A stretch of DNA of 64,000 nt from Mesodorylaimus sp. YZB2_4 (Eukaryota; Nematoda; Enoplea; Dorylaimida; Dorylaimidae), in the NCBI GenBank assembly GCA_030248295.1, contig JASANH010000254.1:109179-173178 (forward strand), written 5' to 3'. The notes beneath the pieces were generated by a model. It made no database searches. It worked only from the letters and a program-made list of their open reading frames with translations, and was not told the DNA's origin. The position numbers and the translations under genes were made by a program. Position 1 is the stretch's first letter; each line of letters begins with the position of its first letter. Shown here piece by piece: positions 1-64,000 of the stretch.

Positions 1-1185
1 GGCCGACACTGGAGCCAAGGATTGCGAACGACGGACTTGAGACGAGGGACCACTTTTCGATGGACTACGCTTCAATGGAGCGTTGCCCATTTTTGGAAAT
101 CGACGAAAATAACACCAAATAGATGCAATTATGGACCAGTTGTCACACCAAGTGCATTACCCAAACTAAAAAGAAAGAAGGATAAAATTGATCAAAGTAG
201 CTGACTTTGCTGCGGAATCACGAGATCAGGATTTTTAGCTCAAAACTAGGATTTCCCAATCGAAGATCGCCAGAGTTTTTGAAAAGTCAACGTTTTGAAA
301 GCTTTTTCTTCAATTTACTCGACTCCGGCTTTAAAAGTTTAAATATTCCAAAACTAGGAACTCCAAAATGTGTGAGCGCGGGAATTTAAAGTTTTCGAAA
401 ATTAGTGAACTTGCACATTTTTTAACGCGGGAACTCGCAGGGTTTAAAAAATGAACAGCTCGCTCATGATTTCCAAAAAAATATTGAAAGACAATTTTTT
501 GCGGTTTGACGCATACGCAGCGTGCGTTTCAAAAAATCGGGTCTCCCACGATCAGATTTTTCGCAAGCTGAAGCTCCTGAACCTGGATTTTTAGAATCCG
601 GACTTTCAGATTTTAGAATTCTAACCACTCACGTTTTTAAAAAATCAGTACTCCTGATTTTTTTTGTGTAAAAGCTTCGAAAGTTTAAAAATTCGGGGCA
701 CTCATGTAAAAATTTGAAACTCGAAAATGTTGAAATCAGAAATTCAATATTTTCGAAATGTTTAAATTTCCCAGCTATTGAGTCACCACAACGGCCAAAA
801 ATAGTTGACTCAAATTGAATTATAATGTTTAAAAAGCAAGTCAGAAAAAAGCGCGGGTTTTAAGGTCGAAATGAGTTTAGGGAGGGCGAATGAGTGAATG
901 GGGCGAATGGCGAGTCGACAACACACAGTCCATAGGCGACAGAAAACTGAGTTCTTTCAGCCGATCTTTCGCTTAGATTTTCGAATGTGGTAAAGAAAAT
1001 TGAAGCTTAAAAGTCGAACGACGATTTCCGTTTTCCGTTTTCTCACGCGGGATTTGATGAGAGCGATAACGAATGTGCTGTATCGCCACCTTATCGAGCA
1101 CAAGTCCAATCACCAGCCAAGCGAATCGTACAAGCAAAGAAATAGGCACAAAACACATCTGTATCTGACCCTTATCTATCACCTA
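1..1185. other. Noncoding, no gene recognised
   Basis: AT-rich sequence with only short open frames. I see no conserved protein and no repeat shared with the rest of the window. It lies downstream of the minus-strand peptide gene that ends at 1186. Confidence 0.5.
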
Positions 1186-1486
1186 TCAGGCCTTGGCCGG
1201 CACAGGCACTGGTCTATATTCCGGGACACCATAGGCGGCGGGATATCCGTGGAAGAAATATGGATAGCCGTATGGGAAGCCGCTGTAGGGCGGCACTCCG
1301 ATACCGTACCCATAGAAATAGGGCACAGGGGCTGGTAGCAAACCTGAAAGTAAACATTGCAATTTACCATATTTGTATACCATCCATTGAAGAGGGCCTA
1401 GGCGACGAGCACTTACCACTAGCCTGAGACTGATGAACAAGGCTAGCAGCCAAGGCCACCAGAAGAATGGTCATAATGGACGCCAT
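1186..1486 (-). CDS. Small secreted Tyr/Pro/Gly-rich peptide 1
   Basis: Two exons on the minus strand, 1417-1486 and 1186-1343, give a 75-residue product. The intron has GTAAGT and CAG ends and splits a Gly codon in phase 1. Residues 1-23 are a clear signal peptide (MASIMTILLVALAAS core, ending near HQSQA). The mature peptide is rich in Tyr, Pro, Gly and Phe, with motifs such as YFYGYG, PPYSGFPYGYP and FFHGYP, and has no Cys. A second Met at codon 5 could also start it. It pairs head-to-head with a paralogue starting at 2009 that has the same intron phase and an FHGYP motif. I do not recognise a named family. Composition suggests a structural, cuticular, antimicrobial or neuropeptide-like secreted product; function is unknown. 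Confidence 0.8.
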
Positions 1487-2008
1487 TGTGCAAGGACTAA
1501 AAGGACCTTCTCCACTTCAACCCTAAAAGCTGCTGGCTTCTCTGCACCACTCTTCAAGACGGCCTTATATGAGGGGGAGGCTGGGTAGAAAGTCAGGGAA
1601 TGTAGGCCGGCCTACATTCACACTTTCTAACCAGACCAAATTTTACACCAAATGGACTCGAAATGTGAACAAGTCCATTTTTGGTCACTGATCATGTTTA
1701 TTGCATAAAAACTGTTGTTTTGGTGCCAAAAAAGGAATGGCTTCTTTAAAAACCACGAGGAAAGGAAACCGAACGTCGCTCGAGAAAACCAGCACTGCAC
1801 ACGCTCCACATTCCAGGACAAGGCATATCCCAATTTCAGACTCAATAGCCACCGTGATCGTAACATGAAAGGGGTCAATCGAGAGTGTCCACATTCCTTG
1901 TGCTCATTACAGCACACCGTGGCTCACTGCTGGCCTATTTTGGCCAACAAAACTGGCAGACAGTGATGCAGTGAGCATTGGGACCTTGGGAGACTCAACT
2001 TGTGTAAC
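1487..2008. promoter_or_regulatory. Shared intergenic promoter of the two peptide genes
   Basis: A 522-base spacer separates the start codons of two divergently transcribed paralogues. It has a TATA-like box on the minus strand but no comparably clear one for the plus-strand gene. Joint regulation is an inference from the arrangement. Confidence 0.5.
1564..1570 (-). promoter_or_regulatory. TATA-like box of peptide gene 1
   Basis: On the minus strand this reads CATATAAGG, about 80 bases before the ATG at 1486. That is a plausible TATA position with a roughly 50-base 5' leader. Confidence 0.5.
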
Positions 2009-3079
2009 ATGAAGCACACATTGGCCGCGTTGATTCTGGTGCTGCTGCAGATCTGCTATGGCTCCTATGTGCATGCTAGCGGTAAGTGTTCACTAATAAG
2101 AGACCAATTCTAGTCAAAGTGGGTCCTGTGCTTCAGAGGGGCAGTAGCTAGTAGAAGACACTCATTGGCTAGCAAGCTGGGGGGCACTGTGACCTGCGCG
2201 GCGTGTGACCAGCGCACCCAGGGCCCGGTTTCACCAAAGCGCTAATCTTCAAGCTGGACTTTTCGCTGGCTTTGAAAGTAGGCCTGATGCCGGTATAATA
2301 TAAGCGCTTTTGAGAAACCAGCCCATGTCATGTCATGTCATGTCATACTTTATCCATAGCCAAGCACTGTACATCGCACTCGAGGGCTGAGGAACATATA
2401 TTTGACAATCATTTTGTACTGAGGCGGTAGTCGAACCTTCGACCAGTAGGTCGTGGCCTAGCAGGTTATGGCGTCTGCCTCTCACGCTGAGTGCGCTCTT
2501 AGCTGAGGACTCGACTGCCGCCTCGGTTACAAAATGATTGTCAAATATGTGTTCCTTTCCCTTCGAGTGCACCGGCCACGCACCATCCCAGTGTCCTTTC
2601 CCAGAAGCCTTCCAACCCGTTTTTGCCCATAGCCAGCCAGCAGTCATGATATGATAAGCTAGGCCGTGAGGTGACCAGCTCTCGCGCCAGCTTTCCTGTG
2701 TGTGTCTCCACTAGGAGCACAGTCTGAGCGGAAGCACTTTCCTGGCAAACCTTTAACGGAGTGATTTCATACATCCCTGCCCATGCCATCAATGCTGGCT
2801 ACACCACCCAACCCAAATGCTCACATTTGCAAACTGACAGCAAGCAGCTGTTATGTGAACGTCTCGGAGGACTCATAGTCCGAGCCTGGGGCAGGGTACG
2901 ACTTGCATCCTCTTTACCAAACCCGTGTCTTCATTTCAGTGCTTCCATTCGAGCGCCCATCCTATTACCCGTACGTTGCCTACCACAATGGCTACCCGCC
3001 TTATTCGTACGGCTTCGACGTATTCCACGGCTACCCGACCATCTACAGCCACATCCCACCCTACCCGTTCAGACGGTGA
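2009..3079 (+). CDS. Small secreted Tyr/Pro-rich peptide 2
   Basis: Exons 2009-2081 and 2940-3079 give 70 residues. The 858-base intron begins GTAAGT, ends TTTCAG and is in phase 1, as in the divergent paralogue at 1186-1486. Residues 1-23 form a signal peptide (MKHTLAALILVLLQICYG, cleavage near VHAS). The mature part has Tyr/Pro repeats (YYPYVAYHNGYPPYSYG), an FHGYP motif shared with peptide 1, and a dibasic RR C-terminus. It has no Cys after the signal. The intron is long because it holds a head-to-head pair of SINE copies. Function is unrecognised; common ancestry with peptide 1 follows from shared motif, intron phase and architecture. Confidence 0.8.
2324..2640. mobile_element. Head-to-head pair of tRNA-derived SINE copies
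   Basis: An inverted copy (about 2324-2435, with an ATGAC-type tandem tail at its left edge) abuts a direct copy whose tRNA-like head starts near 2451. The head contains GGCCTAGC, TGCCTCTCACGC and a degraded TTCGACT B box. Both copies share the body motif AAAATGATTGTCAAATAT. Related copies lie at 35405-35560 and 43318-43470. The pair sits in the intron of peptide gene 2. Confidence 0.75.
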
Positions 3080-6000
3080 TCACTGCCTGCTGCACATCGC
3101 CCTCCATCTTCTGCACATGCAGCTGTACTGACACGGTTTCGTGTCCTGGATCATGCTGATGCCACTGCACTCATAGCAGGTGTGCCGGGTGAATGAAATG
3201 TCTGATATAATTCTACTTGTCAATGTCCCGACTGGACGACCTGTGCCTACCATCAAGGTGCATCCACGTCTAGCATACGACCTCGCAGTAAGCCTCTGCG
3301 AAACTGATGTCAAGATAGAAGCATCCATCTCATTCAATAGCACTAGTATTGGAGCAGGTATCCACCCTGTCATACACTATAACATTGGGCATCTGACCAC
3401 GAGCTGTGCAAACCCGACTCATCCTTCCCAGTTGCTGTCCGCACAGAGTACAGTATATGCACAAACATGGGGAGAATAAACCTCACAAATTGCATCTAGC
3501 AAGTTTTCCCACCGCCAAGATTCTTCCTTCACGACGAGCGAGAACATAGCCAGCCTGTCTGTAACACGATGATACCTAGGATAAGACATGTCCAACATGA
3601 TTCAGAGATCATCTTGCGTCTCGTGCTCCTAAAGTTTGTGTGTGTCTTCGAACAGGAACAGAACTGAAGCGACAAGAATCATCAGTGAAAAAACTGAATC
3701 TGTTCCTGTTCGTGACACACACACAGATTTGAGGAGCACAGATGCATCTCTGGCCTCTGCCTTGTCTGTACTCGCTTGCTCCTCCCTGAAATAGCGGCAA
3801 TCGATCCTGCGCGTCCAGAAATAGATCAGTCATGTGGTCATTTGAATGCACTTTTCCATGTGAAAGTTACAAAAAGATGACTGAAATGGCAGCAGGTACG
3901 CGTGCAACAGTGATTGCCTCCTGCAAAGGGATAATTAAGTTGATAAATGATAACCGATGCTGCTTATCTTTGCAGGAATGCCTGGCTGGACCATATTTCC
4001 TGGTTCCTGCTGATGTGGGGTTCTGCTAGGACACACAAGTCAGAATATGTAGTGCATTCATGAGTCATTCCTTGCATTGTCTCTCCTGGTGCGGTGCCTT
4101 TGCTCATGAAGACCCGAATCCAAACTCAGCTGTCGGAAGATTCGTGCCATAAATGACTCATATGGCAATCATACGTGTTCCCTTGTCGACACTGGCGCGT
4201 TGCTAAGCAGTATTTCCATTCCTACAGCCCCCTGATGAGTCATCTAATACTCGGCTCATGACTCAAGAGTGCCTCTGCTGGCCTATCAATTGTCACCTAA
4301 TCAATTGGGTTTTCTTTGGATTCTTCTTTACTTTGACTCACTGCCAGCCTTAAAGGGTGGCACGAGAATTGTCTGCTCAGCTATCACCCCCCCCCCCCCC
4401 GTTCTGGAAAAGATACTGCCCTCGTGGAGAAACCTCAGCTAGCAATATTTTTGAATTTGAATAGTTTTTAATACTGTATGGTCAGCATACAGTACTGCTA
4501 ACTGACTGAGGCTTTGGCATACCTAACTAAAAAATCAACCTCGCAAAGTTTTCTTACAAGAGCTCAGATTTTTTGACAGACTTCACCAGCGTTATAATCC
4601 TAATCAGAAAACCCACTGCACCTCACTATGGGTGTGTACCGCGCCGACATCGCAGAGATTGCACTCTTCTGCCAATCATTTAAGCCATGCCCAGCGCACT
4701 CGAGCTATGGAACAGATGCAAAGACTAGCAATAATTTTTTACCCAGGCGGGAGTCGAACACCTGTAAGTGCCTCCCTAGCGCCCCCCCCACCAACCTACA
4801 GTAAGCCTTTAGTTTTTCGATGCCGGGGCAACCAGAATGAAGCACAGCCACGCCCCCTATTAGTCACGATTCACGTGTCAGGCTCGCCAACTAATGTGCA
4901 GTGTGGAAATCTGTTGCTCATTAGATTGATCAATGGGCCCGACATGTGTATGGCACCATTTTTTGTGTGATTGATTGCACCGTATGTTCTAGTTTTTGTG
5001 GCTCCTTTCCGATTCATATGCATCCATAAAGAGTAGATTCATAGCCATGAGTCATGATTCATTCGAATGACACCTAGGCACAAAGTGAACACGGCTACGT
5101 GCCCAGGTGATGAGGGAGGGGCGGGCCCTCTCAAGGACGTGATTCTGATCGTGAGGGCACTCATTCAGTGTGGTAGAACACGGGGCGGGCTTGTTTCCAG
5201 CTACTGTAGCTGAGTGATCGGAAAGCGATAAGCGAATGTTTGTTCTAAAAATGGTGATGTTTCTCAGTGATGCTTTGTTTTAATATCCATCTAGTATCAG
5301 AAATTTGAGCGCAGCACCTGAATCAGAAAATTAAGTTTTTCAAAATTAAGTTTTTATCTCACTGTTTTACCCGCTTTTATCATTTTTTTGCAATCAATGA
5401 CAAAACTGCCCGAGTGCCCGCGAAATAAGACCAGTATAACAAGTGGCCTTGGCTAGGTAAAAAAAGCCACCTGGTCTTGTTCAAACCCTGATTCGGCTTG
5501 AAAAGCTGGTTCGCCGAACCTGGCCGGGCCTGTGTAAAATCTTGTAAGTCCCTCGCTTGCACCCCTGGCAGCAGATAGATCCTTGAAAACTGGCACTAGA
5601 CGCGTCAGAATTTTGTTTTCTCATTTTACTTGGCATTTAGGGCAGTGGGTTTTAAATTGGTACTGTTTATGGCAGCTTGATTTTCCCTCCTGGCAAAGTA
5701 AGCAGGGAACATAAACATAAAATGTGATGAAGAGGCTGACCAGAGATGCGTGACCTACTATGAGATGTCCATTATCACGGAGGCGATGTGCCTCACTCGG
5801 GTCCAGAATAGCTGGTTCTAGGCGCTGCTTACTGCAGCCTCGGCTATTGCTTGTATTTTCCTTCTAGTAATCCTAAAGAGTACACATGTTAGAGCCTGCC
5901 CCAGGAGACAGTGCCTGCACCCACACTCATCTGTAACACTTGGGTAGGTTATGGATGAGGACTAATGGGTATGGAGGCGGTGAAGATGTCCCTCACTCAG

Positions 6001-7132
6001 GCCCAGAGGCGCTCTAGGCGCTGCCCTCACTCTAGGCCCTCACTCTGGGCGCTGCTTACTGTAGCCTAGGCTATGGGATGTTTTTCCATTCTATAGTGAC
6101 CCAAGTGTCACCCTGTTGGAACCTAGCCACAGTGCTTGCCTCTGTACAAGCCACGACAAGTTACTTTTTAACCTGTTCTGTGCCTCCCAAGTGGAGTGAT
6201 AAGTCTTTTAGTGCAGTAAAGCATAGCTGGGTGGGGTGTGGATGAGGACTGGTGGGTATGGGGTCAGGTGGACGCAGCTAAGGCTCACAACCGGTGGTTG
6301 GGCGTCATTCTGCCTATGGGGAGGTCTGGGCACCTGAGTTTTCTTTCTTTATCGATGAGTCATGCAAACCAGCCGCTGTCTCTGGACGATCAAAAGCTGG
6401 AGTAGAAGATAAGTAGACGCCACTTGGGTGGCGAGTTTGGACGACCGCTGCCCACAGCCCGTTAGGGCTTGGGCAATTTCAACAGCCGCTTTAGCTTTAT
6501 CCCCTTGATTGGAGTTGCTTAACTTTTTCCTGCTTTTTTATGCTTGCCGTGTGCAGGTTTGTGTTGTAACCCTTGTGCCTGGTGGACTATAGCGAGTGAG
6601 AGATCTCCCATGGCTAGAAAAAATCGACCCATGAGGGTGATGTTTCAGCCGCAGGCAATTGAAAGACTTGATTGCTGCAGTTGGAGGACTTGCCTGCCAC
6701 GCATTATCACAGCTGCATGATAATTTAGTGAGTCCCAGGTCACCCATCAAATCCACCAAACTTTCCACTGACAGAAGTGATGCCCAAGTCAACATTCTGT
6801 CAGGACTTACCCAAATCGCACAGCGATCGACCCTTCCCCCCCCCCACCCGACTGGGTATAGGGACGGATAAGGATTGGTGGGCTGGCCATTAACCAGAAG
6901 ACGTTTTCATTCATCCCATACCTCACCTGGCGCATAAAAACCTCAAATCCTTGTTGGAATCCGACCTAAAACTGACTTTTCTAGCACGTTGGGAGAATCG
7001 TAACATGCTAGCAAAAGGCAGCATTCTGCTGTCACTACTCAGCTGATCCTCAGTTCTCACAGCTGGAATGGGCAATCCTCTTTAGCAATGCTCTCTCTAA
7101 CAATCCACTTTTTCCTTACAGCATCTTCAAGA
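3080..7132. other. Intergenic, repeat fragments only
   Basis: No supported gene. It contains a 14-base C tract (4387-4400), a fragment near 4740 with a B-box-like GAGTCGAACAC, and the locally duplicated blocks annotated at 5770-6262. A 99-codon frame at 3180-3479 has no recognisable domain or splice context and I do not call it a gene. Confidence 0.5.
5770..6262 (+). repeat. Locally duplicated block plus dispersed repeat copy
   Basis: Segments around 5770-5860 and 5975-6075 resemble each other (shared GGCGCTGCTTACTG and TAGCCT-type words). The part at 6090-6262 is repeated at 17810-17985, with shared words AAGTGTCACCC, GGAACCTAGCCACAGTGC and GATAAGTCTTTT followed by GGATGAGGACTGGTG. Confidence 0.7.
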
Positions 7133-12657
<5,525 letters not shown>

Positions 12658-15600
12658 ATGGCGACGCCAGGTAAGCAAACTTCCTTCGAATTTTTTCTCG
12701 GAAACAGTTTCCGCAGTTTTCGCGAGCTCGGCCTCGATTTTTCGCGAACAAACCGAGCAAAATTTTCGATTTCGTGCGAGAACTTTCACTGAAATGAATT
12801 TTCGAGTCGTTTCCTTCCGTTTTAGTGATCAGCTCGGTCAAATTCTTCAACCAGCATGGCATCGAGGTCACTTTGACCGAAAACGGTGGCTACGCCGAGA
12901 TCGTTGCCGAGCTCCGTCAGGCCAAGTGTACCGAATCCATGAATTTGGTAGATGAAAACGGGAATGTGTTCCAAACGGGAAAGTGCGACTCGAATGGACA
13001 GGTCAAGTTCAAAGTGCCGATGACAAAGGACACCAAGTTTGGCAATTACTTCGCCGAGTTCAAAGGCCAACGATCCGCCGAGCCATTCAAATACGAGTAT
13101 CGAACGTGTAAGTACAGTGTTTTGTCTGGGATGGGGCCCAGGGTCGACCGTACCAACTTTCTGCCTGTACCTGGGGTGGTACGGACCGTACCGTACACGT
13201 TCGAAACAAATTTCCATCCTGGCAGATTTAAAAATTTTATGTCCAATTTATAAAAAACTTTATCGAAAAAATTCCGTAACGAAAGTGCAATACGTAATAC
13301 GTTCCATACCGAAAAAAATTTTTCGGTTCAGACCGTCAACTTTCTGACTGTGAATTTCAATATGACCCCTATGAAGCAAAAAGTGTACTTCAACGCCAAA
13401 TTATCACACAAATCATACAAAAGTCGGAACGGCTGTATCGGCGTACTGTCAGCGCCGTACCCACACTGAACCACCCACTGGTATGGTCGACCCTGGCATG
13501 GGACTCACAGAAGTTGGACCTAAGAGGGGAAGCAGACGTGATGTCCGAACGAGCGAGTCCCCAATCCTCTTTTCGAAGTAAACGAGGACTGGGAGCTCGC
13601 TTCTCAGGGCCTCAGGATCCCAAGGGTGGGACTCGCTTGCATTCCTTCGAATCTTCAATTTTGTAGTCAATCCCTTTATCGAAAATTTTCAGGCGGTGAG
13701 GGCGAGTCCGCTGGTTGCCCAGACGGCACACAATGTTTTGTGACCAAGGACGGTGCAGCGTGCAAAATCGACGCCGACACATGCGCAAACCAGCACGGCA
13801 AGGCAACCTCCATCTGCGGGGAAGGTACGAAAGCTGATTCTCAGTGCGAATCGATCGCGACCAACAACTACGACAAAGCCTTGGCCGAGGAAACGGGAGC
13901 CTGCTCTCAACAAGGTGAGTCAGAACTTCATGGGGCATCTTCTTGCGAAAACATGCGTGTTTCAGGGAAAACTCCACACATGACGTACGATGGAGAATTG
14001 GTCAGGTTCAACGAGGCCGTTAAGGTCACCAACAGCACTGCGCCCCCCATGGCCAACTGTCCACCCGGTGGCCCCGGCGACGACGCCGACCTGAACTGTA
14101 AATGGCTCGTCAACAATAAAGAAGTGTCGGCGGAGATCAGTGCGGGAAGATGTGAAAGTGGCAAGAAAGTACCTTTCCCGAAACAGTTATTCGAAGAACC
14201 ATGCGTCGGCACAGTCGAGTGCAAATTCACCAAAGGCAGCAAAAAGGCCCGCACGCTCGCTCATTTCGTCAATACTGGTGAGTGCTGCCTGAACTCCCAG
14301 CGGACTGCAATAATCCTCTTTGCTTCTTCAGGAGGCGGCAAGCTGGAGCCCAAGGTGACCCCGAGCACGGACGGCAAGACTGAGAGTCAGGTCAAGTGGG
14401 AGAAGATCCCGAAGCCCCCTCCTGAAATCCGTGATTGTAAATGCGAAACGACGACCCCGAGCGGAAAGAAGCTGACGGTAGGAGACGGAGGCCCTGGCGG
14501 ACTGTCATCCCGTCACGCCCCGATCTTTTCAGGGCGACAAATTCAAACCCCAGGAGGCCGGACAGTACGATGGCCGGTGCGTGTGCACGCACAGTGGTCG
14601 GGGGAAAAACATCGAGATCCCCTACTTTGGCAGGCACGTGTCGAAGGGCGGTAAGACTTACGATCGATCACGCAGACTCAGTACAGATATCCTGATTTCA
14701 GGCGACGGGTTGCCAGGGTCGACCCGCAAACCGGGACCCCGACAAATGACGGAAAAAGAGTGGATAGGCATGTGGGCTGGCATCAGTTGTCTTCTCTTGT
14801 TTATCCTCATTGTGGGCATCGTGGTCATTTGGAGAAAGCGCCGTCGTCAGCGTGGCAGTCGACGTCGTAGTCGGCGTAGTGGCCAGTACGGTGTGTGTAA
14901 GCATATGCTTTAAATTAAATCAATTAGAAATTTCAAAGACTTTTTGCAGCGAAACGTGAATCGGACAAAGCGGGGGTTAAGACAGCCAGTTGGACGCCGA
15001 AGATCGTGCCAAAGGGAAAGATTGCGACGCGGGCGATCGAATCGCAGGGCAACAGCAGCGTCAAACCGAAGCCGTCACCCGCGAAAGAAAGGTTCCTCGA
15101 TCCGATGGCTGGAAAGCGAAGCGACGACAAAGTGAGCATGGCTCCTAACCACTACTTCAGGGCCATCGACAACTACACGCTGGACAAATTATTGAAACTA
15201 CTCCAAGATTGCTTGGCTGCGAAAACTGAGTCCGAGATGGAGGCTCTGATTAAGGGCGTCAACGAAGAGATCGTGGAGAAGGGCGATGTGGTCGAAGTGA
15301 AGATGGCCGGGAAGCAGCCCGTCCAAGTCCGAAAATCAACTCAAGTCGGCGGGTTGGACATGAACGAAATGCTCAGCTTCTTCAAGGCCAGTCAGCTGTT
15401 CATGGGCTCGATTCCATCCGTCGCCGATTTGTTGAAGTGGCTCAAGGAGCTCCTGGACAAGCAGGTGAGGTCTCTTGTATTCCGAGATATTGTCAGGCTT
15501 ATTTTCTGGTCCTATTTCAGGTCGGCGTGATCGTGATCACTGGCGCGCTGCCGAAGAACCATCCGCTGATTCCGAAGGATGAAAACTCGGGACCAATCAC

Positions 15601-16386
15601 AGTGGGCACACCCGAAGACCATCTGACCCTGAAGTGGTTGTTGCTTGACGAAAAGGACGGGGTTCCGGCTGGCACGCTGAGCGTGCGCGAAGTGGGTGAC
15701 AGCGCCCCTTTGGGCAATCTGGTTGGTTTTTTTGTGATTTTGTGCCATAGACTCGTAGGATCGACGGTTCCTTTGCAGACCAAGATCCACTTGGTCTACT
15801 TGCCGATCTTGCCCGACCCGAACAACGCGAATGATGTGAGGAAGAACGCCTCCAAGATCGACCAGGCCGTCTACTACATGTGCAAGCAGACCGAAAGCAG
15901 CTTGCCAAACACTGCCCTGGTGTGCCCAGACGGACTGGTGTACGCTCCGACGGACGCCCTGGCCATCATCAACTACGAGGCCGGCATGAAGACCAACTGG
16001 GAGGCCATCAATCTGAAAGACGTGACGAGGAAAGTGAACAGGGCGCGCATGGGGGCCTTCTCGAAGACTCAGCTGGGCGTGAAGATGGTGTTCCGCATGA
16101 TCCACTTGGCCACTGCGACTCTGTTCGATTTGTACAAGGGAAGCACGAGTCGAAGTATGTTTTTAGTTTGAACCCCCCCCCCCCCCCCGCTCCCCATCGT
16201 TTCTCCTGACTCCTCGTCTCCCTTTCAGGCAGGACCAGCAGCGGGACGGTGCCTGAGCAGCCAGGGACGGGCGTGGCGAAGGCGTGCGACGAGTACAGTG
16301 GCCTGGAAGGTTTGTCTCAACGACCGTCGACGAGTGGTTATCAGGTCAAGAAGGGCAGCAGTTGGAAATTCTGGGGAAAACGTTGA
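12658..16386 (+). CDS. Receptor A: Cys-rich ectodomain, TM, diverged PTP-like domain
   Basis: Eleven exons: 12658-12670, 12826-13107, 13693-13914, 13966-14277, 14332-14477, 14533-14650, 14702-14890, 14950-15464, 15521-15721, 15779-16154 and 16229-16386. All have GT-AG ends and the frame stays open for 843 residues. Residues 1-384 are ectodomain modules with many Cys; 386-408 are a transmembrane helix (WAGISCLLLFILIVGIVV); 409-423 are strongly basic, placing the C-terminus inside. Residues about 490-780 look like a remote PTP domain: FKASQLFMGSIPSVADLLKW then VGVIVITG (compare FIATQGP and VIVMLT), LPDP at the WPD position, VCPDGLVYA at the HCSAGxGR position, and a final GAFSKTQLG (compare the QTxxQYxF element). 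Cys715 is present but the P-loop Arg is Tyr721, so catalysis is unlikely. No cleavable signal peptide is visible after MATP, so an upstream exon or a reverse signal anchor is possible. Paralogues lie at 57242-59055 and 61653-64000. Confidence 0.8.
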
Positions 16387-16794
16387 AGTGGTTGATGGTG
16401 GCGAGGAGACGACGATGATCATTTAAATGTACTAAAATCTCGTTTTATGCACAGCTGATATCTAAATCCGTATCCAAGTCTTTTTATAGTCTTCTTTTCT
16501 AGTGTCTTATTCTTTGTGGTATCCATGCATATTTGTTCGTGGAGGAAATATCGATGCTAGTAAATTAACCTAATTGAATTGAAGCGAAAAGATTTATTGG
16601 TTTTGTTCAAACATTTTGAATTTCCCACCTTTTCATTGAAAATTGATTGATTGGCTCATGACATGCCTTGTTGCTGAAGTGAGTGGATGCCCATGTCCAA
16701 CCCGGCATCTCATTGGTTACCACCCCTTTATTTGTGCTCAAACATTGGCCAGCACAGCACGAGCCAGTCACCAGGCCACTGTAACCCCTACCGG

Positions 16795-16960
16795 GCAGGC
16801 CATGGCGAGTGGTAGAGAGTAATCGATACGCTCCCTTGGCTGGGACGTCAACCCCTCGGGTTGATGTTTCTAGGTCAGGTATAGTCGCGAGACTTGCCTA
16901 CCTCTCGTCCCGCCGACCTCGGGCGGCCGCGCTCTCTCCCACGTCTGCCTGCACGGGTTG
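16795..16960 (+). repeat. Dispersed repeat with palindromic core
   Basis: Contains GTCAACCCCTCGGGTTGATG flanked by AATCGATACGCTCCC and a CGAGACTTGCCTACC segment. Related copies appear near 47160-47270, 43230-43310, 60940-61060 and, inverted, 59935-60120, 19000-19180 and 30960-31170. Confidence 0.6.
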
Positions 16961-17217
16961 CACCACCAACCACACGGCCAGTAGAGCACACACAGTCGTG
17001 GACAATGTCAGAATAAGTGCTAGTGGCGTTGGAAGAACTCGTCCAATGCGGCCTCCAAGCCAGCATTGCCCAGATTACGAAAAGTCGATTTCCATGATGT
17101 ATTCCACGTGACCTTCCATGACACGGACGAACAGATCCGCGTGGATCCACACCACCTTCCACATGGAGCCCACGACGGAAAAAGGGAATTTCCATGTGTA
17201 TTGTAGTAGGTGTGTTT

Positions 17218-17360
17218 GGTCTGTGGAGAAGGTAGTGTATCTGGTTGCCTTGACTGGCGCCACATACAGCGTATTAGTTGCCTTCGTTGGCCGCTCGATT
17301 CCTCCAGGCGAGGCTGAAACCCGTCGGGTTGATGTCTCAGGCACCTACGAGTACGACATG
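17218..17360 (+). repeat. Dispersed repeat, inverted partner at 28050-28265
   Basis: Shares GGAGAAGGTAGTGTATCTGG, GGCGAGGCTGAAACCCGTCG and GTTGCCTTCGTTGGCCGCTC with the reverse complement of 28050-28265. A fragment also occurs at 52105-52190. Confidence 0.75.
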
Positions 17361-17809
17361 CCATGCACCGAGGTTAAATCGGAAGGCGCCAGAATCCGTG
17401 GCCTTTTGCTTGTCTTTTTCTGGGCCTATCCATTATGCGTCTTCACGTTTGCATGAAACGAACATGACACAAGACATGACTCAGGTACAGCCAAGACAAG
17501 GAGTTTATGCAAAGCAGTGATAAAACATGCTAATTGTCAGTGTTTGCACCACGATATGAGAAGCTGGTAACGACTATAAGCAAACCTGGCGATCGGAACG
17601 ACACAATGTCAGTCTGATGCAAGTTTCCTATCACACCAAGAATGAAGCGGTGCGTGGCCGAGAGGAACAAGGCGTTGGATTGCAAACTGTGATTGTTCTA
17701 GGGTGATCGTTCAACCTTCACTTCGTCTGTAAGTCTTCCGTTCTTGGTCGCGCATCTTCACGTGTGACAGGTGTTTAGTGGCGTTTCTAGTCGTCCGAGC
17801 CTTTTATTC

Positions 17810-17985
17810 CGTTCTGTGACATAAGTGTCACCCAGGTGGAACCTAGCCACAGTGCCTGCGTCTGTACGAGCCGTGCCTTGTTACTTTTTAACCAGTTCAG
17901 TGCCTCCCAAGCGGAGTGATAAGTCTTTTGGTACAGTACAGCATAGCATAGCTGGGTAGGGTATGGATGAGGACTGGTGAATATG
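17810..17985 (+). repeat. Dispersed repeat, second copy of 6090-6262
   Basis: Shares AAGTGTCACCC, GGAACCTAGCCACAGTGC, GTTACTTTTTAACC and GATGAGGACTGGTG with 6090-6262 in the same order and orientation. Confidence 0.75.
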
Positions 17986-18384
17986 GAGGTCCAGTGTATG
18001 TAGCGGATAGTGGCACAAACAGTGGTTTGGTGTTATGGTTAATCAGTAGAGCCTGTCTGTTACTTCAAAAGTTATGCTAGTAGTCTTTATTATTTCGATT
18101 GGTCAAGTCTTGCTGAAGACTATCGGACAGACCCCAGTCGCTTTTAGACACACTTAGGTCTTTTAATTATTTGCCCGCCATTGCCGAAAATACGAAGAAA
18201 TGCTGCTTTTTTAAGATTACTTGGGAATAACAGTAGATAAAAACTCGGGTGCGTAAAAAGAGATGTCTTCATCAAAATATTTTCACATAGTCACATTTAC
18301 ACCAAAGTGCCCACAAAAGGGAGGAATTGTGCGAAGTTTCTACATGATCCAGGGTCTAACTGGGATTGCTGCTGGGAACGACAG

Positions 18385-19185
18385 TTTAGCAGCTTAGCAG
18401 AGGTGGAACAACGATTTGGCGTTTCAGGAAAACCATGGCTGGCCTTGCACATGTGATAAGGCTATTCGAAGTCAAACTTTGCCGCGCAATTTTCCATTGA
18501 CAATCACTTCTTATGACAAGCACGGTAACAGGCCATAATCACGAATGGATCATCGCACATTAGAATGGACCCAGTTTGTCGTGTATGATTAGGTGTGCAC
18601 AGGTAATATGTTCTGGATCGCGGGCCAGGCCCTGTGTTGTAGCCTGTTTTGCATTGTGTAATTTTATCTCATATCATTGAGCCAGACCTGTTCCTGGTGT
18701 GCATATTTGTTCTGATAGACCAGTTGTTACCAGGCACGTGTATTAGGAAAGGTATAAATAGGGGCGCCTGTTCATGTATTAGTCAGTGTGTGTGAGAGTG
18801 TTCATTTCACGCCTCGTCATCGAGTAAAGAAGCCTCGTAGTTTCGTTTTTCATAATTGATCTTTTGGTCAATGGCCCGTCTTCCTGGCGCTCGGCGCAAC
18901 AATCGATTCTCGCCCTATCGCCCACGGACTTTGGGTAAGCATCATTGAGTGTGGTGTGGTTAGGTCTGTAGGTCACAACCCAGCCAACTTCATCACACAC
19001 ACCTGCAGCTAAACCTGGCAGGCGTAGGAGAGAGTCGATGGGACAAGAACTCCTACTGGACCATTTAAGTCTTACCACTACCCGCGTTTGAAACATCAAC
19101 CTGACGGGTTGACTTCTCCCACGCAGGGGAGAAAATCGATCTTTCTCATTTCACCACGGCCCGTCAGGCGCGATGGTTGCACATC
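18385..19185 (+). repeat. Older repeat interrupted by a solo LTR
   Basis: The two halves, 18385-18451 and 19002-19185, align with the uninterrupted copy at 30900-31175 (GCAGAGGTGGAACAACGATT, CCATGGCTGGCCTTG, then CTGGCAGGCGTAGGAGAGAG and GACGGGTTGACTTCTCCCAC). The interruption is exactly the LTR at 18452-18997. Confidence 0.8.
18452..18997 (+). mobile_element. Solo LTR of a retrotransposon
   Basis: A 546-base element starts TGTGATAAGG and ends CTTCATCACA, giving a TGTGAT/ATCACA terminal inverted repeat typical of LTRs. CACA lies directly on each side (18448-18451 and 18998-19001) and is present once in the empty copy at 30900-31175, so it is the target-site duplication. A TATA box (GGTATAAATAGGGG) lies at about 18751-18764. 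No internal gag-pol coding region is present. A related LTR in reverse orientation starts at 28906. Confidence 0.85.
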
Positions 19186-19556
19186 ATGTGTTCCGGAAGC
19201 AATTTTTCTGATTCTCTACTCTTTCAATTCTATTCTCTACTTAACGGTACTAGGTGAGTCGCCCAGAGCCAGGTGTGCAAGGCCCCCGATGGACTTACTA
19301 AATTGCCGTCGCCACCGCGGCTCCTCACTGTAGCAAAGGTGTTGATTCTACAACCAAGGTTGGGGTAGGGTGCATTGAGACCCACCTTACCAGATATAAG
19401 CTCTTATGCATATCATTGGACATGGCATGTGTGCGGCCTGGTAATGCAAAGGTGCTCTTTGACCCTTCCAAGCTTGCGATTGAGGAAATCGCTGATGATG
19501 TTGATGACGATGTCGGAAATTGCATCAGTGATATATGATGGCCACACATATATGAT

Positions 19557-19764
19557 TATTTCCAAAAACTCTGTTATGACAGACTCGAAACTTTTAGACC
19601 ACCCAATGCACAGAGTGGAACAAGGGCTTAGGATGGCTGGTCTACTCGGCCGCAAGCAAAGGAAGGTGGCCGAGTTGACCAGCCATCCCAAGCCCTGCTT
19701 CCACTCTGTGCATTAGCTGGTCTAAAAGTTTAGAGTCTGTCATAACAGACTTTTTTGGAAATAA
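19557..19764. repeat. Long inverted repeat (hairpin), arms about 95 bp
   Basis: The left arm 19557-19651 (through GACAGACTCGAAACTTTTAG to TCTACTCGGCC) is nearly the reverse complement of the right arm 19668-19764 (GGCCGAGTTGACC through AAAGTTTAGAGTCTGTC), with a 16-base loop at 19652-19667. Confidence 0.85.
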
Positions 19765-20103
19765 TAAGACCGTTTTTCGTTTTCTTGCTACAAACTAGTT
19801 TGGCCCAAAACACCTCACCGATCGATCATTCACACTAGTCAGAAATTCTTACTGATGAAATGCACAGATTTTTCGAATATGTACTAAGATATATAGGCGG
19901 CAGGAAAAACAGCAAATTAAGTACTTCTTTTATGCATCTGTCACGCCAGAAACCTCATCTCTGACTGGGCAAAAAAGTCAAGGGCCGCCCTCATATTACT
20001 TGTTCGCAATAACGTTCTTCTGTCTCGTGGAAGGAAGAGAAACAAAAACCAAAAATTCTAATCTGTGAAGGAGTCGAACTTAGAGCCTCGTGGTCGCAAA
20101 ACA
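19668..20103 (+). repeat. Dispersed repeat, copy 1 (partner 24427-24850)
   Basis: About 435 bases, collinear with 24427-24850: GACCAGCCATCC, CTGGTCTAAAAGTTT, TTGCTACAAACTAGTTTG, AAACACCTCACCGATCGA, GGCGGCAGGAAAAAC, TTATGCATCTGTCACGCC and AACCAAAAATTCTAATC. It has no coding capacity that I recognise and shares its left end with the inverted repeat. Confidence 0.85.
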
Positions 20104-20212
20104 AAAGTGCTGTTGAAAAGCCACTCTCTGCCACATAATGTCCTCTAAATAAATCGATCGATCTTGTGCAAAATGCACAAGATCGACTGCCTTCTACACT
20201 TGCACGCTAGGC

Positions 20213-20380
20213 TGAGGGTGACTCACCCAGTACTTTCGAGGTGATCGGAGTGGTGGAGTGACCAAAGCCAAACCAGCATGAACAGGGTTCACCCCCCCCC
20301 CCCCCCCCCCCCGATCGTTCGAGGGAGTCGGTGCCCTGTCCAGGATGCCCTCGAGTGGTACTGCCCTCGTGTAGTGAAGA
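20213..20380 (+). repeat. Dispersed repeat carrying a C21 tract
   Basis: Shares GTGACTCACC, AGACCAAAGCC-type, AGTCGGTG(T/C)CCTGTCCAGGAT and CCCTCG words with 51180-51500. The homologous position of the spacer is replaced by 21 consecutive C (20292-20312). An inverted copy lies at 60530-60830. Confidence 0.7.
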
Positions 20381-21333
20381 CATGCAAATGTCTTCGTGTA
20401 GATGGCATCGTCCATCGGCCAGCATCAACCGATCCGCCGATCTGATCTGACTGCTGGATCAGCCGGATCATAACTAAAATTTTTTCCGCTGAATCTGCTT
20501 GAACATGATAAAGTGTGGCATGCTATGATGAGAAAATCCAGTTTTTTCTCTCAAATCAGCATTTAATCCCGAATCAGGCGCTGGTTAATTCTCCCATGTC
20601 CTTTGGAGTGGTCTGATAGAAAAAGACAGGCGATGAAACAAAGCAGGTTGGTCACATCATCCCCACCAATCTTTAATTTTTTGAAGCGGATCGGTCGGAT
20701 CGGATCGGATCGGATCAGGATCCAGGCCTGGGGTCGGGTCGGTCGATCCTGGTCCATCGCCCCTGGCCATGTCCACTTTTTTCACCCGTTCCATGGACAG
20801 TGGTCAGTTTCCCCTCATCGTGGAAGTGTGCAAAGGAGCGGGATGTGAAACACGAACATATAGGCAACGGCACTCAGTACTTGGGAGCGGGAGCGCCTTT
20901 CAGGTTACCCAACCGCATCAAGGTTTGACTGCTGGCTGGCTAGAGACAAAAATGGGCTAAGGCCCACAAAATTTTAAAAAACTCATCTGTATTTTCCCAT
21001 ATCATGTAACAATAGTCTACAATATCCCGATTCAGTTTATTGAAAAACAAGCGGCCGCCATGTCAAATTCCTTTATAAAAATCACTTTTTTTATCATATA
21101 AACCAAAAAACAAAACGAAAAATGGCTTGAAAATTAACTCTGCTCAAATGATTTCTTAAAAATACCTGATTAAAACTTTTTAGTTTTTTCCAAGTCTTGT
21201 AAGTTATTACCCAGTGTCCTGACAGCCCCACAAAAACAAGATCAGTCTTAAAGGCGAATTGAAAATCGTGGAAATTCGTTTTTTTTGTTTTTTTTTGTTT
21301 TTCTGAGAGAAAAATAATTTTGTTGCGGATCAG

Positions 21334-22402
21334 TTAAATCAAGCGAAGGCAGAAAATGCTTGATGCTAGTAGCCCCCAAAAGTATGAACTTTGTGGAGGA
21401 ATGATCACACCAAATCCTCGTCCAGTTTCATGGCCAGTGGTTGTGGTGGTGTTGCACCCGGGACATTTGTAAAACGGGGGGCAAAACTCGAGATTCTTCA
21501 AGGGAACAGGGCCTTTTCGAGTCACTTCAGTTGGGCCACAAATGGAGCTGCAGTCGGGGGTTGGTCCTGACCATGGCCACATGTTGTTGCACATTGTCTC
21601 GCACTCGGCTGCATTGCACGGGTGTCTATTTATGGAATGACTGGGCCCCACTTTCGTGCAGTCCCCAGCCAAATCTGAGATGTTTGGCGGAGCTGTCGAA
21701 AACAGATCATTGCTGCATTCGCTTTGATCATTGCTCTTGTATAAACAGGCTTCTTCGAAATTGCACAACTCACGCTCCCATTTTTCTTTCACTGATTTCA
21801 GAAAAACGATGGTGAAACTGCTCGGAAAATCTACGGGCAAGGGGAACAAGTGGTCTTTGTTTCCACCAACGAAACCTGGCGGAACATCTTCCAGCTTCCC
21901 GCCTGGGTATATGCAGAAAATCAGAAAGCCAGCATCAAGCAGTTCTTGCACCCTGATTTCAGCAACATATCCTGAAATATCAAATGGTTCTTCCGTAGAA
22001 AGAAGAAGAAAAATTCTCGGCCGATGGTTTTCCTTCGAAGAATAGAGAATAAATTGATTCTATTGTGAACCTATTGTTTATATGAAGCGTAAAATTGTCT
22101 TTTAAGATCTTCTCAACAGCCGACATGCTTCCAGTGGGGTTTTCCAACACATACTTATAGCTATCCCTACCGTTTTCTTGAATTTGATACCCGAAAGAAA
22201 TACGAGTGCTTTCTTCGCCTATTTTGAACAATCTGGGAAGACCTTCGAGAAAAACTTTCCTGATGGCCACGATATCGTTGTTGTCGTTTGTTTGAGTGTT
22301 GTAATTTCCGATGTACAAATCGACGTTCAACGATTCGCCATTGATGAGTTGGCCGTGGGTGTTGATCAGGAGGGTGAAGAACAGGGATTCCAGGGGCCAC
22401 AT
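21334..22402 (-). pseudogene. vWA-like Cys-rich, probably GPI-anchored protein with frame break
   Basis: From ATG 22402 one frame encodes a signal peptide (MWPLESLFFTLLINTHG), then LNVDLYIGNYN and a helical region through NPTGSMSAVEKIL, and stops at 21980. A second frame, open from 22059 to 21334, continues the same fold: RIFLLLSTEEPFDISGYVAE and LLDAGFLIFCIYPGG resemble the central vWA strands (compare the FLLTDG and GV-IFAVG segments). A Cys-rich stretch of about 110 residues and a hydrophobic C-terminus (YFWGLLASSIFCLRLI) suggesting GPI attachment follow. The frames must join within 21983-22059 and I found no phase-compatible intron. This is either a one-base lesion or a sequence error. 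The MIDAS DxSxS is not preserved. If intact it would be a cell-surface protein of about 340-350 residues. Confidence 0.6.
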
Positions 22403-22404
22403 AG

Positions 22405-22797
22405 CGAATTTAACGAAAATTATGAGACGAGTTGGGTGCGAACATTCCAGATTAGCAGCTAATCAACAGTCTGATCCAGCCTGTCTCACTAATTCTCGTA
22501 GTCGAATGATACATACAAGGTAACACCCGCACAAAGCCTACTTCCAATGCACATTTGGCTTGGGTGCAGACGTGGCTGGCTGAGAATGTGACACGTTTGC
22601 ATTGCTGGCAAACATGATCACGCACAAAAGGTCAAGAATGGCTTCGGGTTCTGGCTAAAAAGAGTAGACACCTGACGAAGTTCCCCCTCCAGTAGATAAG
22701 AAAAAAATTTAACGAAAATAATGAGACGAGTTGGGTGCGAACATTCCAGATTAGCAGCTCATCAACAGTCTGATCCAGCCTGTCTCACTAATTTTCA
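22405..22797 (+). repeat. Direct duplication of about 90 bp, 302 bp apart
   Basis: 22405-22497 and 22707-22797 are nearly identical (AATGAGACGAGTTGGGTGCG, ACATTCCAGATTAGCAGCT, CAGTCTGATCCAGCCTGTCT). The first copy adjoins the start codon of the vWA-like gene, so the duplicated DNA includes its immediate upstream region. Confidence 0.85.
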
Positions 22798-24426
22798 AAT
22801 TTCCCGCCATTAAGGAGGGCCTTTTGTGATGAATTTTGAATTGGCGCCACCTTGCATAAGTGCGCAACGCCGACTGGATGATGGAATATATCAAGATTAC
22901 AGGCGAGGCGTACGAAGCCTGGTCCCGAACTTTGATGAATGATCGCCAATTGTCCTCATAGTGTATGTTCGAAATTCACTCGATCCAGTTTGGACTGACG
23001 ATAAGCAAGCTTGCTTTGGTCTAAATTCGTGAGGCTAACCTTCTATTTGTCCAACCCATTTGGCAGACCCGTGGTGGGACTTGGATTAGCATACTCTCTA
23101 GGGGTCTCTGCTGAAACCGGTGTCCTCTTATGGTAGTGCGGGACTCCCGGGCGTGGTGTAAGGGGGTCAGGTATGATCACAATCACGCAGCCTGAGTGTC
23201 GACGTTAGCTTATTCTACCAAAGCCACCACGCCAACACAACCAAGACTCACGCAGAATAGGGTCGGCCACACTCGTCGGTCGGAGGGAAGATCATCATCT
23301 GACGGGCCGATTGAGGAGAGCCTTTATACTGTATATAGGCGATCCTCGTCCAGTCATGTCGATCTCTCAGAACAATAGGAAAACCAGTCGAGCTCGACCT
23401 CTTGGTCTCGCTCGGCCCGACAGGGAGGATAACAAATAGTCTGTGCATCTGGTGCACTTTAGATGTATTATGCAAATAGAATGCACTGAGGCACCTATTA
23501 CACTGCTGTCGGCGATTCCTTTTGGTTCATACTTGAAGAGTCCAGGAGTTGACTCCGGGCCAGGTACTACTGTCTGCGGGTAAGATCCAGCAGGACTGTT
23601 GAAACGCCATCGTGCAATGCTCTGCTAGTCCTCTGGAGGACTGAAAAGTAGCTCCTTCACATCCCGCCTGTGCCACTGGGATACTCCTGCTATGCGCACT
23701 GTGGCCACCCATTTCAGGTCATGTGTGAGTAGCAGGGACACTGGAGGATAGACCAGACATGAATCATGCGTTCATGCTCATGGTTGATCATATCAGTATA
23801 TCAGTAATCATCATAAACTGTTCCAACTATATCGATATTACCATGCTCACGCGATTTATCTAACTCAGCGTTTTGTGCACTCGGACATGTGTGGTCGACG
23901 TGGAAGTGCTCGTCGAGCGAAGGCTCATCACCTCGAAATTACTAAACCTCGCTCGTTGTCATATTCTCCGAGTTCCGAGTTTTCGACTATTACTTTATGG
24001 AATTCTGTGATACCGAGTTGTATCGCTTTCGGTGCTTTCGAGGAATTCAAAAGTTATGTTTCTAAGCTTCGTTTTTAGACCTTTTTATCCTTTTTTTCTC
24101 GTATTTGTGCTGTGCCATTTCAGTGGGCTGATAACCTTTTCGGCATAGTAGATATAGCATAGCATAGCATAGCATAGTAATGAACCGCTCGAGGATAAAG
24201 GGATACATAACACAAAATGATTAACCTAGCCGCGGCTTTAACATTACCTACTATGAGCATGTGTGCGCATAGCCCGAGAGTTAGACACTCCTAGCCCACT
24301 AGTAGACCACAAGCACAGGATTGCATGGTCCTCTGCTCGTTGCCACGATCAGTCGTCCTGATTTTCATGCAGAAAAAGCAGCTTCTGCTCAGACATTTTT
24401 CTTAAACCGTGATTGCGCTTAGCAGT

Positions 24427-24850
24427 GGCCAAGTAGACCAGCCATCCTAAGCCCTGGTTCCACTCTATGCATTGGCTGGTCTAAAAGTTTTGAGTCTGTC
24501 ATAATAGACTTTTTTGGAAATAGTAAGACCCTTTTTCGTTTTTTTTGCTACAAACTAGTTTGACCCAAAACACCTCACCGATCGAACATTCCATACTAGT
24601 CAGAAACTCTTACTGACGAAATGCATAGAGTTTTCCAATATGTACCAAGATATACAGGCGGCAGGAAAAACAACAAATTAAGTACTTTTTTATGCATCTG
24701 TCACGCCCGAAACCTTATCTCTGACTGGGCAAAAAAGGCAAGGACCACCCTCATATTCCTTGTTCGAAATAACGTGGAAGGAAGAGAAGCAAAAACCAAA
24801 AATTCTAATCCGTGAAGGAGTCAAATTGAGAGCCTCGTGGTCGGAAAACA
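24427..24850 (+). repeat. Dispersed repeat, copy 2 (partner 19668-20103)
   Basis: Collinear with 19668-20103, with scattered substitutions and small indels. It lacks the inverted left arm that makes copy 1 a hairpin. Confidence 0.85.
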
Positions 24851-26430
24851 AAATACTCTGACCCTACTGTATGTTCAAAAGTTCAGGGTGCTGCTGTTTG
24901 AATAGTTACTGATCAGTGATGCGCACCCCAGTGCCACAGTGTCAACGTATAAGACAACAGCGAGCTAGCAGGCAGGATCAAAAATGTTCATATTCCAGCA
25001 ACAAATTCTTCGTCCTCAAATTTCCTGAACTAACTGTAAGAAAAAACGAAGCCAAGGCTTGAATTTCCCGCCCGATGATTCGCAGGTAAATTGCTGCAAG
25101 GGTTTGCTTGTATGTGCAGCCCAAATGACCGACCGCATGGATGGGATTTTCCAAGAATGGCTGGAAAATTTGATGACTTCGTGGTCAACCAATGCCCATC
25201 AGCATGATAGATGGACATACATGAATGAGCGACATTGGTGTCATTAAGGTCAGGGTGTCGTACCAGGTACATAAAACCTTCTTTACTCTGCCCAAGAGAC
25301 TCGCACGTAGGAGCCGATATCTTTGCCACAAATTCCGAGTAACTTTTTCGATTTGCCTCCTACATATCGAGCCAATTGCATATGTGCAAGGTGTGTTCCT
25401 AGAAAAAGAAAATTCACGGATATTCATGCCACTGCGGTTCGTAGTTTGGGCCGCACATGCAAGCAAACCCTTGCAGCACTTTGTTTTTTTGGCCAAAAAG
25501 TTCGAGTAATAGGTTTTCTAAGTCGAGGAAAACAGTTCGCAAAGAATTTGCGACCAGAATATGAGTGTGTCTGATGATATCTAATCCTGATTGGTTTTAT
25601 AGACTGCCTGTCTTGGCCCCTCTGGCTTGATCGGGACTGTTCCTCCGTCTTAGCTCGCACGATTGGGTATCCTGCCCAGCTGCCTTGCCCTTCACTACTT
25701 TTTACTTGATGCTGATTCTACGCTTATACGTCGGCCCACCCGTGCAGGGAGGGGTATTCCACCGTTAATGAAGGACGCTGTCATTGTGATCAGTCTTTGC
25801 TGAGATAAGACTCGGAAACTGAAACATCCTGTGTGAAATGGTTTTATCTGAGGCCTGATCAACTGGAAAGAAAAAGAAGTCATCCAGCCTCTAGACAATG
25901 CCTGCTAAAGGACACAACCACACGCACGATGGTCTTTGAGGTCCCTAACAGGGTTTCACCTACGACTCCCAAAAAACTGCTTGGCAGAAATTCTGAGAAA
26001 ACTTTGAGACAGCTTATCACCAATCTGCCACTGGAAAGCCACCCTGCTCCAAGCAATATCGGTACCATGCATCCTTTGCTTCAAAACGTGTGCAATCCTC
26101 ATGCCTGGCGGACCTTGGAGAGAATGATCGATACTCTCCTCTGGCCGGGAGTCAGTCGCAAGACTTGCTTGCTCCAGCGGGAGTTTTTAAGCCAACTTCA
26201 GGCGGCCACATTTTCTCCTACGCCTGCCAGACTTGGTTGTGCTGTATGTTTCCCTTCGAAACTTGCTAGGCCCTCGGAATCAGACACTATCTGAGTTCCC
26301 GTCAAGCGATCAGACATTTCGCAGCATTAGACGATCCTCACTGGACGACGAACACCTGACACAACCCGCAACTGTAGGTAAATAAGAAACGCACACGATC
26401 TTGATGAGGCGGATGAAAAAAGATCACGAA

Positions 26431-27726
26431 TCATTCTGGATTCTTCATGAGAATCTTCACTTTGGGCGACCATTCCTCTTCAGTTTCCAGCGGCAGGCAC
26501 TTTCCGAGCACGCAGACCCCTTCCTTGTCTTGGAACTTGTTCCCTGTGTACAAGCACCTCGCGCCAGATGGGAACCGAACCGTAATTGACTTGTTATTGA
26601 AACATGCCATATGACACCCTGTCAGTGCCGACCCAGAAATGGTAGTATGAATTCCACAAGCCGCAGCCAAGTACTTGGCTTGCTCCTCCTTCTCCTTCTT
26701 TCGTGCGTACGACTCGCACTCGTGGCACTTGAACACTTTGACCAGGTCATTGAGATCGCACAGCTCGTTGCGAACGCCCGTCACTGGATTGGCGCTGAGA
26801 TCGCAGTGGAAGATGCCCATTCGCACACCGTACTTGACCAATGGATGCGAGCAGCTTTTGTTGCAGAAGTCGGGGCAGTAGCTCTTTTTGCACACGCCGA
26901 CGTGCCACGAGACCAGATTGTCGAAGAAGGCTTTGTCCTTGGCGGATTCGTGCTTGATGCACGGCAGATCGTTGATCGGACGCACGACCAGGACTTTTTT
27001 GCCGGGGAATGGAATGCTCGGCCACCAGTCTTCAGCAGGAACACCCGACTCCTTGCACAGTCCATCGACGCACCAGCGTTGCGATGGGGTCTTACCGTCG
27101 CCGCAGTCGGCATGATCAGTGGATACGGGGAATGGAGGTCCCTTGCTCACCTCTACTCGCCATCCTTCCGCGTCATCGGGAACAACTTGAAAATACATCG
27201 CGGAGCATACGTTGCCGCCACACTCGCGGTACCGGCCTTTGATTTCGTAGACGCACTCGGATTCGTGATTTCTCTTCTCATCCGCGTGAGCTTGGCACAA
27301 AGCCGTTCTGGTGGTCAGGGGAACGGCCGAGCGGGCGGCGATCTGCAGGTATTTCTGGTACATCAGATGGGCACCCACGGCGATCAGCACGACGATGATG
27401 ACGACGACGACGGTGAAGCAGGCGATCACTGCGGCCAGGGTCCTTTGTTGTTGTTTCTTTCCCTTCTGACTCCACCAACGTCGTCCAATCGACACCCCGC
27501 TCTCGTCCATCCACGTGCTCCGGTCGAAGAAATCACGCGTGGTCACCGTTCTGCTCGATCTTTCCGTCATCGAAATGACCGACTCGTTTTTCGCCAAAGG
27601 TTTCTTCTGGCTGGCCAACTTTGACCTCGATGGTTTCTTGTCAGTCACACGCATTTTTGGACCGATCGTCGATTTCATACTCTTGGATTTCATCGTGTCC
27701 GCGCTCACTCGCGCCGCAGATCTCAC
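26431..27726 (-). CDS. Type II membrane protein with two ADAMTS-like Cys-rich modules
   Basis: A single uninterrupted 431-codon frame. Residues 1-96 are basic and Ser/Lys-rich with no signal peptide. Residues 97-121 are a transmembrane helix (FTVVVVIIVVLIAVG core), giving a type II, C-terminus-out topology. The exterior has many Cys. Residues about 159-225 contain CGGNVCS, DCGDGK and RWCVDGLC, and about 357-410 contain GCHMACF, SGARC and GVCVLGKC. The spacing resembles the DGTxC...WCxxGxC and GxCVxGxC pattern of ADAMTS cysteine-rich regions and of some tick secreted proteins. No HExxH protease motif is present, so it is not a protease on its own. Met12 is an alternative start. Lack of introns contrasts with neighbours and may reflect retroposition. 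A 337-codon frame on the opposite strand is a shadow. Confidence 0.7.
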   Translation of the reverse strand: MRSAARVSADTMKSKSMKSTIGPKMRVTDKKPSRSKLASQKKPLAKNESVISMTERSSRTVTTRDFFDRSTWMDESGVSIGRRWWSQKGKKQQQRTLAAVIACFTVVVVIIVVLIAVGAHLMYQKYLQIAARSAVPLTTRTALCQAHADEKRNHESECVYEIKGRYRECGGNVCSAMYFQVVPDDAEGWRVEVSKGPPFPVSTDHADCGDGKTPSQRWCVDGLCKESGVPAEDWWPSIPFPGKKVLVVRPINDLPCIKHESAKDKAFFDNLVSWHVGVCKKSYCPDFCNKSCSHPLVKYGVRMGIFHCDLSANPVTGVRNELCDLNDLVKVFKCHECESYARKKEKEEQAKYLAAACGIHTTISGSALTGCHMACFNNKSITVRFPSGARCLYTGNKFQDKEGVCVLGKCLPLETEEEWSPKVKILMKNPE

Positions 27727-28049
27727 AAGCAGCCGTCGCGCGTTGTGACAGATTCTCGAGTGACGCGTTTCACGCAGGCAGGGTCTTTCAGGGTGGGCGG
27801 TGTAAGGTGAGCCTACTGCTCATTGTACAGTATGTGCTCGAGTCACATCGACTAGGTTCTTCCAGCGCGTCCAGCTTACGATTAGGTCTGATATGGCCAC
27901 TCGTTACAGACGAGACGAGGTCAACCAAAGGGCAGTCGCGGACAGCAACTAATTCAAGTGAGGAACCAGCCCAATTTAATCAATATCAGCATGTGATAGG
28001 CGGAATAGCCTTACATTGGAGAAGATACCGCGGAGAGCGGATGGACTCA

Positions 28050-28265
28050 AAAACCCTCCAGGCAGGTCACCTAGTCGTAGGTGCCCGAGACATCAGCCCG
28101 ACGGGTTTCAGCCTCGCCTGGAGGAGCGTATTGAGCGGCCAACGAAGGCAACTGATACGCTGTATGCGGCGGCCAGTCAAGGCAACCACATACTGCTCCG
28201 TGTATAAGGCGGCCAAACCAGATACACTACCTTCTCCGCAGGCCAAACACGCCTACTACAAGCAC
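28050..28265 (-). repeat. Inverted copy of the 17218-17360 repeat, longer
   Basis: Contains CGACGGGTTTCAGCCTCGCC, GAGCGGCCAACGAAGGCAAC and CCAGATACACTACCTTCTCC, the reverse complement of the copy at 17218. Parts recur at 42985-43200. Confidence 0.75.
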
Positions 28266-28905
28266 AGCTGCCCCTCATCGTCAGAGCCACCAAACACTCT
28301 CTTCCACAGGTGCAAGCTCAGCATAGAAGGGTGACATCGCAGAAGAATATGCCACCAGTGTTCATCAGTGGGGCACCAAATAACAACCCTATCCCTCATG
28401 GTCAACACTGTCAACCAACGGTTCCACTAGACAGCCTGGCCGTGCTCACCATTTCGCTGTTGCGTACTTGCACGTGTCTCAATATTATGCGGTCTGGATC
28501 ACTAAGATGATCCAGAGCGCACATTCCAGTTAGTCACCACCAAATGCAACTTGCAGCCGATCAATTTCTTCACAAAAAAAACATACAAAATGCTGTACCG
28601 AACAACACAAAATTATCACAAAGTAAAAGTATCTTGGTAATGAAGGTGCTCGATTGGCGATCGATACTTTGACGGAGCCAGCAGCTGGGAACATCACCCG
28701 CCGGAGTGATGTTTCTGCCAGTGGGCTAGGTCGGAAGACTTAATTGGCTACCTTGGGTTTTTGCCATAGTAATACCGACCCAGTTGTATTTCAATGATTC
28801 ACAAAAGTTTCATAATCGTTTTCAGTGGCCGGAAATACAGCGCGCTCGAAATCGAAGGTCAGACCAATCTACAACAAATAGACACTTGTGTTGGGGAAAG
28901 ACAAT

Positions 28906-29165
28906 TGTGATGAAGTTGGCTGGGTTGTGACCCACAGACCTAACCACACCTCACTCAATGAAGCTTACCCAAAGGGCGTTGCTGATAAAACGAGGATCGG
29001 TGCTGAAGCCCACGATTCGTGCCATGAGTGACGAGAGCGACCAGAAAAATATGATTCGTTCGACTTGACGTTGACGGTACCAAATGCACAAGTGAAGAGC
29101 ACGCTTACAGAACCCTCCTTATATACATTTCCTAAAGTATGTGCTTAGTAAAGAAAACCAGTCAC
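28906..29165 (-). mobile_element. Diverged LTR, reverse orientation, partial
   Basis: Begins TGTGATGAAGTTGGCTGGGT, the reverse complement of the end of the 18452-18997 LTR, and matches it closely for about 75 bases. It then aligns patchily as far as a TATA-like TTATATACATTTCCTAA that corresponds to the LTR TATA region. The far end is unclear. Confidence 0.65.
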
Positions 29166-30899
29166 AAGTAAACAGACTCGAGGAACTGCACCTATCATCG
29201 ACCAGTCAAATGCATATGTCCAGTCAGGCGAAGAGACACCATTCCAATTCGTGATACACAGTGTCTAGCCGAAATCCTTGGTCAGACGGGATGAAAGTGC
29301 GTGATAGAGCCAATGCATTGGAGATATGATAATGAGTCTGATCTATGCCTAATTTGCTTTCCTTGAATGATGATATAAACGCTGGCAAGGTCCGACTGTC
29401 AGGCGGGAAATTCGAATATAGACGCGGCTTGGCACACAATTATTCCCATCGCAACCACTTACATTCACGACCTTTCTCAGCCAGGAAATAGCACCCAGTA
29501 CTTGCGGCTGCTCATAATCAGATTAGGCGTCGCCCGCATATAAAAAACCCCTCTATGCTACAGATTGAAATACGTACCTGCTTGCGATTGTTTGAATCCC
29601 CACTGCGCGGTCCCTACAGACACAGACGGACGCTAATAACGGACTGGTGATTATATCCACACGAGTATACTGTAGACCATATCACCGATCTTGAACAACG
29701 CGAAATTTGAATTTCCCGCTGAACGCCGCTTATGACAGTTTAACGTAGATATAAAGTTCCTCACTTCAAATTGTGCGCGTTCCGTTTTTAAATAGCAACA
29801 GAATAGCAACAAATTCTTGCCCTTTTTGAGAAGAAAAACAATAAGCTACAAATCTGGAAAACTGCCCCAGAAAAGTTCTGTCCGACTTTAGCGCACAGGT
29901 TTTAAAGTGAGGGACCTTTTGTCTATGTAAAATTGTCATAAGCGGCGTACAGCAGTGAATTCAAATTTTGCAATGTACGAAGCCTTCCTTGAGAAGGTCT
30001 ATAACTGCTCCCGAATTGAGATGTCAATGGGCGAGAGGCTGCAGGAGGGTGCGACCAAACCACACTAGGCGACACCCGTCCTAGCTATGGGTGGGAATGC
30101 CTGCACACATATCTGGTTTGAATCTTTCCTGCGCGGGCCCTACCGAGATACCGAGATAGCAACTATAGCTTCTTATTGGGTCGACACCTCCGTGGGTGTA
30201 TGACCACCGAGTGACCAGCACTGAAATGAGGGACTCAGGAGAATACCCAGCCGCCCTTGGCGAAATACTCAGACGCACTGTCGGGCAACTGACGGATTGG
30301 AGTTCAATGGGAAGGACCCTCATCGTAGGATACAGGCTGCATGTATTCCTTGGCCAGCAACCCTGACTGGCATTAGATTCTTTTGAAATGTAAGGGTAGC
30401 AATGACTTATGAACACAACTAACACTGTTTTGCAATGTAACTTGGTGAAGGAGTCAATACGCCAAGCAAGTTCTTATTGGTGCACAGAGTCAATGCCAGG
30501 CTTTTCCGAACAGGTATACCCGAGAACTTATCCTACTTCTTCACATTCCGGAATCAAATGTGACTGTACTCCTGAGAAGAGCTGTTAAAGACACACTGTA
30601 GTCGTTCTCTGACTACGGCTATTCCCACCCAGCTATCAGATCTGCTAAGAGCTTACAGAAATATGAATGCTCACGCAGAAATTTTCCAGAAAATTTGGTC
30701 ATACTCGCATCTGACTTGCCTGACACTTGCGAGTTACTCAGAATAAACCTGGGAGTGCAAGGCTTTCATGCACTTTTGCAAAGCTTTGCATTTTTACTTT
30801 TTGCTTGCAAAACTTGCTCTATACAAAAACAAATTTTGCAAATCCTGGAGTCGAACAGACACGAAAAGGTTTCTGTAACTGCTAAAAGTAGAAACTTGC

Positions 30900-31175
30900 A
30901 AAGTTGCAGTATTAGCAGGTTAGCAGAGGTAGAACAACGATTTATCGTTTCAGGAAACCATGGCTGGCCTTGTACACCTGCATCTAAACCTGGCAGGCGT
31001 AGGAGAGAGTCGATGGGACAAAAACTCCCACTGGACCCTGCAAGTCTTACCACTATTTGTGGTCGATACATCAACCAGACGGGTTGACTTCTCCCACGCA
31101 GGTGACAGTATCGATCTTTCTTATTTCACCAAGGCCCTCCAGGCGCGAGGGTTGCACATGTGGCTCTGGGCGTCT
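30900..31175 (+). repeat. Uninterrupted copy of dispersed repeat
   Basis: Collinear with the two halves at 18385-18451 and 19002-19185 and lacking the LTR. It therefore serves as the empty-site reference. Confidence 0.85.
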
Positions 31176-31528
31176 CACTGGCTGTCGAGTGGCGGGCCCC
31201 AAACGAGTAGAGAATCAGGAAGCTGGTCGTCGAACGCCAGTCAGGAAGAGCCCTCCGTCCTCGGCCAGTCATTCCTGAAGGTGCTCCTGGTCTGAGCCAA
31301 CGACAGTCGGTGTTTCTGTAGCGTTGACATGGTCCTGCTATGATCAGCGACGCCTGGGGCTGCCTGGCCCTTCGCTGAGGGCATTTTGGGTCAGCAATAG
31401 CCCCCCACATGCGTCCCTTCCCCCTCAAGTGCACAGCAGGACAAGGAACCTTCTGATTCTGCCCCCTTACCCCAATCAGACTTGCTGGGAGAAGCAACGC
31501 CGCCAGCTTTATGACACCAAAATCATAG

Positions 31529-31550
31529 CCCCCCCCCCCCCCCCCCCCCC
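31529..31550 (+). repeat. C22 homopolymer
   Basis: Twenty-two consecutive C, the longest of five such tracts in the window. Confidence 0.95.
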
Positions 31551-31879
31551 ATCCCCCCATCAAATTGAGGAATGCATAACGAACCAAGAGCGACTTCCAA
31601 GCCAGCAAACGCTCACGATCAGATCGTCGAAGACTACTCGTCTGGCCTAGAAGTAATTTTAGTATCAGTTTTCTTGTTCCGAAAAAAACTCGGGAAAACC
31701 TTAAAGAAATGCAAATTTAAAATTACCGCTCAAAGTAAGTAGTTTAACTAAACCTGTTTATCAGTATTACGGTAACCGCATGTGCGAAATGATCTGTTCT
31801 GCCCCGTTTTCGTCGGATTTTGTCGATTTTGATCAATGAACTAAATTATTCCTAAATTATCGACTAGCATCTTTGAAAA

Positions 31880-34800
31880 ATGGCTGATCCGTTAAAGTTA
31901 CTTCGCGAGTTTATCATAACGAATCGACCAATAAAAGAAAGGGATGATTATATTATTTTCGGCGACATCGCCTTTCCGAAAGGGGCGAAAACAAATCACG
32001 TCGTTTTCAGGTAAGTTCGTGTTGAATTTTAGAAGAATCGGATTCTAAATGTTTTATGCTTAAAAAAAGACTTTAGAGAGATTTTTCGCGGATAATTTTT
32101 TGGAAATAAGAGGCCTATAGTCGCGATTTGATAGTCAAGAAACGCCAGAAATTGTTACGGAATTCGTAAAGTGAGAGTGACGGACTCTGAAATTTGACTA
32201 AAACTAAAGTTTTATTTTTCATAGTACTATATTTAATTTACTTAGCGGTAATTTTGTGAAGATTTTAAATTTTTGAATTGGTCCACGGTATTTCTGCTGT
32301 TTTTTAACGCAAGTTTATGAAATCGCAAAGCAGTAGAACTGTAGTTTTCCTGTTTTTTTTTCAGCAAGAAAGATGAATATTATACGTTGGAAAGTTTATA
32401 TTTTTTCTACAAGAAACGTGGTCTCGCTCACACTGCCTACGTCAAAGAAGCGGCTGCTAAAAATATTCAAGTCGTTACCAGACCAGATCGAAAAGTATGT
32501 TGCGATTTTTCTCATTTATTCCAAGTTTTATTAACCTATTTCGAAATCTGTCCTTTTGATGCCATATTTTTTAATATATCATGCTTATTCTATCTCGAAA
32601 TCTTTTTTTTCTAGGGTCTAGAAGATTATTTGACAAAAGAAAAACTCGAATCGAATATTAAACCGAATATCGATCATAGCGCTCCTCTTCCTGGCTCGAT
32701 TCACGTCAGTCGATTGCAACCGAGTGCGACATCGGCTTCGAGCGGAGGGGATCATCATCACGCCGATGGGCAACCGGATGCTAAACGTGCCAGATTCGAA
32801 GTATTCGCCTTGGAATGGAAGATTATCGATTTTTTCAAATCAGTTTTCTTCTAGAACGATAAAAGTAAAGAAAAAGATCGATTACGACAAATTTTAGACG
32901 CTAGTAGTCGACCGCAAGGAACTGCCGATGATATTCGGTAAGATTAGCATTTTCTTCTTTTTAGTTAAATACAATTTTTCGCTTTTTCAGCGGTTTATCA
33001 GAAGATTTAACGAAAGAAAAAATCGCCGCATTGCGTTCGAAAGCGATGGCGCGAAAGCAAAAAAATATAAAAAATACGGACGAAGATTTGGACGCAGCTG
33101 CAGCGGCGGCTGGTGGCGCGGCTTTGGCTGGATTAGGAACGGAATCGAGACGTTTTATCGATCAAGCCGATTTAGCTCGGGAATTAGCTAATCGTGAACG
33201 ACAATGGCGAACTCGAACTACAGTTATGGAAGCGGCTTCAAAGGTAACAGGTGGTAAGGCGCCAGCCAACAAAGCGGGAGGTCTCTGGTTCGAATCCCAC
33301 CCCGAGGAACTGATTTTTTCTGCAGTTAAAAAACTGATTGTGAGTTAGCGCAAGTGCATAAAATGGGTGGCTAGCCCCATCTGCCTCAAATCCAGATCTA
33401 GCTTGGACTGTTTTAGAATTTCGCGAAAAGTATTCTGCCTGTGCTACAAACGTTGAAAATACGCGAAGAAGGTGGTCGATCTCAAGGCTCGTCGAATGCG
33501 GATCCGTTGGCCGCACGTGCCGGCATATCGGCTGGAGGGGCGGATGCGGCGTCGAGAATGGGTTCTGGTCGCGTATTGGCTCAGCATCAACAACAAGGCT
33601 ACAATCGATACGATCAGGAACGATTCAGGAAAGAAGGTTAGTTAGTGGTTTGGTTGGAGTCAATGGGACAAAAACTCCGGCTGGAGCAAAACAAGTCTCG
33701 CGGCTGGGATTGATGCTTGCCAACCAGGGGAGATCGATTTCTCCTTCGCTCGCCATGGATAACCGGACACGAGGGTCACAGGTGTACCTGCTGATCATTT
33801 TGGTCATACAGGTGCACACAAGTGAACCTGCTTATTTCGGGCAAAATTGGCCTTTTTCTGGGGGAAGGGAGGGTCTGGTCAGAATCGAATAGAAATCGAG
33901 CTGACATGAGTCCAAAACAATCTGCCAGAAAAACGGAACTCTGTCCTGGGGCCGACCTCCGATGCCAGACTGCCGGACTTGTGCCCATACTGGGGAACGA
34001 GGACGCCACGGCCAACGTGAGGCCTCCTCTGTCCAGTCCATATTGCTGCCCCCAAAACCGTGTACACACAGTTCGATCGCAAGGCGCAAGCTAAGGGTTT
34101 AGTCACGTTTGGAACACCTAGAAAAAAAAGAGAATCCTAGAAAAAAGTATTTGGAAAACCTGGGAAAGTAGGAATGTTTTGAGTCAAAATCAAGGAAAAT
34201 TAGGAGCTTTGAGCCAAAATCAACCACAACTGTGAGAAGTTGCAGTTAAAGGTTTGAAATTTCGAATTACCCGTCTTTTCTATGCGCCTGATGATCACGC
34301 TGGAAGTCAATGAATTAGTTGAAATTGGTTTCGCAATCCTAGAATAAGGTGAAAATTTAGCGCTCATACAAATCAAGGAAAACTGAGGGCCTGCATTTTG
34401 AGGTTTGAAATTTTGAATTACCCGCCTTTTTTGTGAGGCTGTCAAAATCGTTCTGTTCTGGAAGTCCCTGAAATCAGTTGAAATTTATCTGATAATCGTG
34501 GGGCAGTGTGAAGAAAATCAGGGAATTTTGTCTGGAAAACCTGAAAAAATCAAGGATAATCATTTTCCCCGACTTTTGTGAACCCTGCCTTGTCGTCGAC
34601 CTCGAACGGGGAAAATCTAACACAATCCCAGTTGAACGCTGCAAAAGCAACCACGGGAACTATAAGATATAGAAATCGTTCAGATTTTTGAAATTTCCGC
34701 CACATTTGTGAAGCAGTTTTAAATACTTTTCTTGCATTTTCAGAAACGGAAGGTTTCAAAATCGATACGATGGGCACGTATCACGGAGTTACGTTGAAAT

Positions 34801-37800
34801 CGATTACGGAAGGTGCCAAACCCAAGGCTCCACAATTGCCAGTCACGTCATCGTCGTCGTCGATGGATCGTATGGGAGAAATGGCCAATTCGACCACCAC
34901 CTACGAAGGTGATAATTCGGCTAATAGACCGCAAAAGAGAGGTAGGCGAAGTTTATTGATTGAAAAATTTAGGGAAAAATATGATTTGTGTTCTGATTTT
35001 TAGTATCGAGGACTCCGATTATAATTATACCAGGTGCGGGGGCATCGTTGATTTCCATTTTTAATGCCCGAGATTTATTACAAGAATTGAAGTAAGGTGT
35101 TGGTTTTTATGGCGTCGCCTAGTGGGTTAAGGCGCCAGCCTCTCACACGGGGGGGGAGGGCTCAACTCCCACGTAGGGTGACTTATAGGATGGGATATCA
35201 AGGGGCTACTAACAACGAGAGAAGAGACCTAGGACGGTAGTCACAACTTAGATACAATGAAAACTTTATCCCTGAGCGGGAATCGAACCCGCTCCCCAGA
35301 GATTACCAATTTAGTGCACTGTGTATATCAGGAGAGTTAGCTAACGATAAATAGGCTGGGGTCATAGCAGAGATGGCAATCTTCTGTACACGCTTTTTTG
35401 GTCCTGTCGTGGCCTAGCGGTCAAGGCGTCTGCCTCTCACGCTGGGTGCTCACTACGGGAGGGTTCGACTCCCGCCTGGGGAAAAATGATTGTCAAATAT
35501 GTGTCCCTGATTGCGCTGTGGGTGATTGGCTATGGATAAAGTATGACATGGCATGTCGCGGGGGAATTGAAATTAATTTTCCTAGTCTCAGGGGATTTTG
35601 GCATATGAAGACGGAAGTATACTCTAAAAATCGATGTGGGAATATTGAAAAAAGAATACGATATTCAGATTGAGCACCCACATTTTAGTGGGGATAGTCA
35701 AAATTTTGGATCATTTTTCTCAATTATTGAAGAAGTCGAAAATTTTAATTTTCCAAGGGTACCTGTTTGAAATCGAGAATTTCGACTTTTTTTGCTTGGG
35801 TGCTGGAGGTCCAGAATTTTGGTTGGAATTAAAACATGGGGCTGAATCTGAATTTCACCTTCTTTTTTCATAATTCCGACATCGATTCTAGAGTGTATTT
35901 TGGTTTTGAGGTATAGGACATGGTGGGTCGATATCGAAAATCGAATACTACCAAGGTAGTCTACATAGTGTTCACATGGAGTAATAGGATGGCTCATTGC
36001 CAAAAGGCGTTTAGTGATCTTTAATCAAGATCTACAGTAGCCAAAAGTTATGCCTTGAGTGGGAGTCGAACCCGCGCCTCTTCGATTTGTAGTTCAGCGT
36101 GCTAACGATTGTACTATTCATCGACACTTTTAGTGGCGCAGCCAGCGGGAGGGAGCATGGCTGCGCCCCTGACTTCTTGCACTGGTCTGCAACCTGGGGG
36201 ATTAAAATAGGGGAATATATTCCAGGGGAAAACTGAAATTTTGTATTTTTGGTGTATGAGTAAAATATGGTTTTAGGTACGTGAGTACGGACGAGAAGAA
36301 AGCTCAAGGCACGCGTCGAGAGAATGAAGTGCTCGTACAGCGTCAGAAGGAAGGCGGTGTCACTGTCCCGTTTCGGGTCATTGATAATCCATTGAAATTG
36401 ACCTCGGACGAATGGTGAGCGTGGCAAGTGATGATGATTGACCAGTATCCAAAACCTACCCCTTGGCCAGGGGTCTGAAATTTGAGCGTTAGAAGCGGGT
36501 AAAGGAAACATAAAGAAAAGGTTTTTGTATCCATTGCGTTATAAACTTTTTACAGGCTTCATAAAAAACGGGACAAATGATTTTTCCTGGTTTTGCAGAA
36601 AAAAATTTACATTTTCACTATTTGAAAGCTCGAAATGCAACTTTTCGCAGTTTTCTTTGATTTTGGGTGAAATATTCCTAGTTTTCAAGGTTTTCTTAAC
36701 TTGACTGAACGCTGCTAAGCCTGAGCCTTGCGATGCAATAACTTTGTGCACGAAGTTTGAGAGCAGCAATATACTTTAGACATGGGCGGCCTCATGTAGG
36801 CAAGTGTTCTGGCAGGTGCACAAAGCAGTTTGGTACTGGAGGTCGGTTCTGGGATAGTGGTCCATTTTCCTGGCAGTGCCTCGGACTTGGTTCACTTGGT
36901 GACCAGGGGCGTGTCTTGACTTGATATAAGCCTAGGGAAAGGGTCTGGTTGCTACAGAGTCGGCCAGGAGGTCGCATACGCCCAGGCGACCCCTCCGATT
37001 TGGATGGTGAGGACTGTTTTAGGGATCGAGTGGTGGCCGTGTTTGTACAAGGACCAGCGTGGCAGTTTAAAGGATGGCCGTGGCATGGAAATCCTGTCGA
37101 GATATTTGAGAAAGGTGAGTTTTTCTAGTTGGAGTTCCTTACCGCCCACAGTACAGAACAGTAGTTGTGGTAGGGGTCTTGATGATTGGAGGGGCGTGCA
37201 GACCTTGAGGCTGTGAGATATGATGCGGATATACTGTAGGAGGGGCTGGAGCCGCGGTGGTCCCGTATTGCTCAGGTCAGTCGCCCTGATTAAGAGGCCT
37301 CAGTTGTATCCCGGCTGAGGACGGCAGTTTAGTGAGTCCATCGCTGGGCTCGCACACCTGGCTCTCGGTGATTCACGCAGTATGGTGAAAAGGGCGGACG
37401 CCGAACGAGTAGTGAGTCATCGAACACCAGTCGGGAAGGACCCTCGTGGTACGCTAGTGCTGGTACAGGATGCTCTCGTGTGCAGGTGCCCAGTGGAGGC
37501 AGAGGGCACTGCCATAAAAGCTGGTTATCATATCGTGATTGCTGGCCGCAATGGCAAGACAGTTTGGAAGTCCAGTGGGCAACTGGGGCCCAACCTGAGG
37601 GTGAGAAAACCTACAGTACGCTATCATCAGTATGGTGCATAGGCCTAGGCTCTGTCGCACAGACAAGCTTCAGGACTGCGCCTGGGTTCGGCTAGATTGT
37701 TCAGTGATTGGATGGCCCAGTCTGTGGTACAGTAGATGCTTTTGAACAGAGTGAAAATGTTGGTGCTTTTTAGTGGCCGCTTTTCATTTGAAATGGGACG

Positions 37801-38259
37801 ATGTGAAAGTGGATGCGAATGTGTCCAAGTGGGCTGTAAATGTAATCAGTTTGTCCAGGAATAAACGCCACTTGGACAGGGCACTGTTGCTCAAATTTTG
37901 GGATACCTTGAGCAGGTAAGTAGTTTCTACGGCTTTCTGGGATTTGGTCAAATGTCAAAAGTCGGCTCTAGAGGTTTGGGAAAATGGTCGAAAACATTGA
38001 GGTTTGGGGTCCTCAAACCTCAAATTTGTGCGGTTTTTGTGGTTGAGCAGGAGAAAGTGTGGTTTGGTAAAGAGGCTTCATTGGAGGCTGGGTGACCTTG
38101 AGTAGCACCTGAGGTGCCCTGCTCGAACTGTTGGACCCTTCCAATCCCCCTGGGACTCGATGATGTGCTGTGCTGGTCTGGCATGGCCTTCTCTCTTCTA
38201 AAAGTCCCTATATTTCTTTTAGGCACATCATGAAACACAAGCCTTATCTGAGACATTGA
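31880..38259 (+). CDS. CDC73: Parafibromin, PAF1 complex subunit
   Basis: Twelve exons: 31880-32010, 32365-32494, 32615-32800, 32855-32937, 32991-33243, 33417-33636, 34744-34941, 35004-35091, 36277-36414, 37023-37114, 37774-37915 and 38223-38259. Together they encode 565 residues (human 531). The start [11 protein letters not shown] matches the family. Signature blocks are [86 protein letters not shown], and the last residues [14 protein letters not shown]73 is a nuclear PAF1-complex subunit that supports RNA polymerase II elongation and histone modification. The C-terminal part is the Ras-like domain. A Gly/Ala insertion after [11 protein letters not shown] is lineage-specific. Introns 5, 8 and others carry tRNA-like insertions. 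It converges with dynamin, whose 3' end is 1.4 kb away. Confidence 0.96.
33246..33312 (+). repeat. tRNA-like SINE remnant in CDC73 intron 5
   Basis: GTAAGGCGCCAGCC (A-box region) followed by CTGGTTCGAATCCCACC (B box) fills the start of a 173-base intron. It is tRNA-derived but not a credible tRNA gene. Confidence 0.6.
33925..34095 (+). repeat. Dispersed repeat, partner 40095-40265
   Basis: Shares GGGCCGACCTCC-type, CGTGAGGCCTCCTCT and ATTGCTGCCCCCAAA words with 40095-40265 in the same order. Confidence 0.7.
35110..35180 (+). repeat. tRNA-like remnant in CDC73 intron 8
   Basis: CGCCTAGTGGGTTAAGGCGCC (A-box-like) then GGGCTCAACTCCCACG (B-box-like), without a clean cloverleaf. Confidence 0.5.
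35275..35345 (-). repeat. tRNA-like insertion in CDC73 intron 8
   Basis: On the minus strand AGCGGGTTCGATTCCCGCTC forms a good T-arm and B box; the D-arm side is degenerate. It is followed by CAGGGATAAAG, a downstream motif shared with the copy at 42612-42680. Confidence 0.5.
35405..35560 (+). mobile_element. tRNA-derived SINE, best-preserved copy
   Basis: The head GGCCTAGCGGTCAAGGCGTC and GGTTCGACTCCCGCC are Pol III A and B boxes. The body has AAAATGATTGTCAAATATGTG, and the 3' end has GGCTATGGATAAAGTATGACATGG with an ATGAC-type tail. Located in CDC73 intron 8. Confidence 0.8.
36052..36120 (-). repeat. tRNA-like insertion in CDC73 intron 8
   Basis: Minus strand: TACAATCGTTAGCACGCTGA resembles a D-arm, ACTACAAAT an anticodon loop, and GCGGGTTCGACTCCCACTC a T-arm. 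It is the most tRNA-like of the intronic copies, but the acceptor stem does not pair convincingly. Confidence 0.5.
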
Positions 38260-39637
38260 CAGTGGAAATGCAAGTTTGGTGCCCTCGCCCTTGTTTGTAC
38301 CCCGTCCTGCTAGTGGCTCGAATGCAAGGCCATGTCTGCAATTGGTTGGTGTATATTCTTAGAAATGGTTGAATTTTTCGTGTAACTATTTTGTCTAAAT
38401 TTGGAAACCCATAATCAGTTATTCGAGAGAGTGTATTTCACAAGTCACATGGCCACAGCATAAGTAAGCGTGCAATCGATAAATAATACACCGAGATGAA
38501 GGAATCAACTAGGTAATCTAGTAGTGCAAATGGGACCACCAGAGTATTACATAGGTTTAGCTAACTTACATAGACACGACGGATTAGTACATTTGCATTG
38601 ATCCAGTGCGACAGCCATACCAATCACCACTAGCAAATAGCAAATTAATCGATAATCGTACCGCGCATAACCGATCGAGACAGTAGCCCATTTCCGAAAA
38701 TTCAATTTGGACGACCAGGGATGATCGGCCGATCAGGGATACGAGGCATGCTCGACTGTCCAGGATTGTTTAAACGCCTGAAAATGTTGCCGACATGTTT
38801 ATTAAAATAGGTCCTCCAGACCCCATTAGCTCCTTTGCCCTGAACGTGAAACTCCAGCCAGCAGGAAAAGGAGTAATCCTAGGGCTTGCACCGACTGGTC
38901 ATGATTCGATCCAGCCGATCAGTGATGCCGAAACTGGCCTCCCCCAACTGTTCTGCCTCCTCGCTAATCTAGGCCCGCACCACAAATCACCCAAAATGGA
39001 TGAGCACATTCGAAAGGCGGCACTGCAAAAAGTTTTAGTTGGATCGAGCGAGATCCGTCCCAGGCCCTGAGCAAACTTCTCTAGCCATATCCAAGTGGCG
39101 AAATTCCCACCCCATACTGCTTTGCCTATAAAACTGGCTGCTAACCAGAAAGGCAGAAAAGCCCCCGCGACTGGCTGGAGTATCCACTTTTCTTTATCAC
39201 AGAAGCCAATTATGGGGGGGGAGGAGGTAGAGATCGGATCAGATCGCCTAAGCCTGATCTGATTGCGTGTGAGACAGGTCAGGTTTGGGTCGAGTCTAGT
39301 GAGTGAGTTGTATGACTGCTTACATTCAGTGCTGTAGGCTGGCTGGACCATTGACCTGTGCTTGGAGGCCAGGGCTGGACCTGAGGTAGGGGGGGGGGGT
39401 TCGAGAGGAAGGGTTCGATGTCCTGGCTGGCTCAACAGGGGGTAACCCTTTGCCCATACTTGACAGTAGCCCTATCCACCATGTCACAAGCATCCTTCGA
39501 TCTACGTATCTAATCTACTTGTCCTCTCCCCTCCTCTCTCTTCTTTCACTCCCAAACACAGCCAGTCTCCGCAGACTCGTATTCCCCTCTCATACAAGCC
39601 AAATCGCCCCACAGATTCCTACTCCCAGCTCATGTAC
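38260..39637. other. Convergent intergenic spacer CDC73/dynamin
   Basis: Between the two stop codons. No gene seen. A short GATCGGATCAGATC-like segment occurs near 39229-39265, and a G tract near 39390. Confidence 0.6.
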
Positions 39638-42600
39638 TTACTGAGGCACTAACGGTTGCGGCAACGCATTTGGCAAGCCACCCGGATTCGGAGCTGGACG
39701 ATTCGGCAATCTTGGTATCTGATTCATGGGCGTCGGTGATGGCCCTGTACGCTGTACTGGCGGCACTGGCGCCGTTCGCGTTGGATTCATGCTCGTGCCG
39801 CCCAAACGACCCGTGCTCGCCGACGATGGTATACCATTACTGGCACTGCTATGCGGCCTAAAACGCCACAACATTTAAGTCCACGTTCAGCATGAAAGCC
39901 AGCCACTATCCAAAACTGCGGGGGTCGTCTTATGGGACCCCCTGGCTAAGCGGCCAAGCGGGTATTCTGTATAGACACTGCTCATTTTAGGCAACAGCGG
40001 CCGCTCTTTGACCAGACCCCCCTTAGACTTGGGCCAAGTCCAGTCCCCACCTACCTAAGCAAGACCTCATTCACGAACCAGCCAAATCCAAGACACTCTG
40101 CCTGAAAAATGGGACGCTATCCCAGGACCGACCTCCAGTGCCCGACTGCCAGACATCCAGCCAGAAAAATGGGGCGCTATGACCCACGTGAGGCCTCCTC
40201 TATATAATGTATATTGCTGCCCCCAAACTGTGTGCACGCGCCATTGCATGCACTCGAGGCTTAGTTAGGCTAAGCAGGGTTCATTACTCACCTGGGCGGC
40301 ATGTAACTATCGAACATATCCCCGCCTCCAATCGGTGCCGGCAACGGGGCCGACACGGTCGACGTATTAATATCGCCAATTATACGCAAAGCCTCTCGAG
40401 TGGCCTGGTACATACGAAGCATCTCTTCGCGTCGCCTCGCCTCCGTTTGACTTTCTTCCATCAGCGTATCCTGCAAATTCAAATTTCCATGTCCCCACAC
40501 CAGATGCCTGAACCCACTGCCACAAAGTCAAGCTTGTGCACGTGCGCCAGAGAAGGCCTACTCTGGAAGACGGGAAGGACGCCAAATTAGAAATAGTCTG
40601 GTACTCCACATTATTGACTAACCACAACACGACTCGATTCCAGCCTCCCTTCCAACCATTTTTCAGCAGCACAATACACTGGTGCAGATTCGCTTAACTC
40701 AAATCAGGGCGATGTGAGGGACATGCCTCCACATTTCTCACCTCGCCCGCCACCAAAAGGCCCCTCCCTCCTCTTCCACACTTACTTGTCGATCAACCGG
40801 TCAATCGATCAACCAGTCCACTGATCAATCGATCAACTAGACCATTGATCAATCGATCAACTGGGCCATTGATCAATCGATCAACTGGACCATTGATCAA
40901 TCGATCAACTAGACCATTGATCAATCGATCAACTGGACCATTGATCAATCGATCAACTGGACCATTGATCAATCGATCAACTGGACCATTGATCAATCGA
41001 TCAACTGGACCATTGATCAATCGATCAACTGGACCATTGATCAATCGATCAACTGGACCATTGATCAATCGATCAACTGGACCATTGATCAATCGATCAA
41101 CTGGACCATTGATCAATCGATCAACTGGACCATTGATCAATCGATCAACTGGACCATTGATCAATCGATCAGCTGGTCCACTGATCAATCGATCAACCAG
41201 TCCACTGATCAATCGATCAACCAGTCCACTGATCAATCGATCAACCAGTCCACTGATCAATCGATCAACCAGTCCACTGATCAATCGATCAACCAGTCCG
41301 CTGATCAATCGATCAACCGGTCCACCGATCAATCACCCGCCACCGAAAGGCCCTCCCGCCCCATCTTACTTACTTGACTTCCCGCTTGATACAATTGCGC
41401 CAGCAATTCATTGCGTATAAACTCGTCCACCTACAACATCCAACATCCATACTAGCTCCAGACCCACTCCCCCCACTTACATCATTGACCATCAAACACA
41501 TGATGGCCTTTGGCACCATATCCCGAATGGTCTTCGTCACAATCCTCATATACGAGTCGGTCAAATTTCGTATAGTCTCCACTTGTCGCTCCAATTGAGG
41601 GTCCAAACTCGTCGCAGCGTCCATATCCTTTAAAAGACAATATCCCGCCATTTTCGTAATTTGAATTCTCCGGCGGAAAGGCTGTATTTCCCAACTTTTC
41701 ACCATAAACATGCCCTTGTTCTCTCTGAACCCACTATCCTAGACTCCAAATGCTTCACTATCAGAGTCTACAGTAGGCACACAGTGATGCACAGGGCCCC
41801 ATGACAAATGTCTTACCCCCGCCCCTCTCATTTCCCAACATACCCCATCAACATCGGCCTTGGCCTCTTTCTCCGGATACACACCAGCCCGCAAAAAGCT
41901 CGCCTTCCACGCGTCCACGTCGTCTTGAGTTTGCGCCGACAATTCCAACTGTTTATAATCCTTGTAAACGTTCCTGGAAATAACAAAAATCAATCATAAA
42001 ATTTCAACTAGAATCTATTTAAAACTAACACTTCTACTGTACTATTGCCGCTACTATACCGAGTAAGCACAAACTTCAATATCGATTATTCCCCAACATA
42101 TTCGATCGACTGATGGATTTCAGCCTGATCGATCAAACCGATCAATCAATCCATCGATCAGGCAATACACGGATCAAGTGATCAATAAACCGATCAATCA
42201 ATTCATCGATCGGTCAGTCGATCAGGGATCTTGCGCTTACTCGATAGTTCCAACACATCTACACGACTACTCATGCAAATGCCACTTGCACAGCATCGTT
42301 CACTCGGTGCTCAATCGAGAAGGCACATCGAAAACTTACTTCCTATGCGCGGCATATTCAAGCAGCAGAAAAAGCAGAGGCTAAGCTCAAACACACGCAC
42401 CCAAAGAAACAGCATTTTTCAAACTTCCCGCCAAACAATCAAGAAAAAACCATCTTTTCACAAAATCCACTTACTTGCCATCCGGATAGAACAAAGCAAA
42501 TTTATGCGAACGGGACATGAAGCCAGCTTCCACATCACGCAATTTCAATCCATCTAACGGCATCATATATTTCTTTTCTTTTTCCTAAAAATTTCATCAA

Positions 42601-45600
42601 AAACCTAAAACTTTACCCTGACTTGGAATCGAACCCGCGCCACTCTTTGGACCCAGAAAAACTATTACCAGACTGTGGAGTCTGCTCGAAAACCATCAAG
42701 GGGACCCCAGATTAAACAAAAATTAAGTCCCCACAAACCCATTTCAAATACCTCATCGTCTTTATACCACGATAAATTGTCCGAACTCAAAACGAACCAA
42801 AAATCGCGCGATCCACCTCGCAGAACTGAAAAATTATGAATTGCCAACCACCCTTTTCGAATTACTTGATTGCCCAAGTTCTTCTGACGCTGAGAAGCCG
42901 ACGCCTTGGCTTCTGCACTAAAAAAGGAAGTACAAACTAGCTTGAACCAGTTACATGAGCAGAAGAGAACCAACCAGGTCCTGCTGTAATAGGCGGGATA
43001 GCCCTACATTGGAGAAGATGCTGTGAGGACCAGTTGGTCTCGAAAACACTCAGGCAGGCCACCTAGTCGCTGGAGAAATCAACCATGGTTCCTGCCTAGC
43101 ATGCAGGAGGCGACTGACCAGCTGCATGGGGTTAGTCAAGGCAACCACATACGCTGCCTTCTCCACAAGCCAAACACAACTACTGCACTGCACAGGCTTC
43201 CCAGTGCAACCCTCGTGCCTGCCGGGTCTTGGAGGGTTCGGGGAAATCGATACTCTCCACTGGCTGGCATCAACCTCTCGGGTTCATGTTTCAGCCTGCC
43301 TACTCCAGTTGTAGCCACACGCTTCGTGGCCTAGTGGGGATTAAGGCGTTTGCCTCTCACGCTTACGATGAAGGGGTTCAACTCCCGCCTGGGTAAAAAT
43401 TTATTGTCGGCCCGTGTCCCTCAGCCCTCGAACGTGCTGTATAGCGAACGGCAATGGGTAAAGTATGACGCGGGTTTTTGCCCCCACATTCTCTCCTACA
43501 CTTGCCAGGCATGGTTACACAGGGGATAGGAGCCAGAGAGGAAGAAATTCAGGCAGGAACTGCTTCTCAACCAGTGTTTTGCAATCTTAATATTTTCCAT
43601 TCCCCCAAACGACTTAGCCTTTAAACACCATGACTTATCCACTAATCCGGCCGATCCGATCCACCCTTCGAATCAGTGGATCAGCAGGATCAGTAATCCA
43701 AATATCCTGGGCTCATCTGCCATGAATGACAATGTGTGTGACCTACTGTGAGCAAATCCTATTTTACCCCAAATCAGTATCTAATCCCGCTTTATTCGCT
43801 GCTTATTCCTGGGTTTCGAGTGGGCCTAGTGCGGATTTAGCATCACCCAATCCGACCTTAAGCCAGGATCAGAGCACAAGCAAGGTCCACATACTAGAGA
43901 AGGGTAATTTTCATATATTCAAATTTTCCCGCCATTTCTTAATTTAGCTGTTTTTATGAAATGACTGTATTTCTAGCTGTTCCCGCACACAGCGTGGCAG
44001 TCGCCTTCGTTAGCCTCGAACTGAGTCATAAACATGTCGGTTTGAGGTCTCTCCCTCCTACGACTAGGAGGCCAGCCTGTACGGTTATTGACCACCCGCT
44101 GCCCCCAGTATCTTCTGTAATGCGGCTATTCAGCCTATTACAACACACGTCGAGCAGTACCGTGTGCATCAGGTTCGCCCCCCGCCCTCGTCGTCAGCCT
44201 ACTGTACTTACTTGGCAAATCCAATAAAGTCCTCGTGATTCGTATTCATATAGGCCAATTGATATTCGATCAACAACGTCAACTGATCTTTACATTTCTG
44301 CTCGCGCTCACGTAAATGCGTAACCACAATCCGTTCCAGTTCTTCTCTCAGGCGCGGATATCGATTGATCTAAAATATCCAAAATACATCGGTCACGTCA
44401 CCCGCCCACCATGTCTAATTCATCACAAGCGAATAATATCTCTAGCAAACAGGGCCCTTAAAATTACACCGGACTACATGACGGTTTCTAATTGTCTAGC
44501 CCTGGCGAAGCCCCGCCCCCTTCTCTAATTGGTCGTCCACTCATGCAGAAGCCCCTCCCCTCTCCTCTGATTGGTCCCCACTCAATCATACACGAATAGT
44601 CTCTATCAAACAGGACGGCTTCTGATTGGCTAGCCCTGGCGAAGCCCCGCCCCCTTATCCCATTAGTCGTCCACTCCTGCAAAGCTCCGCCCCTCCCCTC
44701 TGATTGGTCCCCACTCCATCATTCACGAATAGTCTCTACTCCCTACACCCAATATATCAGATAAGCAGGTTCGACTCCCACCCAGGAAAGTTCTTTTGCA
44801 TTTTTTTCCATTTCCCCAGTAAAAGACCCCCAAATCACCCATTGCACACGTCTAGCCTCACCTGCTCAGCACATTGGCGTACAACGTTCGACAATTCCGT
44901 TTCTACCAAATCGACACATTTTAGCGACGGCTCTCGCAAACGTGATATTTGCTTTTTCACAATCGCTTCGAAGGCCATATCGGGCGTAAATAGACCAACC
45001 CTAGAAAAAAATTCAAAATCACGTTAAATCGATTCCACAAAAAACAACCCATTTTCTTACCGAATACCATGAATATTTCGAATTGCGTACGCAATTTCTT
45101 TTCGCAATTCCTTCTCATCAATTTCCATTTTCACAATTTCGAATGGAAATCGTTCGTGAAATAAACGATTTATACGAGCACCACCGCTCAATTCCATCAC
45201 CGACACGTCCTTACTGCTGCTACCTTCGATACTTTTCTCAAAATCGCTCGCAAATTGTTGTACCATTCTAAAAAATACCGAAAAAAATCACATTTGATCA
45301 TTCAACACTCACCCTATCAACTCCCTCTCCCTTCGCAAGCCAAAGCCAGAAAGAAGTTTTTCAATTTATTTAATGGCGGGAAAATTAAATCCCTCAACCC
45401 GATCCTCAAATTTCAAAAAACTATCAAAAATTCAAATCTACAAAAAGGCCGGAAACTCTTCAAACTATCTTCCTATCTTTCATCCTTGCGTTGTGCACGC
45501 CGTTGAAAAATTTAAACCTACTGTGCAATACAAAATGGCGGGAAAATTAAGTTACTCAAATACTCATCCCAAAACCTATCAAAAATTTAAATCCAAGAAA

Positions 45601-48600
45601 AGACGGGATTCAAAGACTTCTTATTCGAATAAAATCTATTCACTTACTGCAACATGGCCTTGGTCTTCCTCGATGGATCATCCACTCGAAAATTCTTATA
45701 TTCGGCGACTTCTTTCTCCAAATGTAACATTTGCTTTTGCAATCGATCCCTCAATGCTGGCAATGTATCTCGAATATGATTGGTCAATTGTTGATTCAAT
45801 ACTTTCTGCAAATACGCAGTGCCCATACGATCGGCCATGTGCCTGCAAGAAAAACCAATCAAATTATGATAATTACTTTTTTGGACAAGAAACTTATTTT
45901 TCATTTTGAATACCTATAGGCAGGATGACTCAAGAAAAATCGTCTTTCCGCTTCCAACGCGTTCCTAATATCCTTTCGTCCATCGATGTCCTTCTGACTT
46001 CTATTCACAACTCCCACGTACCCTGCAAAAAACCAGTCAATACCTGGTCTGTCTGGATTGTCATGGTACTGAGAATAGAAAAGCCCAGCGACCTTTCCAA
46101 TCCAGGGATATTCAGGATATCCCATGATTGGATATATAGCTAGATATCCAAGATATCCAATAGGATATCTAGGATATAGGATATGGATTCCATATCCTAT
46201 CCTAGATGTGGAATCCATACCCTATATCCTAGATATCCTATTGGATATCTAGCTAGATATCCAACCCAGGGATATTGGTCCAGCAACATCGAGAACCCGG
46301 ATATAGACAATGATATCACACGATCGAAACCCCTGAGTATGGATCATCATACCCAAAGTCTGAATCGTAGGCAGGCGGATCAGCTAATCTAGCCGGTCCG
46401 GATATCCAGCCCAAGTATACCCGGATAGGACATCCAGACCCTCGATATCTGATTCAGGGATATCCCAGCCAGGGAAGTCCAGATCAGATAGGCAGATCAG
46501 TCGGATTCTAGCCGTCCACTCCCCCAGGATTCGCACATCCTCGCATTGAGCTGGCTTCAGATGGAGATTTACTGACAGCCTACTAGCTCATCACTTGACT
46601 ATTTTCAAGCCTCCAAGGAGCCAACAGCCATTTCCAAGATCACACAAGGGCAGATAATGATTTCCCCACATTTCCAGACAACAATTCAATTCCATTGTGG
46701 TCTTATTCACCAATTCCAAACGATTCATTGATTACAGTACGATCAACAGATACACAAAAAAGGCGGGCGATTCAAAATTGTTAAAACCTTAAACCGCAGT
46801 CTCTCAGTTTTTAGCTCCGATATGTCCATTTTCCCTAACTTTTCCAGCCTGTCAGGGCCTTGCCTTATAAGTCGAGAGTTCCAGGAAGAGGCCGCCTTCC
46901 CTCTTTTTCTTCAGGCTCTACCCTGATCGCGATCCAGGCTTGGCAGGTCTACTGTACAGACAGGCCACTCCCTATCCCCAGACTCGGCCACACCAGCCGA
47001 CCCAACCAAAGATGCATGGATTTTGGCTCGTTTTAAAAATACAAAAATTCTAATTGCCATCAAAGAATCTCATGACGTCAGTCCCCGCTCATGAGTCGAC
47101 CGATGGTGGGCCAAAGCATAAAAACTGAGCCCCTCATGTAACCCCCCCCGCCTCGTAAGCTATGGTGAGTGGGAGCGAATCGATACTCTCCCCTGGCTGG
47201 AAGACGTCAACCCGTCGGGTTGATGTTTCAGCCGCAGGTACTCGCAAGACTTGAATGCTTCAGTCAAAGGTTTTGCCCCATCGCCGACCTCCTTTCTCCC
47301 GCCCCCTGGCTTGGTTACACTCATCTCGTGATCTTACCTCTTCTCAAAGGCAGTAATCGATTCTCGAGCACTTCCCTGGCATTGGTTCCTTCGTCCATCA
47401 AATCTAATTTCGTCAAAACACCCAAAGTTCTCATTCCGGCTGGATCAACTTCTTTGGCCATTTTCAGGGCGTCCGATGTGGCCAAATCCATATTCGCCGA
47501 TGTTACTGCCAAAATTAGACAATTCTCTTTCGTTACATACGTCAAAATCATATCGCGAATTTGGTGTTCGATATCGTGCGGCTGATCACCGACTGGTACT
47601 TTCGTCAAGCCCGGCAAATCGATCAAAGTCAAATTCAAAACTATAAAATTAAAAATACGTAGCAAAATTTAAAACTTTACAAAAAAATTATTTCTTACCA
47701 TTTGGTGAAAAAATACGTAAATTAATTGGTATGGGTGAAATTCCTTTATTCGATCCAGTTACACGATCCGTTTCTTGTTCAATTTCCGCTCTGATCATAT
47801 CAAAATCCGTATATTTTTGGCCTTTCTTATGAAGAAATTCGCCATATTCTAAAAAAAGAAATAATTCATACTAATTCAAATCGATTTTGGAGTTCGATTA
47901 ATTTAAAAATCGAATCGATTAAAAAATAAGATCGATTTTCAACTCCAATAGAATTTGAAATGAAGTTAGTTCTTTAAAATCAAATTTCTCAATAGATTTT
48001 AACATAAAATTGATCTTTTCAAATCGATTTTGAAAGCCAATCGAATTTGAAAATCGAATCAATTTTGAAATCCTACCGAATTTTTACATCAAATCGACCT
48101 TTTTCCAATCGATCGATAGATCGATCTGATCGAACTTTCCCAATCAATTTTGAATTCAAATCGGATATGAGAATCAAATCGATTTTGAAATCCAAACAAT
48201 TAAATTGACTCCTTTCGAACAGAATATAAAACAACTCAATTTTTTCCAATCGAATTTGAAATAAAATCGATTCTTTTCAATCAATTTTAAGATCAAATCA
48301 ACTTTTCGATTCGATTTTTCCAATCGATTTTTCAATTTTCTAATCAAGCATCCAGAAAAAAAACAGCTTACCAACTCCGGTTCGATCATAAATAAGTTGC
48401 AAAACCAGTGGACGACGAGTGACAATTCCAGAACCACGAGGAAGAAAATCCCTGAAAGAGGATTTTTTTCATAAATGCCCCTGTATGCAATCATCAATTC
48501 AATAAAACGCCAACGCACTCATGGCGGGTGCAGCGAGTGATAAGCCAGCCTGCCCTGCCCAGTTCGCTCATACAGTTTGAATGAATCAGCAAAAAACCAT

Positions 48601-48899
48601 TTATGGTCTGACTTGTTTTCAAAAAGCCGCCTCGTGCAAATCAGCAGTTTATCACACCTTTTTTGCTTAGAATTACGATGACTACTAGATATTATTACTA
48701 ATGCTAGAAAAAATAATGCAAATTCTACGTACTTTCCAACAAATGCTTCCAAAACGCTCGATTTACCAGCACTTTGACCACCAACTACAGCGATTTGAGG
48801 CAAATCCAAAGCCAACGGGACGCCCAATGATGTAAAAGCATCTTGTAGTTGATTAACGATCGGAATTAGAGCTTGCATTCCTTGATTTAACCACGACAT
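39638..48899 (-). CDS. DNM: Dynamin (GTPase, PH, GED, PRD)
   Basis: Sixteen exons on the minus strand: 48733-48899, 48372-48451, 47699-47848, 47338-47640, 45914-46022, 45648-45842, 45061-45267, 44862-45000, 44212-44369, 42752-42917, 42475-42584, 41844-41973, 41481-41627, 41374-41430, 40292-40470 and 39638-39857. They encode 838 residues. The GTPase domain has GGQSAGKS (residues 40-47), the T/DLPG and TKLD motifs ([24 protein letters not shown]), and NRSQKDIDG. The middle domain has [13 protein letters not shown] and [10 protein letters not shown]; the PH domain [19 protein letters not shown] and [13 protein letters not shown]; the [22 protein letters not shown]; and the end is a Pro-rich tail ([27 protein letters not shown]). 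Classical dynamins pinch endocytic vesicles at the plasma membrane. All catalytic motifs are intact. Introns hold a 24-bp satellite, a hairpin and SINEs. It is head-to-head with FBXW5. Confidence 0.96.
40095..40265 (+). repeat. Dispersed repeat, partner 33925-34095
   Basis: About 170 bases resembling 33925-34095, in the last dynamin intron. Confidence 0.7.
40797..41337. repeat. 24-bp satellite in a dynamin intron, about 22 copies
   Basis: Tandem copies of a 24-base unit containing TTGATCAATCGATCAACTGG. Central copies are nearly identical and edge copies diverged (CCAGTCCACTGATC variants at the right). Because 24 is a multiple of 3 and the unit has no stop in two frames, it gives long spurious frames on both strands. 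It lies between exons 41374-41430 and 40292-40470. Confidence 0.95.
42085..42235. repeat. Degenerate GATCAATC-rich tract
   Basis: Repeated GATCGATCAA, CGATCAATCAATCCATCGATC-like words related to the satellite unit at 40797-41337 but without a fixed period. Confidence 0.6.
42612..42680 (-). repeat. tRNA-like insertion in a dynamin intron
   Basis: Minus strand GCGCGGGTTCGATTCCAAGTC B box followed by CAGGGTAAAG, matching the downstream motif of the copy at 35275-35345. No convincing full cloverleaf. Confidence 0.45.
43318..43470 (+). mobile_element. tRNA-derived SINE copy
   Basis: CGTGGCCTAGTGGGGATTAAG, TGCCTCTCACGC and GGGTTCAACTCCCGCCTGGG head, then the body and TAAAGTATGACGC 3' end as in 35405-35560. 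Located in a dynamin intron. Confidence 0.75.
44490..44740 (+). repeat. Tandem block of inverted-CCAAT and GC-box motifs
   Basis: Two diverged tandem units each contain TAGCCCTGGCGAAGCCCCGC and CTGATTGGTCCCCACTC followed by CACGAATAGTCTCTA. Four TGATTGG or TAATTGG motifs alternate with four CCCCGCCCC or CCCCTCCCC motifs. It lies inside a dynamin intron. Confidence 0.7.
46137..46255. repeat. Perfect-looking hairpin made of GGATATCC words
   Basis: Left arm 46137-46192 (starting TAGCTAGATATCC, ending GGATTCCA) pairs with right arm 46209-46255 (TGGAATCC to TATCTAGCTA), with a 9-base insertion in the left arm and a 16-base loop. GATATCC palindromes continue to about 46470. Confidence 0.85.
47878..48345. 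repeat. AT-rich array of AATCGATTTT words in dynamin intron 2
   Basis: Irregularly spaced AATCGATTTTGAA and AATCGAATTTGAAA words fill most of the intron between 48372 and 47848. It is low complexity without a fixed period. Confidence 0.65.
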
Positions 48900-49696
48900 T
48901 TTTGAATTTTTATCTAAAATTTAAATTTTTTAGTACGAAGTTCAAATTTCGAACTTTTTTAGAATGACAATAGAAACGACATAAATGCAGAAAGGCACAA
49001 AACGAAAAGCTTTATCTTGATGACTCAAATGTGTATTTTTCACGTCATTCGGCGTGGTCATTCGAAATACAGGGAATTGCCCCCCCCCCCCCCAGCGGGG
49101 GGTGAATTCTCCGCCAAAAAATTTACCTTTTATGGTCAAAATATGAGTAAGATGTAGTCAAAAATAATATACAAACAAAAAATTCAAAAGAAAAATGACA
49201 ATCACTTCCGGTTTCTTCTTAACTTCGATCTTCAACGTTTTTCATTCTGTTCTTCCGTGTTTCGCACGACAAGGCTCACAAATTTGGCGCACGGCTAACT
49301 TATAATTTCAGCACAACAAGGTAAGTCAAAATTGCTTTTTGCTCCAATTACTATAATCTGCCACATTAGACAATCTGCACAAAAATATTCAATAAGTAGC
49401 AATCAAGTAATCAAAATTCAATTAAAATTGAACAATTAAATGTATAATAGATGTTTGCACATTTGTTGAATCTTATGAATATTTCTGTTAGCCGTGCCAT
49501 GTTGCGCTTATCATACGGTCGGTTGAATTTTGTAAAAATGATTCACATTCTTCGTTCATCGGAGCAAGTGAAATGGATTCCTTTTCTTTGTAAATGTTTC
49601 CGTTACATACAGTAGCTATTCTAGTTTTTTTCTTGAACTTCGCTTCCTAACTTTTTTCAAAAGATTTATATCCTTTTAGGTAAAATCTGACCGAAA
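48900..49696. promoter_or_regulatory. Bidirectional promoter of dynamin and FBXW5
   Basis: The start codons are 797 bases apart and transcription diverges. ACTTCCGGT at 49204-49212 is a consensus ETS/GABP site, common in bidirectional housekeeping promoters. A C14 tract is at 49080-49093. On the FBXW5 side a probable 5' UTR intron runs 49321-49679 (donor AAG/GTAAGT, acceptor CCTTTTAG). Confidence 0.6.
49204..49212. promoter_or_regulatory. ETS-type motif ACTTCCGGT
   Basis: Exact ETS core in the divergent promoter, upstream of the probable FBXW5 5' UTR donor. Confidence 0.45.
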
Positions 49697-52600
49697 ATGA
49701 TGAGAAACGGTGGATGTGAAATGAATAGTTGGACATTGCTCCCTGATAATTTATTATTATCTCTTTTCTCATATTTGAATTCGAAAGACTTGGTTGCTGT
49801 GTCTGGAGTTTGTTGGCATTGGGCCAAAGTGTCCAGAGATAATTGGCTGTGGAAAAGGTAAGAAATTTGTTACGGTTTTTTGCTTGACGCTTGATTTACG
49901 CGAAGAGAACTTCACTAATTTTCCCGCAATTTTTTCAAATTTGAATTTCTGACAGAACAATAATTTCTTCCTTATTTGTGGCAGTTGTTTCCGTAGAGAT
50001 GACCGGCGGCTCTAATATCGACCTTCATCACTGATTTTCCGCGTTAAGAAGGGTGATCGCCGCGAAATTTCGATAGTGGGTTTTCAGGTGTGCTGGAGAA
50101 AATAGTACATATCACTGGTTTTTTAAAATTCGATACTTTCCAGAAAGTATATTTCCCGATCTTCTGAACCCAGAGTTTATGCCAGGCAGGAAATTTGGAA
50201 TGATCAGGGTGTCTGGAGTCTAAAAGTGCCGGAAAGCGGAAATTTTCGAACTAAAATCAGGGTAATTGGAAGACTGCATTTCGAATCACCCGCCTTTTCT
50301 ATGTGCCTGCTGATCATGCTGGAAGTTAGTAAATCAGTTAAAATATTCATTAATCACTCCCATTTCAGCTTATCGGACCTCACCGTACTTGCACGCATTC
50401 CCGCTATCACCTTACCATTCGCATCCAGTCTCCTTCCCTGGCCAGTAGCGTTCGTTTCGGGATCGCCCCTCCCGAACCCGATCCCGATAAAAAGTTTTCG
50501 GAATTGACTGTTGTGGAGATGTGTGAAGGAGGGGAAGGGGAGAGGAAGGGAGTGTTCTATGAGGGTAAGCTGGAGAAACTTTGGCGGATGATGAAATTGG
50601 TAAAGTATTGGGAGGGACTTGTTTGCTAATTGGTGACTAATTATATGCTTTTTTACTTGCATGATTTTGAATGCAGTCATAAATACTGCGCAAAAAAGTT
50701 CTCGGCTCTATATTTTTTCTGGCAACTTGAGGTGGGCTGTAAGTTACCTAAATCAAATTGAAAGTGAAAAAATAACACTCTAAAAATCCCGATCCCGATG
50801 CCGGCCGGGATTGAGCGAGTCCCGATCCCGAACGAACGCTACTGCCCAGTGATCTCCTTATCAGTGCTGTAACTGTTCCCCATCAACGGTCAGCCTCAAC
50901 ATCGCTGACTGGGTATCCAAGGTGGTGTTGACCCCCCCTGGAAGAAGATCTAACCCCCCTCCCCGCAGACGAAGTCAGCGATGTTGGTCAGCCTCCCACA
51001 CCATCCGCGCTTGTTATCAGTCTCCTTCCCCGACCACTGATACCATTATGATTGCCCCTGTTGGTCTCCATCAATGGTCAGTCCCTTATCAGCCTCCCAC
51101 ATCATCCGCACTTATCCGGCAGCGGTTCGTCATTCGTCTCTCCGTATTGCTTTGGAGCCAGTGGCTGGACTCGTCCCGGGTTCGATCCCCGGTGATGGAG
51201 GTTGGTTTGCGAACCAGAAACCCTCGCTGACCTTGCACGCCAGGCCGTGGGTGACTCACCTGGTATCGTCAAGGTGCTTCGAGCGAGGAGACCAAAGCCA
51301 AAGGAGGGAACAGTCTCGGCTGTCCAGCACCGACAGGGTTTACGGCCCGCCGCCATCGGCCGAGGAAGTCGGTGTCCTGTCCAGGATACCCTCGCGGGGA
51401 GGTGCTCCTAGTGGAGACACGCAGAGGGGACGCTGCTGTGTGTGCCGGTCCCCGCACAGCCCTGCTTAGAAGGTTTGACTGCTGGCCGGCTACAGGCAAC
51501 ACGGACTTCGCCCCACAAAAATTAAAGAAATCCGGACTTATCCTCCCTTATCACCTTGTGTCAGTCCACTACAGTATTCGTATCAGTGCCCACTTCCCCT
51601 CGCCGCGGGTTGGCCATCCGCTTATCACTTACCTGTTTCTCCCTTTTCAGACGCCTTTGCATCGATTTCAAGCTCAGCTCGCAAACAAAGCTCTCAGGCA
51701 TCGAAGGGGGCGCAGTTTGGTTGAGCGAGTACAGACGTCTGGTGGACGAGTGTCCAGTGGTCGAGAGCGAGACCCTGCGCTATCACCAGGATGAAGTATT
51801 GCACGTCACGTTCAGCACCGATGGATCCATGTTCGCTACGTCTTCCAAAGATTGTACTTTGAAAGTGAGCAGTGTCACGTTTCGGGATTGTCGAAATCAG
51901 TGGCAAGTGACCACTGGTCACTGATACTGGTGCGAAATGCTCTGCAGCTGACCACTGGTGAAAGTTAGCAGAGCAGTGGCTCGTTTGGTATGGGCTTGCG
52001 TGGGGATAGTCAAAATCAGTTGCCTTGTGTGTATTGTTCTGCAGCTGACCACTGGTCACTGCAGTAGGGTCAGCAGTGGTCACTGTTTTCGTAACTGTGT
52101 TTCGCCTCTGGAGAAGGTAGTGTATGGCTGCTCGATACGCACCCACTAGGCGAGGCAGAAACCCGTCATGTTGATGTTTCTGTCTCCCACGACAAGGAGG
52201 CGTGCCTGGTGTGGTCCTTCGCTGTCTGGGCTATGCAGCCCAGTGCACTGTTGGGCAGAAGGATGAGTGGCCAGCTATTAGGTACTCTGCAGGGGGTGAC
52301 CACTGGTCGCTGCAGTGCAGTAGGGTCACACATCGCCTGTCATGCCAGTTCATAAAAGTCAGTGCACAGCACAGTCATTGCTAGACTCGCAATCATGCCC
52401 GAACATCCTCACTGGCATCGCATCCTGGCATACCGCACAGCACGGGAGGGAGGGAGGGAAGGAAAGTCTGTACACTCATGAGTGCGCATCTGCTGCTTAG
52501 TGTACATACAGTAAAATATGAGGGACTGATGTGAGCTTTGGTTGCCTGTATTCCTTGTCTTCTGCAGATGCCCACTGGCTGGCGACTTTGAATGCGGGTT

Positions 52601-55600
52601 AAATTGATGGTACATTGGGCAGAACATTTCGGCGCTCGTGTTTTTCATGCTGCTTCTATTTCTTGATCCAAATCAGACAAGTAACTGTTTTCTTGAAATT
52701 AAAGATGTAATTTCTTTTTTCAGATCTGGTCCACTTCTTATCCATGCCGCCTTTTGCACGATCTAGATCTCGAGCAGATGTTTCATTGGAAATACACACA
52801 ATTTTCTCAGTTCAATTGCGACGATTCGTTGATATTGGTGTCAGGCGTGCACGTGGGACCTAATAATACCTCGGGCGAAATTGCCGTCTTCGAACTTAAA
52901 GGTAAGCCGAATACAGTAGGACGCTTAAGTGACCTGAAGCTGAAACCGACTTTTACCAACAGGGCAGGTAATGTGTCATTTTTTGTAGTATGTCGATGAG
53001 AAATCATTGCCATACTGTACGAATGGGCAGGGTGAGCAAATCGCTTGTAGGGAAATGATTTCCAGGACATAATAGTGACCTGAAGCTGAAACTGACTTTT
53101 ACCGGCAGGGCAGGTGATGTGGCTTTTTTGGTAATGCATGTCCAACGAGGCATCATTGCCGTACGGATGGGTGGGGCAGGGTGAGCGAATCGCCTGTGGG
53201 GTAACGATTTGACACATTACTTGTTGGTAAAAGTTGGTTTCAGATTGGGGATGGAGCATTTGTTGATGTGACCGATTTATGGTACCATTGGTTGTAGATG
53301 ACGAATTGGAATTTCGAAGTCGAGTAGTGAACAAGCCGTACGACGTGTTCGGGTGTTGGTACGATGTCGATCACGTGATCAGTGGCGAATTGCATTGGAT
53401 CACGCACTTGTCATCCACGTCCGATATTTATCTGTGCGCAGCCTCGCAAGAAATCGAATCGGAAAAGAAAGGCGTTATGACTCGATTGTTCAAGTGGGTT
53501 GGAGAAAAAAGTTTTTAGGCGTGCTTACTAGTCCAGTTATGTAGTGCATACTGTAATGGGTCATGGGTGGTGGGGGAAAACTAGGAGGTCCAAGGCCTAT
53601 CACGATTGATATTGATCAGGGTGGCTGGCTGACTTAAAATGAGGAATTCCAAGGTATTCTTGCCTTATCACATTAAATGGTGATAAGGAATTTGACCCGA
53701 AAGGACCCGTTCGATCAGCTTTTGATCATGCCTTATCATAAATCGTTGTGATACGGATTTGTGGCCTTGTCGATGATGATACTCTCACTGGCTTGAACAG
53801 CATGTGATAAGGATTTTTATCGCATCGATTCGAGAACTGGTGATAAGGATGCCGGGCTTATCACGGATTAGCTGATTGGTTTATCGACTGATAAGCAGGC
53901 TGTCATGATTAATACTGATCGAGTCGTGATAAGATATTGACCTAGTGCTCGAAGAATCCTTATCACCTCGTGAGTATGTTGATATAAAGTGTCAAAAAAA
54001 TGAAAATGCAAAAAATGTGTGAGTCTAACTGAGATTTGAACTGGATCTTAAAGCTGATTTCACTTTTTTATGGTCACTCTTTTTAGGTTCTTCAATCGCA
54101 ACGCGAGTACAGTGCATATGGCCTTGGTGAGTTGTCACGTTTCGCCTTGGCTTCGATACGCTGTGGAAATGACTGAGAAATTGGCGGCAGCTGAGAAGGC
54201 TGGCAAGGAATTGGAATTGGATATCGACGAGCTGTCGTTCGAGAATTGGGAGAAGTCTGCTCAACCGTCGACAAGCGGGGCGCAAGCCATGCCAGGTATG
54301 CCGTGCTTGGTTGGACACCTGCTCACGGCCTAGTGTGGATTAGAGAGCCAGGCACAGAGAAGTGATAAGGTATCACCTGAGGATAAGGCTGCCTCTTCTT
54401 ATCACTGTGAGACAGTGATCGCCGTTACGATAAGCCTCCACGTGATAAGGGCGTGGGAAGTATTCGAAGGGGAGTGGGTCTTTTACGAACTGATAAGTGA
54501 TCGGCGACAGTTCTGATAAGGATATCACCTGGTTGGGAAAGCAGTGATGAGGAAGTGGTTATCGCCTACTGTGGGTTCATGATGGATCAATAATGTGATC
54601 ATAAACTGGCAGGATATGCGGACAGTCCATCGTGACACAAAAGGTGATACTGTCTGATCGTGATGTGCGGGGCGTATCATACAGTGTCCTCGATCAGCCT
54701 TATCACTGAATTATGCTGCACTGATACGACTGCAGTAATTTAATGAGGTGATATGAGGCTGGATGATCGAGCGATGATAGGAAAGCTGTAATGCTCAATA
54801 TATATGCAAAAACACTTACCATGAGCGGGAATCGAACCCGCGTGGTCCAGCGCTTTAGCACTTTGACCACCACTGACGGTTGTGCATTTCAGATCGTCTG
54901 CTCATCTTTTGTACGGGCTCATTGACGTATACACCTCATCAAGTGGGCATTAAATTGTTACGCGGTCGATCGATCGATGATTTGCTCAGTGTGGGAGTGA
55001 TGCCCCCCGAACGAATGCAGGCCGTCATGGAAAGAATGCGAGCTCATCGAGAATCGATCGAAAATGGTGAGCCTGAAGAGGTGGCTGATGAGGAAGCGAT
55101 GGACGCTGGCCAGCAGGATGCCCCCGACGAGGATCCGGTGGACGAGGAGAATATGAATTGGCAAGAAATAATGGAGAAATTCGATTTTACTGATCATTTT
55201 ATCGAAATGCACGGTCACATAATTGGAATGGCATTGAGTCGGGATCAGAGGTATTTGTTCGTCAATGTGAGACCGTGGCCCGATGGTTGTGTTATCAGCG
55301 ACCCCTTGGAACCACCTCCCATCGCTCAACAGATCGAGGTGCGGGTGGTGGACTTGGAGACGTTGTCGTTGTTGGATATTCGATACACGGCGCACAAGGG
55401 ATTCACGCCTAATGATGAATGCTTTTTTATATTTTTGGACGCCTGCCATCAGTATGTGGCCAGGTGAGGAGGCGAGCCAATCTTGCAGGAACAGGTGTGT
55501 GAAGTGTGATTGAGCTGGTGTTAGTACGAACAGTGGTGATAATATATCGCTGATAGGGCGGCTGTGATAAGCAGACAGGCTTATCAGGTGGCAAACAGGT

Positions 55601-56043
55601 AAATGTGTGATATGCAGACAGTGGTATCGCTAACCTGTACCGTAGGCAGGAAGTCTTATCAGGTGATAAGCAGGCAGTATAAACCAGTGATAAGCAGGTG
55701 TTGTTTCTAACGGCCAGCGCGAGGGCAGTGGTAAACAGTCCAGCTAGCAGCGCTATGTTGGATGTTTCGAGGTCAGTGACAGATGGGCAGGTTTGAGTGA
55801 TGAGATGTACAAGTATTTGTTGGTTTCAGTGGTTCCGAGGATTCGCACGGGTACGTTTGGGATCGTGATTATGGATGCTTGCTGGCCAAGCTGTCCCACG
55901 CCAATGTGGTCAATTCGGTGGCCTTCCATCCCAAGGATTCGTCCCTGCTGCTCTCGGCATCCGATGATCATACGATCAAGGTCTGGCGATCGAGAGCCTT
56001 CATTCGAGGACTGGCCAAACGTTCGGGCAATGCGAGGGTCTAG
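49697..56043 (+). CDS. FBXW5: F-box/WD40 ubiquitin-ligase adaptor
   Basis: Seven exons: 49697-49857, 51651-51864, 52724-52901, 53298-53493, 54087-54295, 54893-55463 and 55830-56043, encoding 580 residues (human 566). The F-box is residues about 12-52 (LLPDNLLLSLFSYLNSKDLV, SGVCWHW). WD blocks include DEVLHVTFSTDGSMFATSSKD, WKYTQFSQFNCDDSLILVSGV, VVNKPYDVFGCW, IFCTGSLTYTPHQVGIK, EMHGHIIGMALSRDQRYLFVN, TPNDECFFIFLD, HGYVWDRDYG and LSASDDHTIKVW. FBXW5 recruits substrates to SCF and CUL4-DDB1 ligases. A second Met follows the first directly. An acidic insertion (GEPEEVADEEAMDAG) lies between the PHQVGIK and HGHIIGM blocks. Introns 1, 4, 5 and 6 are crowded with GATA-type motifs. Confidence 0.95.
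51180..51500 (+). repeat. Dispersed repeat in FBXW5 intron 1, inverted partner 60530-60830
   Basis: GTGATGGAGGTTGGTTTGCG, CCTTGCACGCCAGGCCGTGG, AGTCGGTGTCCTGTCCAGGA, CAGAGGGGACGCTGCTGTGT and AAGGTTTGACTGCTGGC match the reverse complement of 60530-60830. Confidence 0.85.
52928..53248. repeat. Tandem duplication plus inverted third fragment
   Basis: 52928-53065 and 53076-53210 share AGTGACCTGAAGCTGAAAC, GACTTTTACC, CAGGGCAGGT and GGGCAGGGTGAGC. At 53212-53248 the beginning of the unit returns in reverse orientation (ATTACTTGTTGGTAAAAGT). It lies in FBXW5 intron 3. Confidence 0.8.
53664..55694. promoter_or_regulatory. Dense cluster of TGATAAG/CTTATCA motifs
   Basis: Twenty exact matches to TGATAAG on either strand fall in introns 4, 5 and 6 of FBXW5, for example at 53664, 53681, 53732, 53805, 53841, 53857, 53889, 53927, 53959, 54363, 54398, 54443, 54491, 54514, 54699, 55565, 55580, 55655, 55664 and 55688. 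Four more are in intron 1 (50857, 51085, 51547, 51621). TGATAAG is the high-affinity GATA-factor site. Confidence 0.6.
54824..54885 (-). repeat. tRNA-like insertion next to an FBXW5 acceptor
   Basis: Minus strand GTGGTGGTCAAAGTGC (A-box-like) and CGCGGGTTCGATTCCCGCTC (B box and T-arm). It ends only a few bases before the splice acceptor at 54892. Confidence 0.5.
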
Positions 56044-57241
56044 GATGGTACTGGTGCTATGTCGGGGTCTGGTCAGTCAGTCGATGATGCTGATTTTATA
56101 GGAACTACAGGATGCGTTGGATGTGCTGATTGATTGAAACGAGGCCATGGGGCCTGGTCAGCGCAACGTAGAGATGCCGGGTTCATGCCTGTACTTTCAC
56201 TGTACTGCTGTCGGTGCCATGATTTTCTAGCCACATGATGCCTATTGTGGGTCTGGCGTGTCCGTGGCTCGGCTACGATGTAATGAAATCCATGCTTGTG
56301 TGCTGAGTTCGCAGGTGCTCTACGCACGCAAGTGGCAGCCCAGGGGGAGGGTTGGTCATACGTTACCGATTAGGTGTCGAAGTATACAGTACGGGCGAGT
56401 AGGGGAGAGTACTCGGGCGGTGGGGCATGCCCTGTTTGCTTCGCACAGAGCACTCTGCAGCAGGTTGCATAGCTCACGATCAGACAGTGATCTGGCGCCC
56501 GCATTTGAGCTGGAAAAAGCAATGAGAGCTGGTGGAGAATCTTACCTGGAAGACCTGTCGGGGACAGGGCGACCGTGGCCCCTTTAGCGAGTGCCCTGGA
56601 GTTGACCAGCTATGGAAGTCTTTCAGGGACCTCGTTTCACCCGAGCATACTGTAGGAGGCTCCAAGATATTCCGACGTCATATCCCGCCTAGATCTGCAA
56701 AGCAACGACGGACTTGCGAGGCCTCGATGTGGGTGTGTGGAAGATGGAGGCCTGCGCCGATCGGAACTGGGTCAGTCTGAGAGTAAAATTGGCGCAACGC
56801 AATCTCTGATTTCAATGTGCCCATGAAAATGCGTATGGCTGGTGGGGCGCGTACTTATCGAGCGCTCATTTCGCTTTGACCCGCAGTCTTGCGTGGACGA
56901 GTGGTCGCTGAGCCTGGTCACCCTGCTTTTCGAGCGATGCGCCGACCGCCTTAGCAGCCCCTGCCGACGAAAAAGCTGGATCCAGGATTGGTCAGCAAGG
57001 AAGGGCGACAAAACTTGCGACCATGTCCAACCCATCCACCCTGCCCGTAGTCCCATTCTCAGTCTGATTGTGACTTTGCACAGCTGGACGTCAGGCGTCC
57101 ATTGAGGACACAGTCTAGGCCACACACAGGACACGTGCTAGTATTTCAAATCTTACGTGCTCACATGTTCGAGCAGAGATGGCCATCAGAACATGCAGCC
57201 ATGGTTAGTCATCGAGCAGTTGCACACACGTCATCATCTGA
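56044..57241. other. Intergenic
   Basis: No supported gene. 56891-57005 contains a segment repeated at 60320-60460 (TGGTCACCCT, AGCGATGCGCCGACCGCCT). Confidence 0.6.
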
Positions 57242-59055
57242 TCACACCTGATCACCACCCATCACCTTGTCGCCCAACCTTCTCAGTTCCCGTATCGGCT
57301 TCGTCCACGACTGGCCACGTTCTTTCGGCACACGCGGGCGTTTGGTGAACAGCGGGAATTTCTTCACGCTCGACTTCACGCTCGACATCGTGCTCGACGC
57401 CACGCTTGGCCACAACTTCGGCCCAGTCTGATGCACCACTTCGCCTCCAGCTGGTCCTGGAAAGGAGACCACGGGTCAGGGACAAGTCAAAGGGAAATCG
57501 GACCAACTCACCTCCCCTCAAGCACGCGTCGAACAGCTCGCGCAGAGTCCCGAGCATCAGCCACTTCATGTTGAAGACCTTGATTTCGCCCATCTTTTTC
57601 ACCGAGAAGGCTCCCACGCGCGATTTGCCGACCTTGTCCATCATGTCGTTCAGATTCATTGCCGACCACTTGTTGTGCAGGCAGGCCTGGTAGTTGAGGA
57701 TGGTCACGGCGTCCGTCGGAGCGTAGACCAGCCCGTCTCGGCACAGCAGGGCCACATTCGGGCGTTGGCGATCGGCTTGATTGGCCATGCAGTAGACGGC
57801 GTGGTCGATCTTCTTGGCGTTCTTCAGGACGTCAGTCTCCCTCGAAGGATCGGGCAGGTGCTTCATGTACAGAATGTCGACCTGGAAAGAAACAGTCAAT
57901 CCTGGGATTCTGACTTGAAAAACTCACAAATACCTCGGTTCCGCCCTGAGAGAACTCCGTGCTGAAGTCCATGGCCAGCTTGGGGACACTTGACCTCGGG
58001 GTTCTGCTAGCTGTCGATCACTTCGATGACGTCGTTCACCCTGGCCGGTTTTCCATCGTACGAGATGTGGGGAGTCTTTCCTGAAACACGAAATCCGTTT
58101 TGACACAAAATGGTTAAAAAAATTCTGACCCACCTTTTCCAGAGCGGGATCCCGTTTCCTCAGCCCAGGCGTTGTCGTAGTCGTTGTTCGCATTCGAATG
58201 GCACAAGGAATCATCTCCTTTGGTCGCTCCGCCACAGATTTCCGTTTCCGAGGCCTTGCCGTGTTGGTTTTCGCAGGTCTTGACGTCGATCTCGCACGTC
58301 ACCCCGTTCTTGGTCACGTAGTCGGCGCACCCGGCGGTCTCGTTCTTGCCACCTGAAACAAATTTCATGATGGCCCCTCATCAAAATTGGAGGAAATCAC
58401 CTATGATCGTTCCTGAGACAGAGGGTCTAAACTTTGATTTGCACCCTGGAAGTCCAGATTCATCGCCCTTGTGTGAAAGATTCAGTTTTTCCACTACTCT
58501 ACACCATGGATACACTGTAATAGTGTATCCATGCTCTACACCCTACTAGCCGATGGACCACTACTCAGGTCGACGGTCTCCCAGGCCCAGCCTCTGTGAG
58601 TCCCATCCCAGACAAAGCACTCTACTTACAGGTCCGGTACTCGTACTTGAAGGGTTTCGACACTTGGCCGTTGTACTTGGCGTAGTACTTGTTGAACTTG
58701 GTGTCGCTCGTCATTGCCAGATTGAACGTGGCCCGACCATCCGAGTCTCACTTTTCCGTTTGGACGGCTTTGCCGTCTTCATCGACCAGATCCATGGACG
58801 TGGTGCACTTGGCCACATCGAGGTTCGCGACGATTTTGGCGACGCCACCGTCTTCGGTCAGGCTGTTCTTGATGCCGTGCCGGTTGTGGAACGTGACGGA
58901 CTTGATCTCTGAAAGGGAAGATGTCGGCTTTAAAAGGTGTTCGGGTGGAACTTCTCGCATGTAATCACAAAATTTGTTCGATTTTCCGCTGAAAATCGAG
59001 GCTAAACTCGAGAAAACTGCAAAAACTGCAGAAAACTCTCACCTGGCCACGATAT
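57242..59055 (-). pseudogene. Receptor B: decayed paralogue of receptors A and C
   Basis: Exons by alignment with receptor A: 59043-59055, 58630-58908, 58134-58352, 57934-58080, 57512-57881 and 57242-57456. The start codon is ATA where A has ATG (59053-59055). A conserved Cys codon is TGA (58748-58750), and TAG interrupts the third module (about 58007-58009). The exon at 57934-58080 joins the start of ectodomain module 3 to the middle of the cytoplasmic domain in another frame. Module 4, the transmembrane helix and the first half of the PTP-like domain are therefore deleted. The remaining 3' part is open: VDILYMKHLPDP, LLCRDGLVYAPTDAV and RVGAFSVKKMG match A, and a basic Ser/Lys-rich tail follows. 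Splice sites are still intact, so decay looks recent. Confidence 0.85.
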
Positions 59056-61652
59056 TGCCACGATCAGACGAGATTTCGACTTTTCTTTCGGTTTGACTCA
59101 GATTCGCTTCGATTCACTCGACGTTCGTGCGGATTCCGCATCGACGACGAGAGGGAGTGCTTCGACCGACCAGACGACGCGTCGGGGAGCCCTCAGAATG
59201 AACAGGCACGAGTCCAGCCCGTTCGATGACGACTTTACGTTGCCGCAGCCCCCATTAAGTTGTGCTGTACCCCCGAGTTGCCGTTGTGGAAGTTGGGCTC
59301 GAGGCAACATTCATCAGTGTCGGACTGATTTGATTGCCTTGAATCGAAGAACCAATTGACAAATTGCCGACCCAATTTTTCCTGTCTGCTCTTTTGTATC
59401 GCCGGGCGAATGACCTGGAAAATGGAAAAAGTGCAGAAGGCTAAATCAGCGGCGGACTTGTTTGACAGCTGGGGAAGTTCCAGCTGTTTCAGGCCACGGC
59501 TAGCGAGTCTCAAGTGACCCAGTAATGAACTTCTTAAACTGGACACCCACGACCCCATACCAACTTGCTCGTTGCCACCTGTAAACTCTGCTGGTCCCGC
59601 AATCCAGCAAGGGTCGATCACTCGATCGCGTCAATCTTCTCCCTCGACCACAAACCCAGGCGATCCCCCTGGAGCTCTTGAGCACTGACATCGGCCAGCT
59701 TGCCACCTCAGCGTGACCAGTGCGTTGTGTACATAGTTGGCTATCCGGATGATTGCGTCCATTGATCGTGCTTTAGTGCAGGAAAGCCTTCAGGCTGCCC
59801 GGTTGCTGGTCGGGTTATAGGCCTGCACTCTTCTCCAATCTTCACCAGATACCGCGAAGGCGGGTTCAACCAACAACAGCAACCCAGTCTGTAATCGGGA
59901 CCCGGGGAAGAACAGGAAGAGAGAAAAGACAGGAATGTGCAACCATGCCTGGCAGGCGTAGGATAGAGTGCGGCCGACTGCAGTCAGCGGGAAAAAAACT
60001 CCGAGTGGAGGTAGGTAAGTCTCGCGACTATACCGGACCTAGAAACATCAACCCAAGGGGTTGACGTCGCAGCAAGGGGTGAGTATCAATCACTCTCTAC
60101 CACTCGCCATGGCAGCGGGTTACACATGTATGCAGAGTGATCCGGCTGGATGTGTCGACTTGTTCTAAGGGTCAGAGCTGCCTTATCTTACCTTATCCTA
60201 CATCGGTGCACTCCCTAGCAGCCAAAGCTCACCACACTGAGGGCGCACACATGGCAGACGACAAAAAGGAAAACAGATGACGCATGGCAGAGAAACGTTT
60301 CTTGCCTGGTGGCGCTGAGAAGTGGTCATCTAGCCTGGTCACCCTAGTGCTAAAGCGATGCGCCGACCGCCTCAGCAGCGGAAAACCAGAAATATTCAAG
60401 GCCCTGCAGCTGCACTAACGATTGGTCGAGGCAAGAAGGAAGTGGTCGCCGAGACTGATGTCACGCTCCGAGGCGTCGAGCGGGCGATTTGTGCTCAAGA
60501 TTTTTTATGTTAGACCCCATTTCGTTTATAGTTAGCCAGCAGTCAAACCTTCTAAGCGAGGCTGTGCGAAGGCCGGCACACACAGCAGTGCCCCTCTGCG
60601 TGTCTCCACTCGGAGCACCCCACACGAGGGCATCCTGGACTGGACACCGACTTCCTCGGACGATGGGGGGCTTTGAATCCTGTCGGTGTTGGACAGCCGC
60701 GACTGTCTCCTCGTTTGGCTCTCATCTCCCCACTCGGAGAACATCTAGGGTACCGGGTGAGTCACCCACGGCCTGGCGTGCAAGGTCAGCGAGGGTTATT
60801 GGTTCGCAAACCGACCTCCATCACCAGGACAGAGATGACAGATGAGGAGTCGGATACGGTTCAGTCCCAGCTTCTTGATTGAAAATTAGCAATTCGCGCT
60901 CTCCGTATTCGCCATAATTCGTGTGTGGCTGGAATGGACAGTATGAGCGAATGGTTTTGTAAGCAGCATCCCTGGCGGTCGGGACAATCGATACGCTTCC
61001 CTGGCTGCCGGTTGGTGTTTCTAGGTCAGGTGCACTCGCGAGACTTGCCTCTCCAGTCGGAGCTTTTTTCTCAGAGACTTCGGTCTCGACTATTTCCCGC
61101 CGCCTGTGTGCGCAGGTTACAGTTTCCAAGCGGGGTCGGACGCCCAATATAGGTACGATAGATGGGTCGAGGCTTCATTTTTGATGCAGCTGCTGCTCAA
61201 ATTGTGAGTTCGAACGGGTCTTGCGCGTGCTCGATGATCAATCAAACGCAAGTTGCCGGCAATTATTCGAGTCGGGCCTTCTCCATACTGAAAATGCTAT
61301 GCTGTGCCCCCAACAAAACTTCACTGATCCGCCTCTGAATTCGCTCAGTGGCTGACACTACATTGCAGCATATCGATCTTTTCAGCTTTACTTGTCGCAT
61401 GATCAAACAAGGGTCAGTATGAGTGAAAAATGGCTAGCTTCATGAGAACATTGATCATTGACATCATCTTGTTGGGCACGATTCCTGCCGACACCCATCA
61501 CCAGTCCATCACCGACCTCAGCGCCCTTTCCACAGCGAGCGAATTCCACCTGCCACCTTCGTCATCATCCCTCGAACACGGGCATTGCCCGACTTGGCCA
61601 CATTGACGGACACGGTTTCCTGATTCTGAGTAACATCTGGAAAAGTCCTCAG
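59056..61652. other. Intergenic between receptors B and C
   Basis: No supported gene. It contains an inverted copy of the palindrome-core repeat (59935-60120), the duplicated flank segment 60320-60460, the inverted repeat copy 60530-60830, and another palindrome-core repeat at 60940-61060. Confidence 0.6.
60530..60830 (-). repeat. Inverted copy of the 51180-51500 repeat
   Basis: Reads as the reverse complement of 51180-51500 over most of its length, including the GAGGGCATCCTGGACTGGACA block and the AGCCAGCAGTCAAACCTTCT end. Confidence 0.85.
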
Positions 61653-64000
61653 CTATTTTGGGAGAAACACGAAGCTGCAAAACGTGTTCATACTCTCCGC
61701 CATCTGCTTCACGTTGGTAACCAGCTCGAGCTCGGTCTCCAGGATGAGACGGTACAGATCTTTGACCAGCTCGAAGCCCAGCTTCCCGCGCGACATGGCC
61801 CCGTAGCGAGACTCGTTCACGAACTTGATGATTGCTCGCGGGTTCACCTTGCCGTAGTGCGCGAAGGCTTGCAGATCGATGAAGATGACCGCGTTGGCTG
61901 CCGAGTACGACAATCCATCGTCGCACAGGAACATCGTGGCGGGCAGCTTGCGGTCGAATTGCTTGGCTTGGTACCTGGCCACCTGGTCCACCTTGTCCGC
62001 GTTCATCTGCACATTCTCCTCTTTCTTCGCATTCGGCTTGAACGGCATCAGGAGCACGTGGATCTGAAACGAGCAGTCGTTGCCCCCGGCCCCCCGTCAA
62101 AAGGACAATGCCCTACCTCGTGGTCTGCACCAGACGACTTGACCGGTCGATGTTTTCGCCCTGTCTTTCCATGGTACAGAGCCACCTTGCCGATCTTGAA
62201 GTCGAAGTTGTCGTCGAAAAAGCGCCACAAGAGCATCACGCTCTTCCCAGTTCCGCTTTCGATTTCTGCATCCTTGCCCACTTTCTTCGGGTACAACGGA
62301 TGGCTCTTCGGCAGATCCTTCCAAGTGATGTCGACCACACCCACCTGAAAAGTCCATGCTGCCAGAGAGAACTTGGGAGAACAGCCAGCTCACCTTTTTC
62401 TGCATCATGGCCAGCAGGAGGTGGTACATGGCCCTCTCATTGGGCAATTCCCCGACCAGCACGGGATCCCCGAACAAGTTGACCGTCTCGTTCAGGTTCA
62501 GGGGCACCTTCTCGCCGTCATCGTGCACCACTACTCGAGTCGACATCCTCACGTCGACCATGCCACCCATGGCTGCTAGCATCTTCACGAGCCCACTCTT
62601 CGAATCATCGATCCAGCCATCGAACATCTTCACCAAATCGCTCGTGGGAAAGTTCAGCCCGAACTTGTCCTCGTTCTGCAGGTTTACGGGCAGCCACAGG
62701 TCCGAACTTTCTCGCACGTAGTGCTGGGCCAGGTGCTGGATGGCATCGCGAGTTGTCTTCTTGTACCTGACCAGGGTCCGGCGGAGCATTTTGCGCCGCT
62801 CCTTTTCTTGCTTTTCTTGTTCCGCCTTCTCGTTCTCTCGCCTTTCCTTCTCACGCTGCTCCCGCTCTTGCTTTTCCTTCTCCTCCTTCTCTCGCCTCAG
62901 CCTGGCTGACTTTTCCGCCAGTTGCTTCAAGGCTGGAAAGAAAACATTGTTTTCGTGCCGAGTGTGCCGACTGCACTGCTTACCAGTCTCACGGCGTTGG
63001 TTGACGACTAAAACGCCGATGACGACGCCAACGATGATGAAGAAGACCACGCCCCCGACACAGCCTCCGATGATGATGGTTCTGATGGGGAGAGGTGGCT
63101 CGGCTGAAAAAACTGGCCTGGAACGAGGATACAAAACACGCAATGATGTCTTACTGAAGTTGCCTGGGAGACGTCCGATCGGGCCACCAGGAGAGTCGTA
63201 GGAGCCCCATTGCAAGTAGTCGAACTGATTGCGCGGGAACCCGCTGATGATGGGGATGATGCACTTGCCGTGGTACACGCCAGGCTCGTCGGGCTGGAAC
63301 GTGCGACTCTGCAAAAGGAGCTTCTATCCTAGCACCAGTGACAGAGCCAACGAACACTGGCTTACTTTGGTCTTCTTGCCCTTCGGGGACGTCGTCTCGC
63401 AGTCGGGCTCGCCGCCGAACTCGGGTGGAAAAGGGAAGTTCAGATCCCAGCTGACCTTCTCATCGGTCTTGCCGTCACTGCTTTTGGTCGGAGTGACCTT
63501 CATTTCGCCATCTGCAATGACAGAGTTAGCTTCCTGGGGGATTCAAAGTTTCGTCTTACCAGGCAGGGCGAGGAGACGGAGGAGCAGGCGGGCATCGTAA
63601 TTTGGTTTGTTCAGCATGCACTGCAACGTGCCCATGTTCACTTTGGCGAAGAACTCTGCGGGCAACGTGATTGGATGGCCGAGACCGCATTGGGCAAAGT
63701 TCACCTGCACCACTTTTCCATCGAACGAGAACGTGCAGTTGACGGCGGCATCGTTGGAGCGGCTGTTGGGCGCGCACACCAAGGAGACCCGGTTCGCAGT
63801 GGAGTTGGCCCTGACGACTTCGTTGAACCTGGCAAGATCGTCGGGGTACTTGAACTGCGGAGTTTTCCCTGAAATAGAGGCCACCTTTGCTCACAGGGGA
63901 CCAAACTACAGTCTGCTATTTGTACATACCGCTCGACGAACACCCGGGATTTTCTTCAGCCCAAGCGTTTTTGTAGTCCTTTCTGGCACCCGACTCGCAC
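61653..64000 (-). CDS. Receptor C: Cys ectodomain, TM, coiled coil, PTP-like domain (5' cut)
   Basis: Eight exons are visible, the first cut by the window end: 63930-64000, 63560-63868, 63366-63511, 63155-63308, 62984-63103, 62394-62932, 62117-62344 and 61653-62063. Intron phases equal those of receptor A. Ectodomain matches include CESGARKDYKNAWAEENPGC and KTPQFKYPDDLARFNEVV. The TM helix is TIIIGGCVGGVVFFIIVGVVIGVLV. It is followed by a highly charged segment (KEEKEKQEREQREKERRENE core) predicted to be a coiled coil, absent from A. The cytoplasmic domain has VGVVDITWKDLPKSHPLYPKK, FLCDDGLSYSAANAV at the P-loop position and ESRYGAMSRGKLG at the end. The P-loop Cys is present, the Arg position is Tyr, and the WPD-like PD is replaced (KPNA). 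The stop at 61653 is read without the extra 3' exon of A, which is less certain. Confidence 0.8.

Follow-up and report, generated by a model that had tools for sequence, protein, structure and literature searches.

A multi-copy family of nematode receptors with a degenerate, probably catalytically dead phosphatase domain

The window analysed here, a 64,000-nucleotide stretch that ends with its contig (C205:109179-173178, in a searched genome of 145 Mb and 1067 contigs), carries between positions 12658 and 16386 a gene for a receptor, here receptor A, whose cytoplasmic part recalls a protein tyrosine phosphatase (PTP) in the order of its motifs. A preliminary description, made from the sequence alone, took it for a lineage-specific receptor pseudophosphatase present as three copies. 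The locus thus raises two questions: is the cytoplasmic domain a PTP by descent and, if so, what would a receptor do with it?

The gene limits given in that description proved exact to the base, with the ATG at 12658 and the TGA at 16384-16386. The receptor A model, built from the DNA and from conservation against paralogs, lies on the + strand and has 849 residues in 11 exons, joined by 10 GT-AG introns of 45-585 bp, with no internal stop (Table 1). The proposed layout was borne out as well: 19 Cys in residues 1-390, a TM helix at residues 387-408, a basic stop-transfer segment and the cytoplasmic domain (the segment just after the helix, ahead of that domain, reads RKRRRQRGSRRRSRRS). This order, i.e., ectodomain, single TM and cytoplasmic PTP-family domain, is that of receptor-type PTPs. 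All of the motifs reported earlier are present, as follows: FKASQ at residue 574, SVADLLKW, VGVIVIT at 602, LPDP at 683, VCPDG, and GAFSKTQLG at 764. The VCPDG Cys is Cys721 in the present model and 715 in the earlier numbering.

An exon 9 end at 15691 was dropped for 15733, the longer end being common to the paralogs and to L061, a receptor locus described below. The model begins MATPVISSVKF; no signal peptide was found in it and no convincing exon upstream. Candidate signal peptides at 11458 and 11908 were rejected, and the latter, worked by hand, would join out of frame. The 13 bases of exon 1 also occur in four fetched paralogous loci, L011-L014, with a different donor in L012. The first exon is putative and may be wrong.

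Table 1. Features of the window, with positions counted from its first nucleotide.
Feature	Position	Strand	Remarks
Receptor A, putative exon 1 (MATP..)	12658..12670	+	ATGGCGACGCCAG then GTAAGC; without signal peptide
Receptor A, exon 2	12826..13107	+	First ectodomain module
Receptor A, exon 3	13693..13914	+	Cys-rich module; similar module in L061
Receptor A, exon 4	13966..14277	+	Ectodomain module
Receptor A, exon 5	14332..14477	+	Ectodomain module
Receptor A, exon 6	14533..14650	+	Membrane-proximal ectodomain
Receptor A, exon 7	14702..14896	+	Single TM helix (residues 387-408) and basic stop-transfer segment
Receptor A, exon 8	14950..15464	+	Juxtamembrane region and start of PTP-like domain (FKASQ...SVADLLKWLKELLDKQ)
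Receptor A, exon 9	15521..15733	+	VGVIVIT strand and central PTP-like segment
Receptor A, exon 10	15779..16154	+	LPDP (WPD position), degenerate P-loop VCPDGLVYA, GAFSKTQLG (Q-loop position)
Receptor A, exon 11	16229..16386	+	C-terminal tail and stop
Open frame, 241 residues	21334-22059	-	C-terminal half Cys-rich
Open frame, 462 residues	26431-27819	-	TM-like stretch and Cys-rich part
24-base tandem repeat array	40681-41424		+ strand open as repeated INRSTGPL peptide
FBXW5 gene	51600-56100	+	Several exons
Copy B, decayed relative	57513..58936	-	Stops in exon 2 and exon 4 counterparts
Copy B, exon-10 piece	57513-57881	-	Loop LCRDGLVYA
Copy C, second subfamily, different from A	61692..64000	-	Cut by contig end, which is the window end
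Copy C, exon 10	61692-62063	-	Loop LCDDGLSYS
Copy C, exon 9	62117-62344	-	
Copy C, end of exon 8	62394-62633	-	
Copy C, coiled-coil-like stretch	62600-62900	-	Long and charged
Copy C, TM	within 62979-63095	-	
Copy C, ectodomain	contig end to about 63330	-	

Three copies are present in the 64 kb, as had been claimed, but in unequal states: A is intact, B has decayed and C runs off the contig. A TM exon was looked for in copy B and not found. Between its TM and its domain, copy C has a coiled-coil-like stretch, REKEEKEKQEREQREKERRENEK, of a kind that A lacks. Across the genome, an exon-9/10 query matches 37 places and an ectodomain query 67; these are counts by exon, with some copies near-identical, and not gene counts. 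Several copies are more than 96% identical over long stretches and are perhaps haplotypes. Among the paralogous loci L011-L017, divergence from A is mosaic: exon 7 of A differs strongly from that of L011-L013 (dN about 0.62) and is close to that of L016 and L017, and exon 8 follows the same pattern. Such a mosaic suggests that exons have been exchanged, or converted, between the copies.

Of the other features of the window, the FBXW5 gene (F-box/WD repeat protein 5) was recognised and then confirmed by protein search, and it marks the DNA as metazoan; its best match, at 61%, is to a short environmental contig, and its best named matches, at about 45%, are from arthropods. The two open frames on the - strand have Pfam matches only below cut-off.

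Direct comparison does not identify the cytoplasmic domain. Pfam scans of exons, spliced domains and ectodomains of the A, B and C types gave no PTP match in the window family (weak matches to bMG3, CA109-like, SoxE_N and others lay below cut-off and were set aside), and a PDB search with a profile of nine window-type members gave none either. That is, window-type domains match neither PF00102 (Pfam Y_phosphatase) nor PTP structures by sequence. Structure prediction with a fold search, the check proposed in the preliminary description, was applied to contiguous window translations only. AlphaFold gave a pLDDT of 39 for the exon 9-10 translation and of 51 for exon 10 alone. The PTP core runs strand-helix-strand-loop-three-helix, and the exon 10 model, itself of low confidence, has an element order compatible with it. 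Fold searches of the low-confidence models (Foldseek, VIA) returned no significant match: PTPN22 ranked top in one search at an E of 0.65, which is not significant, and no PTP stood among the best 50 matches listed in either VIA search.

The link to PTPs is made by other receptors of the same genome. A PF00102 search of the genome yielded 164 exon matches, some of them just downstream of matches to the window ectodomain. These PF00102 matches, which partly form clusters or near-identical pairs, amount to a large expansion of PTPs in this animal. One locus, L061 (C22:60700-63700), encodes a Cys-rich ectodomain module, a TM and a domain with WPDHTVP and FHCSAGMQRS; the domain matches PF00102 at 3.6e-21 and PTPRS in the PDB at 1.3e-14, with 223 PDB sequences at E up to 1e-3. 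At 9 of 14 PTP exons of this C22 type, counted by eye, a window-ectodomain match lies 1.2-2.0 kb upstream on the same strand (C22 twice, C312, C147 twice, C859, C112, C31 and C331; E 2.3e-14 to 5.1e-4), and at 5 there is none. The shared, homologous ectodomain is accompanied by a shared TM-domain order, as read in L061, and by shared intron positions. By eye, the intron that separates exons 8 and 9 of A is matched in L061 by one of identical position and phase, and the next one, between exons 9 and 10, has the same phase and nearly the same position; the exon after it begins 11 residues upstream of the PD of LPD in A and 9 residues upstream of that of WPD in L061, where the donor of this second intron was inferred.

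The C22-type and window-type receptors differ in the catalytic motifs. The loops were read in two of the 14 C22-type exons, L061 and L062, and both keep WPD and HCSAGxQRS; L061 matches PF00102, whereas the window type does not. Two other PTP exons, L063 and L064, are known here without their ectodomains. The usual Q-loop motif is QTxxQ. By eye, this form is gone from L061-L064 and no clear KNRY is seen in L061, and for that reason we term these relatives HCX5R-bearing and not active. At the Q-loop position the C22 type has GAMSxxxL, similar to the GAFSxxxLG of the window type.

Profile searches tie the two types together. An exon-10 search seeded from A, over 7083 open frames, gave a 30-row window-type profile, with no row from L061, that matches the L061 PTP exon at 9e-7; with L061 added, the profile reached two canonical PTP loci at 3.7e-4 and 0.018. 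Neither exon 8 nor exon 9, profiled by itself, led to a PTP. From nine window-type exon-10 sequences, selected from the fetched loci, a fixed profile was built; it scores the four HCX5R exons, L061-L064, between 24.2 and 36.6 bits (E from 1.3e-9 to 9.1e-6, scaled to a nominal 7000 sequences), against a best of 11.0 bits (E 0.11) among 8000 shuffles and 4 reversals. In hhalign, the window-type set aligns with the HCX5R set at 97.7% (E 1.4e-12), with a score of 73.5, where 100 column shuffles reached at most 18.8; over the longer domain, the alignment with L061 covers 216 columns at 97.0% (E 1.1e-10) and places Cys on Cys. Single-sequence searches of the whole genome agree in both directions: a C22 exon finds window copy C (E 2.5e-6), and copy C finds the 14 C22-type places (E 2.4e-7 to 1.4e-4). 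The copy C search returned 71 rows, 48 of them judged to lie outside the window type, and 43 of the 48 overlap C22-exon matches or the compared PF00102 matches, the latter a subset of positions judged relevant, in which 26 of the 48 lie.

With the fixed exon-10 profile, eight canonical PTP sequences of the same genome score like shuffles (0.6-5.0 bits), and hhalign of the window family against the canonical PTPs gives 22%. On these comparisons, the window-family domain is distant from ordinary PTPs and tied to them through intermediate receptors. Its PTP descent is almost certain on the sequence evidence, and it is through these receptors that the earlier reading, a PTP-like domain with its P-loop at the predicted Cys, finds support. 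At E 1e-3, neither receptor A nor L061 found a homolog in a protein collection. Animal proteins are present in it, as the FBXW5 control attests, and the L061 query also raised no ordinary PTP, although its PTP part matches so many PDB sequences; the missing homologs therefore say little. That the family is lineage-specific, as originally claimed, is plausible.

Can the domain still be an enzyme? The loop reads C-x-D-G-x-x-Y in 19 of 23 readable window-type rows, across three subfamilies; the exceptions are L012 (frameshifted there), L025, one L018 row and L030. Given the copies that are nearly identical over long stretches, the rows are not independent. The catalytic Arg of the CX5R position occurs in 0 of the 22 in-frame rows, Tyr standing in its place, and an HCX5R loop is not found. 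At the WPD position, types A and B have LPDP, with the Asp kept, and type C has KPNA, NPNW or FPNP, with the Asp lost. The usual Q-loop is gone by eye. Of the 125 columns of the nine-row exon-10 alignment, 18 do not vary, and four of these, Cys, Asp, Gly and Tyr, fall within the 8-residue loop (Fisher P 0.015). By eye, the subfamilies share no second conserved Cys in this exon. PTP descent together with the absence of the Arg from every in-frame row supports the designation receptor pseudophosphatase, and the window-type domain is very probably catalytically dead. The shared Tyr-for-Arg loop is most simply read as one change followed by multiplication.

We propose that receptor A is a type-I-like receptor whose cytoplasmic part is a degenerate PTP domain, derived by common descent with the HCX5R-bearing receptors. 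Because an acidic residue lies in the phosphate pocket and the Arg is gone, neither catalysis nor tight phosphate binding is expected; with neither left, the domain would most likely offer a phosphorylation-independent protein-binding surface. This dead domain would act in docking, as PTPRK D2 does, and ligand binding by the ectodomain would be coupled to recruiting or sequestering the HCX5R-bearing relatives and their substrates, or to pairing with them. Precedents are found in the available portions of two reports: phosphorylation is not needed for the D2 pseudophosphatase domain of PTPRK to bind Afadin (PMC9640194), and PTPRU, whose D1 is inactive, binds substrates of its active relatives and is proposed to compete with them (PMC7320164). 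PTP descent, lost catalysis and a non-catalytic role of the receptor A domain, taken jointly, make a likely account. Docking or partnership with the HCX5R-bearing relatives is the most likely form of that role, and we put it forward with middling confidence.

A different non-catalytic role would be that of a decoy or substrate trap, in which the pocket of the dead domain still captures phosphotyrosine, so that the domain competes for substrate with the HCX5R-bearing relatives, as proposed for PTPRU. The Cys is kept, the WPD-position Asp persists in copy A (LPDP), and in the available part of the PTPRU report the binding of active relatives' substrates offers a precedent (PMC7320164). The pocket itself argues otherwise, having lost the Arg and gained an Asp within the loop; copy C, moreover, is without the WPD Asp (KPNA), and the usual Q-loop is absent by eye. 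We consider the decoy unlikely. Slightly more doubtful still is the idea that the clustered, fast-evolving Cys-rich repertoire comprises a phosphatase-bearing set and a dead C-x-D-G-x-x-Y set acting as opposing partners. If true, it would amount to a recognition system made from receptor phosphatases, analogous to activating/inhibitory receptor pairs elsewhere.

Estimates of dN/dS, which are simple Nei-Gojobori counts on small pieces, bear on whether the receptors are maintained at all. For receptor A against six paralogous loci, some of which are without certain exons, the ectodomain gives 0.24-0.52, and the cytoplasmic exons, against the same six, 0.50-0.96. Exon 10 gives 0.34-0.77 within subfamilies (six pairs, of which the four of subfamily C span 0.34-0.77) and 0.95-0.98 between subfamilies (two pairs). 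Among the HCX5R exons it is 0.46 for L061-L062 and 0.51 for L061-L063, and L063-L064 is saturated. These values agree with a cytoplasmic part that evolves fast or under relaxed constraint while its loop is maintained.

They could also be read as a cluster in decay, its receptors being relics on the way to pseudogenes and copy A merely a young one. Stops, frameshifts or missing exons in copy B and in several paralogous loci, and the exon-10 ratios near 1 between subfamilies, would agree with decay. Against it, A is intact across 849 codons and 10 introns, the ectodomain ratios are 0.24-0.52 and those of exon 10 in four pairs of subfamily C 0.34-0.77, and the same unusual loop is kept in three subfamilies; decay is thus improbable as the explanation. 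That conserved loop could in turn suggest that the modified Cys loop has a new chemistry, such as another substrate or a redox switch, in place of none, since all nine aligned rows have the same Cys, Asp, Gly and Tyr in it. By eye, the subfamilies share no further conserved Cys in exon 10, in contrast to PTPRU with its backdoor disulphide, and no candidate substrate is suggested, so we regard new chemistry as slightly more improbable than decay. That the domain is no PTP and its motif order a coincidence is scarcely credible: the missing direct profile match and the lack of a significant fold match for low-confidence models would suit that view, but the profile and reciprocal searches with their shuffle controls, and the ectodomain-TM-domain layout common to the HCX5R-bearing receptors, contradict it.

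The reading we prefer, a dead PTP-derived domain used for docking, can be set beside known systems. IA-2 and phogrin (PTPRN, PTPRN2) are receptors with a single inactive PTP domain and have a loop Asp at the same position (CSDGAGR); IA-2 keeps the catalytic Arg and is located in secretory granules. The window family differs from them in the Arg-to-Tyr change, in its degenerate Q-loop and WPD, and in its many copies. To our knowledge, receptor pseudophosphatases are single genes or second domains. PTPRU, as far as the available part of its report goes, is alike in having an ectodomain, one TM helix, an inactive membrane-proximal PTP domain with the Cys kept, and active paralogs of the same layout; it differs in being one human gene with tandem domains and with changes at WPD (WPE), in the pTyr loop and at one loop residue (PMC7320164). 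In the window family it is the Arg itself that has become Tyr, the model has one domain, the copies are many and clustered, and there is no direct profile match. The D2 domains of receptor PTPs such as PTPRK, in what is available of that report, are likewise dead PTP-family domains able to dock without phosphorylation (PMC9640194). In those receptors an active D1 precedes D2 on one chain, whereas in the window model the dead domain is the sole one and the HCX5R domains are in other genes.

A literature search, among the matches listed and in the available parts of the reviews PMC9464862 and PMC8269279, brought up no comparable receptor pseudophosphatase expansion. Receptor pseudophosphatases as such are known; what is apparently new is a multi-copy branch whose Arg-to-Tyr loop is maintained through its subfamilies and which coexists with similarly organised receptors, the Arg being retained in those whose loops were read. 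How an enzyme turned into a signalling scaffold could here be traced inside one genome. In addition, as this PTP-derived domain is missed by Pfam, by the PDB profile search and by the large protein search alike, similar receptors may be overlooked elsewhere.
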